This document shows positions 1-64,000 of a stretch of DNA of 64,000 bases, in pieces. The position numbers and the translations under genes are program-made. A model generated the notes under the pieces. That model did not search any database and was not told the origin of the DNA. It saw nothing but the letters and a program-made list of their open reading frames with translations. This DNA is from Natrononativus amylolyticus (GTDB taxonomy: Archaea; Halobacteriota; Halobacteria; Halobacteriales; Natrialbaceae), in the NCBI RefSeq assembly GCF_024362525.1, contig NZ_CP101459.1, positions 682,001 through 746,000 of the forward strand, read 5' to 3'. Within the stretch, counting starts at the first letter, position 1; the number at the start of each line of letters is the position of its first letter.

Positions 1-613
1 CCTCATCGCCGACGAGCCGACGACGGCGCTCGACGTCACCGTCCAGGATCAGCTCATCGACCTCCTGTCCGAGCAGGTCGAGCGCGAGAACCTCTCGATG
101 CTGTACATCACCCACAACCTCGGCGTGGCCCGCCGGATCGCCGACCGGATCTACGTGATGTACGCGGGGGAGATCGCGGAGGTCGGCACGAAAGCGGAGA
201 TCCTTCAGGAGCCGCTTCACCCCTACAGCCGCGGCCTCATCGGGAGCGTCCCGAAGCTCACCGCGTTCGATCGGCAGGGGATCGACGGGCTCATTCCGGA
301 CTACACGGACCCCCCGCAGGGGTGTCGGTTCCACCCGCGCTGTCCGGCCGCGATGGCCGGCGAGTGCGACGTCGACCGACCGCCGCGCTACGAGATCGAG
401 CCCGGCCACGAGGTCGCCTGTCACCTCTACGATTGGGAGCTCGACGGGACGGAAGCGCTCGAGATAGCCGACGACGAGATCGACTACGAGATCCGCGGCG
501 ACGAACCCGAACCGAGCGACGACGCGTCTGCGACCCGGCGCCCGCTCTCGGTCGAGACGAACCCGTCGCGACCGGGTACGGCTCGAGAGGGAACGGAGGA
601 CACCGATGAGTGA
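1..613 (+). CDS. Peptide-type ABC transporter ATPase (OppD/DppD-like), 3' part
   Basis: This is the C-terminal part of an ABC ATPase that powers import of oligopeptides or similar solutes. Its start lies left of the window; the frame is open from base 2. It opens on the Walker B/D-loop stretch LIADEPTTALD, followed by the H-loop YITHNL. The tail has the family's C-terminal oligopeptide-transporter domain, with PLHPYSRGL and the cysteine pattern GCRFHPRCP. The stop overlaps the start of the next ATPase by 8 bases (ATGAGTGA), so the two are translated as a coupled pair, as is usual for OppD-OppF. The permease and binding-protein genes must lie upstream. Substrate cannot be read from the ATPase. 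Confidence 0.95.
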   Translation, partial: LIADEPTTALDVTVQDQLIDLLSEQVERENLSMLYITHNLGVARRIADRIYVMYAGEIAEVGTKAEILQEPLHPYSRGLIGSVPKLTAFDRQGIDGLIPDYTDPPQGCRFHPRCPAAMAGECDVDRPPRYEIEPGHEVACHLYDWELDGTEALEIADDEIDYEIRGDEPEPSDDASATRRPLSVETNPSRPGTAREGTEDTDE

Positions 614-1685
614 CGCAAACGCAGCCGCCCCGAGACCCGAGGCCGCGGACGAGGTCGTCCTGCGCGTCCAGGAGCTGACCAAGTACTACCCGATCACCGG
701 CGGGCTGTTCCGCACGAAGGTCGGCGAGGTGAAAGCCGTCGACGGCGTCTCCTTCGACGTTCGCCGGGGCGAGACGTACGCGATCGTCGGCGAGTCGGGC
801 TGCGGGAAGACGAGTCTCGGGAAGACCGTCGCGCGCCTGCTCGAGCCGACGTCGGGAACGATCGAGTTCCGGGGCCAGGACATCGCCGCGTTCGACGACC
901 GCCAGCTAAAGTCGATTCGCCGCGAGATCCAGGTCGTCTACCAGGATCCGACGTCCTCACTCAACCCCCGGAAACGGATCAAGGACATCGTCGCCGAGCC
1001 GCTGGTCGTCCACGGCGTCGGCACGAAAGCCGACCGGCGCGACCGCGTCGCCGAGCTGCTCGCCCGGGTCGACCTCCCGCAGGAGTTCGCCTACCGCTAC
1101 CCGAACGAGCTCTCGGGCGGCCAGAAACAGCGCGTCGCGATCGCCCGCGCGCTCACGCTCGAGCCGTCGCTGCTGATCTTAGACGAGCCGACGAGCGCGC
1201 TCGACGTCAGCGTGCAGGCGAAGGTGGTCGCCTTACTCGAGGAGCTCCAGGCGGAACTCGACCTCGCGTACCTGCTGATCACGCACGACCTGAGCCTGAC
1301 GAAGAACATCGCCGACCGGATCGGCGTCATGTATCTCGGGCGGTTCATGGAGCAGGCGGACGCCGACGAGCTGTTCGCGCGCCCCCGGAACCCCTACACC
1401 GAACAGCTCCTCTCCGCGATCCCGATCGTCGACGAGTCGGAGGCCGTCTACAAACCCGAGAAGATCGAGATTCAGGGGGAGACGCCGGACCCGTCCGATC
1501 CGCCGTCGGGGTGTTCGTTCCACCCGCGCTGTCACCGGGTGTTCGACGACTGCTCGTCGGTCGCCCCCTCACTGGTTCGCGTCGGCGAAGATCACACGAG
1601 CCGCTGTCTGCTTCACGAACTGGCGGACGAGGACGCTCCCGGCTCGGCTACGGACGTCGATTCCACCGGCCGCGGCGATCGGTAG
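606..1685 (+). CDS. Peptide-type ABC transporter ATPase (OppF/DppF-like)
   Basis: A 359-residue cytoplasmic ATPase, complete. It shows Walker A GESGCGKTS near residue 63, the signature LSGGQKQR, Walker B LLILDEPTSALD, H-loop LITHDL, and the C-terminal domain with NPYTEQLLSAIP and GCSFHPRCH. It is the second nucleotide-binding subunit of the transporter begun upstream and should form a heterodimer with it. The ATG overlaps the preceding stop. It is the last gene of the operon: an opposite-strand regulator follows 128 bases later. Confidence 0.95.
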   Translation: MSDANAAAPRPEAADEVVLRVQELTKYYPITGGLFRTKVGEVKAVDGVSFDVRRGETYAIVGESGCGKTSLGKTVARLLEPTSGTIEFRGQDIAAFDDRQLKSIRREIQVVYQDPTSSLNPRKRIKDIVAEPLVVHGVGTKADRRDRVAELLARVDLPQEFAYRYPNELSGGQKQRVAIARALTLEPSLLILDEPTSALDVSVQAKVVALLEELQAELDLAYLLITHDLSLTKNIADRIGVMYLGRFMEQADADELFARPRNPYTEQLLSAIPIVDESEAVYKPEKIEIQGETPDPSDPPSGCSFHPRCHRVFDDCSSVAPSLVRVGEDHTSRCLLHELADEDAPGSATDVDSTGRGDR

Positions 1686-1813
1686 GCTCGAGCCGGATTC
1701 GCCGCCGCTGTTGGCGCCCTCGTCGGGTGATCGGTCACCGGCGGAGACCGCCATACGCCGTGTTCCGGTCGAGAGCCGGCGCTTCGCGAGAGACGCTGTT
1801 CGTGCGGCGAGAC

Positions 1814-2353
1814 TCAGTCCATCGACCCGTCGACCCTGCTGTGCCAGGCTTTGTGCGTCTTGATGACGGGGATGACCTCGTAGGAGTCGACGATGTCCGT
1901 CCGCTGCATCAGCTCGTTCACGTAGCGTTTGATGTCGCGCAGCGAGCCGTGCCACACCCGGACCAGCATGTCTGACCGACCGAGGTACTCGTCGACCTCG
2001 TAGACGAGCTCCTGCTCGAGGAGGAACTCGATGAACTCGTAGATCTCCTCGGTCGTCACGTCCGACTTGAGCGTCACCTGCACGTCGGCGTACTTGAGGT
2101 TCACCTCCTGTAAGACGAGCACGGCCAGGATTTTGATGACGTTGTCCTCCTGAAGCTTCCGGCGGCGGCGTCGAACGGCTGTTCGCGACAACCCCACCTT
2201 CTCGCCCAGTTCGGTATCCGAGATTCGCCCGTCGTCGTTGAGAATTCGGTAGATCTTATAGTCGACCTCGTCGAGGTGTTCGGTGACGAGTTCCTGAATC
2301 GATTCGTCGACGACGAGTTCGTCGCCCAGTTCCGAATCGGACGTTCGTGTCAT
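1814..2353 (-). CDS. Lrp/AsnC-family transcriptional regulator
   Basis: A 179-residue DNA-binding protein. After an acidic N-terminal stretch it has a winged helix-turn-helix (VDYKIYRILNDDGRISDTEL, then VGLSRTAVRRRRRKL as the recognition helix, about residues 31-70) and an Lrp-type ligand-binding half with beta-alpha-beta pattern to the end. It is convergent with the ABC operon (128-base gap), so it may regulate that operon or genes elsewhere. The basic run RRRRRK in the recognition helix is notable. Effector unknown. Confidence 0.9.
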   Translation of the reverse strand: MTRTSDSELGDELVVDESIQELVTEHLDEVDYKIYRILNDDGRISDTELGEKVGLSRTAVRRRRRKLQEDNVIKILAVLVLQEVNLKYADVQVTLKSDVTTEEIYEFIEFLLEQELVYEVDEYLGRSDMLVRVWHGSLRDIKRYVNELMQRTDIVDSYEVIPVIKTHKAWHSRVDGSMD

Positions 2354-2508
2354 ACCGTCTAGTACCGACGAGTCTCCCTTGAAGATAGTGTCTTTCGCTC
2401 TCCGACTCGAAGCCGAATCGCTGAGACCGCGTTTAATTGGCCACCGACCGGGAGTAGAACTAGTTTGTCGACCAGTACAACCAAAGGGGGTCGACGTGAA
2501 CGTTACGT

Positions 2509-2785
2509 ATGAGCGCGAGCGAGCGAGAGGGGCTGACGAAGGGAGTACGGCGACGTTGAAAAAGAGCTTCGCGAAGCGATCCGCTACGAGCTCACTCCGG
2601 ACGGGCGAGCCGACCTCGAGAACCCCGAGGAGACGCTCGGCGAGTATCTCGAGGAGATGTGGCGGGCGGAACTCGAACGCTACGAGCTACCTATAACGGC
2701 GAGAGAGTCCCGCCGTTTACGGCGTCCTCAGAACGCGAAGCGTTCTGATGGGCATCGCAAACCTTCTGTTTGCTCAAGGGCGTGA
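2509..2785 (+). pseudogene. Frameshifted small unknown gene ending in hairpin sequence
   Basis: An ATG at 2509 opens MSASEREGLTKG and stops at TGA soon after. Removing one G from the GGG at 2541-2543 continues the protein as TKEYGDVEKELREAIRYEL and on through an acidic helical stretch (ADLENPEETLGEYLEEMWRAEL) with strong haloarchaeal codon bias. The last 30 codons run through a cluster of hairpins and look non-coding, so the 3' end was probably lost. I do not recognise the family. One G insertion in a short homopolymer could be a sequencing error or true decay. Confidence 0.5.
2711..2773. repeat. Cluster of three short perfect hairpins, IS-end-like
   Basis: Three stem-loops lie in 63 bases: CGCCG-TTTA-CGGCG (2711-2724), CAGAACGC-GAA-GCGTTCTG (2729-2747) and GCAAAC-CTTCT-GTTTGC (2757-2773). 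The wording around the first (gagagtcccgccgtttacgg) resembles what I recall of the 3' ends of haloarchaeal IS200/IS605-type (tnpB-only) elements. No transposase is present, so this would be a remnant. The hairpins are seen directly; the IS attribution is from memory. Confidence 0.5.
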
Positions 2786-3044
2786 ATCGCGTCACTCGAC
2801 TGCGCAAACTACCGGTCACTCCCTGGCCGGAGTCTCCAAGTCGTCGGCGGCGTGGATCAACACAATGACGTTGCGAAGAAGGACTTAAATTGTTCCTGAA
2901 GATCTCGAAAAGTGAACGAAGCAGGCTGATTACCATTAGCGATCTTCAGCCCATACCCTCTGTGAAATCAGTCGGAAAATTACACTGTATCTAAATTATT
3001 ACTATTAGTATTTTGTGCGCAGAAAACGCTACTTTAGCACAAGT

Positions 3045-3515
3045 ATGAGCGACCAACCTTCCTTCACCCGGCGCTCCGTTTTGAAATGGTCGGGTGGTGC
3101 TGTCGTAGCCGCAACTCTTAGTGGATGCACTGAAACAGCAACGGTGTATGAGGTGTGGGGAGGTGTTGCCCAGATCGTTCTTGAATGCTACACCGATGGA
3201 TGGAGAGGCGTCGAACCAGCGATCATCGAGGATGTACAGAATCCGACGCTCGTCCTTTACGAAAGCCACGAGTATGAAATCACGATGAGAAACGGTGATG
3301 GCGAGGCTCACTCCCTCGAAATACGAGCGGGTGATCAGACAGTTGATTCGGACTATCAAACATCACTAACCGACGAGAGAGGGGAGACAGAAACGGTGGC
3401 TATCGAGGGAGTCCCATGGATGACCGAATACGTCTGCAAGGTGCACAGCCAGACCGAGTGTGGAGTGGTTGATGTCCGGCCAGAGGGAGATACAGACACC
3501 TATGAAGGCGAGTAG
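3045..3515 (+). CDS. Tat-exported lipoprotein with cupredoxin-like domain
   Basis: A 156-residue exported protein. The N-terminus has a twin-arginine signal (FTRRSVLKWSGG) and lipobox LSGC with Cys28 as the lipidation site, so it should be anchored on the outer face of the membrane. The mature part has a small beta-rich domain with a copper-site-like pattern: His89 in AHSLEI, then Cys131 and His134 in YVCKVH. The usual axial Met is not at its expected place; Cys139 (TECG) lies there instead. A type-I copper electron carrier or a relative that lost copper are both possible. ATG 3045 was chosen over the GTG at 3015 because it starts the Tat signal properly. Confidence 0.75.
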   Translation: MSDQPSFTRRSVLKWSGGAVVAATLSGCTETATVYEVWGGVAQIVLECYTDGWRGVEPAIIEDVQNPTLVLYESHEYEITMRNGDGEAHSLEIRAGDQTVDSDYQTSLTDERGETETVAIEGVPWMTEYVCKVHSQTECGVVDVRPEGDTDTYEGE

Positions 3516-3535
3516 ACCCGCACTGCAGGGCGACT

Positions 3536-3810
3536 AGTTCAGCCAAGCCAGTTGGGGACGAAGAGCGGGAAGACATTCTCAACCACTGGGTTCCGTTGTT
3601 CGAGGACTACGACATTGATGCTGCGTTCGAACACGATGACCACGCCTACAAGCGAACACATCCCCTCGAGAACGGTGAAGCAGAGTCTGATGACGGTATC
3701 CTCTACCTGGGTGACGGCGCGTGGGGACAGAACCCCCGTGACGTCTACTCACCGGAAGAGCAACCATATCTCACTGTAAGCAACAGCGAGCCGCACATGA
3801 TCCATCGGCA
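3536..3810 (+). pseudogene. C-terminal remnant of a metallophosphoesterase
   Basis: An open frame without a start encodes the tail of a calcineurin-like phosphoesterase, close to purple acid phosphatases: ILNHWVPLFEDYDIDAAFEH followed by DDHAYKRTHPL (the HxH-type metal-binding neighbourhood) and GILYLGDGAWG. The catalytic N-terminal two thirds are missing, and after about 3800 the frame runs into sequence of the opposite-strand kinase fragment. This is a truncated relic. Confidence 0.75.
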
Positions 3811-4718
3811 TCGAGTTCGAAGATTCCCTCGCCAACTGTGTCGGCTAAGGCCTGATACCGTCGCACTGCTGCCTCCCCAGACGCCTCAGAAGAGGTCACG
3901 TCCGCGCCCCCGTGCTCGACGGCGTTCCGAAATAGGTTCTCGAGCAGGTGGTGGAGGTGTACCGGATCGACCTGGATCGCTCGATCCGTCTCGATCGCGA
4001 GGGACGCCCCGTTCTGGTTCACGTCCTGCCAGGCGTCCTCGGCTACGTCCGCCAACTCCACCGGTTTCCCATCGATGGTCACGTCGGTGCTTCGAGCAGT
4101 GATGAGGAGGACGTCGATCATCTCCTCGATGCGATCAAGCGACTGCTCGACTTCGTCGGCAGCAAGCTCGTCCCCTCGCGCTGCAGGCCCGACATACGCC
4201 TGCGCAATCGCCAGTGGATTGCGCAGTTCGTGCGCAAGTATCCGTGAAAAGCTCTCCAATCGATCGTTCTGGCGCTGAAGCTGCTGTTTGTGGTCTTCGG
4301 TCTCTCGTGCACGGGTGATGGCTCTCGCTTCGTTCAGGCCGATCGCGAGGCCGGCGACGCCACCGACGGCCGTCACGAGCGCGGCCGTCCAGAGCGGGTT
4401 CCGGTTGTCGACGGCGGGATTGATGACGACGAGCCCGTAGACGATGCTCATCACCACGAGCCCGCCGAGACACCAACCCGCGATCCGCCAGTACGTCTCG
4501 GGGTGCAGGTCGGTACGAGGTAACCTGTAGCCACCGTATAGGAGTGCGATTCCAGGACCGCCGACGAGAACGAAGTCGATGAGTGCCGCGACGGGCGGCT
4601 GTCCCGTCGCCACGTTGATGAGGACACGTCCAGCAGCGTACGCGAGGTACAGCTCACCAAGGAGAACGATGGCGTGTCTGCCATCGACTCTCGAAGTGAT
4701 GAGCGACAAGTGAAGCAT
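3771..4718 (-). pseudogene. Histidine kinase N-terminal half, joined to a PAS fragment
   Basis: The 315-codon frame encodes a membrane sensor kinase cut short. Residues 1-125 hold about four membrane segments. The dimerisation helix follows with the H-box ILAHELRNPLA (His163), then the N-box HLLENLFRNAVEHGG (Asn265). At about residue 275 the kinase ends before the G1, F and G2 boxes. The remaining 40 residues read like the start of an unrelated PAS domain (YQALADTVGEGIFELDADG), then nonsense. Without the ATP lid it cannot phosphorylate itself. The missing boxes appear nearby on the other strand at 4797-5024. Confidence 0.8.
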
Positions 4719-4796
4719 TGTACGCGAACTGTGAACACATGTTTTCGGAGGTTACCCTTAGTCATATGGATGCTTTTCTGGGAGATCCTCACTGAG

Positions 4797-5024
4797 TTAG
4801 TAGCCGACGACAGAGCTGGAATCCCGGCCGAATACAGGGACGCGATATTCGAGACCGGATACACGACGGCCAGCAGTGAGGGCGGGATAGGGCTCGAGTT
4901 GACGTTCGTCCAGGAGATGGCAGCGGTCTACGAGTGGCAGTGTTCAGTGACGGAAAGTGCCTCTGGTGGTGCACGGTTCGGGTTCGAGAACGTGACCGAA
5001 GTGCAGAACACGACCCACTGCTGA
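4797..5024 (+). pseudogene. Histidine kinase C-terminal half (G1-F-G2 boxes), inverted
   Basis: A frame on the strand opposite to the kinase half encodes the rest of a HATPase_c domain: VADDRAGIP (G1 box, normally DGPGIP), IFETGYTTASSEGGIGLEL (F and G2 boxes) and SVTESASGGARFGFENV to a stop. It has no start of its own. The G1 and G2 glycines are partly eroded. It fits exactly the part missing from the 3771-4718 fragment, so an inversion within one gene is the simple explanation; a remnant of a second kinase is the alternative. Confidence 0.7.
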
Positions 5025-5167
5025 CGCCACCTGTTTCGGCAGGCCCACTCCTCAGTTGGACTCCTCATTTCCAGCTAAAAGGCGAAATTCGCTGTTAAGA
5101 CAGCCCCTCACGACAAAAATATAACCACATTATTTTTACAAATCTCAGTGAAGGGGAACTCGAGAAA

Positions 5168-5434
5168 ATGAAGAGCGAGTCGCATACTCTTGCTGTAGAG
5201 CGGTACGAAACGCCCAGTACAGCGGTAGCACTAACAGTGGCAGAGGTTATCGATACCGAGCCTGAGAATCTTCCTCCACTGTACAAGACGATTAACACTG
5301 ACGCATTAGACTCGCTCTTCAAACCAGTAGACGAGACCTCACACGAGGTTCACGTCGTCTTTCGTTACGAAGGGCACATCGTCGAAGTCCGTTCTGCGGA
5401 GGAAATGACTGTAACCGTTGAACCAGTGGAATAG
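5168..5434 (+). CDS. HalOD1 (halobacterial output domain 1) protein
   Basis: An 88-residue stand-alone HalOD1 domain, a haloarchaeal family often fused to response-regulator receivers and thought to act as an output or binding module. Typical features: TPSTAVALTVAEVIDTEPEN, then LPPLYKTINTDALDSLF, and the closing strands HVVFRYEGHIVEVRSAEE. An AT-rich block (tataaccacattattttta, 5120-5138) about 35 bases before the ATG can serve as the promoter. It sits beside wHTH regulators and a broken sensor kinase. Precise function unknown. Confidence 0.85.
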   Translation: MKSESHTLAVERYETPSTAVALTVAEVIDTEPENLPPLYKTINTDALDSLFKPVDETSHEVHVVFRYEGHIVEVRSAEEMTVTVEPVE

Positions 5435-5452
5435 CCGGTCGCGCCAGAAGCA

Positions 5453-5758
5453 TTACGCCAGACCGGAGGGAAGTCGCTTATGATTCTCTTGAAGAACCTC
5501 CAGGAGAGGACGGATGTTCTCGAATTGCGGCCCCCTTACTACTTCGAAATTAGTAGTCTTTCTCACATATCCCTGGTCTGTAAGCTGAGGAAGATGAGTG
5601 TGGTGCATCTCGGTTTGGAGCCCCTGGAATTCAGCCTCTCCGTCAGCCACCTCTTCTGGAATCATCACCGACTCCTGTTCGAGGAGTTTCACCAGTATCC
5701 GGCGTCGATGCTTACTCATAAGGGCGCTGAGCATCGCTTTCCACGGGTCGGGAGTCAT
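5453..5758 (-). CDS. Small winged-helix protein, DUF7344-like
   Basis: A 101-residue haloarchaeal winged-helix protein. MSKHRRRILVKLLEQE is the first helix pair, and MHHTHLPQLTDQGYV is the hallmark family stretch. An upstream ATG at 5791 is in frame, but it directly abuts a TATA-like element (TATAAT on the minus strand, 5791-5796), so ATG 5758 is preferred. It is likely a DNA-binding regulator; target unknown. A paralogue is at 6875-7150. Confidence 0.8.
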   Translation of the reverse strand: MTPDPWKAMLSALMSKHRRRILVKLLEQESVMIPEEVADGEAEFQGLQTEMHHTHLPQLTDQGYVRKTTNFEVVRGPQFENIRPLLEVLQENHKRLPSGLA

Positions 5759-5984
5759 GGCACATTGTGAGGGATTGTCGTGTAGAACCATTATAGTTAC
5801 TCATACGGGTTGAATGGAGTGTACGATAAGAAACAGACGGTCGGTGAATCAGTGGCTCCACTATCGCCAATCGAATGGAGTGACAACAGTCGATCTGCCC
5901 GGCCGATTCTTTCACGAATCATCCTCGGTTCTATAGGAGAGTTCGAAATGAAAAACAGAACTACTAATCACTGGTAGTCGGGGA

Positions 5985-6071
5985 TCAGTCTTCTACCTCG
6001 ATCTCTATGCCTTCCTCAGTGTCTGTATCCGTGTCACTACTCCGACGAAGTAATTTGTCGAGGATGCTCAT
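5985..6071 (-). CDS. 28-residue acidic microprotein candidate
   Basis: A very short frame encodes MSILDKLLRRSSDTDTDTEE and eight more mostly acidic residues. A short amphipathic helix (SILDKLLRR) precedes a strongly acidic tail. The start matches small haloarchaeal proteins in style, and the tail has the D/E/T bias of real haloarchaeal coding sequence, unlike the AT-richer DNA around it. An A/T-rich stretch precedes it. No family recognised; it may be spurious. Confidence 0.35.
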   Translation of the reverse strand: MSILDKLLRRSSDTDTDTEEGIEIEVED

Positions 6072-6282
6072 ATCTATTAGCCACTTTGTATAGAAATATG
6101 GATTGTGGTTGCATAGTTACATCCTATAATAGTGGCTTGGAACGTTCACGTTCAACAACCTTCTTTAAATATAGTATTGATATGTGTATTTCCAACGCCA
6201 ATTTCAGACCGATTAGATAGGGATAGGGCTAGTTGTTACCGGTTTCATAACCTCTATGGCGTGCTATGTGGCCTCATAGGCT

Positions 6283-6486
6283 GTGACAGATTCCCCCCTT
6301 GCATATCAACAATCCATGTTGGCTGAGGTCGTTAGAGAAGCGACCGTACAGGAATCACTCTCAGTCGAAGACTGCCAGAAGCTTCAAACTCAAATCGCAC
6401 AAACACAGTCATTAGCAGAAATCGATCACCTCTGGGAGGCCCTGTCCGAAGAGTATCGAATTATCGAGCCATACGCCCCAGCGTGA
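6283..6486 (+). CDS. Small hypothetical protein, 67 residues
   Basis: A GTG-start frame encodes a soluble, helix-rich acidic protein (LAEVVREATVQESLSVEDCQ, then EIDHLWEALSEEYRI). Codon use looks authentic. No catalytic or metal motif and no recognised family. The gene stands alone between regulators. An ATG inside (codon 12) is an alternative start. Confidence 0.45.
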   Translation: MTDSPLAYQQSMLAEVVREATVQESLSVEDCQKLQTQIAQTQSLAEIDHLWEALSEEYRIIEPYAPA

Positions 6487-6874
6487 GGAAGACGGCTGGG
6501 GGCTTATGGCCTGCGATTAACGTTCGTTGGGCGCGGACGTCTCTATGTCTACATCTGAAACCGGTGCACGCCGACTTCGTGCCATGGGGCTTGTTTAGAC
6601 GCTCGTGAGAACGGCCCTATGGCTTGGCTCCGTCGGTATCTGCGCGTCACCGATGACAGTGGTGACCACGGACCGAGACGATAGTATTTCTACCTCCTCG
6701 ATAGAACGGTTGAGACGACGAAGTGGTCAAGACAAGCTCTTATCCGTCAGCTCCATTTTTGACTCGTCTGTAACTACTCCCGTACCGGAGGCCTGTTGTC
6801 CTTAATCCGCGCGTCTCAACACAGCCGACAGGATGCATTTAGGTTGACTCTCGCAGCGTTGGTGGGTGTCATCC
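6487..6874. other. Intergenic stretch without a supported gene
   Basis: About 390 bases between the 67-residue hypothetical gene and the second DUF7344-like gene. Short frames occur (for example a 21-codon frame MAWLRRYLRVTDD from 6619), but none has length or composition that would support a call. No repeat or hairpin seen. Confidence 0.5.
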
Positions 6875-7150
6875 TTAGTGAGAGGCAAGGGGTCGCTGGG
6901 TTTCCAGAAACTCCATCAACGGTTTGAGTTCCTCGTAGTCCGGGCCTCGTGTGATGCTGTGAGTGTCACGGTCCCATCGAATTAGTCCGGCCTCTTCCAA
7001 CAGTGGAAGGTGAACATGGGTCATCCGGATTCCCTCCTCAGTGGGAGCCTGCTCTCGCGTCTCGATGCGGTGGCGCGTCTCGTTCAGAACCGACAGCAGG
7101 AGGTCGCGCCGTCGTTCATCCGCCAGCGCGGTGAAGTATCGGTCTTTCAT
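6875..7150 (-). CDS. Small winged-helix protein, DUF7344-like (second copy)
   Basis: A 91-residue protein with the same plan as the gene at 5453-5758: helix FTALADERRRDLLLSVLNE, family stretch MTHVHLPLLEEAGLIRWD, then a short wing and C-terminal helix (YEELKPLMEFLETQ). The ATG at 7150 is preferred to a TTG three codons upstream. Likely a DNA-binding regulator. Confidence 0.8.
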   Translation of the reverse strand: MKDRYFTALADERRRDLLLSVLNETRHRIETREQAPTEEGIRMTHVHLPLLEEAGLIRWDRDTHSITRGPDYEELKPLMEFLETQRPLASH

Positions 7151-7377
7151 GGGTCTCAAAGGGTGTCTCTGTGCTGGCCAGGTGACTTCGCGTTCGTCCT
7201 CTATCCTCTACGGGAGGGTGAAGCGCTACGTAGATAACTCTATTGTGAACGTATATGTGCATATTGTGAATCTTGCAGTAGAAGGGCGCGTTCCCTGTGT
7301 ATTCCCGATTGGGACTGTGTGGTTTCTCCTGGTTTTCGTCTCAGATACTGTGGAAGTAGCCGTACTCTCGTAAATTG

Positions 7378-7890
7378 TCAGTTGACTGGTTCTGCGTCGT
7401 CGGTGTCGTGGGCGGCCATCGTATCTTCCCCTTGCAGGAAGAAGTGGTTGAACGGCTGGACGTACCGCCGTCTCAGCATCTCTGCGCTCTCGATTTGGAC
7501 ACCAAGATCGTGGACGGCATCGGTGATTCTCGTCACATCGGCCGTGCTCGTCCCGACTACATCGACGTGGACGTTTCGTCGGCCGGTGAGCATCTCACGC
7601 ATATCGATGACTCCCTGAATCCCCCGCACGTTCTCCGAGTACTCGGTGAGCTCAGCGGGCGGAACGCTAATGACAAACGTCACTTGTAGCGGGAGGTTGG
7701 CCGCCTCGTAGTCTATCTCTGGATGGTAGCCCCGGATGATGCCGTCTGCTTCGAGTTGGCCGATACGATTACGAACGGTGCTGGGCGAGACGCCAATCGG
7801 GTCGGCGATGTCTTGTGCGGTACTGTTTCGGGCGTCTTGCTGGAGCAGGTACAGAATGCTTCGGTCAACGTCGTCGAGGTCGCGTCCCAT
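7378..7890 (-). CDS. Lrp/AsnC-family transcriptional regulator
   Basis: A 170-residue regulator. N-terminal helix-turn-helix: LDDVDRSILYLLQQDARNST then VSPSTVRNRIGQLEADGII; a RAM-like effector domain follows (LQVTFVISVPP to VGVQIESAEML), plus a short tail. ATG 7890 (MGRDLDDVD) matches the normal family start; an upstream in-frame start at 7947 would add 19 unrelated residues. It is transcribed away from the UspA gene. Effector and regulon unknown. Confidence 0.9.
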   Translation of the reverse strand: MGRDLDDVDRSILYLLQQDARNSTAQDIADPIGVSPSTVRNRIGQLEADGIIRGYHPEIDYEAANLPLQVTFVISVPPAELTEYSENVRGIQGVIDMREMLTGRRNVHVDVVGTSTADVTRITDAVHDLGVQIESAEMLRRRYVQPFNHFFLQGEDTMAAHDTDDAEPVN

Positions 7891-8271
7891 ATCGACCAGT
7901 AGTATGTGGAATGTTAACCCTGTTTCCCCTCGCACTGGCACTGTCACCTCACACGGTCGACATCCATCGTGGAGAGTCCCCTTGCAGTCTCTCCCATCCG
8001 GTTAAATTCGCGGCTACTATATTCACACAACTTCGTGTTCCGTTTGTACGCGTAGTGAGCGAGCAGTCTCAGACTACACCAGAAGTCAGTTCTCGGAGCC
8101 GTCACACGGAGTTCATCGTCTGCAGACGATCGGAGTCGGACACACGTGTCGGCCCAGCGGCTCGGCTTTGCTCACACGCGTCCGGTGAGTCTCGGTGAGA
8201 CCCTGTGCAAGGGCCAGGTGAACGACCCTGGACGGCTCCGTGAGACCGTCTTCCACAGGGCGACACCCCCC
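7891..8271. other. Intergenic stretch, 381 bases, no gene supported
   Basis: This lies between the 5' end of the Lrp gene and the 3' end of the UspA gene. It should hold the Lrp promoter. I see no coding frame with plausible composition and no clear repeat. Confidence 0.5.
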
Positions 8272-8688
8272 TCAGCGAACCACGGTAACGGTGGTCGGGG
8301 CGCGCCTGACAACGGTCTCGGCGACACTCCCCAGTAACACGCGGGAGGCACCCTCCCGACCGTGACTGCCGATGACGATGTGACTGACGTCGGTTTCCTC
8401 GGCGTACGAGACGATCTCTCGAGCGGGCTTGCCGATGACCGTTTCGATCCGGAATTCGACGGGTTCTGCCTCCAACAGCGTTTCGAGCTCTGCGGACAGC
8501 TCGGGTGTGTCCGCGTCGTCCCGCTCCGCCAGTTTCTCCTGTACGAGTTCGACGCCCGCTTCGAGCGATCCATCAGCCACTTCGATGACACGTAGCAGAA
8601 CGATCTCCTCGGCGCTTGTGTTTTTAACCGCGTGCTCTACTGCTCTCTGCGCCGGGGGCGCCCCATCGTAGGGGACGAGGACTGTCAT
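8272..8688 (-). CDS. Universal stress protein (UspA family)
   Basis: A 138-residue single Usp domain. It begins MTVLVPYDGAPPAQRAVEHA, has the middle strand VEFRIETVIGKPAREIV, and the ATP-binding loop GSHGREGASRVLLGSVAE of the G-x2-G-x9-G-S type, so it is of the ATP-binding subgroup. ATG 8688 was chosen: the longer frame to 8796 adds 36 residues without family support. It stands alone; the trigger is unknown. Confidence 0.92.
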   Translation of the reverse strand: MTVLVPYDGAPPAQRAVEHAVKNTSAEEIVLLRVIEVADGSLEAGVELVQEKLAERDDADTPELSAELETLLEAEPVEFRIETVIGKPAREIVSYAEETDVSHIVIGSHGREGASRVLLGSVAETVVRRAPTTVTVVR

Positions 8689-8932
8689 AGCGCTAGTCAG
8701 CACCGGACGATGATAAACGTCCACCCCGCGTAGACCCGCGGGCAACTCATCTGGAACCCGGACGTTCCTCAGCCACAAAGCCGACCACGTCGACACGCCG
8801 AGCGCCGACTAGCACTGTCTCGACGCTCCACTATGCGCTGGTGGGCGTCGCCAGTCGGTGACTGAGTGTCTGACTTCTGGGCAGAGACGACGAGGACCGT
8901 GGTGCTCGGTGTGCCTGCCGGTGACGGACCCA

Positions 8933-9262
8933 TCAGAACGACACTTGGTCGTCCCGACGGTTCTCGCCGAGGGCCGGCGGCGTCCGATCGGAGTAGTACT
9001 TGCGGCCGATCGCCTTGCTGTCGACCGTATTGAAGAGCGCCTGTCGGACCTCGGCGACCGACGCGTACGACTCCCCGTCGATGAGCCCGAGCGCGTCACG
9101 TAGCGTCTCGGTTCCGGCGGGGAGGTCGAGCGTCACGTCTCCGCAGGTTTCGACGAGTTCGTTGCTCGTCACGGGATAGGAGTACTCGGCGAGTCGCTCC
9201 TCGAGGTCGCCGAAGTCAACGCCCTGTTCGCGTCTCGGGGGGGTTTCGTTTGGATCAGTCAT
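8933..9262 (-). CDS. DUF5789-like haloarchaeal protein
   Basis: A 109-residue acidic soluble protein with the family pattern FGDLEERLAEYSYPVTSNEL, then TLRDALGLIDGESYASVAEV and ALFNTVDSKAIGRKYYSDR. The ATG at 9262 (MTDPNETPP) is favoured over an upstream extension. Function of this family is unknown. Confidence 0.75.
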   Translation of the reverse strand: MTDPNETPPRREQGVDFGDLEERLAEYSYPVTSNELVETCGDVTLDLPAGTETLRDALGLIDGESYASVAEVRQALFNTVDSKAIGRKYYSDRTPPALGENRRDDQVSF

Positions 9263-9547
9263 GGAGCTCTCGACGGTCGTACAGCCGCGAGTCACATACA
9301 GGTAGGGGGTCCTCACGGTCGCTGTACTGTCCTGTTTCGGGGACACTCGCCGCGGTCGAGGTAGTGAGCCTGACTCCGTCTGCGACGATCCGACGGCATT
9401 TCCTTCACGGATTCGCGACCCAGACCTTCCTAGAGTACCATGCTGAATTTCTTATATACCCGAACCAGAGAGCCCCTGTTCTTTTCGCCAGGTGCTCCTG
9501 CGACACAAATAGCTATCCTTACCGGGAATGCATACGTTAGTGCATAC

Positions 9548-9826
9548 ATGAGTACGTCAATTCGACTCTCGGACGAGGCAAAGTCTCGTCTGGACCTCCT
9601 CAAGCGGGAGGATGAGAGCTACAACGACGTTATTCTCCGGCTCACGTCGACTGACAAGTGGGCCGGGTTCGGGATCGCATCTGGTGACGCAGAGAAATCT
9701 AGAGCAGGGATGGACGATATTCGAGAGAAAATGCGGGGACGGATGGGGCGACACGTGGGGAGACGAACCAGTGACGCTACTCGTTCTCGACAACAACCTC
9801 CTGAGCGACTACCTCAATGGTACTGA
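9548..9826 (+). CDS. VapB-type antitoxin
   Basis: A 92-residue frame beginning MSTSIRLSDEAKSRLDLLKR, a ribbon-helix-helix-like N-terminus typical of haloarchaeal VapB/DUF7557 antitoxins, followed by helix NDVILRLTSTDKW. The last 25 residues are basic and overlap the toxin frame; they look out of frame for the family, so the antitoxin may originally have ended near 9775. ATG 9548 follows an AT-rich promoter region. Its toxin partner downstream is broken. Confidence 0.65.
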   Translation: MSTSIRLSDEAKSRLDLLKREDESYNDVILRLTSTDKWAGFGIASGDAEKSRAGMDDIREKMRGRMGRHVGRRTSDATRSRQQPPERLPQWY

Positions 9827-10181
9827 CGACGCTCGAGCGTTTCTCGAGGAACACGAACAAGAGAGGTGGGGAGTTCCATCGATCGTCCTTTTCGAGTCCC
9901 TTATGGGGAGTCTTTATGGACATATAGACGCCTCTTCAGACTAGATCAACCACGCCATTACTGCTTCGATGGATATCCTCGCAACGACGCAACAAACGGC
10001 AATTGAGGGCTACGATTTGCAGAAAGAACTCCACGATCGAGGCGTATCGGTAGATCACCTCGATGCGCTAATTGCTGCCTCTGCTCGAGAACACGGCGGA
10101 CGGTTTGCGACTGCCGAGAAGTAATTCTGGACGGACGATGTGCAGGAGGTACTCCCCGTAGAGAAGTACGATCCATACTGA
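9771..10181 (+). pseudogene. vapC-type PIN toxin with two in-frame stops
   Basis: From GTG 9771 one frame encodes a PIN ribonuclease. The first acidic site is in LLVLDNNLLSDYL, the Glu in VLFESLMGSLYG, the third Asp in VDHLDALIAASAREHGG, and the C-terminal FWTDDVQEVLPVEKYDPY. The frame never shifts but is interrupted by TAG at 9942-9944 and TAA at 10122-10124. Such PIN proteins cleave RNA when released from VapB. Here the toxin is dead unless the stops are read through, leaving an orphan antitoxin. Confidence 0.8.
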
Positions 10182-10696
10182 GCGTGTAGAGATCCAGAAG
10201 GATAGTGATAGTTCGGCGACGAACAGTCCCTCGCCGTCGCCGTCTCGACGAACGCGTACGACGACTCGCTCGGCTTGGCGCGGACGTCTGGGAGGTCGGT
10301 GGCGTCCACCGGGATCGTTCGTGTCTCCGTAGGCGGTGCAGTCACCACGGCGTGACGACCTGCTCGCCTGGCAAGGGCGGGTCACCGACGAGTACACCGG
10401 TTCGGGTGTCGACCAGCTCCACTCCACTCTGCGCTACTGCCAGGTCTGGCTTCTCATTGCCGACACGCCTTCGGGGCGTGGAGCGGTGGTGACCGCGCGT
10501 CCGACCGCTGGATACTGGCCTGACTCGTCTAGTTGCGCCGCTCAGTAGCGATTCCGTGGATAGCTGGTGTCCGCAGACGGTCTTCTGAGACCGTCTCGAG
10601 TCAGAGCCGATCGATAAGCGGTACACTCAGAGCTGGTGCTCTGACCCGAATATTGTGCGCCACTGAAGGAACCTCACAGCGAAAGCTAAACTCCCG
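10182..10696. other. Intergenic stretch, 515 bases, degraded DNA
   Basis: This separates the dead vapC from the 3' end of the conjugation operon. Several short frames exist on both strands, none convincing. It contains a hairpin-like CACGCCTTCGGGGCGTG near 10467. It could hold one edge of the transfer element, but I found no attachment repeat. Confidence 0.45.
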
Positions 10697-13600
10697 CTAC
10701 CGCCTTGCGATTTCGAAACCGCCATCCTCATCGTCGTCTTGGAAATCGCTCTCTTCGTCGAGATCATCGTCTTCAGAAGTGGTCGGATCTGCCTTCCCGG
10801 CGACTGCTCTGGCTTCTGCGAGACTGTGGGAATTGCTATTATCATCGTCGCCAGCGCCAGCGAGGCTCTCACTTTCGGCGTCCTCAGAACACACTACTTC
10901 AGTATCCGATGAATCCCTGATCGACTCGCGGATGGTGTTCGCCTCATCGGCCGTTGCGTCGTACATCAACAGGTCGTCGACATCGCGATCATCATTTGGC
11001 ACAATCGCGATCCGGAACGCCTCGGGTTCAGGAATCTCGTCGTGGCCGTGGTCGTCGAACATGGCTTCAGGGACGAGCGGTTCGTAGACCCACGACCAGT
11101 CGTCTGTGAGCTTGTTCTTCGAACCGTACACTCGTTCGAGGTCGCCATCCATCTCGACGGCGTACCCTCCGCAGTCGATATCGTAGTAAACCGTGGCCGG
11201 GGCATCGGATGATTCTCGCTCACGGAACGTCTCAACGTCGCTGAACCGGATGAACGTCTCACTACCCCTACGTTCGCGGCAGATGATTCCTCCGCCGGGG
11301 CGTTCGACCCACTCGGTCGAGACGTCACCCGGAACGACGGCGAATCGATCTTGCTCCCGTTCGACCGATGCGGGATTCATCGTAATGCGATTGCGAGTGT
11401 AGAACTTCCGTGAGGCACCGGTCGGCGTTCTCGAGGAGACGTACGGATCGTCGGCGCCCACGCCGAAGATGTTCGCGAGTCGTTTGGCGTTCTTCGTGAG
11501 ACCGTCCGAACCCCCGTCTCCAACGACGAAAAGCAACTGATCCGGACTCGGCGCTTTCGCCGCGTTCTTGATCGGACCACCCGGTTTCGTCAGTCCCTTC
11601 GATTCAACCTCGATGTACAGCGTCTCCGTCCCCGAGAGGTCCAGAATCTCCTCGTACTCGTTTTCGAGGCGTGCTCGAAGTAGTTGCTCGCGCTCATCGT
11701 CTGAAAGATCATCAAACCCACTCGGTGGGAGGACGTCTGGAGGGATCTCGCCGACCGCATCGGGGAGTTCGTCGCCATCCTGAGTTGGCAAATCCATACT
11801 GTAGCCGAGGCGAGTCCCCCACTCGTAGACCTGCCGGAGCATGTAGCGGTGCTCGTCGGAGCCACCAGAGCCACCGCTGCCGGTCTGGAGACCAATCGTC
11901 TCGCGTCCGTCGGGGGTGACCGATACCTCGAGACCATCGGCAGTCCTTCGTTGGGTAATTGCGCCGACCGACTCGAGTCGTTCGATCATGTTCGACGCCG
12001 GTGTCGGGCCGAGTCCCGCTGCGTCCATAACGTGCTCTCTCGCGTCCGAAGTCGGCACGCTCGAGATATCTTCGCCGGCCCGTATTGTCGCATCGTAGAT
12101 CGCCTTTACCGCAGTACGTGCCGTCTCTGTGTCATCGACCGCCATCGGTTCGTCAACGCTGTGTTCCGTGTTCTCGAGACCAACCGTGTCTGCACCTACC
12201 GACTGTGCGGTATCAGAGAAGAACATTCCGTCCAGTATTTCGCGTCCAGACTGCCGTTCGACGCCGTAGTTGCCGATCGACTGTTGGATCAACTCGAACG
12301 CGTCTTCAATCGAGTGGAGGGGAGGATACGGCGGCGTGAGTTTTGCCATGAAGCTGTCGTCCTCGTGACGCAGTTTCGTTTGAGCATGGTAGTCGGGAAT
12401 TTGCGTGAGGTCTTCTGCGTTCTTCCCACCGAATCGTTTCGCGAGAGCGTGCGCTTCGTCGGGGAGCAGTGGGTTCAGTGAGACGAGCGTGTTACAATTC
12501 GAGAGGATAGCCTGTTGGGCACTTTCGTCGAGTTGGTGGAGCGTCTGTGACGCGAGCATCAACCCCAAACGTTTCGACCGAGCCTTCGTGAGCATCTTAT
12601 CGATCTGCGACGCATCGGTGAGGACATCGTCGCACTCGTCGATCATCAGAAAATACGGATCGTACTCGGCACCAAGCTCGTCGACGCCGGCGAGTTCTCG
12701 GACTTTTCGTTCGGATTCGGAAACGCGATCGGTGACACAGGTCCAGATCCGTCGCATAACAGCTGTCGCGACCATCGTCTGGGCTTCGTCCGGCAGATTG
12801 TTTTTGACGATGACGATCTTGCCTTCGGTTACTGCTTCGGCGATCGAGACGTTCGACTCGCGTTGGGCGATAATCTGTCGAGTCATCGGATTCTCGACCC
12901 AGTCTTTGAGCCGTCCGATCAACGGATCAAGTTCACTGTCCCCGAGTTCCTCGGCGATCCGTCGAGTGAACCCCTCGAGGAAGAGGATGTCGTCGTCGTC
13001 GATCTGGTCACCGATCAGATTCGCGTATTCGGCTCTGTGTTCCTCCTCGAGGAGCGTATAGTACATCTCGATCGGCGTGAAGTCACGCGGATGGCGAACC
13101 ATTCCGCGGACCATCGTCTTCATGATTCGGTCCATACGCGGCCCCCAGTACTCCCCGGCTGCGATTAAGTTCTTGAAGTCGTCAACGATGCCTTCGATCT
13201 CCTCGTCGAATCCCGGCTCGTCGGGCTCGTGGAACGTCTCGAAGAGGTTGAATCCAATCGTGCGGTCCATGTAGTCGTCGCCCGGTGCGATGTAGATTAC
13301 GTCGTCCCAGCGATTGCGAGGGACGCGTCTGAGTAGGTCATAGATGTCATCCCCTTTAGGATCGATTATCGTGATCCCGTGGCCGGCGTACATTAGCGCT
13401 ACGGCGTCGTTGTACATTTTCGTCGTCTTTCCGGTCCCCGTAGAGCCACCGTAGAAGACGTGCCGGAACAGCCGGTTGAATTCGATCGGAACCTCCCTGC
13501 CCGTTCCCTCGGAGACACCTATCCACAGCGGCTGTTCTGGTTCGGCCTTCGCGTTCTCGATCATCGCTCGAGGCCAAGCTCCGGCGAAAGACTCGACCTC

Positions 13601-13747
13601 CTCTTCGACTGGATCGTAACGGTTGATCAGCCATTCTTTTCCATTGATCAAGACTGGTTTCGAGGGATCGTCCTCACCTTCGATCCGCGCACCGAATTTT
13701 TCAGCCTCGTCTGGTGTCTTCGGACCCGAAAACGGATTCAAGCTCAT
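10697..13747 (-). CDS. VirD4/TraG-like coupling ATPase
   Basis: A 1016-residue ATPase likely to dock DNA to the transfer channel. Walker A is GGSTGTGKTT at about residues 100-109, followed by ITIIDPKGDDIYDLL. Walker B is FLMIDECDDV near 366-375. LGLMLASQTLHQLD near 394 is the conserved motif after Walker B in VirD4/TraG/FtsK-like pumps. Residues about 550-620 look like a winged-helix domain; the C-terminus ends in a highly acidic tail. Unlike bacterial VirD4 there is no obvious N-terminal membrane anchor. Its ATG overlaps the upstream stop (ATGA at 13744-13747), so it is the last gene of the operon. Confidence 0.85.
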   Translation of the reverse strand: MSLNPFSGPKTPDEAEKFGARIEGEDDPSKPVLINGKEWLINRYDPVEEEVESFAGAWPRAMIENAKAEPEQPLWIGVSEGTGREVPIEFNRLFRHVFYGGSTGTGKTTKMYNDAVALMYAGHGITIIDPKGDDIYDLLRRVPRNRWDDVIYIAPGDDYMDRTIGFNLFETFHEPDEPGFDEEIEGIVDDFKNLIAAGEYWGPRMDRIMKTMVRGMVRHPRDFTPIEMYYTLLEEEHRAEYANLIGDQIDDDDILFLEGFTRRIAEELGDSELDPLIGRLKDWVENPMTRQIIAQRESNVSIAEAVTEGKIVIVKNNLPDEAQTMVATAVMRRIWTCVTDRVSESERKVRELAGVDELGAEYDPYFLMIDECDDVLTDASQIDKMLTKARSKRLGLMLASQTLHQLDESAQQAILSNCNTLVSLNPLLPDEAHALAKRFGGKNAEDLTQIPDYHAQTKLRHEDDSFMAKLTPPYPPLHSIEDAFELIQQSIGNYGVERQSGREILDGMFFSDTAQSVGADTVGLENTEHSVDEPMAVDDTETARTAVKAIYDATIRAGEDISSVPTSDAREHVMDAAGLGPTPASNMIERLESVGAITQRRTADGLEVSVTPDGRETIGLQTGSGGSGGSDEHRYMLRQVYEWGTRLGYSMDLPTQDGDELPDAVGEIPPDVLPPSGFDDLSDDEREQLLRARLENEYEEILDLSGTETLYIEVESKGLTKPGGPIKNAAKAPSPDQLLFVVGDGGSDGLTKNAKRLANIFGVGADDPYVSSRTPTGASRKFYTRNRITMNPASVEREQDRFAVVPGDVSTEWVERPGGGIICRERRGSETFIRFSDVETFRERESSDAPATVYYDIDCGGYAVEMDGDLERVYGSKNKLTDDWSWVYEPLVPEAMFDDHGHDEIPEPEAFRIAIVPNDDRDVDDLLMYDATADEANTIRESIRDSSDTEVVCSEDAESESLAGAGDDDNSNSHSLAEARAVAGKADPTTSEDDDLDEESDFQDDDEDGGFEIARR

Positions 13748-15063
13748 GGTGTTGCCTCCGATTGTTTGTGCTCAGGAGTGTCCACTTCGAGTTCCGTCTC
13801 GGTACCGTCCAGGTGGCTGTCCTCCCACGTTCTAGGAACCGCGTACTGCCAGTTTTCATCGCACTGGTGTGAACGCTGTTCGGGCTCCCAATTGACGATG
13901 GCCGCATTGTGCCAGTCAGAGAAGCGGGTCGCATCAGCAGGGACGTCGCCAGCGTGGGAAGTGAGCGACCAGTCGACGTCTTGGGTATTGATCGATTCGT
14001 TCGGGATATGCATCAGACCCGCAGCGGCGCGAACTCCCATGATCATCTTCCGGTCGACACGATTACGACCGAACGCACGCCGGAGGGTCTTCGTGAGACC
14101 CACTCCCCACTGTGGGACGATCTCGAAGCCCTGCTCGGTTGCCGACTCGTAGTAGCCGTCGAACATCTGTGCGGTCTCTTCAACGCGGTCGATTGCCGCC
14201 TTCGGGTCGTCTGACACCGCGAGTACACGAAGATTCAGCCAGAATCCCTTCTCACCACGCTGTTCACGGACGATTTTCGATGCCTTCCGATCCTTTTCAG
14301 ACGCCTCGCGCTGTTCGCCCTCGAGTGTGTTATCGTCAGGAAACGCTTCGTACTTGAGAGCGTCAACAAGTCCGAACTCCTTGGTTGGACTCTTTAGCTC
14401 GTCAGCGACATCGTCGATCGACGTCCCGAAGAGGCCACCCTTCCACCAATCCACTGGTGCCGGTTCGAAAACGGTCTGGACGGCGATATCCGAGACAGTG
14501 TCAGACTCCCGCTCGCCGATCATCTCCGCTGTGATCGAACCGTAGGGATCGTTCTCGAACCCCTCGATATCCATATGCCGAATCGGGTAGAGATGCTTTC
14601 CGTTCTCTCGCTTCCGAAGCCGAAGTACGGCACCGGCGGCGTACTTACCCTCATCGAGCGGGAGAAGACCTGGATGGGGGTGCTCGCTGACGGTGACGTG
14701 AGCGTCTGGATAGAACGTCTCGAGTTGACGTTCGATTTGCTTCCGTGCCCTTTCTGTACCCATCACGTACTGGAAGCCGATTCGACCGTTGATGTTCCGC
14801 ATCTCGAAGGCGTGAGTCGGTGACGGACTCGAGCCGATCAATGGAAGACCGCTCGATCCAGCCGTGTGGACAGCCGTGAGCAGATCGATTGCGTTCGTGA
14901 TCCCACCGCCGTCTTTGTTGGGCTGAATCGACACAGCGTGTTGCGGGGGCGTGGCCTCGTACAGCGCGTCGATCGTTTCGGCAGTGAGTTCGAGTGACCC
15001 GTAGTGGTGGCCGATCCCGAGTTTACGCTTCGTCGATCCAAGCACCCGTTTTCCGAGGCTCAT
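13744..15063 (-). CDS. Unknown protein of the conjugation operon, 439 aa
   Basis: A soluble-looking protein between the VirB4 and VirD4 genes, overlapping both by 4 bases (ATGA). That coupling supports ATG 15063 (MSLGKRVLGSTKR) over an in-frame start 15 bases upstream. It has segments HAVSIQPNKDGGGITNAIDL, EMRNINGRIGFQYVMGTERA and PIRHMDIEGFENDPYGSITA and no Walker motif. The alpha/beta layout resembles the N-terminal domain that precedes the ATPase in some archaeal VirB4/HerA-like proteins, which is a guess. Strict linkage suggests a structural or adaptor part of the transfer machine. Confidence 0.6.
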   Translation of the reverse strand: MSLGKRVLGSTKRKLGIGHHYGSLELTAETIDALYEATPPQHAVSIQPNKDGGGITNAIDLLTAVHTAGSSGLPLIGSSPSPTHAFEMRNINGRIGFQYVMGTERARKQIERQLETFYPDAHVTVSEHPHPGLLPLDEGKYAAGAVLRLRKRENGKHLYPIRHMDIEGFENDPYGSITAEMIGERESDTVSDIAVQTVFEPAPVDWWKGGLFGTSIDDVADELKSPTKEFGLVDALKYEAFPDDNTLEGEQREASEKDRKASKIVREQRGEKGFWLNLRVLAVSDDPKAAIDRVEETAQMFDGYYESATEQGFEIVPQWGVGLTKTLRRAFGRNRVDRKMIMGVRAAAGLMHIPNESINTQDVDWSLTSHAGDVPADATRFSDWHNAAIVNWEPEQRSHQCDENWQYAVPRTWEDSHLDGTETELEVDTPEHKQSEATP

Positions 15064-18000
15064 CAGGACCACCTCCACTCACAAACATCGTCGTGTTTCA
15101 AGAGATACTCGCGATAGTTCTCGCCGTGAGTCGACGGATCGTACATCAACGCGATCGACTCGCGGGGGTTCATCTCCCGGTCCATCCGCACACGAACCGG
15201 GAAGCAACCCTCGTCGTCGATACGGAGCAGCGCTTCGGAGAAGCCGTCGACCTGGTTGCCCTTCTGGAGCCCACTGATGATCTCACCCTCCTGCCCAGAG
15301 AGCCCGAGCTTCTCGGCCCACTTCGCGTTCATGCCTTCGACGAACTGGTAGATTTCCATCGAGGAGAGTTCAAACATCGTCTCGGCGTTGTCGGTCATGT
15401 GGACGTTGCCCTCGCCGTCAGTCCCGAAGAAGTCCTTGTGTGACTGCGTGCCGGCACCGATCGAGAGATCCCAGTGTCGGTGATGGCGGTACTTCTGTGA
15501 GAGGCTTTTGACGGTCATGTCGTCGCGAAGCAGGTAGTGAAACTCATCACAGAAGATCATTCCCCGCTCTGGTCGGGACTTGATCTCGTTGTACAGCAAA
15601 TCGAGCAGTAGGTGCATCATCAGCCCGCCGCCCTCTTCGTCGCCTTCCTTCAGTTGTAAATCAGCCCAGACGAAGTCGGTATCCGAGAGGTCGACCTCGG
15701 TCTGGTGGGCCAGATGCTCGAGATGGCCACCCTCCTTGAACGGCTCCACCTGATTGTTGATAATGTTGATCGCCTTCTCCTCTCGTTCAGCGACCATCGC
15801 CTCGTTGCTCATGTCGTCGACGAACGGACCAGCGTCGTGGGCCATTTCTTTGATCACGTCAACGACGTCGAGAACGGTTGGCGGGTCGCCGTCGTAGCCG
15901 TTCTGGCGACGATACTCGGGATCGTGAGTCTTGGGATTCTTCTCGATCCCCTTCCGTTCGCCGGCAATACGAATCCCCTGACTCCAGACGGCCCGTTTTG
16001 TCGAGAAGTCGAATTTCTGGATGTTGTAGTACAACTCGAGGAAGTCGAGGTTCGAGTCGAGCCAGCCGGTGTAGGGAGCGTCCCAGCCGATGACCTCGAG
16101 TTTGTCTTCAGGGGTTGGTGAGATGTCGAACGGGTTCAGGTGCGTCGATCCGACCACGATACGCTCGCCATCGAAGATTTCCCGGAGGTTCGCGAACTCC
16201 TGAAGCGGATCAATAACCGCCATGAACATCTCAGGATTGTTCGTTTTCTGGCGCCACAGGACCTCACTCGAGGTGACGGTCTTCCCAGCCCCCGTTTTAC
16301 CGACGATCATCCAGTTGTACCCGGCGTCGCGTTTGTAGATGTCGACGGATAGCGGTTCGTTTGTCGCCATGTTCTCACCGATCTCGATACCGGTGGGATC
16401 GTAGAGGTTCTTCGTCGTCCAGGCGTTCGTCGTCGCAAGGCCGTCGGCTCGCATACGGACTTTCTGGCCGATCTTATCCTGACAGGCAGGCGCGACCGTC
16501 TGATGACCCCGATCGTGGTTTCGGTGAAGTACCGTGATTTCGGCGCCTACGTCGGCCAGCTTCGAACGAATACTCCGAACCGCTCGTTCGATCGCAGCGG
16601 GGTTTCGAGACTGTACCTCGATATAAGTCTGGGCTTCGAACATGTCGTGGCCGCTTGCGAGGAACGACTGGAGCATCGATTTTGCCTCCTGTTGGTTCTC
16701 ACGGTAGCGCTCGCCAAACATCGAGAGTTTCGAGTTTTCGACGCGCTCGGCTTTGTCCTCCAGCGCGTCCTCGAGATCCGCGAGTTCGCGCTCGGCTTTT
16801 GCCTGATCGAGGACGTCGATGTGCGTTGAAACGTTCGTCGCAATCTCTGCGTCGTCGAACTGGAGGACGGTCTCGAGGATACCTTGCGGTGGATCCTTCG
16901 GCCAACTCGAGATGAACATCGTGGCCGAGTGGAGCTTACCGTCTATCGTAACGTAGGAGCTGTTACTTCGCTCGAACGACTCCGGTGCGAGCAGCGACCG
17001 GAACTGGTCATCGAGTTCTTCGTCGGTCGTCGCGATGTCGGCTACACCTGGTGAGTTCGCTGGGAACCCGCCGCCCCACGAGGTACCTTTTCGAGTGAGT
17101 ATCTCGTCGCAGTCAGGTGCGTTTTCCGATGTCTGGGCGGTGGTTTCCGCCGACTCAGCTGTTTCTGATAGTCTTTCAGAAGTTCGCTTCCCTCGAGTAC
17201 AGTTCGAGGCCGCGAATTCGGCGTGTTTTTCGGCAGTCGCGAGCCTCGAGTGGGACTTCGTGAGTGTCGCCGTTGGATTCCGCTCGGCTTCAGCGTCGAG
17301 ATGAGCGTATGTTAGTTCGTATTCGGGGTCACTTGCGTAATCAGCGTCCGAAGGTGAATCTAGCGTCGAACCGGTTGCCGCTTTCGGAACCGGTACCGGG
17401 TTCTGACGGACGAGTGAGGTGTAGTCTGCGTGTGCGTAGACGTTTGCACTCTGGTAGTGGTCGGCGGCGACCTGTGCGAGACGTTCACTGGGAATTCCGT
17501 TCGCTTTGACGCCGTCAAGCCGCCGGATTGCCTCGGTAAGCGTCTCGAGACGCTCCTCGAGGAGATCGATCATCTCGGGAACGTGCTCACCGGACTTTCG
17601 CAGTTGATGGATCTTGAAGTTTGTGTACAGCCGGCCGATCAACGGAATCGAAGTCAGGCCACCGTCGACGTCATCGCTCGAGACGACATCGGATGGCTTG
17701 ACCTCTGCAATCACATACGGATCGACGACCAATGTGCTTAGATCATACGTCGACACGACGTTCGCTCGTTCTTGACAGAGGTCCGCGTGGACCTGCATTC
17801 CGAACGGTAGATTCTCGTAGGAGATTTCGCCGGGTGGCGCCATTCCGTCACCAGTCGTAACGATCGTCTCGTGACGCTGGCGGTAATGTTCGATCCGTGG
17901 GGTGTAATCAACCATGCGCATATACTCGGAAATTTGGATGCTCCCCGAGAGGGCGGTGTTCAAGACCTTCGCGTAGAGTTCTGATTGGCGCTTCCAGTCG

Positions 18001-18578
18001 TTGTCGCTCGCCGTAACCATGTTTGCAGGCGACACTGCTATCGCTCCAACAACGGTTCCGCTGTCGGTTTCAAGGGCTGGGGTGCCGCTGTATGCGCGTT
18101 CGAACTGAACGATATCCTGTGAGCGAAGCGGGCGATCGACGGCCTTCTCTTCTGGACTTCCAGAGCCGCCGATAAACGGGATTCCTTCGAGTCCAGGAAG
18201 GGTGGCGAGACGACCGAAGAGTGAATCGCTTGTCGGCTGTTCGATGCCTGACCGTTCTGGGTGTCTATCGTATAGCATGATCTCTTGCTGGGTTGTGAAT
18301 CGAACGATCGTCTCCGTGTACTCGAGCGCCGACTGCCAGGGTTCCTTTGCGCTGATGAACCCCAGACCGATCACTGCCCATGCGAACGCGAGCAGGTAGA
18401 ATGGGAGCCGAGTCCCCGGTGGGACCGCCTGTCGAGCCACGAACCAGATCACTGCTGTCGGAAGCAGCGCCGCTCCGATTTCGAGTTTGCTGACTCCCAG
18501 AATCACCTGATCGCCCGAGACGCCGCCGAATACTTTGAAATCAGTTCCGTTCGAGTCGTCTGTGGACGCATTGCTCAT
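15063..18578 (-). CDS. VirB4-like conjugation ATPase with N-terminal membrane segment
   Basis: An 1171-residue motor protein. Residues about 34-75 form two membrane spans (AALLPTAVIWFVARQAV, then FYLLAFAWAVIGLGFI), like a VirB3/PrgI protein fused ahead of VirB4. A long middle region follows with coiled-coil stretches (about 590-640). The ATPase domain has Walker A GKTGAGKT at about 760-767, Walker B MIFCDEFH near 1007-1014, and GAGTQSHKDF after it. It should energise substrate transfer or pilus assembly. Overlaps of ATGA type join it to both neighbours. Confidence 0.88.
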   Translation of the reverse strand: MSNASTDDSNGTDFKVFGGVSGDQVILGVSKLEIGAALLPTAVIWFVARQAVPPGTRLPFYLLAFAWAVIGLGFISAKEPWQSALEYTETIVRFTTQQEIMLYDRHPERSGIEQPTSDSLFGRLATLPGLEGIPFIGGSGSPEEKAVDRPLRSQDIVQFERAYSGTPALETDSGTVVGAIAVSPANMVTASDNDWKRQSELYAKVLNTALSGSIQISEYMRMVDYTPRIEHYRQRHETIVTTGDGMAPPGEISYENLPFGMQVHADLCQERANVVSTYDLSTLVVDPYVIAEVKPSDVVSSDDVDGGLTSIPLIGRLYTNFKIHQLRKSGEHVPEMIDLLEERLETLTEAIRRLDGVKANGIPSERLAQVAADHYQSANVYAHADYTSLVRQNPVPVPKAATGSTLDSPSDADYASDPEYELTYAHLDAEAERNPTATLTKSHSRLATAEKHAEFAASNCTRGKRTSERLSETAESAETTAQTSENAPDCDEILTRKGTSWGGGFPANSPGVADIATTDEELDDQFRSLLAPESFERSNSSYVTIDGKLHSATMFISSWPKDPPQGILETVLQFDDAEIATNVSTHIDVLDQAKAERELADLEDALEDKAERVENSKLSMFGERYRENQQEAKSMLQSFLASGHDMFEAQTYIEVQSRNPAAIERAVRSIRSKLADVGAEITVLHRNHDRGHQTVAPACQDKIGQKVRMRADGLATTNAWTTKNLYDPTGIEIGENMATNEPLSVDIYKRDAGYNWMIVGKTGAGKTVTSSEVLWRQKTNNPEMFMAVIDPLQEFANLREIFDGERIVVGSTHLNPFDISPTPEDKLEVIGWDAPYTGWLDSNLDFLELYYNIQKFDFSTKRAVWSQGIRIAGERKGIEKNPKTHDPEYRRQNGYDGDPPTVLDVVDVIKEMAHDAGPFVDDMSNEAMVAEREEKAINIINNQVEPFKEGGHLEHLAHQTEVDLSDTDFVWADLQLKEGDEEGGGLMMHLLLDLLYNEIKSRPERGMIFCDEFHYLLRDDMTVKSLSQKYRHHRHWDLSIGAGTQSHKDFFGTDGEGNVHMTDNAETMFELSSMEIYQFVEGMNAKWAEKLGLSGQEGEIISGLQKGNQVDGFSEALLRIDDEGCFPVRVRMDREMNPRESIALMYDPSTHGENYREYLLKHDDVCEWRWS

Positions 18579-20089
18579 AGTGGTTTATTGCCTCTGTTCT
18601 GGCGCACTCGGGATCGAACTGCACGCCGACGTTGAGTCGGTGAGACCGATCTGGATCGACGTCGATGCGATTTCGAGGAGGATATCGTGGGCCCATCACC
18701 GATCTTGTTGTTCGGGTTCCAGTTCTTCGGTTTACTCGAACGTGGGTGTGCGGCCGGTGTAGACGAACTCCTCCATCGCGACCGCTCGTATACTGCTTTC
18801 GCTCGGTCCGTTGTAGAGATGCCTGCGTACGTACCACCACGTTTGAGCCGACCCACTGCACTGCGGGTACGCGGATATCCGCCGCTCGTAACCGCAGGAG
18901 TGGCCGTTCGAGCGCTACTGACCGCACTGGTCGCAGTCGCGACCGCTGCGCCTTGCATCGAGATTCCGACCAGCGTAAACGAACCACTGATCGCAAGCGG
19001 TACTACGAGTGCGATAAAGAACACCGCCATCGTCATTCCGAGATTGATCACCTCGATATCGTGGAACGTCCAGTTGAGTTCGTAGGCGACTCGAAGGAGC
19101 AGTGCAGTCGGCCAATTCCATACCAGCAGGGCGTAGTACTGCCAGATGAAAACAGAGCCGACCTGTTTCACTCGTTGGTTCCCACCCCAGTAAGCGAGTA
19201 AAATCAAAATGGGGAGCATGATCGGGACGATGTAGAGGAGCATATGTCGGACCGTGTGTATCGTGAGGAGAGCAATTCCAGCAATCCAGCCCTGGAAATA
19301 GAGACCGACCACCACTGCGAGTGGACCGCTGATCATTGCCCGTTCAGAATCAGCGATCTCATCGCCTTCCGGGAGGAAGAACTGTGTCACCTCGTCAGAA
19401 AAGACGTGTAACAGTGCTGCATATTCCCACGAAGCGACGACCAGAAAGATTGCAAGTGTCGCCGAGCCAAGCGTGGCGAACATCCGCCGTTTCGTGAACG
19501 CCGAGATCGCCGGCCCGATCAAAACGAGTAACGCCATCAGGGTGACGACGCCTCCGACGAGAGGTATGATGAACGGTAGATAGACCGATTCGTGCAAATC
19601 GCTGTAGATGCCACCTGAGACGCTCCCGTCGTCGACGGGCGTTCCAGTGATCCCATGGATTCCGTCGTTTTCGATCGTGGGCGTCCCTAACATATTGTTG
19701 AAGACACTATCGACGAAGTACAACATCGCCTCGTGGAATTCCTCACTCGCCCATTCCCAGATCGCTGCGATTGCGTCTACAGGCGATGGGACACCGGTTA
19801 TGGGATTCAGTGTATCTACGCCGTCCGAAACTGTAGTACCGGACCCAGTACCCCTATTGCCTGTGTCCGTCTCCGTATCAGTAGATGCATTTGTTGAGTC
19901 GTTACTTGGACCAGTATCGTTCTCAGAGGAGTTCCAGCGGCTGTCTAGATCATCTGAGATGTTGTCAGTGTCTTTGTAGTGGGTACTGTAGCCGTCTCCA
20001 CCTACCGCGGCCCCCGCGGTCGTTAGCAGTACCACGGTAATGGTGAGCAAAACCACCGCAACAACTCGGACGAGACGGCGAAAATCCAT
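18575..20089 (-). CDS. Polytopic membrane protein, VirB6/TrbL-like
   Basis: A 504-residue protein. A signal-like segment at residues 8-28 is followed by a low-complexity Asp/Ser/Thr/Asn stretch (about 35-90), then at least six hydrophobic spans between about 165 and 395. A basic, Arg/Ser-rich tail of about 100 residues should lie in the cytoplasm. This matches the layout of VirB6/TrbL channel proteins, though sequence motifs are weak. Position just before virB4 in an operon with virD4 supports that role. Its stop overlaps the virB4 start. Confidence 0.7.
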   Translation of the reverse strand: MDFRRLVRVVAVVLLTITVVLLTTAGAAVGGDGYSTHYKDTDNISDDLDSRWNSSENDTGPSNDSTNASTDTETDTGNRGTGSGTTVSDGVDTLNPITGVPSPVDAIAAIWEWASEEFHEAMLYFVDSVFNNMLGTPTIENDGIHGITGTPVDDGSVSGGIYSDLHESVYLPFIIPLVGGVVTLMALLVLIGPAISAFTKRRMFATLGSATLAIFLVVASWEYAALLHVFSDEVTQFFLPEGDEIADSERAMISGPLAVVVGLYFQGWIAGIALLTIHTVRHMLLYIVPIMLPILILLAYWGGNQRVKQVGSVFIWQYYALLVWNWPTALLLRVAYELNWTFHDIEVINLGMTMAVFFIALVVPLAISGSFTLVGISMQGAAVATATSAVSSARTATPAVTSGGYPRTRSAVGRLKRGGTYAGISTTDRAKAVYERSRWRSSSTPAAHPRSSKPKNWNPNNKIGDGPTISSSKSHRRRSRSVSPTQRRRAVRSRVRQNRGNKPL

Positions 20090-20098
20090 GTTACTCCC

Positions 20099-20608
20099 TC
20101 AGAGGAACGGCGAGCACCCTTCACCGACGCCCGGCCCGCTGACGTAGTCAAATGCCACGTCGATGAACGTGAGGATGAAAACGAATCCGATGACACCAAC
20201 GATTACACCAACGATCATCAGATTCCCCATCGCTGTTGCCCCAGCGAAGAGCGGGAACGCCCGGAGGACTAACCCAAGCAATGCGATCACGACGAGCAAG
20301 CCGACAACAAATTGCCATAGCATAATCTGCGTGTCCGCGATCAACAATCCGATTCCGTCATTACAGTACTGCGCGCTGGCTGATTGACTCGCAGCCGTGA
20401 CTGCGATGGCGATTACGAGAAATCCTTTTGTAAGTGGCGCTAACCGGTCGCCGATTCGTTCGTACACCGATTGCTCGAGATAAGTCCCGTTACGGAATCT
20501 CGAGCATCCGTTTATCCTGACCGAGAAGACCCGTAGCAGGGCCTTCAAAATCAACGATCGGTCCGATTCGCTAGCTTCGGTCTTATCGGCAGATGGCTCA
20601 TTTCCCAT
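20099..20608 (-). CDS. Small membrane protein, VirB2-like candidate
   Basis: A 169-residue protein that opens the transfer operon. After a charged N-terminal 60 residues come a hydrophobic segment ending in QSASAQ (possible signal cleavage), then two membrane spans (IMLWQFVVGLLVVIALLGLV and the Gly/Val-rich NLMIVGVIVGVIGFVFI). This two-helix plan after a cleavable segment resembles VirB2/TrbC pilins. Two Cys (CNDG and EGCSPFL) could form an external disulfide. Nine bases separate it from the next gene. Assignment rests on topology and position only. Confidence 0.55.
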   Translation of the reverse strand: MGNEPSADKTEASESDRSLILKALLRVFSVRINGCSRFRNGTYLEQSVYERIGDRLAPLTKGFLVIAIAVTAASQSASAQYCNDGIGLLIADTQIMLWQFVVGLLVVIALLGLVLRAFPLFAGATAMGNLMIVGVIVGVIGFVFILTFIDVAFDYVSGPGVGEGCSPFL

Positions 20609-20626
20609 AGTTGTGAATGGTTTGAT

Positions 20627-20683
20627 TAACCTTATTCCGATTGTCCTTCTATCTTACCCCAGTACAATATCAGAATAAGGTTA
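20627..20683. promoter_or_regulatory. Inverted repeat in the promoter of the conjugation operon
   Basis: TAACCTTATTC (20627-20637) and its exact reverse complement GAATAAGGTTA (20673-20683) are separated by 35 bases. The near arm lies about 20-30 bases before the start of the first operon gene, where a haloarchaeal TATA/BRE would sit in a leaderless transcript. Two sites for a dimeric regulator, possibly with looping, are a reasonable inference. The divergent gene at 20842 is a candidate binder. Confidence 0.6.
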
Positions 20684-20841
20684 TAGTGAGGTATTGCTGC
20701 TCCCCTAATAAATCTGTTGTCGTCGAAACCACCATCCTAAACCGACTATGTTTATGATGACTGCGTAAACTCACTCAAATGTGAGACACCCCTTCTCTAA
20801 AGCTGAGACCTCTGATCATACTGCGATCACCTGCCTCCGCT

Positions 20842-21165
20842 ATGAGTGACGAAGAGTCAGCTGATCAAACGGAGAAAGCGATCAACATCGAAGTCCCTGA
20901 AGGGGACAAGACCAGATACATCTCGGTGGAGATGCCGCTCGAACAGTACGAATCACTGGATAAGTTGAAAGACGAATTTGGGATGACGTGGCGTGGTCTA
21001 CTTATTCATTCACGCCGGCAATTAGATGGAGTCCCTCAGCCAGGGAGTGACGAAGCAGAAACCAGCCAGTACGAACTGCTCAACGAAACACGGCAACGGC
21101 ACGGATTTACCTGGAAAGGCATGTTACTGTTTGCTGAGCGCCATCTGCGATCTGATAACTCTTAA
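20842..21165 (+). CDS. Small protein with an internal helical repeat
   Basis: A 107-residue acidic protein divergent from the conjugation operon. It contains the same unit twice: YESLDKLKDEFGMTWRGLLI then HSRRQL, and YELLNETRQRHGFTWKGMLL then FAERHL. The consensus is Y-x-x-L-x6-7-G-x-T-W-x-G-x-L-x4-R-x-L. The first part (ISVEMPLEQYESLDKL) could form a ribbon-helix-helix-like strand and helix. Either a DNA-binding regulator of the adjacent operon or an accessory transfer protein is possible. I do not recognise a named family. Confidence 0.65.
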   Translation: MSDEESADQTEKAINIEVPEGDKTRYISVEMPLEQYESLDKLKDEFGMTWRGLLIHSRRQLDGVPQPGSDEAETSQYELLNETRQRHGFTWKGMLLFAERHLRSDNS

Positions 21166-21375
21166 TTTCCTCCTGGAAACTGCCTCGAAGGTCGACTTTC
21201 CGCCAGCTAACCCACTACTTCAGAAAAATCATAAGCAATCTATTGCAGAATCTACTAAATCTGTTGAAATACTCAGCGTGTGACAAGAATAGTGTGTTGA
21301 ATAGATGGCGCGAATGTCGCACGAGCCAGAGCGTGACCTACGCCGACCAGTGATTGCTCGGTACTGGAAGTCTTC

Positions 21376-21969
21376 TTAGCGTTCGGCTACATCGAGATAT
21401 TCTTCACGTGAAATCGTGTATCTGTGTACGTCAGCGACGGTGTCCGGCAATCGATGCCAGTTGCGCAGCAGGCCCTCGTACTGGCCGCCGTACCGATCGA
21501 CGTACTTGGTGATCGCTCGTCGAGACTTCTCGTTCCCGTCGACGTGAGCGGCAACGACGAGTTCGAGATCGAGGCGGTCGAACGCGACGGCGAGGAGAGC
21601 GTCGACCCGTTCCCCGGAGTAACCACGTCCCCAAAATCGCGTGTCGAGAAGAATACCGAGGTTGGCGGACCGCTTTTCCCACTCCGGGTACAGTCCCGTC
21701 GTTCCCGCGACGGCACCTGCTCCCTCCTCCCCGTCCTTCGGCCGGATCGCTTACTTCGCACCCTCTCCGTCGTCCCACAAGCGTTCGGCTTCGTCTACGT
21801 ACTCGTACGTCTCTTTCACCGTCTCGTGGGGAGACGAATCCCAGTACTCGAACATCTCCTCCGTATCGTCTCCATCAGCGTAGAGTTCGTACAGACCGTA
21901 TACGTCGATGGTATCGTGGGAAATTCGTTCGAGGTGGAGTCGCTCCGTCTCGACGTGTTCAGGGAACAT
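21376..21969 (-). pseudogene. GNAT acetyltransferase (RimJ/RimL type) with one nonsense codon
   Basis: One frame from ATG 21969 (MFPEHVETERLHLERISHDT) to a stop at 21376 encodes a complete 197-residue N-acetyltransferase. It includes AGAVAGTTGLYPEWEKRSAN, the acetyl-CoA stretch LLDTRFWGRGYSGERVDALL, and LELVVAAHVDGNEKSRRAI. The only defect is a TAA at 21751-21753 (residue 73) where the family usually has an aromatic residue; TAC to TAA is a single change. It is therefore very recently inactivated, read through, or a sequencing error. Confidence 0.85.
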
Positions 21970-22259
21970 ACTGAATCACCCGCTGTCGGGAACAATAATT
22001 GTGGTGTGAGGGTGTGCTGATATCCCTGCAGGGTATCCCGATCGAACACGCCGAACGGTACGCTGTTCTCCGGATCAGATAATTTACCACGTGTCGGTTG
22101 GACTAAACGAGTCGTCCTCTGTATGCAGTATGACTTCGGCAAAATGTTACTACCGAGGGTTTCAACGGAGTCAATCCACTTTACTCGACTCTCGATGCAC
22201 TTCACTTCTGAATATCAGATAAACCACTAAGTACAATAAGGCTAAACTAATATCAAGCC

Positions 22260-22499
22260 ATGGAAATACTCACACAGGCCAATGCTGCAGCGGTTCGGTG
22301 GTTCGCGATCGGTACCATTGCAATGGCGTTTGTTATGTACCCAACATGGGGCCTGGTATCCGCGCTAGTCGTCAGCGCCGCTGGTGTATTCATCTATTTC
22401 GTAGGTGGGAACGAGAACGCACATGGTCCGATACGAAGAATCGTGGCGGGGGTTGGCTATATGACGTTACTCTTCCTCGGGGTTGGGATTGGTGTCTGA
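22260..22499 (+). CDS. Small membrane protein, 79 residues
   Basis: Almost entirely hydrophobic with three spans: VRWFAIGTIAMAFVMYPTW, LVSALVVSAAGVFIYFVG, and IVAGVGYMTLLFLGVGIGV. A short polar hairpin (GNENAHGPIRR) separates the second and third. An A/T-rich element (gctaaactaat) lies about 10-20 bases before the ATG. No named family recognised. Confidence 0.6.
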   Translation: MEILTQANAAAVRWFAIGTIAMAFVMYPTWGLVSALVVSAAGVFIYFVGGNENAHGPIRRIVAGVGYMTLLFLGVGIGV

Positions 22500-22527
22500 C
22501 CACGATTTGTTCCGACTCAACCACTCC

Positions 22528-23037
22528 TCACCTCTTCTCGAGTGCTCTAACCATATCGATAACCCTCTCGACGTCGCGAGTCAGTGCTTCGAAATCTTCG
22601 TGAAGCTCGTCAATCTGCCGTTCGAGGTCGTCTGATTGGTCGTCGTCGGTATCCTGTAGTTCCTCTTCGACCGCACGGAGACGTCCATCGAGTTCATCAA
22701 GACGGTTGCGGACAACACCCTCCTCGAGAGGGTTCATTCCGTAGTCCTCCTGGGCTGCCGAGAGCACTTCTCGACCCCTGTCTGTTATCCGATAGCCGTA
22801 CCCTCGTGATGGCGGTGACGATCTTCGATCGCGATCCTCGTCGGTCTCCTCGAGGAGGTTGGCTGCGATCATCTTCCGGAAGTGGTTATTCACGAGTTCG
22901 TTATAGAGTGCATCCGAACTAGAGGTGACATCGGCCGTCCTGGCTTCGCCACCATTGTTCCAAATCGCTGCCAGTGTTAGATACTGCTTTCTCGTCATAT
23001 CGCGCGCAATTTCCCACGGTTCAGCAGTTGGATCCAT
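22528..23037 (-). CDS. Winged-helix regulator with C-terminal coiled coil
   Basis: A 169-residue protein. Residues 10-90 form a winged helix (MTRKQYLTLAAIWNNGGEAR, FRKMIAANLLEETD, YGYRITDRGREVL). Residues about 105-168 are a heptad-rich coiled coil (RNRLDELDGRLRAVEEELQ to RVIDMVRALEKR), likely for dimerisation. Similar architecture is common in haloarchaeal regulators. It ends 29 bases from the small membrane protein gene, convergent with it. Confidence 0.8.
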   Translation of the reverse strand: MDPTAEPWEIARDMTRKQYLTLAAIWNNGGEARTADVTSSSDALYNELVNNHFRKMIAANLLEETDEDRDRRSSPPSRGYGYRITDRGREVLSAAQEDYGMNPLEEGVVRNRLDELDGRLRAVEEELQDTDDDQSDDLERQIDELHEDFEALTRDVERVIDMVRALEKR

Positions 23038-24089
23038 ACATAGAGATCTTCGTGATTACTAAAAAATTTGGTGGGAAAATTATGCTAAACAGTAGACTAT
23101 CGACCGTACATAGTCCTGCCACTCCCCTCACCGTTATAGCTCGAGTCCCGATCAGACTGCGTCAGACAAGGGAAAGGGAGTGTCACCTCCTCGAGGAACA
23201 GCACAGGAAATCAGACTGTGCGTAGCAGGACTGTGACCACTATGGTGCGAGCCCACCACAGAAGAGCATGAAGCAGCTCCTGAGAGCGACCTGGGAGCGA
23301 GACTGAAACACCCAGAGAGATGTGAACTCCTCCTCAGCGACCTCGAGACAACCTCGAGCCAGAGCGAAACAGGTCTGCACAACAGCTACGACTGACTCTC
23401 AACGCTGGTCTAGAAGAGGGACTATCAACGCTATCTGAGACAGGTGAGTCCAGGGCGCCTCGAGATGACCTCGAACACAAAGAGGCCGAGTACCACCGAG
23501 GTGACCTCGAGATACAACAGTAGAGGGGAGCACCCCTGCTCTGAACCACCCCGACTATCCACAGAGCGAGCGCGGAGCGAAGCGCGAGCGTGGGCGGCAG
23601 TCGGGAGTCCAGCGGGCGCAGGGTTCTCGAGAAGACACTGTCGCAATGATGGGAGTGTATTCGTTGTTCCAGAACCCGTCCCGTACAGTCGACCCCCCTT
23701 AGCGATGTCTGTAGTTACCATACACCAATCAACCGTAATACAATCACCATAACAATCTGTAATCGAGTCCTCGGGGACTTCAACTATCTCAGGGGCGTCC
23801 CAATGGCGCGGGCTGTCCACCAGAAAACACGAAAGCCCGAGAAAATCGAGCGCCACGAGATGGCCCCACGACCGTTTCTCCCAGACCCGGTCCGTGCGAC
23901 GCTCCGGCTCGATGCGGAAGCGGAAAAAGCCAGCGAGAAAAGAGATCGATCAACTCGTGCGTGTCCCGTCCTCGAGAATGACATTGGCCTCTAAGAGTCA
24001 TACTCCCGACCGGCGCTCACACCTTCGAAACTACCTGCTCGAGGGCCGACTCAGTACTGACAGGGAGTTTTGTCGTCGGTCATTCGGTC
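23038..24089. other. 1.05-kb gene-free region, T-poor and A-rich on the plus strand
   Basis: No convincing gene. From about 23160 to 23600 the plus strand is poor in T (8 of 60 bases in two lines counted) and rich in A, G and C, unlike the rest of the window. It carries many copies of a short ACCTCGAG-like word (for example at 23340, 23350, 23459, 23467, 23503). ATCAGACTG occurs near 23151 and 23210. Around 23570 is the low-complexity gagcgagcgcggagcgaagc. A non-coding RNA, an origin or transfer-origin region, or decayed mobile DNA are all possible. Confidence 0.4.
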
Positions 24090-24623
24090 TCAGATTCGCT
24101 TGCGCATTTGGCGGGCCGAAACTCGCCAGTCGGCACCATTGCCGGACGGGTGACGCTTCAGCCCAGTCGTTGCCCACAAGAGGAGCCAGATGAACGCTAT
24201 CTGGACGAGGAATCGAAACCACAGCGGCGTCGCTTCGGTGCCGGCGATAACGAGACTTTCCTGTGCAGCGAACACGTTCGCCGGGAACATGGCGACGAGG
24301 AGCGCCGTCAGACCGATCCCGGCGTACCGTGCCGTCCGCGGCCACAGCAGCCCGATCGCTCCAAGGAGTTCTAGCACGCCGGTGACGGTCACCAGCAACT
24401 CGGGAGCAGGGAGTACGTCAGGAACCATCTGAACGAGGTCAGTTCGAGTGCTCGTGAAATGAGAAATACTGGTGAACACGAACATGGCCGCCAGTGCATA
24501 TCGAGACGCTGTTTTCCACGACCGCATCGGTCGGACTCCCACATACCCGAGCGAGCGAAACGCCAGGAGAGCCCCGATAAGCAGAACGAACGGGGCAACG
24601 AAATACGGGCTATCGACGATCAT
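24090..24623 (-). CDS. DoxX-family membrane protein
   Basis: A 177-residue protein with about five membrane spans. RYALAAMFVFTSISHFTSTR is the typical DoxX first-helix motif, followed by VPDVLPAPELLVTVTGVLEL and AARYAGIGLTALLVAMFPANVF-like core helices. DoxX-like proteins are membrane partners in redox or thiosulfate chemistry, but most are uncharacterised. It lies downstream of the GFA and AHSA1-type genes on the same strand. Confidence 0.85.
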   Translation of the reverse strand: MIVDSPYFVAPFVLLIGALLAFRSLGYVGVRPMRSWKTASRYALAAMFVFTSISHFTSTRTDLVQMVPDVLPAPELLVTVTGVLELLGAIGLLWPRTARYAGIGLTALLVAMFPANVFAAQESLVIAGTEATPLWFRFLVQIAFIWLLLWATTGLKRHPSGNGADWRVSARQMRKRI

Positions 24624-24761
24624 TTTCCGCAGCTCCTCCTAAGGCGACCTTCTCCGTCGTTTCTCATCGTTGTGATTTGCTCATGTGACGCGTCGTTGGT
24701 CTCGTCCGTCGTCGGTCTGTTTTCTACGGGGTAGCCGATACGTCGGTACACAGCATCGACC

Positions 24762-25166
24762 TCATAGATACCGGATCTCTGTGGGCGAAGACCCCCACGC
24801 GTCGTGTCGTCCGTCGACGTCGGTAATCGGCGCTTCCGCCAGTTCTTCATCTGTGACATCGTCCAAGCAGGCGACGTTGACGGCGTAGAACTCGCCGCCG
24901 AGTTCGTCGACGGTCCCTTGCCCAAGCGGCTTGACGCCGCAGCAACTGCAAAAGCGGTGACGGCTCGTCGCACTCCGTGGTTGGTACTCTGTCAGCGCGT
25001 CATCTCCCTGCAATAGGCGGAATGCGTTGGAGGAAACGACAGTGCCCCAGTACCGAGTCTTCGTGCACATCGAACAGTTACACCTCGTCGTTCCGTCGTT
25101 CAGGTCGATGTCTGTCTCGAAGCGAACCGCACCACAGTGGCAGCTTCCGGCGTACGTTTCTCTCAT
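24762..25166 (-). CDS. GFA/CENP-V-type zinc protein
   Basis: A 134-residue protein of the glutathione-dependent formaldehyde-activating (GFA) fold: MRETYAGSCHCGAVRFETDI gives the first Cys-x-Cys, CNCSMCTKT the next cluster, and HRFCSCCGVKPLGQG the third. These cysteines bind zinc. ATG 25166 starts at the domain edge and overlaps the upstream gene's stop (ATGA). Haloarchaea lack glutathione, so the substrate is probably another thiol or small aldehyde adduct; this is inference. Confidence 0.88.
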   Translation of the reverse strand: MRETYAGSCHCGAVRFETDIDLNDGTTRCNCSMCTKTRYWGTVVSSNAFRLLQGDDALTEYQPRSATSRHRFCSCCGVKPLGQGTVDELGGEFYAVNVACLDDVTDEELAEAPITDVDGRHDAWGSSPTEIRYL

Positions 25167-25642
25167 TCGCGACTCACAACCGTTCCCAGCGTTTCGAGAG
25201 CACTCGACCATCCTTCGACATACCCGTCAACGTTTTCGCGTGCAGACCGATCCCGATACGCACCGATCCGTTCGTGGACGAGTACGACCTCGGTTCCGCC
25301 GTCCACGTCTCGGAACTCGTACGTAACGCGACTCTCCTTCTGGCCCGAGTTCTGCCAGGTGTGGACGATGCGCTCGTACTCGAGTACCTCCAGGAACGTT
25401 CCTTCGATGGTGGTGGATCGCTTTCCGTCTACGATTCGGAGCGAGAGCGCACCGTCGGACTCGAGTTCGAGGTCGTCCACCTGTGCGGTCATCTCCCCCG
25501 GCGCGAACCACTGCTCGAGTTCCGCCGGATCGGCGAACGCTCGATACACGCGCTCGCGCGACGCACCGAACGTCCGACGGATCGTCAGGCTCGTGTCGCC
25601 AGCTTCGATCTCGGTCTTCGATCTTCGGTCTTCTTCTGACAT
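25163..25642 (-). CDS. SRPBCC protein, AHSA1-like
   Basis: A 159-residue START/Bet v1-fold protein of the Hsp90-activator-homology (AHSA1) group: LTIRRTFGASRERVYRAFAD, ELEQWFAPGEM, GTFLEVLEYERIVHTWQ and VDGYVEGWSSALETLG. Such small proteins bind hydrophobic ligands; role here unknown. The first 16 residues (MSEEDRRSKTEIEAGD) are not part of the fold, and they recur at the N-terminus of the RibD-like gene at 28834-29523. It forms an operon with the GFA gene. Confidence 0.88.
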   Translation of the reverse strand: MSEEDRRSKTEIEAGDTSLTIRRTFGASRERVYRAFADPAELEQWFAPGEMTAQVDDLELESDGALSLRIVDGKRSTTIEGTFLEVLEYERIVHTWQNSGQKESRVTYEFRDVDGGTEVVLVHERIGAYRDRSARENVDGYVEGWSSALETLGTVVSRE

Positions 25643-25719
25643 CAGGCTAATACTGGTGCGGCGCCTGCTTCCCAATTACACCAACATGCTAGTGTCAAAT
25701 TATCATATTAGTTATCTGG
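25595..25719 (-). repeat. Duplicated leader, copy A (promoter plus first codons)
   Basis: This 125-base block covers the upstream region and first 16 codons of the AHSA1-like gene. It aligns without net gaps to 29476-29600 in front of the RibD-like gene. Shared runs include gctaatactggt, caattacacca and catgctagtgtcaaa. Confidence 0.8.
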
Positions 25720-25940
25720 GGGAGCAATAAGTTTGCTCAGAGTCAGGCACTTCACACACCATTTGCTATAACCAAATTACGCCACTGATTCTTTTGTACG
25801 AGGTTGTCAAGATCATTCTCACACCCTGTTGCAGACTCAATGAGCGTTGGATACAGGCGACTTCTGTAACGGTGAGAGCAGAGACTGTGCATACAGCGGT
25901 TCTCGGTATGTCTATGAAAAAACGCCTCTAATGGGGAGGC

Positions 25941-26849
25941 ATGAGTGAACAATTCGTCCAGCACGTTGAGCCTGAAGAGGCGTTCGCTGCCCTCACTGAC
26001 GAGACACGCCTCAAGATTCTACAAGTACTCTGGGAGTCCGATATTCAGACGGTAACATTCTCCGAGTTGCGTAGGGCAGTTGGGATGCGTGACCCGGGCC
26101 AATTCAACTACCACCTTGACAAGCTAGTGGGGCAGTTCGTTACCAAGACCGACGAAGGATACCGACTTACGCAAGCTGGTAAGCATGTGAACGGGGCGAT
26201 TGCGTCGGGAATGTACACGGCGCACGGGACTATCGACCCGATCGTGTTGGACCACTCGTGTCAGAAAAGTGGCGAAGCGATAATGTTACGGTATGAAAAT
26301 GAAACCGTCCAGGTCGGGTGTGGTTCCTGTTCATTCTGTCCATCTGGTTGGAAAGCCCCGGTTCCACCTGCTGTATTTGCCGGGTACGACCGGGATGAAA
26401 TTCCAGAAGTTGTGAGTCGATATTTCCGGACGAAAGTACAACAGGTCACCAACGGCTTCTGTCCGTACTGTAATGGCCAGATGAAGTCGGCTGTGAAACT
26501 GTTTGACACAATGGGTGACGGTCCATCACCAGCGGATAGGTCAGAAGAACTGAACGACCTGTCTCTTGATCCAGTGGTTCGGTTTGATTGTCAACGGTGT
26601 AGTGCTAGGTCTCGGATTGCGTTGTACCATGCACTTCTGCTCACCGACCCAGTCGTTACCAGTTTTTATTGTGAGAATGGGGTTGTTGTTCAGGAACGGC
26701 CTATCTGGGAGATCTCCGAGCTGAGTCCCGCTAGAATAGATATCGAAAGCCGAAATCCGGTTCAGGTAAATGTGATGTATCGGGTTGACGAGTCCACACT
26801 CATAATTGTCGTTGACGAGACGTTCAATATTGTCGATATTGAAAAATAA
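25941..26849 (+). CDS. ArsR-type winged-helix regulator with zinc-ribbon segment (DUF7351-like)
   Basis: A 302-residue protein. Residues 10-85 form an ArsR-type winged helix (EEAFAALTDETRLKILQVLW, LRRAVGMRDPGQFNYHLDKL). The middle and C-terminal parts carry Cys pairs that suggest zinc ribbons: CGSCSFC, GFCPYCNG and DCQRCSA. This layout is common in haloarchaeal regulators. It is followed by an MFS exporter on the same strand 289 bases on, so it may control that transporter. Confidence 0.82.
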   Translation: MSEQFVQHVEPEEAFAALTDETRLKILQVLWESDIQTVTFSELRRAVGMRDPGQFNYHLDKLVGQFVTKTDEGYRLTQAGKHVNGAIASGMYTAHGTIDPIVLDHSCQKSGEAIMLRYENETVQVGCGSCSFCPSGWKAPVPPAVFAGYDRDEIPEVVSRYFRTKVQQVTNGFCPYCNGQMKSAVKLFDTMGDGPSPADRSEELNDLSLDPVVRFDCQRCSARSRIALYHALLLTDPVVTSFYCENGVVVQERPIWEISELSPARIDIESRNPVQVNVMYRVDESTLIIVVDETFNIVDIEK

Positions 26850-27138
26850 CTTGATCTCGTCCGGGTCATCCACAAGATTGTCCAATATTCCTAGAACGTG
26901 ATTCACACACTGGATATTGTTATATTGGTTTTGAAATAGATCGCTGGGTGTTGAACACCCCTTTTGGCACAGTAATGCGAGGGCGACGATCGGCTCGCAC
27001 GTACGGATGATGACGCACTTCGTGTGCTCGAAATCGGCAGTGATGCCAAATAAAATATAGAACAAAGATTCTGTTCACCGCGTAACAGAAACATCATTCA
27101 AATTATATTTATGGCGATCTCGTCCCATTTATCAGGAT

Positions 27139-28482
27139 ATGAGAGGAGTCCTTCGGAATCGAACGTTTCGTCGATTGTTTGCAGGTCGTGTGATCACCAA
27201 TATTGGTGATAGTTTCTACTTTGTCGCCGCGATGTGGCTCGTCTACAGTCTGACCAACGATCCCGTCTATACGGGAATAGCCGGGTTTGTGACAATGGCC
27301 CCGCAGGCGTTTCAATTTCTCGCAGGACCACTGGTCGATCGGTGGTCGATTCGACGAACACTTGTCAGCACGCAACTCATCCAAGCGGTTGTCGTCTCGT
27401 CGATTCCAATCGCCTATGTTTTCGGGTTCCTTACTGTCGAATTGATACTTGTCGTGATGCCTGTCCTTTCTGCACTCAACCAGCTGGTATATCCAGCTCA
27501 AATTGCCGCACTCCCGCGCATCCTTGACGATGAGGAGTTGGTCGCAGCTAATTCGTTGTTCTCGGTGGCTTACCAGGGGTTCGAAATGGTGGCGAATGGG
27601 ATAGGCGGTGTGCTTATCGGCCTGTTCGGCGCAGTCGCCCTGTTCGCACTTGACGTCATCACGTTTGGGATCGCCGCGATCGTGTTTGCGACAGTTTCGA
27701 TCCCGTCTGCGAATATGTTGACAAATGACGACCAACCAGAGGATACCTCGACACTGGCTAACGACGAAGGGCAAGTCGAGAACGGCGGTGACTCCCTTGT
27801 CACGGACGGTGACGGCACCCACACAGAAACCGAAGATTCCGGGTCCTATTTGATACGTATGCGCGAAGGAGTATCCGTTCTTCGTGGGACGTTCCTTGTA
27901 CCACTACTTGCCGGGGCAGTAGTTGCCAACTTTTCTGTCGGGATGATGCTAGCAGCGACTCCTGCGTACGCCGACTCTCTCGCCGTTCCGATAGTGTTGA
28001 GTCAGATCGGTGCAGCTGGAACCTACGGGATTCTCATGGGGTCAATTGCAGCAGGAAGCTTCGTTGGGGCGATAGCCACGAACCTCGTTGCTAATCGTCC
28101 ATTGGGCCGGAGCGCTATCGTCGGATATACCCTCGCAGGGGTACTCTGGAGTGGTGCTCTCCTCGCTGACTGGCTCCCTTTGACTGCTCTGCTCTTTGCG
28201 CTTGCGAACATCCCCATCGGAATCCTTTCCGTTCAAGTAGCTGCCGCCGTTCAATCTGCACCGCCAGCAGAGATGGTTGGACGGGTGAGTAGCATTCATG
28301 GTTCTGCGTCAGCATCCATGGTTCCCATCGGTTCGCTAACCGGGGGCGTCTTCGCTGGCTGGTTCAGCCCACAAGCTGCGATGGCTGCACTCGGTTTCGC
28401 AGCATTTTCACTGGCCCTGTATGTCTTAATGAATCCAGAGCTTCGTGAGTTGCCGTCTCCCGGCCGCGTGACAATCGACTAA
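27139..28482 (+). CDS. MFS transporter (EntS/MFS_3-like exporter)
   Basis: A 447-residue membrane protein with 12 predicted spans. Family features: RNRTFRRLFAGRVITNIGDS at the start, GPLVDRWSIRRTLVSTQLIQ as the loop 2-3 signature, and NQLVYPAQIAALPRILDDEE. The central cytoplasmic loop (about residues 195-235) is unusually acidic and rich in Asp, Glu and Thr. Members of this group export siderophores or drugs. The upstream ArsR-like gene is a possible regulator. Confidence 0.9.
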   Translation: MRGVLRNRTFRRLFAGRVITNIGDSFYFVAAMWLVYSLTNDPVYTGIAGFVTMAPQAFQFLAGPLVDRWSIRRTLVSTQLIQAVVVSSIPIAYVFGFLTVELILVVMPVLSALNQLVYPAQIAALPRILDDEELVAANSLFSVAYQGFEMVANGIGGVLIGLFGAVALFALDVITFGIAAIVFATVSIPSANMLTNDDQPEDTSTLANDEGQVENGGDSLVTDGDGTHTETEDSGSYLIRMREGVSVLRGTFLVPLLAGAVVANFSVGMMLAATPAYADSLAVPIVLSQIGAAGTYGILMGSIAAGSFVGAIATNLVANRPLGRSAIVGYTLAGVLWSGALLADWLPLTALLFALANIPIGILSVQVAAAVQSAPPAEMVGRVSSIHGSASASMVPIGSLTGGVFAGWFSPQAAMAALGFAAFSLALYVLMNPELRELPSPGRVTID

Positions 28483-28581
28483 TTGGCGGACGCGTTTAAC
28501 AGCGGATTCAGTATCATTCGAAGTGAGAATAAACCCAGGTGAGGAATTCTATGTCTGCTTGGGATGATATATGGTAATTGA

Positions 28582-28806
28582 TATCTAACTCTTGATGTTT
28601 CTGGCGAGGATCAAGATACAGCAATCGAGTTCTACGTGAACGGGTTGGGATTCACCCTCCAGCGAGACGATGATTACGGCGGCGAATGGCGCTGTATCGA
28701 GATTTCGCCCCCGGATCAGAGACGAACGTCTCGGTGAAGACGCCCAAGATGTTCTACGAAAACGAACGGGAGCATCAACTGGCGATAATCGGTGAAGGGC
28801 CCACCT
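28582..28806 (+). pseudogene. VOC/glyoxalase-fold remnant
   Basis: YLTLDVSGEDQDTAIEFYVN then GLGFTLQRDDDYGGEWRCIE matches the first beta-alpha-beta module of VOC-family proteins. A stop (TGA 28579) lies just before it. The frame ends at 28737, and a second frame continues with GSETNVSVKTPKMFYENERE. So it has lost its start, has a frameshift, and lacks the second module. Confidence 0.7.
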
Positions 28807-28833
28807 TGTCTATCCCCGCGAACGTACCGCACC

Positions 28834-29523
28834 TCACTCCGCCTCCTCATCCAACGTAAACGAGCCGTGATCGATCTCCCCTGCTCGCTCGTATCGGAGC
28901 ATCTGGACTCCCGTACTCGAGGTGTCGACATCCGTTAGCTCCAGGGCCGCGGGGACCGTCCCGTCATCGAACAGCCGCTTTCCCTCCCCTAGGGTCAGGG
29001 GGAAGATCCAGAGCCAGAACTCGTCGATGAGGTCGGCTGCGAGCAGCGTCTGGATCAGATCTTGGCTCCCCTGCACCATGATCACGTCCCCACGTTCGTT
29101 CTTGAGATCCTTGACGGCCTCTACGACATCACCCGAGAGCAGCGTCGAGTTGTTCCACTCGACCCTGTCGAGGGTCCTCGAGGCGACGTACTTGGACATG
29201 CTGTTCAGTTTCGCTGCGGTGGGATCGTCAGCCCCGTCGACGTTGGGCCAGTATGCAGCGAAGATTTCGTACGTCCTTCGGCCAAGCAACAACGCGTCGG
29301 CGTCGGCGAACTGACTGTCCATGACCTCGCCCATCTGCTCGTCCCAGTAGTTGACCGACCACCCACCCAGTTCGAAGCCGCCGTCCCGGTCCTCATCGGG
29401 TCCCCCCGGTGCCTGCATCACGCCGTCAAGCGTGAGGAACGTTCCGACGACGAGCGTTCCGGTCGTCTCGTCCATGTCGCCGGTTTCGATCTCGGTATCT
29501 GGTCTTCGGTCTTCTTTTGGCAT
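28834..29523 (-). CDS. RibD C-terminal/dihydrofolate-reductase-like protein
   Basis: A 229-residue protein. After a 16-residue leader, MDETTGTLVVGTFLTLDGVM starts a DHFR-fold domain of the RibD_C group: ADALLLGRRTYEIFAAYWP, DVIMVQGSQDLIQTLL, WLWIFPLTLGEGKRLFDDG. These are NADPH-dependent reductases or relatives of unknown substrate. ATG 29523 is supported by the conserved leader shared with the AHSA1 gene; Met at 29475 is the likely ancestral start. Function in riboflavin or folate synthesis is not implied by the context. Confidence 0.85.
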   Translation of the reverse strand: MPKEDRRPDTEIETGDMDETTGTLVVGTFLTLDGVMQAPGGPDEDRDGGFELGGWSVNYWDEQMGEVMDSQFADADALLLGRRTYEIFAAYWPNVDGADDPTAAKLNSMSKYVASRTLDRVEWNNSTLLSGDVVEAVKDLKNERGDVIMVQGSQDLIQTLLAADLIDEFWLWIFPLTLGEGKRLFDDGTVPAALELTDVDTSSTGVQMLRYERAGEIDHGSFTLDEEAE

Positions 29524-29600
29524 CAAGCTAATACTGGTCCAGCATCTGCTTACCAATTACACCACCATGCTAGTGTCAAACTCACACAGTAGATATCTGG
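29476..29600 (-). repeat. Duplicated leader, copy B
   Basis: This is the partner of 25595-25719 and gives the RibD-like gene its promoter region and first 16 codons (MPKEDRRPDTEIETGD). The ATG sits at the same offset (47 bases) in both copies. Confidence 0.8.
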
Positions 29601-29660
29601 ATACCGGAAACCGACGGCAGCCCAACAGCCGAATCTCTCCACCGTGAGCACTGATAGGCC

Positions 29661-30308
29661 GTGATTCACGCACAATTTCGGATTCAGCTACCGGAGGAAT
29701 CGTGGGTGGCAGCGGTCTCGAAGCGATTTCCCGATGCCACCTTCAAGCTCCTGTCGGGATACCGAACGGGTGAACGCGTGATCGAACTCGGAGAAATCGT
29801 CACGGAGACGCCGGACGAGATCGTCGAAGCACTCCGGGCTCACCCTTCGATTATTCGGTTCGAACTGCTAGAGTCGGCCGACAGACGCGTGCTCACCAAG
29901 TACGAGATGACCGACACTGAGCTCTATGACTTCGTCGAGGCGTCATCTTCGATCGTCGAGTTCCCGGTAGTCGCTCAGGATGGCTGGTTCGAATTCGAGC
30001 TGACCGGAACCCGCGAGGACCTCGAGCGACTGCGGGCAACGCTCGATGCGGAGGGGGCGGCGTACGAACTCCAGTCGCTCGTCGGTACCACGGACGCGGA
30101 TGTACTGCTGACCGACCGCCAGCGTGAGTTGCTAGAAATCGCCGTACGAAGCGGATACTTCGAAGTGCCACGGAAGTGTACCCTCGCGGAACTCGCCGCG
30201 ACGGTCGGTATCGATAAGGCAACAGCGAGCACGGTCCTCCGTCGCGGCGAAGCGAAGATCGTGAAATGGTTTCTGAGCGGCCCGGGAATGAAAGGGAACG
30301 TACCCTGA
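29661..30308 (+). CDS. HTH_10 (bacterioopsin-activator-like) regulator
   Basis: A 215-residue protein. The N-terminal half is the alpha/beta sensor region common in Bat-like regulators (FRIQLPEESWVAAVSKRFPD to GWFEFELTGTREDLERL). The C-terminal half is the HTH_10 domain: LTDRQRELLEIAVRSGYFEV then PRKCTLAELAATVGIDKATA. It starts with GTG. It is divergent from the RibD-like gene, with 137 bases between the two starts. Regulon unknown. Confidence 0.88.
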   Translation: MIHAQFRIQLPEESWVAAVSKRFPDATFKLLSGYRTGERVIELGEIVTETPDEIVEALRAHPSIIRFELLESADRRVLTKYEMTDTELYDFVEASSSIVEFPVVAQDGWFEFELTGTREDLERLRATLDAEGAAYELQSLVGTTDADVLLTDRQRELLEIAVRSGYFEVPRKCTLAELAATVGIDKATASTVLRRGEAKIVKWFLSGPGMKGNVP

Positions 30309-30314
30309 GTTCAT

Positions 30315-30334
30315 CCCACGACTGAAGTCGTGGG
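30315..30334. repeat. IS-end-like hairpin CCCACGAC-TGAA-GTCGTGGG
   Basis: A perfect 8-bp stem with TGAA loop directly follows the HTH_10 stop and could serve as its terminator. The same stem and loop recurs at 45931-45946. I recall such hairpins at the ends of haloarchaeal IS200/IS605-type elements. No transposase is nearby. Confidence 0.6.
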
Positions 30335-30418
30335 ATTCCCCCTCGAATATTTGTAATACTTTCAGAAATCTTGTCGCTGACGGTGATTGACTCGAGTGAT
30401 GACGGGTTTTTCTGCCAT

Positions 30419-30874
30419 TTAATCCGCAGTAAGTTCCTCGCTACGGTCGTCATCCGACGTGTCAGGATCAGGCACCGGACGTGGCATCCGTTCGAGTTCA
30501 CGCATCTCGGCATCCTTGGTGAGGCGATCGTACTGTCGTTTCCAGGCGTCCTCCGGAAAGAGCCCGTTCGCATCGAAGAGCTCTCGAGCCTGCCGGGTGA
30601 GGCGATAGAACTTGTAAGGGTAGCCTCGAGTGCGTTCCCCAGCCGGAATCGTGAGTTCCTCGACGACACCGACGTCCCTCAGGACCGAGAGGTGGCCCCT
30701 GATCGTATCCTTCTCGAGGCTGGGGTTGGTCTTCGAGAGTTCGTCGACGCTTGGCGCCCCCTTCGGGTGGCCGACGATATCGGCGAGGATGTTGGCCCGG
30801 CTCGTACTGGTGACCGCCTGCAGGACGTGCCACGTATCAGGCTCGTCGTCTGCAGCGTGTCCCGGTGGCTTCAT
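30419..30874 (-). CDS. Winged-helix transcriptional regulator
   Basis: A 151-residue protein. DTWHVLQAVTSTSRANILAD and LEKDTIRGHLSVLRDVGVVE make an ArsR-type winged helix, with the wing at GYPYKFYRLTRQARELF. A charged tail follows. ATG 30874 (MKPPGHAADD) is preferred over the in-frame start at 30901, which would leave too little room for a promoter. It is divergent from the gene at 30937, with only 62 bases between starts, so it probably regulates itself and that gene. Confidence 0.82.
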   Translation of the reverse strand: MKPPGHAADDEPDTWHVLQAVTSTSRANILADIVGHPKGAPSVDELSKTNPSLEKDTIRGHLSVLRDVGVVEELTIPAGERTRGYPYKFYRLTRQARELFDANGLFPEDAWKRQYDRLTKDAEMRELERMPRPVPDPDTSDDDRSEELTAD

Positions 30875-30895
30875 ACGATCGTATACTCCGTCCAC

Positions 30896-30910
30896 ACGCA
30901 TAAATATACG
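30896..30910 (+). promoter_or_regulatory. TATA-like element in a divergent promoter
   Basis: The block ataaatatac lies about 28 bases before ATG 30937, the spacing expected for a leaderless haloarchaeal transcript. It sits inside the 62-base region shared with the divergent HTH gene. Confidence 0.5.
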
Positions 30911-30936
30911 GATTTTTGAGGCCAGTAGTTAGACGT

Positions 30937-31560
30937 ATGGTTACAACAGTGGTAACACCACTAATCAGTATATTGAAGACACAGCCACTGCTAGGTGATC
31001 GCATGGCTGAAGAGAGTGGCGTCGATGCGGATGTGATCGATGTCGATGGGTTGGCGTTCTCCTTCGAGGAGCACGAACGCCTGAAGACGTTGCTCCACAG
31101 CGACCGATTTCGAGAACTCGCCTTCAGTGAGCGGCGGTATCTCGTGTTAGGGGCTGGTGGCGACACTGACGTCGCCGATCGCCGGATGGCAGTCTATAAG
31201 CTTCTGGCCCGACGTCGAGACGCCGTTTCGTTCCGTCTCGAGGATTTCGGTTTGACACCCGACGAACTCGCGCTGTGGGCTGCCGCGTACGAAAACCTGT
31301 GTGCGAAGGCGACACACATCGTCCTCGTGATCGAGGATTACGAAGGTGGCTATGTGTGGGAACTCGGCTATCTCTTCCACGAGGATATTCGGGAGAAGGT
31401 GTGGGTGCTCAAACGGGAGTACGGAAGTGTGGAAGCCAATAGAGCGCGATACGATAACGGGATGGCTGCATCTCACCTGCAGTTGGTCGAGAACGCCGAT
31501 AGAACGTTTCGGTGGACGGATCGCGATGAACTCGAGACACAGACAGAGAAGATTCCCTGA
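30937..31560 (+). CDS. Unknown alpha/beta protein, deoxyribosyltransferase-like (DUF7509-like?)
   Basis: A 207-residue haloarchaeal protein. The core reads YLVLGAGGDTDVADRRMAVY, then SFRLEDFGLTPDELALWAAA, ENLCAKATHIVLVIEDYEGG and YVWELGYLFHEDIREKVWV. A Rossmann-like order with an acidic EDYEGGYVWELG stretch resembles nucleoside 2-deoxyribosyltransferase-type folds, where a Glu in such a motif is catalytic. That is a structural guess. ATG 30937 is chosen because the TATA element is properly spaced. The divergent wHTH gene is a likely regulator. Confidence 0.65.
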   Translation: MVTTVVTPLISILKTQPLLGDRMAEESGVDADVIDVDGLAFSFEEHERLKTLLHSDRFRELAFSERRYLVLGAGGDTDVADRRMAVYKLLARRRDAVSFRLEDFGLTPDELALWAAAYENLCAKATHIVLVIEDYEGGYVWELGYLFHEDIREKVWVLKREYGSVEANRARYDNGMAASHLQLVENADRTFRWTDRDELETQTEKIP

Positions 31561-31611
31561 GTCACCCGGAGTGGCCGCCTGGGCGGTGGCTCAGAGTGAT
31601 GACTTCGGAGT

Positions 31612-31646
31612 GTTTGAAACGAGCGTTTGAAACAATCGTTTGTAAC
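31612..31646. repeat. Three GTTTGAAAC-type repeats with exact 13-bp period
   Basis: GTTTGAAAC at 31612 and 31625 and GTTTGTAAC at 31638 are spaced exactly 13 bases apart, in the 238-base gap between convergent genes and just beyond the polB2 stop. Iteron-like protein-binding sites are one reading, chance another. Confidence 0.45.
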
Positions 31647-31798
31647 AACCACTGGCGTAGATTCCAACGAGGACGAACCCAGTATTTGACTGCTCGACTC
31701 GGCTAAATCTCAGGGAACGATCATCGAACAAGGTCCGTATGGGAGCCGCTTTCGCTCGTTGACGCTGGTTGATTGTAAAGGAAATACAACAACTCGAT

Positions 31799-33904
31799 TT
31801 ACGTAGTATATGTTGGCAGTGATCCATTGACTCGTTCTGAGAGGTATCGTTCGATCTCGGCCCGCCGCCACCCAAGTGGCGCACACACCGCTTCTACGGC
31901 ATCAATCGCGAGGTCTGCATAGAGCTCACTGTCGTACTGGTCGGGTTCCTCACACGCAAGTCGAACCCGCTCGCGTGAGCGTTTGCAGTCGTCAACGACG
32001 ACATAGGAAACATCCTGACCCGGCTGAATATCCAGATCCAAGTCTGTGCCGCGTTCGAGGGCAGCGACCGTCCGCGTGTACTGTCGATATGCGTCGAGCG
32101 GTTTGGATGGCCGCTTCGTGATCACGAGTTCGGCGGGGTCGATCTCTCCAGTCCGGAGTGTTTGAAGTGCGCCTTGGAGGTGTGCACAGACGGCCTCGGG
32201 GGAGCGATGGTCATCGAGAAGTCGGATGCACTCTCGCTGGAGCGTCGTGATCCACTCGGGGGTGTGTCGTTGACGGCTCTCGATGCCGCGGAACTTGTAC
32301 TCGCCGTCACAGCGCTTTCCGAAGTACTTCGTGAGCGCCCCTTCGTCGCTCTCTGCCAGGGGGACAAATGCGACCCACTCGAACGCTGCTTCGTACTCGA
32401 GCCGAATGCCTACTTCCTCGGAGGTCGCCTCTGCAAGACTCGTCAGGGGAACCTGCGTTTCACCATCGATCGGTGTCACCCAGACGCTGTCGACGATACC
32501 GTGAAGCAGCCGCCACCCGTTCTGTTCGAGAATCTCCTTGGCCTCGAGGAGGATTTCGCGAGCGTAGGCGTTGATCGCTTCGTGGCACTCGATCCGGCCG
32601 AACTTGGCGTTGCTAAACCCTTGATAACCGAAACAGGAGACGAGGATCCACTTGATCGCACTCGACCGTCGGCGCAATGCCGTTCGCCGTTCGTCGTCGT
32701 CGGTCCGCTCGAGTTCGGCTTTGATTGCATCCCGGTCGTCGATCAACGGCTGTAGAACATCCGGGAGGTACCCGGGCTCATCACAGACCGCGTATCCGAG
32801 GCCGGGAACATCTGCCCGATCGCTGTGACACTCACAGCGGATCGTCTCCGGGCTGATGTTGTGCTGGCAGATGATGTTGGGATACAGACTCGAGAAATCG
32901 AGTTCGTGAACGTTCTCATGAAGGCCGACGTCTGGAGCGAACGTATACCCCCCGCGATCGGCGTTGTGAAGGGTACGCATCGGCTTGAAGAACTCATGGC
33001 GCCACGAGTTCCACGGGACTAACACGCCACGATCGCGCGCCTCGCGGATCTGGATCGCGGTGAGGACGTTCCCAATCGATGCCCACCCGAGTTCCTGAAG
33101 CGGCTTCCACGACCGGCCGACGAGATCCAGACAGCCAGTTAGCCCCGACTGTGTATAGAAGAACGTGTTCGACCGATCGACGATGACGCGCCCGGGTACG
33201 TTGTAGCGTGCCGGTGAGTGACCGACGTCGCCGTAGCTTTCGTACGTCGACGCCCCGGCAAGACGCTGGACACCAGGGAGGCGGCCGAGTTGCAACTCGA
33301 CATCGTATTCGGCGGCACTCTCGGTGAGGACGGGAACGAGACGGCTCGACGAGAGAACAAGCACGTCCGGATCAACACGTTCGAGGCGAGCCTGTAGGGT
33401 TTCCAAGACGGTGGTTGGTGAGCCACTGATGTAGTCGTCGTCGATCGTGAGTTCGGTGAGTGGTGGGGTTGCCAGTTCCGGTGGCGCTGCAGCGAGTTCG
33501 AGCGTCGACAGCGCCGTTCCCGGCGTCGGATCGGTACCGGTCTCGAGACAATAGCGAAACTCCCGGGAGAAATCGACGTTGAAACACCGGTAGGTTCCCG
33601 GGCGGTCACGCTGGCGGACGAACCGGGCGACCTGTTGGACGTCGTCGATTCCGCGAACGTCGATCCGGAGAACCGGTTCGTGATCGTGGCGAAATCCTGG
33701 CCGCCAGCGTTCGGTTGCCGTGGCGACGACGGCAGGGTGGCGCTGGAGGTCGACCTCGAGTGTTTCGAGTGAGCCATTGCTGGTCGATGCAGCGGCCGCA
33801 TACAGTGTCGGTCGGTAGTCGGTGATCCGTTCGTACGCTGCGCCGTCTGCGGTTACGGTCCACAGGTAGACGCCATCATCGAGATAGTCGATCGTGAACA
33901 CCAC
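31799..33904 (-). CDS. polB2: Family B DNA polymerase, PolB2-like, with altered motif C
   Basis: A 701-residue DNA polymerase homologue. Motif A is DFSSLYPNII (about 336-345) and motif B KWILVSCFGYQGFSNAKFG (about 418-436). Motif C, normally YGDTDS, reads HGIVDS (468-473), so the first catalytic Asp is replaced by Ile. The exonuclease region lacks clear acidic triads: the place of Exo II is DVLVLSSSRLVP. Starts GTG-GTG. Archaeal PolB2 proteins are known to have divergent catalytic motifs. It is the last gene behind the Orc1/Cdc6 group and may be a structural or translesion factor rather than a replicase. Confidence 0.85.
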   Translation of the reverse strand: MVFTIDYLDDGVYLWTVTADGAAYERITDYRPTLYAAAASTSNGSLETLEVDLQRHPAVVATATERWRPGFRHDHEPVLRIDVRGIDDVQQVARFVRQRDRPGTYRCFNVDFSREFRYCLETGTDPTPGTALSTLELAAAPPELATPPLTELTIDDDYISGSPTTVLETLQARLERVDPDVLVLSSSRLVPVLTESAAEYDVELQLGRLPGVQRLAGASTYESYGDVGHSPARYNVPGRVIVDRSNTFFYTQSGLTGCLDLVGRSWKPLQELGWASIGNVLTAIQIREARDRGVLVPWNSWRHEFFKPMRTLHNADRGGYTFAPDVGLHENVHELDFSSLYPNIICQHNISPETIRCECHSDRADVPGLGYAVCDEPGYLPDVLQPLIDDRDAIKAELERTDDDERRTALRRRSSAIKWILVSCFGYQGFSNAKFGRIECHEAINAYAREILLEAKEILEQNGWRLLHGIVDSVWVTPIDGETQVPLTSLAEATSEEVGIRLEYEAAFEWVAFVPLAESDEGALTKYFGKRCDGEYKFRGIESRQRHTPEWITTLQRECIRLLDDHRSPEAVCAHLQGALQTLRTGEIDPAELVITKRPSKPLDAYRQYTRTVAALERGTDLDLDIQPGQDVSYVVVDDCKRSRERVRLACEEPDQYDSELYADLAIDAVEAVCAPLGWRRAEIERYLSERVNGSLPTYTT

Positions 33905-33915
33905 GGCAACTCACC

Positions 33916-34197
33916 TCAGCTCTCACTACTGGCCGTCTCTGCCTCGGTTTCGAGCGCCTCGAGTCGTCTCTCGAGTGTTTCGAGGCGGGCTTCCTGTTCG
34001 AGGGCGATCGAGACGAGGATCGCATACGTCGGCTCGGGGTGGTTCAGATACCCGCTCGCGTCCGCGTGCTTCCGTGCGTGCTCGAACAACTGGTCGAAGT
34101 GGGGTTGATCCCGTCGACGGAGTCCGCGCCGGTAGTCGGCCCACTGGCGCTCGAGGGCGCGAAGCGTATCGCGGAACGTCGGGTTAGTGCGACCCAC
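33916..34197 (-). CDS. Small coiled-coil protein of the Cdc6-PolB2 module
   Basis: A 93-residue protein starting at GTG 34197 (VGRTNPTFRDTLRALERQWA). It overlaps the end of the RecA-like gene by 14 bases and ends 11 bases before polB2, so it is translationally linked to both. It contains FDQLFEHARKHADASGYLNH and a C-terminal coiled coil (LEQEARLETLERRLEALETE). The much longer frame to 34491 is rejected because that part is the shadow of the RecA-like gene. Probably an adaptor; no family known to me. Confidence 0.6.
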   Translation of the reverse strand: MGRTNPTFRDTLRALERQWADYRRGLRRRDQPHFDQLFEHARKHADASGYLNHPEPTYAILVSIALEQEARLETLERRLEALETEAETASSES

Positions 34198-34888
34198 TGG
34201 CGAACACCTCCTGTGGTCGTGTTTGGTGCGCCGGTGTGTGGTCGTACAGGGGGCGACGCGCTTCGAGGATGCGTTGCCAGAACGCAAGCGTCGTCTGGAC
34301 GTGGCCGTGGCTAGTCGGGTAGACGAGCGTTTCGAACCCGTCGGCGACGAACCGGGGGCCCTCTCGAGTGTGTTCACAGTGAATCGTTTCGCCGGCTGCT
34401 GCGGCGACCGGCTCGGAGAACGCGTCCGCTCGAGTCCGGGTGACGAGAACCGGAACGTCGTGCTCACGACTGTAGCGAGCCAGTGTCGCAAGCGTCTGGA
34501 GAAGGAGCTCCGTCCCCTCGCCCCGATAGCACTCGTCGGCGCGGTACAGCGCGTCGACGGCGGGTACGACGATCACCTCCGTGTCGTCGTCGAGGTGGGT
34601 CGCGAGCGCATCGACGATCGCGACGTGTTGATACTGCGTGAACCCACGGGCGACGTGAATCCGGTCGAGCACTCGCGGCGTCGGTGCGAGCCTTGCGAGT
34701 GGCTGTGTCGTCGCATGCCCGTGGGTGTCGACCCAGACGGCCCTTCCCCGTGTGGTCAAGACGTGGTCAACGACCAGCGTGTGGAGTGGCCCTCGTGGGT
34801 TGTCGCCCGTTTCGAGGAGAGTGATGCCCGGCTCGAGTGACGGCAACTCCGGAACGGTCGGCGTCTGTGAGGGGGTGGAAGTAGACAT
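34184..34888 (-). CDS. RecA/RadA-fold protein lacking the P-loop
   Basis: A 234-residue protein with RecA-core layout but no Walker A lysine. Where the P-loop should be it reads LLETGDNPRGPLHTLVVDHV (about residues 24-43). The Walker B-like strand is TEVIVVPAVDALYR (about 103-116), followed by LQTLATLARYSREHDVPVLV, the usual helix and strand after Walker B in RadA-type proteins. It therefore probably does not hydrolyse ATP and could act as a regulatory paralogue in recombination or replication. It lies between cdc6 and polB2. Confidence 0.7.
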   Translation of the reverse strand: MSTSTPSQTPTVPELPSLEPGITLLETGDNPRGPLHTLVVDHVLTTRGRAVWVDTHGHATTQPLARLAPTPRVLDRIHVARGFTQYQHVAIVDALATHLDDDTEVIVVPAVDALYRADECYRGEGTELLLQTLATLARYSREHDVPVLVTRTRADAFSEPVAAAAGETIHCEHTREGPRFVADGFETLVYPTSHGHVQTTLAFWQRILEARRPLYDHTPAHQTRPQEVFASGSH

Positions 34889-34934
34889 TCACGTGGGTAG
34901 ATGGGGAGAGAAAGAATAAGCGAGCGCGTGACAG

Positions 34935-34951
34935 TTCCGACGTTTCCGAAA
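34935..34951. promoter_or_regulatory. TTCCGA repeat pair upstream of the RecA-like gene
   Basis: TTCCGACG (34935) and TTCCGAAA (34944) are tandem with a 9-base period, about 50 bases before the RecA-like start. The same word with the same period lies upstream of cdc6. Confidence 0.5.
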
Positions 34952-34998
34952 GCGATCGACACGAGCGTCGATCGTGCCGCAGTAATGCGATTTTGGCG

Positions 34999-36057
34999 TT
35001 AGCGTTCGGTGGTTCCGAAAGCCGCTTCCGAAACGCGGTAGACGCGACTGCGCTTTTCGCCGTCGGCTTCGATCACGTTGTAGTGTTCCATCTTCGAGAG
35101 GTAGTTTCGAACCATCCGGCGGGATTTCGGGCCGTCACACCGATGCTCGTATGCCTCATAGAGGGTTCCGGGTGCGACTTCGCCGTGTTCGTCGATGATC
35201 TCGTAGAGGAGTTGCTGATCGGCGATGAGTTGGTCGAGCGTCTTTCGGCGGAGTTCAGATCGGGCTTCCGGGATCGCGGCATCAATATCTGCACGGGAGA
35301 GTTCAGTTGCGCCATCGTAACTCGCCTGTCGGGCCGCGGTCCGAAGCACGCCGATCGCGACGCGGGCGTCACCGGCTGCGGCGTCGGCAATCAATGCAAG
35401 GTGCTCGCGGGTGATCGCGCCCTCTGCGAGGCCGCGTTGGACCCGGCTCTCGAGGATCGAGACGAGTTCGTCGTCGCTGTACCGGTCGAACTTGACGCAC
35501 TCGCTGCCCCGCAGCCGACTGTAGAGACGGTCGTCGAGACCGGAGAAGAGATCCTGTTCGTCGTTCGCGATGAGGATCATCGTTACGTGAGGTAACGCGT
35601 ACAGATCGTAGAGAACGTCTTTGTCCTCGAGCTGGTCGACTTCGTCGAGGATCACGACGTACGGATGAGTGTCGGCCTGTCGGAGACGGTCGTAGAGTTC
35701 GTCTTTGGGTGTCGATTGGCGGTGAACGTCGAGCGTCCGGTTGAGCTCTTCGAGTAGTCGGTAGAGCACACGATAGCCGTTGTAGTTGTGCCAGCAGTTG
35801 ACGTAAGCGGTTTCGATATCGAATGTCGTCTCGCGGAGTTGCTCGAGGGCGTACTGAGCACAGCAGGTCTTGCCGACGCCGGTCGGACCGAACAGGCAGG
35901 CGGTTTCGGCGGGGTTACCCTCGAGGACCGGCTGGACGATCCCCGACAGTCGGTTGAGTTCGGCGTTCCGATGGACGATCTCGTCGGGAAGGAACGTATC
36001 CTGAAACACGCGGGCGTCGGCAATCACACTGGACTGACGTTCCTCGAGCAGCGACAT
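34999..36057 (-). CDS. cdc6: Orc1/Cdc6 family replication initiator
   Basis: A 352-residue AAA+ protein. Walker A is GPTGVGKT at about 57-64, Walker B VVILDEVDQL near 134-143, sensor 1 ILIANDEQ near 161, sensor 2 region GDARVAIGVLRTAA, and a C-terminal winged helix (GTLYEAYEHRCDGPKSRRMV, MEHYNVIEADGEKRSRVYRV). These proteins recognise origins and load the replicative helicase. Haloarchaea carry many paralogues, and this one sits beside polB2 and a RecA-like gene rather than at a classical origin. Repeats of TTCCGAAA flank and enter the gene (35013, 35026, 36075, 36084). Confidence 0.92.
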   Translation of the reverse strand: MSLLEERQSSVIADARVFQDTFLPDEIVHRNAELNRLSGIVQPVLEGNPAETACLFGPTGVGKTCCAQYALEQLRETTFDIETAYVNCWHNYNGYRVLYRLLEELNRTLDVHRQSTPKDELYDRLRQADTHPYVVILDEVDQLEDKDVLYDLYALPHVTMILIANDEQDLFSGLDDRLYSRLRGSECVKFDRYSDDELVSILESRVQRGLAEGAITREHLALIADAAAGDARVAIGVLRTAARQASYDGATELSRADIDAAIPEARSELRRKTLDQLIADQQLLYEIIDEHGEVAPGTLYEAYEHRCDGPKSRRMVRNYLSKMEHYNVIEADGEKRSRVYRVSEAAFGTTER

Positions 36058-36074
36058 AAACGGTACCGGGTCGT

Positions 36075-36091
36075 TTCCGAAACTTCCGAAA
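36075..36091. promoter_or_regulatory. Tandem TTCCGAAA repeats upstream of cdc6
   Basis: Two exact copies of TTCCGAAA (36075-36082 and 36084-36091) with a 9-base period lie 18-34 bases before the cdc6 ATG, overlapping the expected TATA position. Autoregulatory or origin-type binding is a plausible inference. Confidence 0.55.
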
Positions 36092-36195
36092 GTGCCTGTA
36101 CTGATCGGTTCGCCTACTGTGAGACAGTTGAATCGCCAGCGGAGGAAAAATCCACGGTGAACGACCGCAACCGTGTCGATCTAGATCGGCGACCG

Positions 36196-39100
36196 TTACC
36201 GGCGGCGACGAAGGACGAGCATGGAGACGAACAGGGCAATCAGCGCCGGGAGAACCGCGAATCCTGGAACCGCGTCGGATCCGCTCTCGTCGTCGCTGGG
36301 TTCGTCGTCATCCGCTTCGGTGACTGTGTCACTGTCGTCTCCCGTCACGTCATCCGCTTCGTCGTCTGTCTCGGCTGGTGTACCGTCATCTGTCTCCGTC
36401 TCGTCATCAGCGTCCGTCGCGTCGTCAGCCGGGCAGTCGTCTGCGTCGTCGTCAGTCGGGCAGTCGTCCGTCGACTCCTCGAGCGGGGTGACAACGAGCG
36501 TCGTCGTTGCGGTATCGTCCGGGGTGGTCACGACCAGGTCGACGTCGCCGGGTGTGTCCGGCGCGGTGAGACTGAACGTGACGCCGTCGCTCTCGCCACT
36601 CTCCAGGGTGACGTGCTGGTCGTCGACTGCTTCGTCGTTCATAACCAGCGTGACGTCTGCCGTTTCCACGTCGTCACCGCTGTTGGTGAGCGAAACGGTC
36701 ACCGTGACCTGTTCACCAACCTCGACGTCAGTTGGCGCGTCGATGGCCGTCACGTCGACGTGGGCGGGCGACGTCTCGTCCGGCGTGTCATCGTCGTCCG
36801 CCGGTGGCGGCGTGGTGTCACCTGAGTCGTCATCGCCCTCTTCTTTCTCGTCAGTGTCGTCTGCTTCGAGGACCGAGACCGTGACCTCGTCGATCGAGTC
36901 TGCACTCGCGACGCCGAGCATCGTGACGCCCTCGTCGACATCTGCAGGGAGTGTCGTGGTGAAGCCGACGGTGGTCTGGTCTCCTTCAAGCGTGAGCGAC
37001 GTACTCTCGAGCACGGTGTAGGCGTCAGCATCCGAGAGATCGTCACCAAGTCGGAGTTCGAGGTCCTGGTCGGCTGCGGCGCCCTCGTTTTCGACCTGTG
37101 CCTGCACCGTGATGGACTCACCCTGTTCGGCGGCTTCCGGTGCGGTAACGTCGGAAACCACGAACAGCGGTGCCTGCTGAATCGTGACGTCGGTCGTCAC
37201 GTCGCCGTCGTCGCTGCTGACTATGAGTGGCGCGTCGACGGCGACATCCTCGGCAGTCGGTTCGTAGGTGAACGTGATCTGTGTGCTTTCGTCGTGAGCA
37301 ACAGACAGGTCGTGTTCATTCGCGATGACCGTACCATCGAGCGCGAGTTCGATGTCCTGAAGCCCCGTGTAATCGCCAGTGTTCGTCACGTCGACCGTGA
37401 CATCCAGTTCGTCACCGACTGCAACCGATTCGGTGACGTCCTCGATCGTGAGGTGGTAGTCGGCTGTCTCGTAGGGCTCGTCGACTTCGTTCTCGTCGGT
37501 GACCTCGCCGGCGGTGTTCGCCTCGAGGCCACCCTCGCCGTAGTAGTTCGCCTCACCGTCGAACGTCGTCGGGTTGAGCTCGTTGTTGACGCTCAAGTGG
37601 TCGGCCTCCAGATTGTTCCGCGCGGCGGCGTTAGCCGTGCCGGCGTCTTCGTCGATCCGGATCGCATCGCCAGTGACGCGAACGTCGTTTTCGGTAACGA
37701 TCGTCTCGTCCGCACCGCCGGTGAACACGATGCCGTCCCCACCAGCGGCCGTGCTCTGGAGGGAGAACTGCGCAGCGTCGACGGCGGTCGTGTCGATAAT
37801 ATTGTTCGTGATCGCGTTTCCATCTGACTCGCGGAGTTCGATCGCCGTCTCGGTGTCCGTAATCGTGTTGTGTGCGACCGTGTGGCCGTCACTGCCGTCG
37901 AGCAGCAGGCCGGTCTCGACGTCGGTGACCGTCGTTCGGAGCACCGTCGTCTCGTCTGCCGTAGTCACGATTCCGGTGCCGGTGTCGTCGCCCTCGATCG
38001 TCATCCCGGAAAGGATGACACCGGTGGCATCGATCTCGAACGCAGTGTCGTCTACCGGACGGATCGTCGTGGCGTCGGCGCCGTCGACCCCCTGGATGCG
38101 GACGTCGGGCGTCTCGACCGTGACGCTTTCGTCGTACTCGCCGGCGGCGACGGCAACGGTATCACCGGCATCGGCCGCGGCAAGACCGCTCTCGATCGTG
38201 CCGTAGTCGACGGTGAGCGTATCGACGGCGACATCGGTAGTCGTCGCGACCGAGTGCGAGCGGTCGTGTTCACCGGCACGCGGTTCGTGGGGAAGTTCAT
38301 ACTCGAGGGAGACCAATGTCGTCTCGCCGCCATCGAGGTCGACCGTCTCGGTCGCGACTTCTACACCGTCGAGCGAGAGGATGATCGTCTCCGCGCCCCC
38401 CAGATCACCGACGTTCGCGACCGTGGCCTCGACGTCGATCGTGTCGCCCTGGGTGGCCGTCGCGGGAACGTTGAACTCGGTGATCTCGAACGTCGCGGGT
38501 TCGGCCGACTGGATGCGGGCAGTCGTCGTGTCGTCATCGTCTTCGGTCGCCGCTGCGATTGTGACGCCGGGGACGTCACCCTCGTCGGTGTCGTACGCGA
38601 ACGTGTACGGCTCCGACGCCCCGGGCTCGAGGTCGATCGTCGCGGTCTGCGTCTCCTCACCGACTTCGAGATCGAGCGTCTGTTCGGCGACACCGCTACC
38701 GACATTTTCGACGGTGACGGTCACGTCGAGCGTGTCGCCAGCGGTGACTGGCGCGGACGTCTCAGTGATCGTCACCGCGTACTCTTCGGTCGAGAACACG
38801 TCGACGGTCGCCGTATCGCTGTGGTCGGCCGTGGTAACCGTCAGTGGCGTTTCCACCGGCGTAGCGTCTGCCGGAACGTCATAGGTAAACACTACCTCCT
38901 CGCTGTCACCACCCGCGAGTTCGACCTCCTCCTCGAGCGTAGCGGTGCCCTCGCCGATCTCGAGGGTGACGGTCTGGGTCGCTGGCTCGTCACCGTCGTT
39001 TGCGACGGTAGCTACCACTGTGAGCTGGTCACCCTGACCGATCGTGTCGTCGATGTCGTCGATATCGACTACGAAGAACGCGGGCTCGGGCAGTTCCTCG

Positions 39101-42100
39101 ACGGTTAGCGATCCCGTCTGTGCGTCGTCGTCGGTACCGACCGCGTACGTGTGCTCGCCGGGTTCGAGAGAGGCCGTGTCGATATCCGCGAACGTGACCG
39201 TGTCCTCTTCCGTTGCGTCGAGCGTAACGGGCTCGGTCGAGAGCACCTCATCGTTGACGCGGAACTCGACGTCTTGAGTGGCCGGTTCGTCACCGGTGTT
39301 CGTCACGGTCGCCGTGATGTCGGTCACCTCGCCCTGTTCGAGTGTGATGTCTTTCGGATCGAGGTCAGTAACGTCGAAGAACGCCGGCTCGACGGGTTCT
39401 GCGACGGTGATCGTCCGATCGTACGTCTCCTCGGTACCACCGGCGCTGAACGTCGCCGTGACGTCGTAGTCGCCTGCATCCGCGAACGCGTGCTCGATAA
39501 CGGGGTCGGTCGTCGTCGTCTCTGTCCCATCACCAAAGTCCCAGTGGTAGGCGTCGAAGTCGATCTCCTCGTCACCCTCGAGTGCCACCGCCCCGGACGC
39601 ATCGAACGTGATCAGCTCCTCGGCGACGCCGGTTTCGGACTCTGTCTCGAAGTACGGCTCGATGAGAACGTCGTCGCCGTCGACTTCTTCGAGGACGATT
39701 TCCACCGATTCGTCGTCGGTGACCTCGAGCGTTCGCTCGTAGGTACGATCGACGAAGCGGTCGTCTTCGGGCGGCTCGACTTCGAGTTCGACGGTGCCGG
39801 ACAGTTCGAGTCCGGGTTCGCCGCCGGGGTCGACAACGCCATCGTCGTTTGTTAGTCCGCTCAGACCCGCGGTCGTGTCCGTTTCGTCGTTCACGTGCGT
39901 GTGATAGACGATTGCATCGGACACCGGATTGTCTGCCTCGTCGACGACCGTGACTTCGACGACGTGGCCCGCGGGGAGTTGTGTCGGCCCGAGATATGTG
40001 TTCTCGTCGCCGGGGACGGTGTCGAGTCCGTAGACGTCGACGAACCCATCGCGCATGAAGGCATCCCACTCCTCGACAGTGAGATCCCCACGATAGTACT
40101 GAAGTTCGTAGGCGTCTTCGCGCTCCGGAAGCTCGAAGTCGTATTCACCGGTCTCGTCGACGAGCGTCATCTCGACACCACCACCGTCCAGAAAGACGAG
40201 CACCGTATCGCCGGTTGCCGGTTCGCCATCCGATAGCTCGAGTGCGCCCGAGACGGAGATCGTCTCGACGTCGGCGACGGTGACGGTCGTCGTCGTGGTA
40301 TCCTGTTCGCCGTCTGCGGTCTCGACCGTCAGTTCCACCTCGTGTTCGCCGGGTTCCGTGAAGGAGTGGCTAACCCAATGGTCCTCCGTCGTGACGGACT
40401 CACCGTCGCCGAAGTCCCAGTGATACTGTTCGATGAATCGTTCCGGCTCAGACTCCCACGCAGAGAACGAGACGTGTTCATTGACGACGGGATCCGATGG
40501 AGCGTCGATGGCGGCGACAGGGTCGACATCACCGACGATTATCGGACGCCTATCAGTAAATAATAGGATGTACGGCCGTTCTCCCTTCTCTTCGTAAAAG
40601 GTGACACGTGCGTCGTACGCTCCATCCGCGAGCGCAGTTCCATCGATCGTTACCGATAGTGTATCAGCACCCGCATCATTCTCCAACAGCCGTTCTTTAT
40701 AGACGGTCCGGTCATCAGGATCGCGCAATTGGAGCACGACATCCCAGGATTCGTCAACGTCGTCGTCACGCGGGATCGTGAGGGTGATCTCGTCTTCGGT
40801 CCCGTGCTGGTCGACCCAACCCTCGTATCCGATCCCGGTTACGCGCTCGTCCGTTGCGCCGATGACGACATCCTCATCGGTATCAACCAGTTCGACGACG
40901 TAACTCGAGAGCGCTCCCTCGGTGAACATTTCGGTGTCTCCCTCGAGGTCGACGTCAAGCCAGCCAGTACCGTCTGTCACGGAATACGCCTGTATCTGAG
41001 GTTCGTCTCGGATCTCACCGGTGCCACCGTAGATGTCAATGGCAGCCCCATCGACTGTAAACCGGTCGCTCTCGGCGACGGGAGTCACCGTAACTGACTT
41101 GTCCGCCTCGGTGTCGACGACGCGCAGCGCAGTCGCCGCATCGCCACCGAGTTCAAAGGTTTCGTCGGAGTTGCTGGTCTCGATGATAAGACGTTGTGAG
41201 CGATAGTCGCCGGTTCCGCGGCCTCCCGCTCGCGACTCTGAATGCTGAATAAGAGTGTACCCACCAACGGCGACGGTTTCGGTAGCGGTGTTGGTGTCGG
41301 TTTCGCTATCGAGAACCGTCAGTTCGACCTCGTATGCACCAATCTCCTCGAACGAGTGAGTAACGGTTTCTCCAATGGCCGTCTCCCCGTCGCCGAAGTC
41401 CCATTTGTACTCGTCGTTATCGACTTCGGACGACCCACCATCCGTCACATCGAACGTTACGAGTTCGCCTGTGTCAGGGTGGTGCGGCTCGAACTCGAAG
41501 GACGGCCCGGTAACAACGAGACCTTTGTATTCAGATATCCAGTGGACGGGGAACTCCTGATCGGCGGTGTCAAACCGGAGATTCCACGAATATTCCCCGG
41601 CCTCGAGATCCGTTCCATCGATCGTGAATTCGAAGGCGTCCGCGTTGGCCTCGTTCTCGAGGCGCGTCACGTAGACGGGCTCGTGCTCGGCGTTTTCCAG
41701 TTCGAACGTGACGTCCCACCCGGGATCGACCCCGTCGTCACGTGGGATCGTGATCTCGAGTTCGTTGTCAGCGCTGTCGTATTCGAGCGGTGCGTCGTAG
41801 CCGACCCCCATCACCCGCTCACCGGTCGAATCGATCACTTCGTTGCTGTCGGCGTCGACGAGCGAAATTTCGTAGGGTGCGAACGTCTCCTCGCCCTCGA
41901 ACAGTTCCGTGTCTCCCTCCACGGTGACCGGCAGTTCAGCCCAGCCGTCGGGGCCATCAACGCCGATAGACCGATACTCTTCCGGATCGAGCGCTCCTGA
42001 GGGACCGTACAGGAAGAACTCGACCAGGTTGGCCGACACCGCCTCGGCGTCATCGGTCGGGCTCACGGTGACCAGGTCGCCGGTGGCTGTGTTCTCGATT

Positions 42101-42414
42101 CGGAACTCGAGGCTGCTCTCACCCCCGATTTCGAACGTCTCGTCGTACGCACTCGTCCGAATGGCCGGAACAGAGGCGTGTAGCGTCTGACTGTGTGTCG
42201 TGGTGCCGTAATCGTGTTCAATCTCGACATTAACGTTCGTGACGTCGTCCTCCGTCGTCTCGAGGCTCTCCGCTGAACTGCTGGTCGCCAACGCGGGCGT
42301 CATCAGACTGGTGATCATAAGAATTACCATCACCACGACGAGCCCTGATTGCAATAGTGTTCGACAAGCTGTACCCCTTTCGTGCCCCTCCCCAGGGTGG
42401 TGTGAGTGATCCAT
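36196..42414 (-). CDS. Giant cell-surface protein with PKD, CARDB and beta-helix domains, PGF-CTERM
   Basis: A 2072-residue exported protein. A hydrophobic signal segment is at about 22-44. Two related beta-rich blocks (about 60-310 and 395-620, each with a DETFE-[IL]-GG start and an IPRDD stretch) alternate with PKD domains whose WDFGDG motifs fall near residues 338, 668 and 959. CARDB-like repeats follow (about 1005-1390), then a parallel beta-helix region (1400-1605, with DGHTVAHNTITDTETAIEL), further CARDB repeats to about 1980, an Asp/Thr/Glu linker, and a PGF-CTERM tail (PGFAVLPALIALFVS then RRRR) for archaeosortase processing and lipid anchoring. It is likely an adhesin or polymer-binding surface protein. 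Confidence 0.9.
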   Translation of the reverse strand: MDHSHHPGEGHERGTACRTLLQSGLVVVMVILMITSLMTPALATSSSAESLETTEDDVTNVNVEIEHDYGTTTHSQTLHASVPAIRTSAYDETFEIGGESSLEFRIENTATGDLVTVSPTDDAEAVSANLVEFFLYGPSGALDPEEYRSIGVDGPDGWAELPVTVEGDTELFEGEETFAPYEISLVDADSNEVIDSTGERVMGVGYDAPLEYDSADNELEITIPRDDGVDPGWDVTFELENAEHEPVYVTRLENEANADAFEFTIDGTDLEAGEYSWNLRFDTADQEFPVHWISEYKGLVVTGPSFEFEPHHPDTGELVTFDVTDGGSSEVDNDEYKWDFGDGETAIGETVTHSFEEIGAYEVELTVLDSETDTNTATETVAVGGYTLIQHSESRAGGRGTGDYRSQRLIIETSNSDETFELGGDAATALRVVDTEADKSVTVTPVAESDRFTVDGAAIDIYGGTGEIRDEPQIQAYSVTDGTGWLDVDLEGDTEMFTEGALSSYVVELVDTDEDVVIGATDERVTGIGYEGWVDQHGTEDEITLTIPRDDDVDESWDVVLQLRDPDDRTVYKERLLENDAGADTLSVTIDGTALADGAYDARVTFYEEKGERPYILLFTDRRPIIVGDVDPVAAIDAPSDPVVNEHVSFSAWESEPERFIEQYHWDFGDGESVTTEDHWVSHSFTEPGEHEVELTVETADGEQDTTTTTVTVADVETISVSGALELSDGEPATGDTVLVFLDGGGVEMTLVDETGEYDFELPEREDAYELQYYRGDLTVEEWDAFMRDGFVDVYGLDTVPGDENTYLGPTQLPAGHVVEVTVVDEADNPVSDAIVYHTHVNDETDTTAGLSGLTNDDGVVDPGGEPGLELSGTVELEVEPPEDDRFVDRTYERTLEVTDDESVEIVLEEVDGDDVLIEPYFETESETGVAEELITFDASGAVALEGDEEIDFDAYHWDFGDGTETTTTDPVIEHAFADAGDYDVTATFSAGGTEETYDRTITVAEPVEPAFFDVTDLDPKDITLEQGEVTDITATVTNTGDEPATQDVEFRVNDEVLSTEPVTLDATEEDTVTFADIDTASLEPGEHTYAVGTDDDAQTGSLTVEELPEPAFFVVDIDDIDDTIGQGDQLTVVATVANDGDEPATQTVTLEIGEGTATLEEEVELAGGDSEEVVFTYDVPADATPVETPLTVTTADHSDTATVDVFSTEEYAVTITETSAPVTAGDTLDVTVTVENVGSGVAEQTLDLEVGEETQTATIDLEPGASEPYTFAYDTDEGDVPGVTIAAATEDDDDTTTARIQSAEPATFEITEFNVPATATQGDTIDVEATVANVGDLGGAETIILSLDGVEVATETVDLDGGETTLVSLEYELPHEPRAGEHDRSHSVATTTDVAVDTLTVDYGTIESGLAAADAGDTVAVAAGEYDESVTVETPDVRIQGVDGADATTIRPVDDTAFEIDATGVILSGMTIEGDDTGTGIVTTADETTVLRTTVTDVETGLLLDGSDGHTVAHNTITDTETAIELRESDGNAITNNIIDTTAVDAAQFSLQSTAAGGDGIVFTGGADETIVTENDVRVTGDAIRIDEDAGTANAAARNNLEADHLSVNNELNPTTFDGEANYYGEGGLEANTAGEVTDENEVDEPYETADYHLTIEDVTESVAVGDELDVTVDVTNTGDYTGLQDIELALDGTVIANEHDLSVAHDESTQITFTYEPTAEDVAVDAPLIVSSDDGDVTTDVTIQQAPLFVVSDVTAPEAAEQGESITVQAQVENEGAAADQDLELRLGDDLSDADAYTVLESTSLTLEGDQTTVGFTTTLPADVDEGVTMLGVASADSIDEVTVSVLEADDTDEKEEGDDDSGDTTPPPADDDDTPDETSPAHVDVTAIDAPTDVEVGEQVTVTVSLTNSGDDVETADVTLVMNDEAVDDQHVTLESGESDGVTFSLTAPDTPGDVDLVVTTPDDTATTTLVVTPLEESTDDCPTDDDADDCPADDATDADDETETDDGTPAETDDEADDVTGDDSDTVTEADDDEPSDDESGSDAVPGFAVLPALIALFVSMLVLRRRR

Positions 42415-42868
42415 GTCGTACTGCCTCCGCTATCCAATCGGCCGACCCTTTCACCTTCGGCCGGTTGTCACGTTCTCCAAAGTGTATGTGTTAAATATAA
42501 AATTAGCGTACAATCCTCATATATGACTTTTGTTGCCGACAGGTCTGTTCCCGATAGCTATGAGTCGTGCTTGCTCTGTTTTATATTGGACACCAAGCAG
42601 TATCCACCATCGGTTGAGGCTGCTCAACTCAATATCCGGTAGTTCACTCACCTACCTGCTCGTTCCTCAAACTGCCTCAATCAGGCGGTGCCAACAGAGT
42701 CGTGGTGTCGCGTCTTCGAGAGTGAACAATGCCATATCAGTCCAGTTTTGAGTTCCCCGATCTCACCGAATCGCCATATTTCTGCGGCTGACTTAGAAAT
42801 TACGATTTCCAAAATCGCAATTTCCAAATTGCAAGCAACTATTAGGGAACCAACGAGTATACAGTCAC
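42415..42868. other. AT-rich intergenic region, 454 bases
   Basis: This separates two divergent genes and should hold both promoters. The left part has a TATA-like stretch (gttaaatataaaatt, near 42490). The middle holds no gene I can support. The right end contains the tandem palindromes at 42803-42832. Confidence 0.5.
42803..42832. promoter_or_regulatory. Two abutting palindromes before the DUF234-type ATPase gene
   Basis: CGATTT-cca-AAATCG (42803-42817) is followed, sharing one G, by GCAATTT-cc-AAATTGC (42817-42832). They lie 37-66 bases before the ATG at 42869, at the place of promoter elements. A dimeric repressor could bind both on adjacent turns. Confidence 0.6.
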
Positions 42869-44248
42869 ATGGCAAAGTTCGTCGATCGAGAAGCAGAACT
42901 CAGCAATCTGCGGGCGCGGTACGAGTCTGAAAATGCTGAACTTATCGTAATGTACGGACGGCGTCGACTGGGAAAGAGTGAACTCGCCCGACGATCCATT
43001 CGGGACCTGGAAGACGCTATCTACTACCAAGCGATCGAGTCGACTGCGCCGAACCAACTCGAGCAGTTCGTCGACGTAGTCACCCAGCAATTTGCGGATC
43101 TAGCGAACATACGGCGTGATTGGGAAGCGTTACTCACAGCACTCGGAGAGCGTGAGGCAGTCGTCATTATCGACGAATTCCCGTTTCTCATCGAAGAGGA
43201 CGACTCGCTCCCGTCTCGTATCCAGCGTGTCTGGGATATGGAACTGCAGGAATCGTCAATGACGCTCGTACTTATCGGCTCGTCGATCAGCGTCATGGAA
43301 GACAAGGTCCTCGCTGGTGGAAGCCCGCTGTATGGCCGTCGCACTGCCACTATCGATTTGAAACCGTTATCCGTGCGCAACGCGCGCGATTTTTTCCCGG
43401 CCTACGATACAGACACAGCTGTGAAGGCGTGGGCAGTGTATGGCGGAACACCGTATTACCTCCAGACAATTGACCCGGAGGAACCACTCGAAACGAATGT
43501 ACAGCGGTCGATCCTATCGGAACAGGGGCTCCTCTATGCGGAACCCGAATTTTTATTGCGAACTGAACTACGGCAGCCGAACACATATTTCAGTATTCTC
43601 CGCGCACTTGCTCATGGACGACGCACCCCGAACGAGATTGCCGGAATGGCTGGTGTGGAATCAGGATCGCTCAGCACGTACCTACAGAAACTGCAGCGAT
43701 TGCGACTCGTCGAGCGCCACATCCCTGTTACCGAATCACCGACAACATCAAAGCGCGGCCGGTATCGAATCGCAGATCCATTTTTCCGATTCTGGTTTCG
43801 GTTCGTCTACGGAAACCAGGATCGGTTGCAACTCCTCGGTGAGGACGCCTACACCGAGGTCGTCGCACCGGATCTCGCCGACCACGTGAGTCCGCTGTTC
43901 GAACGGTTGTGCCAACAGGCACTTCCACAACTTATCGATCGACGGTTTCTCAACGTTGGTCAGTGGTGGTTCAAAGAACACGAACTCGACGTGCTTGGAC
44001 TTACGAACGAGGGATTGGTTGCAGGAGAGTGTAAATTCACGTCAACACCAGTGAGTGAGGGCGTTTTAGCTGCTCTCGAGCGAACAGTCGGCCATGTCCG
44101 CTGGGGGAATGCGCCTGAGGACTCGACGACACAGTACGTGTTATTCAGTAAGTCGGGATTTACCGACGACCTCAAACGGCGTGCTAACGAGCGTGACGAC
44201 GTTTCGCTCTACGGGATCCCGGATATCATGAACGCGGCAGCTGACTGA
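42869..44248 (+). CDS. Archaeal AAA ATPase with DUF234 nuclease-like C-terminus
   Basis: A 459-residue protein of the archaeal ATPase family. FVDREAELSNL opens it; Walker A is GRRRLGKSELARR (the G-R-R-R-x-G-K-[ST] type of this family), Walker B VVIIDEFPFLIEED. YGGTPYYLQTIDPEEPL and a winged helix (TPNEIAGMAGVESGSLSTYL, LQRLRLVERHIPV) follow. The C-terminal DUF234 part (DPFFRFWFRFVYGN, FKEHELDVLGLTNEGLVAGE then CKF) resembles a restriction-endonuclease-like core with the E-x-K motif (GECK). Physiological role unknown; such genes are spread with mobile DNA. Confidence 0.88.
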   Translation: MAKFVDREAELSNLRARYESENAELIVMYGRRRLGKSELARRSIRDLEDAIYYQAIESTAPNQLEQFVDVVTQQFADLANIRRDWEALLTALGEREAVVIIDEFPFLIEEDDSLPSRIQRVWDMELQESSMTLVLIGSSISVMEDKVLAGGSPLYGRRTATIDLKPLSVRNARDFFPAYDTDTAVKAWAVYGGTPYYLQTIDPEEPLETNVQRSILSEQGLLYAEPEFLLRTELRQPNTYFSILRALAHGRRTPNEIAGMAGVESGSLSTYLQKLQRLRLVERHIPVTESPTTSKRGRYRIADPFFRFWFRFVYGNQDRLQLLGEDAYTEVVAPDLADHVSPLFERLCQQALPQLIDRRFLNVGQWWFKEHELDVLGLTNEGLVAGECKFTSTPVSEGVLAALERTVGHVRWGNAPEDSTTQYVLFSKSGFTDDLKRRANERDDVSLYGIPDIMNAAAD

Positions 44249-44657
44249 ATCTCTAAGGGTCGTTGAAGTCCCCAATTGGTGATGGGTTTTAATAGTCGTG
44301 CTGAAGACACAGCGCGAACGTGGTACAGGACAACGCCTATTCAATGTTAAAGAGCGAACGTTCAGTACAGATAGAACAGAGTTCGGAGTGGTATGCCGTC
44401 GTCTCAGTTCCGTGAGCTGCTTCTTTTCGCACCTCACACGCTCGAGTTCGCCGATGCGATTTACACGATCGCAGGGAGAAAGCCCACGAGTTTACTCGTG
44501 GGAGGCCATCACGCCCCCGACATTCCTCTCGGGTTCAAATCGATCCAGCTGACTGACCGACTGCTCTGCGGCTCTCGTTTAGCGCCTCCGATTCACGAGT
44601 ACTATCGCTCTTTCACCTTACCACAAGCACTTATCAGCGGCGACGCTATCCAGACGT
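44249..44657. other. Intergenic stretch, 409 bases, with an IS-end-like hairpin
   Basis: No supported gene. It contains CCCACGAG-TTTA-CTCGTGGG at 44483-44502, an 8-bp perfect hairpin in a context (gagaaagcccacgagtttac) like the ends of haloarchaeal IS200/IS605-type elements. The promoter of the downstream lipoprotein gene must lie at the right end. Confidence 0.5.
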
Positions 44658-45776
44658 ATGACTACGCCGACACGACGACGATTGCTTCACTACGGTGCAC
44701 TCGCCGGAGGCCTCTCGCTGGCGGGCTGTCTGGCAAGCGAAACGGATGGCAACTCACCCGATGGGGACGACGACTCTACCGACGGTGACGACGAAACGGA
44801 CGACGGCATTGAGGCCGTCGAGACAACCCAGTACACGACCCGAACCGACCGCCCCGACTGGGACGAGGACGCGATCGGAACCTGTGCGCTGGCCGACTCG
44901 GAAGACCGACTGGCGCACGTGACGCCGATCCACGCCGTCTCCGAGGAGCGACTCGAGGAGACCGTCGGGCCGTTCGTCCGAGAAACCGACTTCGAGAGCC
45001 AGCTCCTGTTGTTCGTCGAGTCAGGCGGGCCGAACATCTGTCACGACACCCTCGAAATCGAGGACGTGTCCCTCGAGGGCGAGGTGTTGACGGCGACGGC
45101 GACCGTCCTCGAGACCAGTGACAAGGGGGCGGAGTGTGGTCAGGCACTGTTGTACCCATCCGCACTTGCGCGTGTGACCGTCGCCGACGACGCCGAGTGG
45201 CCTGCTCGGACTGAAGTAACGATCACCGACGGATGGGACGAGACGGAGACCGTCGAGGCGGCGCTCGACATCTCCGTCGAGCCAGAAGAACTCGAGGGGT
45301 ACGTTCGGCCAGATGGCGACCCCGACATCGTTCCGTCCGCACTCGAATGCGCGGACGAGGACGTCACACGCATGTCGCCGGTCGAGGACGTCACCTGGGG
45401 TGACACAGACCGATTTTCCATGCGCGTCGATCGGCTCACCGTCGATCGCGGCGAGTCGGTAGCGATCAAGATGGTCAATACTACGAATGAGTCACAGACG
45501 ACCGGAAACGCACAGAAGTTCGGTCTCGAGGTCTACACCGACGCCGGGTGGCAGGACGTTCGCGTCTACGACGACGACGGGTACGGGCCAGGCTACACCG
45601 ACGAAGGGTACACCCATCAGCCTCACACCGGGTTCGACTGGACGCTCGAGATGGCGACTGGCGATTTCGACACTGGCCACCCGCTGCTCGAGGTCTGTCC
45701 CGACCTCCCTGCTGGACGGTACCGGTTTGTCTACTGGCCGACGGATCTGGCGGTGGCGTTCGATTTGAGCGAGTGA
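44658..45776 (+). CDS. Tat-exported lipoprotein with Ig-like C-terminal domain
   Basis: A 372-residue exported protein. The signal TRRRLLHYGALAGGLSLAGC has twin (triple) arginines and a lipobox ending at Cys24. An acidic Asp/Gly linker follows (about 30-50). The mature part has a first domain with Cys residues (GTCALADSEDRLAHVTPIHA, GGPNICHDTLEIEDVSLEG) and a C-terminal Ig-like domain (RVDRLTVDRGESVAIKMVNT, EVCPDLPAGRYRFVYWP). Its role on the cell surface is unknown. Confidence 0.82.
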   Translation: MTTPTRRRLLHYGALAGGLSLAGCLASETDGNSPDGDDDSTDGDDETDDGIEAVETTQYTTRTDRPDWDEDAIGTCALADSEDRLAHVTPIHAVSEERLEETVGPFVRETDFESQLLLFVESGGPNICHDTLEIEDVSLEGEVLTATATVLETSDKGAECGQALLYPSALARVTVADDAEWPARTEVTITDGWDETETVEAALDISVEPEELEGYVRPDGDPDIVPSALECADEDVTRMSPVEDVTWGDTDRFSMRVDRLTVDRGESVAIKMVNTTNESQTTGNAQKFGLEVYTDAGWQDVRVYDDDGYGPGYTDEGYTHQPHTGFDWTLEMATGDFDTGHPLLEVCPDLPAGRYRFVYWPTDLAVAFDLSE

Positions 45777-45930
45777 AAAGACGCACCGCTATTCGCCGTC
45801 CCGGCTTCCGCCCAGCACTCGGTCTCGTCAACCACTAGCTCGAGCGAGCGTTCTTTCGGCGTTAGATTGTAGTAGGTAGCGATTTGTGCGTCTGCCGTGG
45901 CCGTCGGTTAATTCTCCCTGGTCAGTTACC

Positions 45931-45946
45931 CACGACTGAAGTCGTG
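45931..45946. repeat. IS-end-like hairpin CACGAC-TGAA-GTCGTG
   Basis: Same stem and loop as at 30315-30334 (acccacgactgaagtcgtg here), between the lipoprotein and the GH109-like gene. A shared mobile-element relic or a common terminator are the two readings. Confidence 0.55.
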
Positions 45947-46052
45947 AGCGGTCTATTCCGATAGTATCCACCACTGCGGCTTATAGTGGCGCTTTCCATT
46001 CGCCATTTCCAGAGGAAGTTTTATTTGGATGACTGTCATCAATGCTGATGAT

Positions 46053-47531
46053 ATGCATCGACGAACGTATCTCCAGGGGCTCGCAGGCGCCACGGGGTTC
46101 GTAACCGTTTCGGCGACCGGACAGGCTCGGAAGCACTCCGGAGACGGCCGCGGGCCGCCGGACGACGTACCGCCGGGTGAAACACCACCCCGGCGCGGCG
46201 ATTCGGTGATAGGGCTGGCGGTCGACCCAATCGCGCCGGTGCGGATCGGAATCATCGGTCTTGGAAATCGCGGTGCCTCGCTGACCCAGCACCTCGACCG
46301 ATTGGACCCTGATATGGCGGAGATTCGGGCTATTTGTGATGTGGTGGACGACCGGGTGGAATCGATGGCGGCGTCCCTCCAGGCCGATCCCGACACGTAC
46401 TCCGCCGGGGTCGGTGAAGACGAGTGGGACGGACGAGACGAGTGGCGGGCGGAGGTGCCCGTCGACGATCCGGAGGACATGATCGACGACACGTGGATGG
46501 AGGTCGCAGAACGGGACGATCTCGACCTGATTTTCGTCTTCAGCGACCTCGACTCCCACGCTACGATGTGTACGTACGCCATGGAACAGGGCAAACACGT
46601 CGCAACGGAAGTCGCGGCGGCTGAGACCATCGAGCAGTGCTGGGACCTCGTCGACACTGCAGAGAGGACCCAGAAGAACTGCATGATGCTCGAGCAGGTC
46701 AACTACTTCGAAGAGGAGCTGTGGGTGCTGAATATGATCCGCGAGGGCGTGTTCGGCGACGAACTCTCCTACGCGTACGGGAGCTACATCAATCCGCAGG
46801 TTGGTAGCTACATGCACGACTACGGACCGCCCGTCAACTGGCGCGCCCGTCGTCACCTCCACCTCAAAGGCGACTTGTATCCGACCCACGGGCTCGGGCC
46901 GCTCGCCTGGTACATGGATCTGCTTCGCGGCGATCGACCCGAGTACCTGATCGCCCAGGAGAGCCCGGAAACCCGGTTCAGCCAGTACGCACAAAACGAA
47001 CTGGAGCCCGACCACGAGTTCTACGGCGAGACCGACTGGGCGAACGGTGACACGACGAAGTCGCTGATAAAGACCAACCGGGATCGTTCGATCGAGATCC
47101 AGTTCGACGTGAAGACGAACCGACCGTACGGGCTGGGCAACGAGGTCGTCGGCGTCGACGCGTACTTCAACGGCTACCAGGCGGGACAGCGCTCGCATCT
47201 CGCAATCGACGACGAAGGGGCGCCCGCGCTCGTCGACGACGATACGTTCGAAGCCTACCAAGATGAGTACCGGCACCCGCTCTGGTCCGAGGAGTACGAA
47301 GACGTGAACGAACACGGCGCGGACTTCATCATGCTCTACCGGATCATCGATGCGCTGAACACCGGTCGACCGCTTGACCAGGACGTCTACGACGCGGCGA
47401 CGTGGAGCGCAGTGGGTCCGCTCTCGCGCATTTCGATCGAACACGGCGGCATGCCGGTCGTCTTCCCCGACTTCACCCGCGGTCAGTGGAGCGAAAATCG
47501 ACAGCTCGAAGTGATGGATCTCGAGGAGTGA
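46053..47531 (+). CDS. Tat-exported Gfo/Idh/MocA-family protein, GH109-like
   Basis: A 492-residue protein. The signal MHRRTYLQGLAGATGFVTVS is a Tat type, which supports ATG 46053. The NAD-binding fold starts at VRIGIIGLGNRGASLTQHLD. The later motif YPTHGLGPLAWYMDLLRGDR is the hallmark of the glycoside hydrolase family 109 branch (alpha-N-acetylgalactosaminidase type), which uses bound NAD to cleave glycosides. KHVATEVAAAETIEQC and EQVNYFEEELWVLNM fit the same branch. Export by Tat suits a protein that folds with its cofactor inside. Substrate specificity is unproven; a sugar oxidoreductase is the alternative. Confidence 0.8.
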   Translation: MHRRTYLQGLAGATGFVTVSATGQARKHSGDGRGPPDDVPPGETPPRRGDSVIGLAVDPIAPVRIGIIGLGNRGASLTQHLDRLDPDMAEIRAICDVVDDRVESMAASLQADPDTYSAGVGEDEWDGRDEWRAEVPVDDPEDMIDDTWMEVAERDDLDLIFVFSDLDSHATMCTYAMEQGKHVATEVAAAETIEQCWDLVDTAERTQKNCMMLEQVNYFEEELWVLNMIREGVFGDELSYAYGSYINPQVGSYMHDYGPPVNWRARRHLHLKGDLYPTHGLGPLAWYMDLLRGDRPEYLIAQESPETRFSQYAQNELEPDHEFYGETDWANGDTTKSLIKTNRDRSIEIQFDVKTNRPYGLGNEVVGVDAYFNGYQAGQRSHLAIDDEGAPALVDDDTFEAYQDEYRHPLWSEEYEDVNEHGADFIMLYRIIDALNTGRPLDQDVYDAATWSAVGPLSRISIEHGGMPVVFPDFTRGQWSENRQLEVMDLEE

Positions 47532-47694
47532 GTAGAGGGGTTGCCTTCGTCCGACGGGGGCTAATTTTCCGCCTCCGTTAAAATTCTCAAAATGTGAAAT
47601 ATGGGTGTGAGACATACAGGTGAAGAACTGAACAGATCCTTGCTTCCGAAGTTACCCACGAAACACTTTCTGTAGCCTACTCCGTAGTTCCGGT

Positions 47695-47916
47695 ATGTCC
47701 ACAACTATCACAACGCCCAGCACGGACGAGGAGTGCACGTACTGTCGATCCCGTATCTTCGACCACGACCCGATCTGTGTCCGTGATTGTATTACCGACT
47801 GCGGCTCGCCAGCGTACTTCTGTAACTACGCCTGTCTCTCGACGTATATCGATAAGAACGACCTTACGGTAGGAAACGCGTGTGAATGGACGTCCGATGA
47901 AAGCGGTTGTTGGTAA
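47695..47916 (+). CDS. Small cysteine-rich zinc-finger-like protein (DUF7576-like)
   Basis: A 73-residue protein. ECTYCRSRIFDHDPICVRDC, then TDCGSPAYFCNYACLSTYID: Cys pairs that can bind one or two zinc ions, with Phe-Cys-Asn-x-x-Cys typical of small haloarchaeal zinc-finger proteins. Function unknown. It stands alone. Confidence 0.7.
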   Translation: MSTTITTPSTDEECTYCRSRIFDHDPICVRDCITDCGSPAYFCNYACLSTYIDKNDLTVGNACEWTSDESGCW

Positions 47917-48008
47917 TTGAGGGACATTGCTACGTTTGCGCTCTGTATTCAGCAAGACTTCTGAAACCTATCACTGTTTATTTGATTCTCTACAAGTCGA
48001 GCAGGGCG

Positions 48009-48037
48009 AGTGCCTTGGGGCTTGTCCCCGAGGTACT
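48009..48037. repeat. 12-bp imperfect hairpin upstream of the LLM gene
   Basis: AGTGCCTTGGGG-cttgt-CCCCGAGGTACT folds into a 12-bp stem with two G-U pairs and a 5-base loop, 110 bases before the LLM start. The wording resembles other haloarchaeal IS-end hairpins in memory; a terminator for the upstream gene is also possible. Confidence 0.5.
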
Positions 48038-48146
48038 TCACTCGAGTACGGGCTGTGACTCGAGCGCATCGCTCGCATAGCGGGAAGAAGTCGACGGAAA
48101 CGACACTGTCGGAAAGAATCATGTGTGTCCACAGTCACCGTGTCAC

Positions 48147-49121
48147 ATGGAATTCGGCATCTACCTCAACCAGTACGGCGACGACGAGCGCGGCAGTACC
48201 ATCCACACGCTACTCGAGCAGGTGAGTGAAATCGAAACCCTTGGGTACGACACCGCCGCAGTAGGGGAGCGCCACTTCTACGAAGACGGCTTTCAGGACG
48301 TATTCTCCAGCCTCACAGCGATGGCCACGCAGGTCGACGACCTCGAGCTGATGGCGAACATTCTCATCCTTCCGATCTATCACCCGGTGCACCTGGCCGA
48401 ACGGATCTCCGCCATCGATCACCTCGCGGATGGGAAGACCCGGTGGGGCGTCTCGCTCGGGTACCGCGAGAGCGAACTCGTGAATTTCGGCGTCGGGATG
48501 GATCAGCGTGTCTCACGGTTCATCGAGTGCCTTGAGGTCCTCAAACGCCTCCTCGAAGGCGAGCGGTTCGATCACGACGGAGACCACTACCAGTTCACCG
48601 ACGGCTTCGTCCGACCGACGCCAGTCCAGTCGCCGCGACCGAAAATCTGGGGTGGGGGGAGCGCTGAGACCGCGATCAAACGCGCGGCCTACCGCTGCGA
48701 CGGCTTTACTGCCGCCGTGACCGATCCGGACCGCCTCGAAGCCGACATCGAACGCTACCGTGACTCCCTCGCCGAGTTCAAGACAGATCCCGACGACGGC
48801 GACGTGACGATCATGGTCGACGGCTACGTCGGCGAGACGACTGCGGCTGCCTACGAGGCACTCGATCCGTCGCTTCTCGATCTCACCGCCAAGTACATCC
48901 GGTGGGGAAACCCCGAGTTTGATGGTCGGCCCGGCTTCGGTGATCTCGAGGCCCAGACGATGATCGGGTCGGCTGACGAGGTCGCAGAAAACGTCGCACT
49001 GTACCGCGACATCGGCGTTGATCACCTGATCTTCCGAACGCAGTTTCCGGGAATGGACGACGAAACGGCCATGGAGAGCGTTCGGCGGTTCGCCACCGAC
49101 GTCGTCCCGACGTTTCGGTAG
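48147..49121 (+). CDS. Luciferase-like (LLM class) flavin oxidoreductase
   Basis: A 324-residue TIM-barrel monooxygenase homologue: MEFGIYLNQYG at the start, GYDTAAVGERHFYEDGFQD, ILILPIYHPVHLAERISAID, and VSLGYRESELVNFGVGMDQR then RPTPVQSPRPKIWGGGS. These match bacterial-luciferase-type enzymes that use reduced FMN or F420. ATG 48147 begins the first strand; the earlier in-frame ATG adds 8 unrelated residues. Substrate unknown. Confidence 0.9.
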   Translation: MEFGIYLNQYGDDERGSTIHTLLEQVSEIETLGYDTAAVGERHFYEDGFQDVFSSLTAMATQVDDLELMANILILPIYHPVHLAERISAIDHLADGKTRWGVSLGYRESELVNFGVGMDQRVSRFIECLEVLKRLLEGERFDHDGDHYQFTDGFVRPTPVQSPRPKIWGGGSAETAIKRAAYRCDGFTAAVTDPDRLEADIERYRDSLAEFKTDPDDGDVTIMVDGYVGETTAAAYEALDPSLLDLTAKYIRWGNPEFDGRPGFGDLEAQTMIGSADEVAENVALYRDIGVDHLIFRTQFPGMDDETAMESVRRFATDVVPTFR

Positions 49122-49264
49122 TCGGATGACTCCGAAGGAGGCGTAACGAACTGCGAGGGGGAACAAGCGTCCGAAGCGTCGCCGGCACTCGAAGCCGGAC
49201 CGTCCGATCGGTCTCGTTCGGTGGTAATACACTTGTACTGAACGGACGTATGGTAGTGTACAAC

Positions 49265-50767
49265 ATGGTGCCGGAACCACCATCTCGAGACGAGTTACGG
49301 GCGCTGGGCGAGTCGCTCCACCTCGACCTCACCGACGAGGAGCTCGAGGATTTCGAAGCGCTGGTCGAGGGAACGCTTGGAATGTACGAGACCGTTCAAT
49401 CCGCCAGCTCGGCCGAGCAGCGTTCGACGCCGGGAGCGGAGACCCGCGAGAGCAGTCGAGCGACGGACGACGATCCCTACAACGCGTGGATCACCCGGTG
49501 TGACGTCTCACGCGACGTCGACGGCCCGCTTTCGGGGTGGCGAATCGGCCTCAAGGATAACGTCTCGCTCGCGGGCGTCGAAATGACGTGCGGCTCGGCG
49601 GTCATGGAAGGCTACGTTCCGAGCATCGACGCAGAAATCGTCGACAGGCTCCTCGACGCCGGCGGGCGAATCGTAGGGAAGAACGCTATGGACGACATGG
49701 CATTTGCCGGGAACGGCAGTTCAGGCGCGTTCGGGCCCACCGTGAACCCACGCAGCGAGGATCACCTCGCCGGGGGCTCGAGCGCTGGCGGGGCGGCCGC
49801 CGTGGCCGCCGGAGAGGTCGATCTGGCGATCGGGACCGACCAGGGCGGAAGCGTCCGCGTTCCGGCGGCCTGGACCGGCGTCGTCGGCCACAAACCGACG
49901 TTCGGGCTGGTTCCGTACACGGGGATCGTCGGTCTTCGTCACCCGCTCGACCACGTCGGGACGTTCACGAACTCCACGACGGATGCTGCGCGGACGCTGA
50001 CCGTCCTCGCGGGTCGAGACCCCTTCGATTCGCGCCAACCGGAACCCGTGCCCGCGGAGCGCTACGAGCGGGCCCTCGACGGCGACGTAACTGATCTCGC
50101 GGTCGGGGTCGTCGAGGAAGGGTTCGGCCGCGAGGGGAGCGACCCCGCAGTCGACGAGATGACCCGGGACGCGATCGATCGGTTGGCCGACGCGGGGGCG
50201 ACGGTCGAATCCGTCTCCGTTCCGTCGTTCGAGATCGCCCCTGACGTCTACACGGTCGCGATGCTGGAGGGGCTGGTCGCAACCGTTCGCAGCGAGACGC
50301 TCGGGTACAACCGCCGGGGCTGGCACGATACGGATCTGGCGACCGCGTTCGGCCGATTGCGCCGTGAACGGGGCGGCGCCCTCCCCGCGACAGTGAAAGT
50401 CGGACTCCTCGCCGGCGCCTACGCGAACGACGCGTTTCACGCGACGTACTACGCGAAAGCAATGAACCTCCTCGAGGAGATGACCGAGACGTACGACGAC
50501 CTGTTCGACGCGTACGACCTGCTCGCGATGCCCGCCTCGCCCGAGACGGCCCAGCGGCGTCGGCCGAATATAGGACGGATCGAGTTCGTCGCGAGAGCCT
50601 GGACGAGCCTCGCGAACGCCTCGGTCTTCAACGTGACGGGCCACCCCGCACTGTCGGTTCCCGCCGGCCAAGCGGACGGGTTATCGGTCGGGCTTCAGCT
50701 GGTCGGTGAACGGTTCGCCGACGCCACGGTGTTGAACGCCGGATACGCGCTCGAAGGGACGGGATAG
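49265..50767 (+). CDS. Amidase (amidase signature family)
   Basis: A 500-residue hydrolase with the Ser-cisSer-Lys triad: Lys97 in GWRIGLKDNVSLAG, the cis-Ser in HLAGGSSAGGAAAVAAGE (about 172-173) and nucleophile Ser196 in GTDQGGSVRVPAAW. The length and the N-terminal helical stretch fit nitrile-pathway or acylamide amidases. ATG 49265 (MVPEPPSRDEL) is preferred to the frame start 15 bases earlier. It converges with an NCS1 permease gene (59-base gap), so uptake and hydrolysis of a small N-containing compound is possible but unproven. Confidence 0.9.
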   Translation: MVPEPPSRDELRALGESLHLDLTDEELEDFEALVEGTLGMYETVQSASSAEQRSTPGAETRESSRATDDDPYNAWITRCDVSRDVDGPLSGWRIGLKDNVSLAGVEMTCGSAVMEGYVPSIDAEIVDRLLDAGGRIVGKNAMDDMAFAGNGSSGAFGPTVNPRSEDHLAGGSSAGGAAAVAAGEVDLAIGTDQGGSVRVPAAWTGVVGHKPTFGLVPYTGIVGLRHPLDHVGTFTNSTTDAARTLTVLAGRDPFDSRQPEPVPAERYERALDGDVTDLAVGVVEEGFGREGSDPAVDEMTRDAIDRLADAGATVESVSVPSFEIAPDVYTVAMLEGLVATVRSETLGYNRRGWHDTDLATAFGRLRRERGGALPATVKVGLLAGAYANDAFHATYYAKAMNLLEEMTETYDDLFDAYDLLAMPASPETAQRRRPNIGRIEFVARAWTSLANASVFNVTGHPALSVPAGQADGLSVGLQLVGERFADATVLNAGYALEGTG

Positions 50768-50826
50768 CTCCGTGTCGCCGGTGGCGAAGTTTATGAAGAC
50801 GATGCCGCGAAATCGGTGCGCTCGTC

Positions 50827-52128
50827 TCAGTCGGCGGCGCTCGGCTCCGCCTGGCGGGTATCGATCCAGTTCTCGACCGGCGGATGGAATGCGTAGTACA
50901 GGCCACCGGACAGCACGATCGCCGAGAGCGCCGGGACGACCCACTGGGGGGCCAGGATCGCGTACGCGGCGCCGATCACCCAGGCGACGACAGCGGCGGG
51001 ATTCCACCCGCGCAGGTACCAGTATTTCCCCTCGGCGTCGAACAGGGCGTCGGTGTCGATCCCGCCGTCGATCAGGAAGTAGTGTACCAGCAGGATTCCG
51101 GTCGTCGGCACGAGCGTGATCGTGAGCGCCTCGAGGAAGCTCTCGATACCGGCGTACGTGAAGATGCCACCGATGGCGAGTGCGGTACCGATGACGCCAC
51201 TCACGACGGTCGTGTACAGCCGCCGGGAGCCAAACAATTGTGCCAGCCCCATCCCGCTCACGTAGACGTTCGTCACGTTCGTCGTCCACGACCCGAGGAT
51301 CAACAGCAGTAGACCGACGGTACCGAGCCCGAGCTCGACCATGATGTCGACCGGGTTCCACGTCCCGGCGACTGACGCCGCCACGATTCCGATAAACCCG
51401 AGGACGACCGCGAACGCGATCCAGCCGACGGTCGCCCCGAGCGCCGGACGGGACGGGTTTTCGTTCGTGCCGTAGCGGCCGTAGTCCATCGCCACGATGA
51501 GGTAGGCCGCCACCGCGGCTGGGAAGACGTTAAGCGCGACCCAGAACGACATCTCGCCCGTTCCCTCCGCGCCGAGGTCGATCGCGTACTCTGTCCACAA
51601 CTGATAGACGACCAGAACGATGAGGAGGGTCATCACCGGAACGGCGAGGCGATTGAGCCACTCGATCCACCGGTAGCCGAAGACGGCGACGGACGCCATC
51701 AACAACCCGAAGACGAACGCTAGGACGACGAACGGGACGTCGAATCCCATGTCCGCGAGAATGTACTCTGCGCTCTGGGCAACGATCCCCGTCTGGAGAC
51801 CGAACCACCCGACGCCGGCGATGAGGATTCCGACCGCCGGAATGATCCGCCCTTTGATTCCGAACGGCGCACGCATCGCCGTCGTCCCCGCCGTCCCCAG
51901 TTTCGCGGCGATCGCCGTTCCGAGGTAGACGATGACTCCTACGAGGAGGATGCTGATCGTCGCGGCGACGAACCCCGTGACGACGCCGGCTTCCATCGTA
52001 ATCGACCCCAGGAGAAAGTTCGTGATGACGATGGAAAACCCGGCCCAGATCGTGAATATCCCCCAGAACCCCCGCGTTCGTTTTTCAGGTGGAATGACGT
52101 CGACGCCTTCTGTCTCGATCAAAGACAT
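50827..52128 (-). CDS. NCS1-family permease (cytosine/purine type)
   Basis: A 433-residue transporter with about 12 spans. VIPPEKRTRGFWGIFTIWAG is the typical N-terminus, followed by GTTAMRAPFGIKGRIIPAVG, FGYRWIEWLNRLAVPVMTL and LGSWTTNVTNVYVSGMGLAQ (NCS1/CodB signature region). These import nucleobases, allantoin or hydantoins with cations. ATG 52128 (MSLIETEGVD) is preferred over one 5 codons upstream. Confidence 0.9.
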   Translation of the reverse strand: MSLIETEGVDVIPPEKRTRGFWGIFTIWAGFSIVITNFLLGSITMEAGVVTGFVAATISILLVGVIVYLGTAIAAKLGTAGTTAMRAPFGIKGRIIPAVGILIAGVGWFGLQTGIVAQSAEYILADMGFDVPFVVLAFVFGLLMASVAVFGYRWIEWLNRLAVPVMTLLIVLVVYQLWTEYAIDLGAEGTGEMSFWVALNVFPAAVAAYLIVAMDYGRYGTNENPSRPALGATVGWIAFAVVLGFIGIVAASVAGTWNPVDIMVELGLGTVGLLLLILGSWTTNVTNVYVSGMGLAQLFGSRRLYTTVVSGVIGTALAIGGIFTYAGIESFLEALTITLVPTTGILLVHYFLIDGGIDTDALFDAEGKYWYLRGWNPAAVVAWVIGAAYAILAPQWVVPALSAIVLSGGLYYAFHPPVENWIDTRQAEPSAAD

Positions 52129-52320
52129 GTTGGGGGCTAACACATCTCATATATTGAATCTATCGGCGTTGTTACTTGAATTTTCGACGGCGGTCGATTT
52201 CGCGCAGATGGCGTCTAGGTCAGAAAGCGATCACTCAATATATTCTCAGAGTTGTAACCCCCGTTCTGTTCCCCGAATAACTTAACGGGAACTCGAGCAA
52301 TTCCTCGAGGATATGGGAGT

Positions 52321-55155
52321 CTATCGCACCTCGCCCCAGGTGTCGACGAGGTCGCCGTTGACGTATCGGCGCTGCTCAAACCCGAGGGCGTTACACACTA
52401 GCGTGTGTCCCATAAATGAGGTGGCGTAGTCAGCCATTCCGAACGGGTGGAGCTCAGATTGGTTCGCCGGCGGTAGGACCGAACCGATCACGTTGATCTC
52501 CGCGTCCCCGGCAGTGAGCGTCCCGACGCCCACGCCGGAGGAGCCGGGCTGCCACGTCGATCCGCCTGCAAAGGTGCCGGCGATAGTGCCGCCAGCGGCC
52601 TCGAAGGCGTCCTCGTCGACAATCGTTGCGGGCTGGTCGACCCCCGTCGTATAGCCGAGCTGGGAGACCTTCCAGACCTCCTGTTGAATCGGTCTGATCC
52701 CCGCGAGTAGCGGGTGTTCGTGGGCTTTCTCCTGGAGAGCGGCGAACTGCATCTCGATCTCCTCGATATCGTCGTCGGTGATCGCGGCGGCCTGTCCGAC
52801 CTCGAGTGCGCCGAGGATGGCGACGCCGGCGTCGGTGAGCACGAGGTCGCCGCCAGCGGCAACGAACTCCTCGATTGCGCTGATATATCGTGGGTCGTCG
52901 AGGCCCTCGGCGTGGGAGACGACCAGTTTGTCGTAGTGGCGCTGACCAGAGCGTCCGCGCAGCAGACGGCCGATGCGAACGTCGTGGACACGGAGGCCGT
53001 CGATCCCGCCACTCTCGAGAAACGGCTCGAGGTCGTCGAAGAACTGCATCGGGTTCACCTCGTACTCGCGCTGGGTGTAGCCGAGGATTGCCTCGGGGTC
53101 TTCGTGCTCGGCGTCGGTCGCCAGCGTTACAATGTCGACGTCGACGGCCGTCTCGCCGTCGACGTCGATGGTCCACTCACCCGCCGTGGGCGCAGGGATG
53201 TATACGCCGCCTTGTCGACCCATACAGCAGGCGTCCTCCTCGATGTCGGCCAGATCGACCCTGGAGACGACCTCCCCGGCAGGGTTGCGTACCGTGACGA
53301 CGCCTTCGTCGGCGTCGTGGGCGTGGAGCTGGACGGACAGCGTCGAGGTTGACTCGCTCGCCGCGACGCTCGTGCCGGCAGGCCCGGGCTGGACGGTGTC
53401 GTGACGCCGAGCGATCTGCGTCCCCCGGGCGTGATCGGGCGGGCCCTGACCGTTTCCAGGGTGAGGATCGTCGGTGTGCGAGAGGTCAGCCGACGAGCGC
53501 GTCAGCGTTTCTGATGCGACGTACGCCGTGTCTTGATCGCCCGTCGCGACCGTCGCGTGACTGTCAGCAGCGGTCATCTCGGCGTACTCGCGCATGGAGA
53601 TGCGATAGGCCATCGACTGGTGACGTGCAATATAGGGGCGCCACTGCTTGTCGAACCCGGAGGTGTTCGCCCAACACATTTCAGGGGAGACCGCCCGTGC
53701 ACCGAGGCCGCCCTTCGATTCGGGCTGGCCGGCCCAGCCGATGATGCCGCCGCCGGCGGTGTAGCCGATACAGTCGTAGATCGTCCCCCAATTGAGGAGT
53801 CCACCCTGGTTGAACGGTCCGTCGTCGGGATCCTGGCCGAAACGATCGACGGCAATCCGGTCGATGTCCTGTTGGATCGCCTCGATGCCGCCCCAGTGGG
53901 CCAGCTTGCCGTCGCGGATGCGGGCGTTGACGTTGTCGAGTTCGTGGATCCCGTCGTGGTCGAACGCCGCGTTCGTCTCGAGGTTGAGTACGAAGTAGTC
54001 GGCGACGTGCATCCCGTGGTAGTCACACAGATAGGTGACGTTCTCGTACCCACGGAGATGCTCGACTGTCGCGAGGGCGTCCGGCACCATGTCCGCATAC
54101 CCCCGACCCTGGTCGTCGTCCGGGCGCACGGACGGGGCGTCGTCGGGGTCGGCCGGCCAGAACGCTGGATTCACCCAGCCGAGTTCGGGATACTGGCGGT
54201 TGGTGTCCAGTCCCGTCGAATTCCCGCGGGAGAAGTTGAGGGTGTCCGGCGATTCGTAGTGGGGTTTCCGGACGACCCAGCCGTCGGGGTTGATGTAGAC
54301 GAACACCATGACGATGTCGTCGAGCAGGTGCTCGAAGTCGTCGGCCTCGCCTTTGGCGGCCTCCTCGATGACCCGGACGCCTGCCTCGACGCCCTGGCGC
54401 TCGTCGCCGTGGATACCGATGACGAAGACGACCTTCTCTTTTTCGCGAAATGCTGCCTCATCCTGGATGTCGTTCGTAACCTCGGCGACGTAGACGTCCC
54501 GGGGGTCGGGGTCGTCACCCGTAAAGACGTTCTCGTAGCCTGGGCCGTGGCCGATAGTCTGGACGCGCAGGAGATCGGGATACGTCTCCTCGAGGTGTCG
54601 CAGCCCCTGTGCATTCTCCTCGTGAGAGACGTAGTTTCGGGCGTCTTCGACCGCAGGAAAGATCCGGTCTGCGTACGGCTCCTCGAGTGTCCAGAACGGG
54701 TTGGCTCCCGGCGAGAAATCGATCAACTCGATGCCGTCGAGGGTGACGGCGTCGGCCACCTCCGCCTCGGTGAGGTGGGCGTGGGCGGCGGGTGTCGGCT
54801 CCTTACGGGTGACGACTGGCGGCGGGCCATCGTCCTCGTCGATGTCCCACGTCGGGTCTGCGAAGTCGTCTCGAAACGCCCCGAGGGAGTCGTCGTCGGT
54901 GAATTCGAAAACGAGCGGGGCTTCGTACGCCGCCTCGGTCGCGGCGACGACGAACTCGGCCTCGGCGGTCATCGCCTCGTGGGTGGCCGTCTCCTCGGCG
55001 GCGACGGTACTCGGCGCGGCGAGCGAGACGCCGGTCGCGGCAGCGAGACTCAGGAACGTCCGGCGGTCGATCGCCCCGTCAAAGGCGCCCTCGGTACTGT
55101 CGTGGTCGGTCCCGTCCTGTTGCGCGGCTCGATGGTGGTGGTGGTTTCGGCTCAT
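52321..55155 (-). CDS. Large Tat-exported M14 zinc carboxypeptidase
   Basis: A 944-residue secreted peptidase. An unusual His/Gln/Asp-rich lead (residues 1-25, with HHHH) precedes the Tat signal IDRRTFLSLAAATGVSLAAP. The M14 catalytic domain shows zinc ligands His249 and Glu252 in VIGIHGDERQGVEAG, substrate site GLDTNRQYPELGW, and third ligand His380 in LCDYHGMHV. A C-terminal region of about 400 residues follows with beta-rich segments and a glutamine-amidotransferase-like stretch (DKLVVSHAEGLDDPRYISAI, AAGGDLVLTDAGVAILGALE). It probably degrades peptides outside the cell. Confidence 0.88.
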   Translation of the reverse strand: MSRNHHHHRAAQQDGTDHDSTEGAFDGAIDRRTFLSLAAATGVSLAAPSTVAAEETATHEAMTAEAEFVVAATEAAYEAPLVFEFTDDDSLGAFRDDFADPTWDIDEDDGPPPVVTRKEPTPAAHAHLTEAEVADAVTLDGIELIDFSPGANPFWTLEEPYADRIFPAVEDARNYVSHEENAQGLRHLEETYPDLLRVQTIGHGPGYENVFTGDDPDPRDVYVAEVTNDIQDEAAFREKEKVVFVIGIHGDERQGVEAGVRVIEEAAKGEADDFEHLLDDIVMVFVYINPDGWVVRKPHYESPDTLNFSRGNSTGLDTNRQYPELGWVNPAFWPADPDDAPSVRPDDDQGRGYADMVPDALATVEHLRGYENVTYLCDYHGMHVADYFVLNLETNAAFDHDGIHELDNVNARIRDGKLAHWGGIEAIQQDIDRIAVDRFGQDPDDGPFNQGGLLNWGTIYDCIGYTAGGGIIGWAGQPESKGGLGARAVSPEMCWANTSGFDKQWRPYIARHQSMAYRISMREYAEMTAADSHATVATGDQDTAYVASETLTRSSADLSHTDDPHPGNGQGPPDHARGTQIARRHDTVQPGPAGTSVAASESTSTLSVQLHAHDADEGVVTVRNPAGEVVSRVDLADIEEDACCMGRQGGVYIPAPTAGEWTIDVDGETAVDVDIVTLATDAEHEDPEAILGYTQREYEVNPMQFFDDLEPFLESGGIDGLRVHDVRIGRLLRGRSGQRHYDKLVVSHAEGLDDPRYISAIEEFVAAGGDLVLTDAGVAILGALEVGQAAAITDDDIEEIEMQFAALQEKAHEHPLLAGIRPIQQEVWKVSQLGYTTGVDQPATIVDEDAFEAAGGTIAGTFAGGSTWQPGSSGVGVGTLTAGDAEINVIGSVLPPANQSELHPFGMADYATSFMGHTLVCNALGFEQRRYVNGDLVDTWGEVR

Positions 55156-55466
55156 GGTCAGCGTGTGTGACACTCGGTCACACAACTAGGTGAGCAAGAC
55201 TGTCATAAAATCATGTCGCAGATCTTGGAAAACATGATGTTTTACAGGAATCCTCTCCGACGGATGAGCCGGCCCCGACGGGTCACCAGCCATCGGAGTC
55301 ACTCTTTCCGGTGCTTACAGGAGTTGTCGAACCCAGGAAGCCTCGGCGACTACGTTCGCCCGATTGTTGAAGATCGACGGCTTCCCGCCCGCCGTGAACG
55401 ATGGGATTCCTGCCTCGAATAAAGATGAGCGAAACGCTTGTATACAATGCACACATCGCATACACC
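55156..55466. other. Intergenic stretch, 311 bases
   Basis: This lies between divergent genes and holds the peptidase promoter (taaaatcatg region) on the left. Near 55409 it reads gggattcctgcctcgaataa, similar to gggattccccctcgaatat after the hairpin at 30334, which suggests another IS-end relic. No gene seen. Confidence 0.45.
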
Positions 55467-55757
55467 ATGGGAACGATCTCGACGCGCGTGCCGGACGATC
55501 TCGAGGCGGAACTCGAGGCGTATCTCGAAGAAGAGCGCCTCGACCGGAGCACGGCCGTCCGGAAACTGCTCACCGAGGGCCTCGCAGAGTGGCGCCGCGA
55601 GCAGGCGCTCGAGCGTCTCGCCGCCGGCGAGGTGACACTCACGAAGGCGGCCGACCTCGCCGGGCTGTCCGTCTGGGAGTTCGCTCAGCTCGCAGCCGAG
55701 CGCGACATCACGTGGGTGTCGGGTGAGCACCTCGCGGCCGACCTCGAGGAGCTGTGA
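55467..55757 (+). CDS. UPF0175-family antitoxin
   Basis: A 96-residue protein. GTISTRVPDDLEAELEAYLE and DRSTAVRKLLTEGLAEWRRE form a ribbon-helix-helix, and GEVTLTKAADLAGLSVWEFA is the UPF0175 helical repeat. ATG 55467 starts the RHH strand. The stop abuts the ATG of the PIN-domain gene with no gap, the usual arrangement of antitoxin then toxin. It should bind its toxin and the operon promoter. Confidence 0.88.
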   Translation: MGTISTRVPDDLEAELEAYLEEERLDRSTAVRKLLTEGLAEWRREQALERLAAGEVTLTKAADLAGLSVWEFAQLAAERDITWVSGEHLAADLEEL

Positions 55758-56273
55758 ATGTGGGTCTTGGATGCGACGCCGCTCATCTACCTCGCGAAAG
55801 TCGACGCCCTCCACGTCGTCGAGGCGCTCGACGGACAGTGTTCTATCCCCCAGCAGGTCTACGACGAAGTCGTGACGGCCGGCCTCGAGGCGGGGTATGC
55901 CGATGCGCGGCGGATCGAACGCCGTGTCGACGAGGGGGCGTTCGAGGTCGTCACTGTTGATGATACCCCGCTTGGCGGTCGATTGGCGCGGAATCCGACC
56001 CTGAGCGAGGCCGACGTTGCCGTCCTCGCCTGTGCCGCCTCACGTGATGGGATCGCGGTGATGGACGAGGTCGCCGGCCGAACCGTCGCCGAGGTCGAGG
56101 ACATCGAGACGAAAGGCACGGCCTACATCGTACTCCTGGGTGCGAAACGCGGGGTCATCTCGGTCACCGAGGCCCGGGAGACGATCGATGCGATGCTCGA
56201 GGCCGGGTGGTACTGTGCGCCCGATCTGTACACGAAGCTCGTCCAAACGCTCGAGTCGCTCGAGGAGGCGTAG
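55758..56273 (+). CDS. PIN-domain toxin (DUF3368 type)
   Basis: A 171-residue putative ribonuclease: MWVLDATPLIYLAKVDALHV carries the first Asp, VYDEVVTAG the Glu, and LSEADVAVLACAASRDG and AVMDEVAGRTVAEVEDIE the later acidic residues of the PIN centre. The tail KGTAYIVLLGAKRGVISVTE is typical of DUF3368 partners of UPF0175. With the upstream antitoxin it forms a type II toxin-antitoxin pair, intact as far as the sequence shows. Confidence 0.88.
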   Translation: MWVLDATPLIYLAKVDALHVVEALDGQCSIPQQVYDEVVTAGLEAGYADARRIERRVDEGAFEVVTVDDTPLGGRLARNPTLSEADVAVLACAASRDGIAVMDEVAGRTVAEVEDIETKGTAYIVLLGAKRGVISVTEARETIDAMLEAGWYCAPDLYTKLVQTLESLEEA

Positions 56274-56356
56274 GCCATCTATCGGTCGATGACGACCGCG
56301 GCCCGCTTCGGCCGGTGGTAGACACCGGCCAGGGGAGGTACGCACCACTGGTAGTG

Positions 56357-56707
56357 CTATCGGACTTGCTCCGGGCGGATTCCCAAATACGAGACGAGCG
56401 TACCGACAGCAATGTCAACAACGTCCTCGCGTAGAACCCCGAGTGTACGGTCGATCGCATCGGGTCCAAGAGACTGAACTGCCCAGGGAAGAATCGAACT
56501 CTCATCCGGAAGACCGCCTTCAATCACATCATCGGTCTCAATCGGGATTCGGTTTTCATACCATGTTTTCGTGGAAAGAGTGAGCACGATATACTGTTCG
56601 CCTTGGAACGGCATTTCTGGCGTGCTGATGATCACCCACGGTCGCCCGGAGTCACCGTCTTTGAACGGATCCGCAGCGTAGACAATCGTTCCGCGATCGA
56701 CGCTCAT
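56357..56707 (-). CDS. MazF/PemK-like toxin
   Basis: A 116-residue protein: VDRGTIVYAADPFKDGDSGR then PWVIISTPEMPFQGEQYIVL are the MazF/PemK first strands, and LPDESSILPWAVQSLGPDAI the region that contains the catalytic loop. These act as mRNA endonucleases. Its ATG overlaps the stop of the upstream winged-helix gene (ATGA). It is convergent with the PIN toxin gene. Confidence 0.82.
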   Translation of the reverse strand: MSVDRGTIVYAADPFKDGDSGRPWVIISTPEMPFQGEQYIVLTLSTKTWYENRIPIETDDVIEGGLPDESSILPWAVQSLGPDAIDRTLGVLREDVVDIAVGTLVSYLGIRPEQVR

Positions 56708-57054
56708 TCGCTGGCCTGTTCACTCGCTTCGATCCACTCATCTCGGTCCTCTTCGCCGTAGAGGTCATCGAAGAGGCGCGTGGCCCGGTGTACATCATAG
56801 GCGTTCCGAAGGCGCTCCATCTCGTCGGTGATGGCCCAGTACGGACCCTTGTGTCGAACGAGTTTCTGGTCTTCGAGACGGGCGAGCACGGGGTGGATGG
56901 AGTTTGCGTTCACGTCCGTTTGGCGGGCGATCTCTGCGGCTTTCCACGCCCGATCACGGTTCTCGTAGAGGAACTTGAGCACCTGTTCTGGATTGCTCAT
57001 CTCGGCTAATTCCTCTGGAGAGCGCTCGTCGAACCGGTCGATATCGATGGACAT
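56704..57054 (-). CDS. Winged-helix protein, putative antitoxin of the MazF-like toxin
   Basis: A 116-residue MarR-type winged helix: MSNPEQVLKFLYENRDRAWK, AAEIARQTDVNANSIHPVLA, RLEDQKLVRHKGPYWAITDE. An acidic C-terminal helix (LYGEEDRDEWIEASEQASE) could contact the toxin. Position and overlap with the toxin gene argue for an antitoxin and autorepressor. A repeated gtatct word (57088 and 57097) lies in its promoter region. Confidence 0.78.
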   Translation of the reverse strand: MSIDIDRFDERSPEELAEMSNPEQVLKFLYENRDRAWKAAEIARQTDVNANSIHPVLARLEDQKLVRHKGPYWAITDEMERLRNAYDVHRATRLFDDLYGEEDRDEWIEASEQASE

Positions 57055-57105
57055 GGTTTGTACCTTTAGTAGGTAGAGGATTAAGTGTATCTGTTGTATC
57101 TGGTA

Positions 57106-57264
57106 TCAGGCTGTATGCAATGTATTAGTTGTAAGCTCGTCGATGGAGTCGAGATTGAGCTCTTCGGCCATCCCACGTAGCCGCTCGCCCAGCGGTGGTC
57201 GGTTCTCGTCGTCGCTTGAGTCCGAATTCGAGAACTCGGTTACGTCGTCAGCGTAGACGCCCAT
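57106..57264 (-). CDS. Short hypothetical protein, 52 residues
   Basis: From ATG 57264 the frame encodes MGVYADDVTEFSNSDSSDDE, then PPLGERLRGMAEELNLDSID. Acidic composition fits haloarchaeal coding DNA. No family recognised; it may be a fragment of a larger lost gene. Confidence 0.3.
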   Translation of the reverse strand: MGVYADDVTEFSNSDSSDDENRPPLGERLRGMAEELNLDSIDELTTNTLHTA

Positions 57265-57617
57265 GCCCCCACAGACGCGAGCAACTAGTAAAACAGTCCG
57301 GCACCGTGCGGAGCGGTCGTGACCTGTGCTTGTAACGAGTCGGTTTTCTTTCGGCATTCTTGGCGAGTGGCTTCATCGTTCCTTTCGGGATCAGCTGAGA
57401 CACCAGTTGATCGACGTACTGACCGGTCACACCCGTTGTGAGCGCGAGTAGGAGCATAACCCCGGATTTTGCGTTATCTTCACTCCAACCACTACTAAAT
57501 CAAGAGGGGGGTTTCTCGTGGTCGTGACTAGCGAGAGCGGCGACATCGACCGATGAGTCGATGTCCATGATCGTTCGAGTGGTGATCCCTATCCTGTGGG
57601 TGGCTCTCTCCCCGTTC
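57265..57617. other. Intergenic stretch, 353 bases
   Basis: No supported gene. A short minus-strand frame (MLLLALTTGVTGQYVDQLVS, around 57457) has protein-like composition but is too short and isolated to call; it may be decayed coding DNA. Confidence 0.4.
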
Positions 57618-57857
57618 TCACGGCGGGTCGGCGTCGAGCTGGGTCACAACGGGTGTGACGCCGCATTCGGTCACGGTACTTTCCTCGAGTAAATCGAGAT
57701 GACAGTACCGGTTCTCTGTGAGTCCGACAGCCGTCTCGCGATTCATCGTCAGAATCTGCGTGGCTGGCTGGGTTGGACTCACCTGGCGAGTCGACGCCTC
57801 GAGGTCGGCGGCGATCTGCTCGAGGCGTTGAGCCACCTCCCTCGGTGGGCGGCCCAC
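57618..57857 (-). CDS. Hypothetical protein, 79 residues
   Basis: A GTG-start frame beginning 4 bases after the preceding stop on the same strand. REVAQRLEQIAADLEASTRQ forms a helix, and QILTMNRETAVGLTENRYCH then LDLLEESTVTEC follows. Coupling to the upstream frame suggests a two-gene unit. No family recognised. Confidence 0.45.
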   Translation of the reverse strand: MGRPPREVAQRLEQIAADLEASTRQVSPTQPATQILTMNRETAVGLTENRYCHLDLLEESTVTECGVTPVVTQLDADPP

Positions 57858-57861
57858 TGGA

Positions 57862-58328
57862 TTATCGGCTATTGGCCACCTCTCTTGTTACTGAATCGGT
57901 AGTTTCACTCGCGAGGGTGGTGTCTCGAGTCCTGTCGGGTATAGCCGCTGGACGACTCTCTGTGGGCGGACTCGAGGCGAGTATCTCTGGGTCGCTGGTG
58001 GCGAGGTCAGTGTCCGTTCGGAGTCGACAGCGCACCAGGAGCTCCTGACATCCAAGGGTGGGGTGGCGGATCGCTGTGGGGCTGCAATCGTCACAGGAGA
58101 GCCGATGGATCGTCCACCCGTTGCCGGCTGGCCGCGAGGCGAAAACGGTCGCGGTGTCGTCGTCGGTGAACTGGTGGGTGCAGTGCAGGCCGCGGGTCCC
58201 GACGGGGTGGCCACGAAGGGTTGTGGGGATTATTGTAGCCCTCCCTGGAAGCGGGTCACGAGTTCGAGTCGCCCGCGCGGGATCGGCCCCATGATGAGAT
58301 CCGCGAGGTCGATCAATCGAACGGTCAC
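57862..58328 (-). pseudogene. Haloarchaeal zinc-binding-like protein (DUF8112-like?), probably frameshifted
   Basis: From GTG 58328 one frame reads VTVRLIDLADLIMGPIPRGR then LELVTRFQGGLQ and stops at 58230. A different frame then continues with GLHCTHQFTDDDTATVFASR, GWTIHRLSCDDCSPTAIRHP and LGCQELLVRCRLRTDTD to 57862. The two parts together look like one small protein with a Cys-x2-Cys site, of a haloarchaeal type I recall as DUF8112-like. A single indel near 58240 would explain it. The alternative is a separate intact gene in the second frame. Confidence 0.4.
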
Positions 58329-58444
58329 TCTCGCGCCGTGATGGCCGGCCCATGGCTTCGACCGACCCCCTGAGCCATCGTGATGTTCATCTGTGGTGCT
58401 TGTTAACAATAAGTATATGGTCTCGCACCCGCTATCTCGCGAAG

Positions 58445-59452
58445 ATGAGGGGAACAGCAGACAGACGAGCGTTTCTACAGGCCGCGGGAGCGGTGTCGGC
58501 CGTCGGCCTGGCTGGGTGTATCGATTCACTGGACTCGTTGGCCGGAGACGGCGAGTATCCGAGCCAGTCACTGACTAACGTCGTGCCATACGACGAGGGT
58601 GGAGGATCGGACGTGATCGTCCGCCAGATCATGCCGATCGTGTCCGACGAACTCGGCGAAGACATCCAGATCGACAATATGCCCGGGGCGAGTGGACTAC
58701 GGGGGGCTGGACACGTTATGAACGCGGAACCGGATGGCTACACGTTCCTCAAAATCAACGTCCAACTCGCCTCGATCACGGCGATGATCAACCCTCCCGA
58801 TTTCGAGTTCAGCGACCTGAAGGGGCTCTGTGTGGTGGGTGGGTCACCGCTTGCGGTAATCGCAAACCCCGACCTCGAACTTGAGGGGCTCCAGGACGCG
58901 ATCGACCGGTATGAAAACGGAGAGCTTGACAACATCGGTGGGCTGGGTGCGATGTTCCTCGTCCAGGCGGTGATCCTGCGCGATCAGTACGGCCTCGACT
59001 GGAACAGCTATATCCAGTACGATGGCTCCGGCCCAGTCGTGCAAGCGGTCGCCTCCGGTGAGGTACCCCTCGGGATCGTCTCGGATGCGGCAGCCGAGGG
59101 CGCGATCGAGTCCGGTGATGTCGAGGGGGCAGTGGTCCTACACAGCTCCGGGAGCATCGCCATGCCAGAGACGGACACGATTACCGATCAGGGGTTCGAC
59201 GACATGGACTTCGTCGGCGAGGCGACCCGGTGTACGTGGGTCCCACCCGAGACGCCCGAAGACCGAATCGAAACGCTCTCGGAGGCGATCCGGACGGGCA
59301 TCGAAGCCGAGGAGACCCAGGAGTGGGCCGAAGAGAGCGGGAACCGTCTCGAGTGGGAACCTGCCGACCAGGCAGACGCGTACATGGAAGAAGTGTGGGA
59401 AGAGGTGCCCGAGCGGATCGATATCGACGAACTCAGAGAGGAGGCTGAATAA
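58445..59452 (+). CDS. tctC: TctC-like substrate-binding lipoprotein of a TTT transporter
   Basis: A 335-residue exported binding protein. Signal ADRRAFLQAAGAVSAVGLAG with the lipobox Cys next. The mature part has the TctC fold: SLTNVVPYDEGGGSDVIVRQ, NMPGASGLRGAGHVMNAEPD and GYTFLKIN, then VASGEVPLGIVSDAAAEGAI. It should capture a carboxylate outside the cell and deliver it to TctA/TctB, encoded at 60806-62930. ATG 58445 was chosen for the Tat signal. A CoA-transferase gene on the opposite strand separates it from tctB. Confidence 0.9.
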   Translation: MRGTADRRAFLQAAGAVSAVGLAGCIDSLDSLAGDGEYPSQSLTNVVPYDEGGGSDVIVRQIMPIVSDELGEDIQIDNMPGASGLRGAGHVMNAEPDGYTFLKINVQLASITAMINPPDFEFSDLKGLCVVGGSPLAVIANPDLELEGLQDAIDRYENGELDNIGGLGAMFLVQAVILRDQYGLDWNSYIQYDGSGPVVQAVASGEVPLGIVSDAAAEGAIESGDVEGAVVLHSSGSIAMPETDTITDQGFDDMDFVGEATRCTWVPPETPEDRIETLSEAIRTGIEAEETQEWAEESGNRLEWEPADQADAYMEEVWEEVPERIDIDELREEAE

Positions 59453-59472
59453 CTGGAGGACATCGACCGTCC

Positions 59473-60672
59473 CTAGATCACGCCGGCATCCGCGAGCGCA
59501 TCGATCTCGTCCGTGGAGTACCCCAACTCCGCCAGGACGCGTTCGGTGTCCGCGCCGAGTTCGGGTGGGTCGGTCGACTCGATGCGATCGAACCCCGTCG
59601 ACACCCCAGGATAGCGCGGAACGGCGATCGATTTGCGTGGGCCCTCGGCGGTCGTGATCTCCGTGAGTGCATCCGTTGCCTGGAGATGCGGGTCGTCGAT
59701 CACGGCCGCGACATCGTTGATCGAGGCGACCGGCACGCCTGCATCACGGAGCCGATCGATCACGTCCTCAGCGTCGTAGTCGCCTACCACGTCCGCCAGG
59801 ATCGCGTCGAGGTCGTCGTCGTGCTCGCGTCGGGCCGCGAGCGTCTCGAATCGATCGTCAGAGACCAGTGATTCGACCTCGAGCGCCTCACAGAGCCGTT
59901 CCCACTGTCGCTGTGAGGACGGCCCGATGAACACCCAGCCGTCCGCTGCTTCGTAGGCGTTGTACGGAGCCCAGTTGCGGTGGCTGGCACCCATCGGCTC
60001 CGGAATCTCCTCGTACGTCCCCGTAAACGCCAGCCAGTAGCCCATCAGCGAGACCGTACTTTCGAACAACGACGCGGTGATATGCTGGCCCGTGCCGGTG
60101 AACTCGCGCTGGCGAAGCGCTCCAAGGATCGAGATCGCCCCGTACAGTGAGGCGGCCATATCCGCAACGCTCGTCCCCGACCGCACCGGGGGCTGGCCTG
60201 GATGGCCAGTGACACTCATGAGCCCGCTCAGCGCCTCTGCGACCGGGTCGAGCGCCGGATACTCTTCGTACGGGCCTTCGTTGAACCCCTTGATCGAACA
60301 GTAGACGAGCGCCGGATTGTGGTCCCTGAGGTCGTCGTAGCCGATGCCAAGCCGGTCTGCAGTGCCGGGAGCGTAGTTTTCGATGACGACGTCGGCCTGG
60401 GCGACCAACTCTTCGAAAATCGCCCTGCCATCGTCGTGTTTGAGATCGACCGTGACGCTGGATTTGTCTCGATTCAGGTAGTTGAACGAACTGTTGCCGA
60501 GATCGCTCGAGTCGCGCACGAGGTCGCCACCGGTGCTCCGGTTTTCTATTTTGATGACGTCCGCGCCCAGATCAGCGAGGACCAGACTGCAAAACGGTCC
60601 GGCGACGATGTGGCCGAGTTCGAGCACGGTGATATCCGACAGCGGTCGTGGGATGTCTGTCTCTGTGCCCAT
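59473..60672 (-). CDS. Class III CoA-transferase (CaiB/BaiF family)
   Basis: A 399-residue enzyme: PLSDITVLELGHIVAGPFCS then LVLADLGADVIKIENRSTGG is the family start, RLGIGYDDLRDHNPALVYCS precedes the catalytic-Asp region YPALDPVAEALSGLMSVTGH, and the C-terminus has RYPGVSTGFDRIESTDPPEL then TDEIDALADAGVI. These move CoA between carboxylic acids. ATG 60672 (MGTETDIPRP) is preferred to a 92-codon upstream extension that lacks family support. It lies between tctC and tctB, so the imported acid is a plausible substrate. Confidence 0.9.
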   Translation of the reverse strand: MGTETDIPRPLSDITVLELGHIVAGPFCSLVLADLGADVIKIENRSTGGDLVRDSSDLGNSSFNYLNRDKSSVTVDLKHDDGRAIFEELVAQADVVIENYAPGTADRLGIGYDDLRDHNPALVYCSIKGFNEGPYEEYPALDPVAEALSGLMSVTGHPGQPPVRSGTSVADMAASLYGAISILGALRQREFTGTGQHITASLFESTVSLMGYWLAFTGTYEEIPEPMGASHRNWAPYNAYEAADGWVFIGPSSQRQWERLCEALEVESLVSDDRFETLAARREHDDDLDAILADVVGDYDAEDVIDRLRDAGVPVASINDVAAVIDDPHLQATDALTEITTAEGPRKSIAVPRYPGVSTGFDRIESTDPPELGADTERVLAELGYSTDEIDALADAGVI

Positions 60673-60805
60673 ACGTCGTCTGGTGCGTCGATCACCAATA
60701 CTGTGTCTATTACTCACACCCCGCTCTGTGAAGCGGGCGATGTGGCGGCGAGACGAGGAGTAGGGGAGCGTAAGATATAATCTCACAGCCCCTGATTCGA
60801 GGGTA

Positions 60806-61372
60806 ATGCGTCTGTTGCGCTGGGAACTCACGTCCGAGCACGGACTTCTCCTTACGTTGTTCGTCATCTCGGCGTACATGCTCGTCGAGTCCTTCTCGTT
60901 TGGCTCGCGAACTGCGGCGTTGTTTCCCCAGCTGACGGCCGTCGCCACCCTGCTCTGTGTACTGCTGTTACTCCTCCAGAACTACCTTCCGGAACCCCTG
61001 CGGCTGGCAGTTGCAGAACCCGTCGACATCTTCGGTGGGACGAGCGACGAGGAACGTGACCCCCCCGCCGAGCAACCAGGGGACCGAACCCAGCCCGATC
61101 CCGACACGGCCACCTCCGGTGGCGATCCAGCGCCAGCGGCAGCACGCCCGCTCGACGAAACGTCGTTTACACTCCTTGCGATCGTCGCGTACGTGGGGGG
61201 CTCATATCTGATCGGGATGCTGTGGGCGACGCCGCTGTTCGTCGCCGGCTACGCCGCGTGGTTCCGGCTGGGGGTGGTGCGTATCGTCGGTCTCTCCGTC
61301 CTCTCGTTCGTGATCGTCCTCTTCTTCCTGATATTACTCAACACGCCGGTTCTCAGAGGGGTGCTCACGTGA
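60806..61372 (+). CDS. tctB: TctB-like small membrane subunit of a TTT transporter
   Basis: A 188-residue protein with four spans: GLLLTLFVISAYMLVESFSF, TAVATLLCVLLLLLQNYL, then after a polar, Pro/Asp-rich loop (about 70-115) SFTLLAIVAYVGGSYLIGML and IVGLSVLSFVIVLFFLILL. Four helices with a long central loop is the TctB pattern. It precedes tctA by 40 bases. Confidence 0.85.
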   Translation: MRLLRWELTSEHGLLLTLFVISAYMLVESFSFGSRTAALFPQLTAVATLLCVLLLLLQNYLPEPLRLAVAEPVDIFGGTSDEERDPPAEQPGDRTQPDPDTATSGGDPAPAAARPLDETSFTLLAIVAYVGGSYLIGMLWATPLFVAGYAAWFRLGVVRIVGLSVLSFVIVLFFLILLNTPVLRGVLT

Positions 61373-61412
61373 GCGAGCGTCGACCCGCAGACGCCCGTTC
61401 AGGGGTGGGCGG

Positions 61413-62930
61413 ATGATCTCGTCGGTCGCGGTTATCGGTCTCATCTCCGAAGCGCTCCTCGAGGCGATCGGCCTCATCGCCCGCCCCGAGACACTGATGT
61501 GGATCGTCGTCGGGATCTGTCTGGGAATCGTCGTCGGCGCACTGCCCGGGCTGGGACCGCCGCTCGGGATGGCGATCTTACTGCCGTTGACGCTGCCGCT
61601 GTCGGGCACGGATGCGATCATCTTCCTCGTGAGCATCTACAGCGGCTCGATGTACGGTGGAAGCATCGCTGCGATCCTGGTCAACGTTCCCGGGACGCCC
61701 GCGTCGGCGGCGACGACGTTCGACGGCTATCCCCTCTCGAAATCGGGGCGGGCGATGGACGCCCTGACGATGTCGGCATCCGCCTCCGCGTTTGCGGGAC
61801 TGTTCACCGTCGTGCTCTTGATTCTGCTCTCGCCGGTGTTGATCGGCGTTGTCCTCTCGTTTGGCTCGCCCGAGTATTTCCTGGTGGCGATCCTCGGCCT
61901 GTCGATGATCACCATCGTCTCACAGGGCTCGATCGTCAAAGGGTTCGCCGCCGGCGCGTTCGGCCTGTTGTTGACGACGATCGGCATCGCCCCGATGACG
62001 CCGGAGCTCAGGTATACGTTCGGTCAGACCGCGCTGTACGACGGCCTCTCGTTCATCGCGGTGATGCTCGGTCTCTTTGCCATCGCAGAGATGCTCAACC
62101 TCGCGGCGAAACCGGGTGGGATCACCGACACCGAGTTCGAACTCAGCGGCAACATGTTCTCGGGTGTCCGCTCGACGCTCAGCAGACCGGTCCTGGTGTT
62201 CAAATCGGGGTTTCTCGGGATGGCGATCGGGGCGATCCCCGGCTCGGGTGCGGCCGTCTCGAACTTCGTAGCCTACGCCGAGGCGATCCGCAGCTCTGCG
62301 ACACCCGAGCTGTTCGGGGAGGGTAACGCCGAGGGCGTGATCGCCGCAGAGGCCTCGAACAACGGCACCGTCGGCGGCTCGCTGATCCCGACGCTGTCGT
62401 TCGGCATCCCCGGCAGCGGATCGACGGCCGTGCTCCTCGGTGGCCTGTTGATGCACGGACTTCGCCCCGGTCCCGACCTGTTCAGCTCACAACTGGCGAT
62501 CACCTACAGCATCTTTCTCGCGTTACTCATCGGCAATCTTCTGATCCTCGGGCTCGGCGTCGTCTTCGTCGTGCGACTGAGCTACATCACCCGCGTCGAT
62601 ACCAACGTGATCATCCCGATCATCGTCGTGTTCTCGGTCGTCGGCGGTCTCGCCGTCCGCAACAACTGGGCTGACGTCGCAACCCTGCTCGTCCTCGGGG
62701 TGATTGGCTACTATATGTACAAACACGACTATTCGATCATCGCCCTCGTGTTGGGCGTCGTCTTGGGGCCGATCGCCGAGGAGAACTTCCACCGCTCGCT
62801 CGCCCTCTCGGATGGCTCGTTTCTGATCTTCGTTACCCGCCCCATCTCGATTCTGCTGGTGGTGCTGACGCTGGCGGTGCTGTTGGGTCCCCTGGTGAAA
62901 GCCTATCGGACCAGCGGCTCGAGCGCCTGA
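61413..62930 (+). CDS. tctA: TctA-like permease of a TTT transporter
   Basis: A 505-residue protein with about 12 spans. Family motifs: GICLGIVVGALPGLGPPLGM, GSMYGGSIAAILVNVPGTPA, and the second copy FLGMAIGAIPGSGAAVSNFV with SFGIPGSGSTAVLLGGLL. The two G-x-x-P-G loops mark the two-fold repeat of the permease. With tctB and tctC it forms a secondary, binding-protein-dependent carboxylate importer. Confidence 0.93.
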   Translation: MISSVAVIGLISEALLEAIGLIARPETLMWIVVGICLGIVVGALPGLGPPLGMAILLPLTLPLSGTDAIIFLVSIYSGSMYGGSIAAILVNVPGTPASAATTFDGYPLSKSGRAMDALTMSASASAFAGLFTVVLLILLSPVLIGVVLSFGSPEYFLVAILGLSMITIVSQGSIVKGFAAGAFGLLLTTIGIAPMTPELRYTFGQTALYDGLSFIAVMLGLFAIAEMLNLAAKPGGITDTEFELSGNMFSGVRSTLSRPVLVFKSGFLGMAIGAIPGSGAAVSNFVAYAEAIRSSATPELFGEGNAEGVIAAEASNNGTVGGSLIPTLSFGIPGSGSTAVLLGGLLMHGLRPGPDLFSSQLAITYSIFLALLIGNLLILGLGVVFVVRLSYITRVDTNVIIPIIVVFSVVGGLAVRNNWADVATLLVLGVIGYYMYKHDYSIIALVLGVVLGPIAEENFHRSLALSDGSFLIFVTRPISILLVVLTLAVLLGPLVKAYRTSGSSA

Positions 62931-62984
62931 CACGCTGTCACCCCCTCGAAAGACTTCTCACCCCCGAGCGCCCCACCGTCAGGT

Positions 62985-64000
62985 ATGCAGCTACTCGATG
63001 CGACCGTCCGCGAGGGGGCCCAGCGCTCGTCGGTCACGTACTCGGTCGAGCAGAAAGTCGCCGTCGCAGAGGCACTCGACGACCTCGGCGTCTCGTTCAT
63101 CCAACTGGGGTTTCCGATTGTGGGTGACGAGACCGCGGAGGCGGCGGCTCGACTGGACACCGAGGCACAACTCACCGGCATCGCACGAGCCGTCGAGGGG
63201 GACATCGACGCCGCCGCCGCCGCCGACCTCGACGTGATCGAGGTGAGTGCCCCGACCAGCCGCCTCCAGCGAGAGCGGCTTCTCGGAGCGACGAAGGCGG
63301 AGCTGAAAGAAACGGTCGTCGACGCACTCGAGTATGCGGCCGAGACGGGCCTGGAGGTCCACTTCGGAGCGATGGACGGCTTCCGGACCGAACCGGCGTT
63401 CCTCGCCGACCTCGCGCGGCTCGTTACGCCGTACACCGACTGGGTTACGGTCGCAGACACCGTCGGCAGCTGTCTCCCCGAGCGGGTAACCGAAACGCTC
63501 GACGCCCTCGAGGCAGTCGACGGCGAGTTCGAAATCGGAGTCCACTTCCACGACGACCTCGGGTTGGCGACGGCGAACGCGTTGCTGGCGGCCCGGCGGG
63601 GGGTCGGCAAGGTCGACGTCACGGTCGGCGGGGTCGGCGAACGGGCCGGCAACACCCCGCTCGAGGAGCTGGTCATCGCCGCCGAGCTCGCGGGCGATGT
63701 CCCCCTCGATGTCGAGCCCGCGCGCGTGATCCCGGCTGCGACACAGATCCTCGACGAACTCGACGAACCCGTTTCGAGCGGGAAACCGGTGATCGGGGCG
63801 GGCGTGTTCGAACACGAATCCGGGATGCATACGGCCGCGATGCTCGACGAGCCGGCGACCTTCGAGCCGTTCGAGCCGGCGCGATTCGGGGGCGACCGCC
63901 GGCTGCTGTTCGGCTCTGCGAGCGGCCGCGGTGCCGCGCGGCGCCTCCTCGAGCGGGCGGGCGTCGACCCCACGCCGGAACGAATCGAGGCGGTGCTCAC
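62985..64000 (+). CDS. LeuA/homocitrate-synthase-like DRE-TIM enzyme, 5' part
   Basis: ATG 62985 opens a frame that continues past the right edge (338 codons seen). MQLLDATVREGAQRSSVTYS takes the place of the DRE motif (usual form D-T-[LT]-R-D-G-E-Q), followed by VHFHDDLGLATANALLAARR (metal ligands HxH), TVGGVGERAGNTPLEELVIA and EHESGMHTAAMLDEPATFEP. The last block plus RRLLFGSASGRGAARRLLER is typical of isopropylmalate, homocitrate or citramalate synthases, not of HMG-CoA lyase. It condenses acetyl-CoA with a 2-oxo acid in known relatives. It is 54 bases behind tctA on the same strand. Confidence 0.85.
   Translation, partial: MQLLDATVREGAQRSSVTYSVEQKVAVAEALDDLGVSFIQLGFPIVGDETAEAAARLDTEAQLTGIARAVEGDIDAAAAADLDVIEVSAPTSRLQRERLLGATKAELKETVVDALEYAAETGLEVHFGAMDGFRTEPAFLADLARLVTPYTDWVTVADTVGSCLPERVTETLDALEAVDGEFEIGVHFHDDLGLATANALLAARRGVGKVDVTVGGVGERAGNTPLEELVIAAELAGDVPLDVEPARVIPAATQILDELDEPVSSGKPVIGAGVFEHESGMHTAAMLDEPATFEPFEPARFGGDRRLLFGSASGRGAARRLLERAGVDPTPERIEAVL

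Follow-up and report, generated by a model that had tools for sequence, protein, structure and literature searches.

A haloarchaeal PolB2–iRadA–PPB2 translesion operon and its linked orc gene share a promoter element

Gene content and organization of the locus

Using ORF calling on the window, by which we mean the whole 64,000-nucleotide stretch of Natrononativus amylolyticus DNA analyzed here, we identified four open reading frames on the minus strand, encoding an Orc/Cdc6-family AAA+ protein, iRadA, PPB2 and PolB2. The orc gene is located at 34999..36024 and encodes 341 aa from a GTG at 36024; its longest form (34999-36057) reaches an ATG at 36057, and we consider the GTG the most likely start, since orthologues align from this residue and since the promoter element described below and its TATA-like box cover the ATG. 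iRadA (34184..34888) encodes a 234-aa RadA/Rad51 core without ATPase motifs, PPB2 (33916..34197) encodes, from a GTG start, a small helical/coiled-coil protein of 93 aa that is similar to arCOG07300, and polB2 (31799..33904) encodes a family-B DNA polymerase of 701 aa. PPB2 overlaps the end of iRadA, at its stop, by exactly 14 nt (34184-34197), as a first-pass annotation of this DNA had noted. The same annotation treated the four minus-strand genes as one unit; the genes and the strand are as it described, but they form two transcription units, orc and iRadA-PPB2-polB2, since the 110-nt gap that parts orc from iRadA holds a second promoter element copy of its own.

What we see here is the haloarchaeal version of an already known gene set, the PolB2–iRadA–PPB2 translesion operon together with its linked Orc gene (Rogozin 2008, PMC2527604; Makarova 2014, PMC4104785; Timinskas 2025, PMC11791011). 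It resembles the archaeal and bacterial PolB2 mutasome of these papers in its three genes (PolB2, PPB2/arCOG07300 and iRadA), in an I-x-D motif C, a lost exonuclease site and a P-loop-less RadA core, and in the MGRT arm of PPB2 and the Orc/Cdc6 neighbour; it differs by a promoter element common to orc and the operon, of which we found no mention in PMC11791011, PMC4104785 or PMC2527604. A survey of gene neighbourhoods, suggested in the first-pass annotation, demonstrated that the linkage is conserved, with the identical order Orc>iRadA>PPB2>PolB2 at 15 related loci and a related order at most others. An SRAP (HMCES-like) gene adjoins plasmid versions of the cassette.

The Orc protein matches the orc1/cdc6 family TIGR02928 (about 190 bits, cut-off 181.3) and Pfam Cdc6_lid (2.6e-12), with a weak match to the winged-helix domain Cdc6_C, and both its Walker A (GPTGVGKT) and Walker B (ILDEVDQL) motifs are intact. 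The Orc/Cdc6 neighbour of the PolB2 gene set has been named arORC2 (PMC4104785), which by gene neighbourhood makes the Orc studied here a putative arORC2; our own Orc tree is built without reference arORC2 or Sulfolobus Orc1-2 sequences.

Conserved motifs in PolB2, iRadA and PPB2

PolB2 is homologous over its full length to other PolB2 proteins and to the NCBIfam model PRK05761.1-4 (NF004418) for type B DNA-directed DNA polymerases, which it matches with 1108 bits against a cut-off of 692. Its motif A reads DFSSLYP (32879..32899, minus strand) and contains the catalytic Asp336, and its motif C reads HGIVDS (32486..32503, minus strand, residues 468-473). All 81 aligned homologues have HG[I/V]VDS at this position, i.e., the first Asp is replaced by Ile or Val in every one, and the second, metal-binding Asp (Asp472), the motif A Asp and the motif B Lys are likewise kept in 81 of 81. 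Exonuclease motifs I-III are not recognizable; they cannot be aligned to P. abyssi PolB and are not conserved among the homologues. The first-pass annotation had read both the HGIVDS motif and the missing exonuclease motifs correctly, but its description of a damaged catalytic site is misleading given the invariance of I-x-D, the retained second Asp and the properties of Sulfolobus PolB2: a Sulfolobus Dpo2 in which this Asp is likewise Ile polymerizes robustly, and the Dpo2 enzymes of S. islandicus and S. solfataricus, with their substituted motif C, are robust polymerases and mismatch extenders (PMC8764526). Judged by this known activity of Dpo2, the altered motif C does not mean that PolB2 is inactive.

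iRadA matches Pfam Rad51/RadA (E 2.6e-8), and its AlphaFold (AF2) model (pLDDT 81.7) finds RadA/Rad51/Dmc1 cores as best PDB matches (E 1e-13 to 1e-12); it thus has the RadA/Rad51 core fold, without the N-terminal domain and without a P-loop. The P-loop position indeed reads GDNPRGPLH (34781..34807, minus strand), as first noted, and we accept the loss of ATPase function. PPB2 begins MGRTNPTFRD, and this MGRT arm is conserved, with T4 present in 68 of 71 homologues. By eye, no PCNA-binding motif is recognizable at the C-terminus of either PolB2 or iRadA. A complex of PolB2, iRadA and PPB2(3) has been modelled for other species (PMC11791011), and the earlier proposal that the degenerate RecA and the polymerase act together agrees with the literature as far as joint translesion work, with the coiled-coil protein included, is concerned (PMC4104785, PMC11791011, PMC8764526). 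The further proposal, recruitment by this Cdc6, is unsupported, and the promoter element evidence points instead to Orc as a transcriptional regulator.

If judged by canonical PolB and RecA, the altered motifs could be taken as signs of decaying pseudogenes, and the first-pass annotation had held that homologues keeping DTD and GxxxxGKT would make this copy simply decayed. DTD is found in none of the 81 PolB2 proteins and GxxxxGK[ST] is absent from all 63 iRadA homologues, i.e., its absence is conserved; in addition, the four reading frames are open, and both the order of the genes and their promoter elements have been preserved. We therefore reject decay, to which we assign a negligible probability, on the 81/81 conservation of the PolB2 motifs. 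Since operons of this translesion-polymerase type are known, the Ile in motif C and the absent P-loop are family hallmarks, not damage. The view of the first-pass annotation, Rogozin 2008 and Makarova 2014, that PolB2 and iRadA have no catalytic activity and regulate replication as structural proteins, draws on the first motif C Asp, the exonuclease motifs and the P-loop all being lost, but the metal-binding Asp residues and the motif B Lys are invariant in PolB2 and the motif C-substituted Dpo2 enzymes polymerize robustly, and we consider this view improbable.

A common promoter element before orc and the polymerase operon

A GGAA-rich element of about 41 bp is present in one copy before each transcription unit. 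Element 1, before orc (36052..36092, minus strand), reads CTTTCGGAAGTTTCGGAAACGACCCGGTACCGTTTATGTCG and contains the TATA-like GTTTAT; element 2, before iRadA (34912..34952, minus strand), reads CTTTCGGAAACGTCGGAACTGTCACGCGCTCGCTTATTCTT and contains the TATA-like CTTATT. Their matrix scores are 31.8 and 20.3 bits, and in a scan of the whole genome (3.99 Mb), where the element is nearly unique, they rank first (E 3.1e-7) and second (E 1.6e-3). There is some circularity in these E-values, as the training set included the window sites. Two controls were built against this circularity. With a matrix that excluded the window, elements 1 and 2 score 42.6 and 23.6 bits and the next best match in the window 4.0, while 200 random 64-kb sequences give a maximum of 8.7 +/- 3.2 (highest 21.9). 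With cross-trained promoter matrices, training on iRadA/PolB2 promoters alone returns the orc site as the top match in the window, and the reverse training likewise recovers both window sites. The element usually begins 62 nt before the start codon and a TATA-like box lies at +31-36, which places the element core at about -48 to -36.

The element is distinct from the Sulfolobus DDRE (ANTTTC), an identity that we rejected because ANTTTC is absent from the iRadA promoter (0 copies; 2 in the orc intergenic region). A large chromosomal regulon was also rejected, since the own-genome scan gives, besides the two window sites, just one further site at E < 0.05, which is chromosomal and precedes a PadR-family gene.

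Across haloarchaea, the element recurs upstream of orc, iRadA or polB2. Nearly all sites of at least 21 bits in 1.4 Mb stand before Orc, iRadA, PPB2 or PolB2 genes, with about four classed as other, and the same element at the same start-codon spacing precedes iRadA and polB2 units where no orc adjoins the site. The element stands before OE_RS10865 and OE_RS11300 in Halobacterium salinarum R1 and before E6P14_RS01220 and E6P14_RS01205 in Haloarcula marismortui. The element is characteristic of a single Orc clade, the one to which the Orc studied here belongs: 32 of its 34 members have it, compared to 0 of 25 other Orcs, which include the initiator types of the same genome, and its presence on the Orc tree requires 2 changes (20.2 when shuffled). 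Compared with the other Orcs, this clade is shorter by about 8 residues in the ISM region. A second Orc of the clade in the same genome carries its own element variant, a fourth and weaker site in this genome found by matrix scan only. The element is kept before orc in three of four genomes without PolB2 (G009, G032 and G019), and at the thresholds used it was not found at the cassette in four genomes that have the Orc (G010, G014, G027 and G029). The shared element is new here; together with the defined Orc clade that bears it, it is what this analysis adds to the known operon.

Orc as a candidate regulator of the mutasome

We propose that the locus encodes a working haloarchaeal PolB2 mutasome, whose operon is probably controlled by the adjacent Orc acting as a transcription factor. 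PolB2, iRadA and a PPB2 trimer would assemble into a polymerase for translesion and mismatch extension, in which iRadA would be a docking subunit without ATPase function. Orc, as a member of a putative AAA+ transcription-factor clade, would bind the GGAA-rich element immediately ahead of the TATA box both at its own gene, as an autoregulator, and at the iRadA-PPB2-polB2 unit, and would switch the two, most likely on upon DNA damage as with Sulfolobus Orc1-2. That the element is common to both transcription units suggests that Orc controls the set rather than starting replication. We infer that Orc is the protein binding the element and, by analogy, that DNA damage is probably the signal. This proposal is based, in our analysis, on the gene content and its conserved linkage, on the invariance of the motifs, on the shared element with its fixed promoter geometry and on the clade restriction, and further on PolB2 activity, the modelled complex and the regulatory role of Sulfolobus Orc1-2 in the literature, where our search found no binding or induction report for any haloarchaeal member and no haloarchaeal transcriptome with polB2 induction.

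In S. islandicus, Orc1-2 is said to have been described as a DNA-damage-response regulator by Sun et al. in 2018. This Orc1-2 is a global DNA-damage-response regulator (PMC9738581) and, like the protein studied here, an Orc/Cdc6-family AAA+ protein with a winged helix; it binds its own promoter, and DNA damage induces the PolB2 (Dpo2) of S. islandicus. The two systems differ in the element (ANTTTC there, GGAA-rich here), in the ISM, which is required there and shortened in the haloarchaeal clade, and in the physical linkage of orc to the polB2 operon here. A further parallel is the E. coli Pol V mutasome (UmuD'2C-RecA) with LexA, to which PMC11791011 itself likens the PolB2 mutasome: both combine a multi-subunit error-prone polymerase, a RecA-fold partner and a damage-response regulator, here the candidate Orc, although the E. 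coli polymerase belongs to the unrelated family Y, its RecA is active and its regulator is unrelated.

Orc could also be an ordinary replicon initiator, with the element as an origin recognition box and the polymerase operon as a mere neighbour. The GGAAACGA core of the element presumably resembles ORB-type half sites, and the 768-kb contig to which the window belongs carries several orc genes. Haloarchaeal Orc/Cdc6 genes, moreover, usually adjoin origins (PMC3528665). However, scanning the window with the element matrix found no inverted element copies and no inverted ORB repeats around an AT-rich stretch next to orc; only two matches exceed 5 bits, on the same strand and each before a gene, and the intergenic regions are only slightly richer in AT than the window (0.44 vs 0.41). 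The fixed spacing before iRadA/polB2 units without an adjacent orc, the element-free status of all 25 other Orcs and the shortened ISM region also argue against an origin, and we give this explanation little chance. The haloarchaeal initiators with ORB origins (PMC3528665, PMC3936714) share the protein superfamily but belong to a different Orc clade. It is also unlikely, if somewhat less so, that the element is real but read by another regulator (e.g., LexA- or PadR-like) that would control Orc and the mutasome together as parts of one regulon. Consistent with this, the third genome-wide site precedes the PadR-family gene, and in two genomes (G015 and G030) that lack a close orthologue of this Orc the element precedes iRadA or polB2, so that another factor, or a diverged Orc, could read it there. 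Against it, the element follows the Orc clade even in genomes without PolB2, the second Orc of the clade has its own variant, and no other regulator gene recurs beside the loci examined.

Returning to Orc as the regulator, we think it rather likely that this haloarchaeal clade is a dedicated, self-regulating transcription factor that no longer fires origins and reads the element at its own and the mutasome promoters. We found no described haloarchaeal DNA-damage regulator in the literature searched, and, if true, this would be the first candidate pair of damage-response operator and regulator in halophilic archaea, a prediction directly testable in the well-known Halobacterium salinarum R1 and Haloarcula marismortui. 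It would represent an archaeal counterpart of LexA control over umuDC, carried by megaplasmids too, and would mean that haloarchaea, like Sulfolobales, turned Orc initiators into regulators of stress, using another DNA element.

PolB2 genes in the window and their conservation

The four minus-strand genes claimed by the first-pass annotation are present in the window, and family searches identify three of their products. In transcription order, these genes encode an Orc/Cdc6 AAA+ protein (Orc; 34999–36024, or to 36057 with an upstream ATG; TIGR02928, 190 bits), a RadA-core protein lacking ATPase motifs (iRadA; 34184–34888; Rad51 core, Pfam E 2.6e-8), a 93-aa helical protein (PPB2; 33916–34197) and a family-B DNA polymerase (PolB2; 31799–33904; 1108 bits to NCBIfam PRK05761.1-4). 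The top structural matches of the iRadA AlphaFold model (pLDDT 81.7) are RadA, Rad51 and Dmc1 cores, and the PolB2 model (pLDDT 81.1) matches archaeal replicative PolB. The PPB2 gene starts inside the iRadA gene with the 14-nt overlap noted previously, an arrangement seen in 24 of 62 other loci, with a 2-nt gap in 34 of 62. The upstream neighbor (36196-42414, minus strand), judged by eye, encodes a secreted surface protein of 2072 aa, repeat-rich and PKD-like, with no apparent relation to the cassette.

In 2008 the PolB2 family was presented as inactivated (PMC2527604), passages of a 2014 study describe an operon with an inactive RadA, arCOG07300 and an adjacent arORC2 gene (PMC4104785), and a 2025 study modelled a mutasome of three proteins and noted enrichment of Orc/Cdc6, lexA and SRAP genes near mutasome genes (PMC11791011). 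In Halobacterium NRC-1, polB2 is dispensable (PMC1906834).

We collected the best 80 related loci and aligned their PolB2 sequences with that of the window (n = 81). The catalytic site, previously called damaged, proved invariant at motif A Asp336, motif B Lys418 and motif C (H-G-[I/V]-V-D-S, 81 of 81), with the first Asp alone of the usual D-x-D substituted. The second motif C Asp binds metal and the first faces away from the active center, and Dpo2 of Sulfolobus is a robust mismatch-extending enzyme without exonuclease (PMC8764526); the S. islandicus Dpo2 motif C, 401-IID-403 (PMC11791011), shares the first-Asp-to-Ile change with the window PolB2. A P-loop is present in 0 of 63 iRadA proteins, in which other residues are invariant, so that both the motif C change and the missing P-loop are conserved in homologues. 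The PPB2 N-terminus MGRT, predicted by modelling to insert between PolB2 and iRadA (PMC11791011), is also conserved (T4 in 68 of 71), and the exact Orc, iRadA, PPB2, PolB2 order is found at 15 related loci, for example on Halalkalicoccus jeotgali plasmid 1. Invariant PolB2 motifs, P-loop loss in all 63 iRadA proteins, the retained MGRT and the retained gene order rule out decay of the cluster; the PolB2 system is known and intact.

A shared promoter element

The orc start codon should be GTG 36024 rather than ATG 36057, since orthologues align from there and a TATA-like box lies upstream of this GTG, overlying the ATG. The cluster, formerly taken as one unit, comprises two transcription units, and both intergenic regions contain a related, GGAA-rich element of ~41 bp directly upstream of a TATA-like box, at 36052-36092 before orc (CTTTCGGAAGTTTCGGAAACGACCCGGTACCGTTTAT) and at 34912-34952 before iRadA (CTTTCGGAAACGTCGGAACTGTCACGCGCTCGCTTAT).

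The element core occurs at 59 places in 1.4 Mb of related loci, nearly all right before Orc, iRadA, PPB2 or PolB2 genes; a weight matrix gave the same distribution, with ~4 other places at ≥21 bits, and GGAA and C23 are invariant in 57 aligned copies. With the window excluded from training, its two sites scored 42.6 and 23.6 bits and the next best in the window 4.0, with random 64-kb sequences reaching 8.7 ± 3.2 (highest of 200, 21.9). A matrix built from iRadA/PolB2 promoters alone ranked the window orc site first, and reverse training also recovered both sites. In the 3.99-Mb genome of this strain they are the two best matches (E 3.1e-7 and 1.6e-3; third match 0.011, nothing else below 0.3); these E-values are in part circular, as the model includes the window copies. 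Searches across the whole genomes of 40 relatives again placed the strongest sites ahead of Orc, iRadA, PPB2 or PolB2. Their typical distance to the start codon is 62 nt, which puts the GGAA core at ~−48 to −36, with the TATA-like box following at ~−30. Archaeal activators usually bind upstream of the TATA box, i.e., where the GGAA core sits.

The words “promoter” and “operator” are absent from the main text of PMC11791011, and the passages searched in PMC4104785 contain no such element; within this limited open-access literature, the shared element is so far unreported.

Other element sites and mobile relatives

The genome of this strain contains another Orc from the clade of the window Orc (G000:C1:733305-734288; L170), which carries a variant of the element, CGGAACTCTCGGAAACTCACCGGTAACTGTTAT. 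Some 5 kb away, a sibling of this site (C1:728708-728743; L144 ~6709-6744) precedes a PadR-family gene. Between the two sites, an AAA_5 protein and another of 474 aa look like McrB/McrC (McrC by eye) and adjoin an integrase-like gene; this region is possibly a defense/mobile island with its own Orc regulator. Further possible regulon members are an RNase_H_2-family, exonuclease-like gene behind a divergent element (G003; L132 ~4343-5000, plus strand) and a PD-(D/E)XK nuclease gene behind an element-like site (G032; L154, minus strand).

PolB2 relatives occur on 108 plasmid records (for example NZ_CP085339.1, with five places, and NC_014298.1). Every listed record is haloarchaeal, and some hold several PolB2 copies, a situation comparable to the plasmid-borne umuDC-like operons of bacteria. 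SRAP/HMCES-like “SOS response-associated peptidase” genes lie within a few kb of plasmid-type cassettes, as in Haloarcula marismortui pHMA155 (L186, 202-891) and Halobacterium salinarum pHS1 (L185, 1011-1700). Among phage records, Leptospira phages alone (KF114878, KF114879, KF114880 and KX656785) carry a PolB2-like polymerase at the search threshold, with ~32% identity.

The Orc protein as candidate regulator

A tree of 60 Orcs places the window Orc in a clade of 34, of which 32 have the element upstream. On the other side of the tree it precedes 0 of 25 Orcs, five of them from the genome of this strain, and it is also missing before a further Orc of this genome (L168), the sister of the clade. 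The element label requires 2 changes on the tree versus 20.2 when shuffled, and the two clade members without an element before orc (L018 and L021) have similar sequences before their iRadA genes. The element also precedes orc in three of four genomes with the Orc but without PolB2 (G009, G032 and G019; not G029). By a hand count of 41 genomes, a cassette gene bears the element in 15 of the 20 that have a close Orc orthologue and in 3 of the 21 that lack one (one-sided Fisher ~1e-4, the genomes not being independent). On the other side of this association, G015 and G030 have the element and no close orthologue, and G010, G014, G027 and G029 have the Orc and no detectable element at the cassette. 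In the alignment, the element clade lacks ~8 residues after Walker B and before sensor 1 that nearly all other aligned Orcs have, and which correspond to the initiator-specific motif region.

The simplest reading of these sequence comparisons is that the window Orc would bind the element and regulate both its own gene and the polymerase operon. The precedent for this predicted role is Orc1-2 of Sulfolobus (PMC9738581). That Orc does not act as an initiator; it controls the damage response and recognizes ANTTTC at its own promoter, an element different from the haloarchaeal one. Our analysis adds a testable regulatory circuit for the haloarchaeal PolB2 mutasome, in which an Orc/Cdc6 protein is likely to be the switch.
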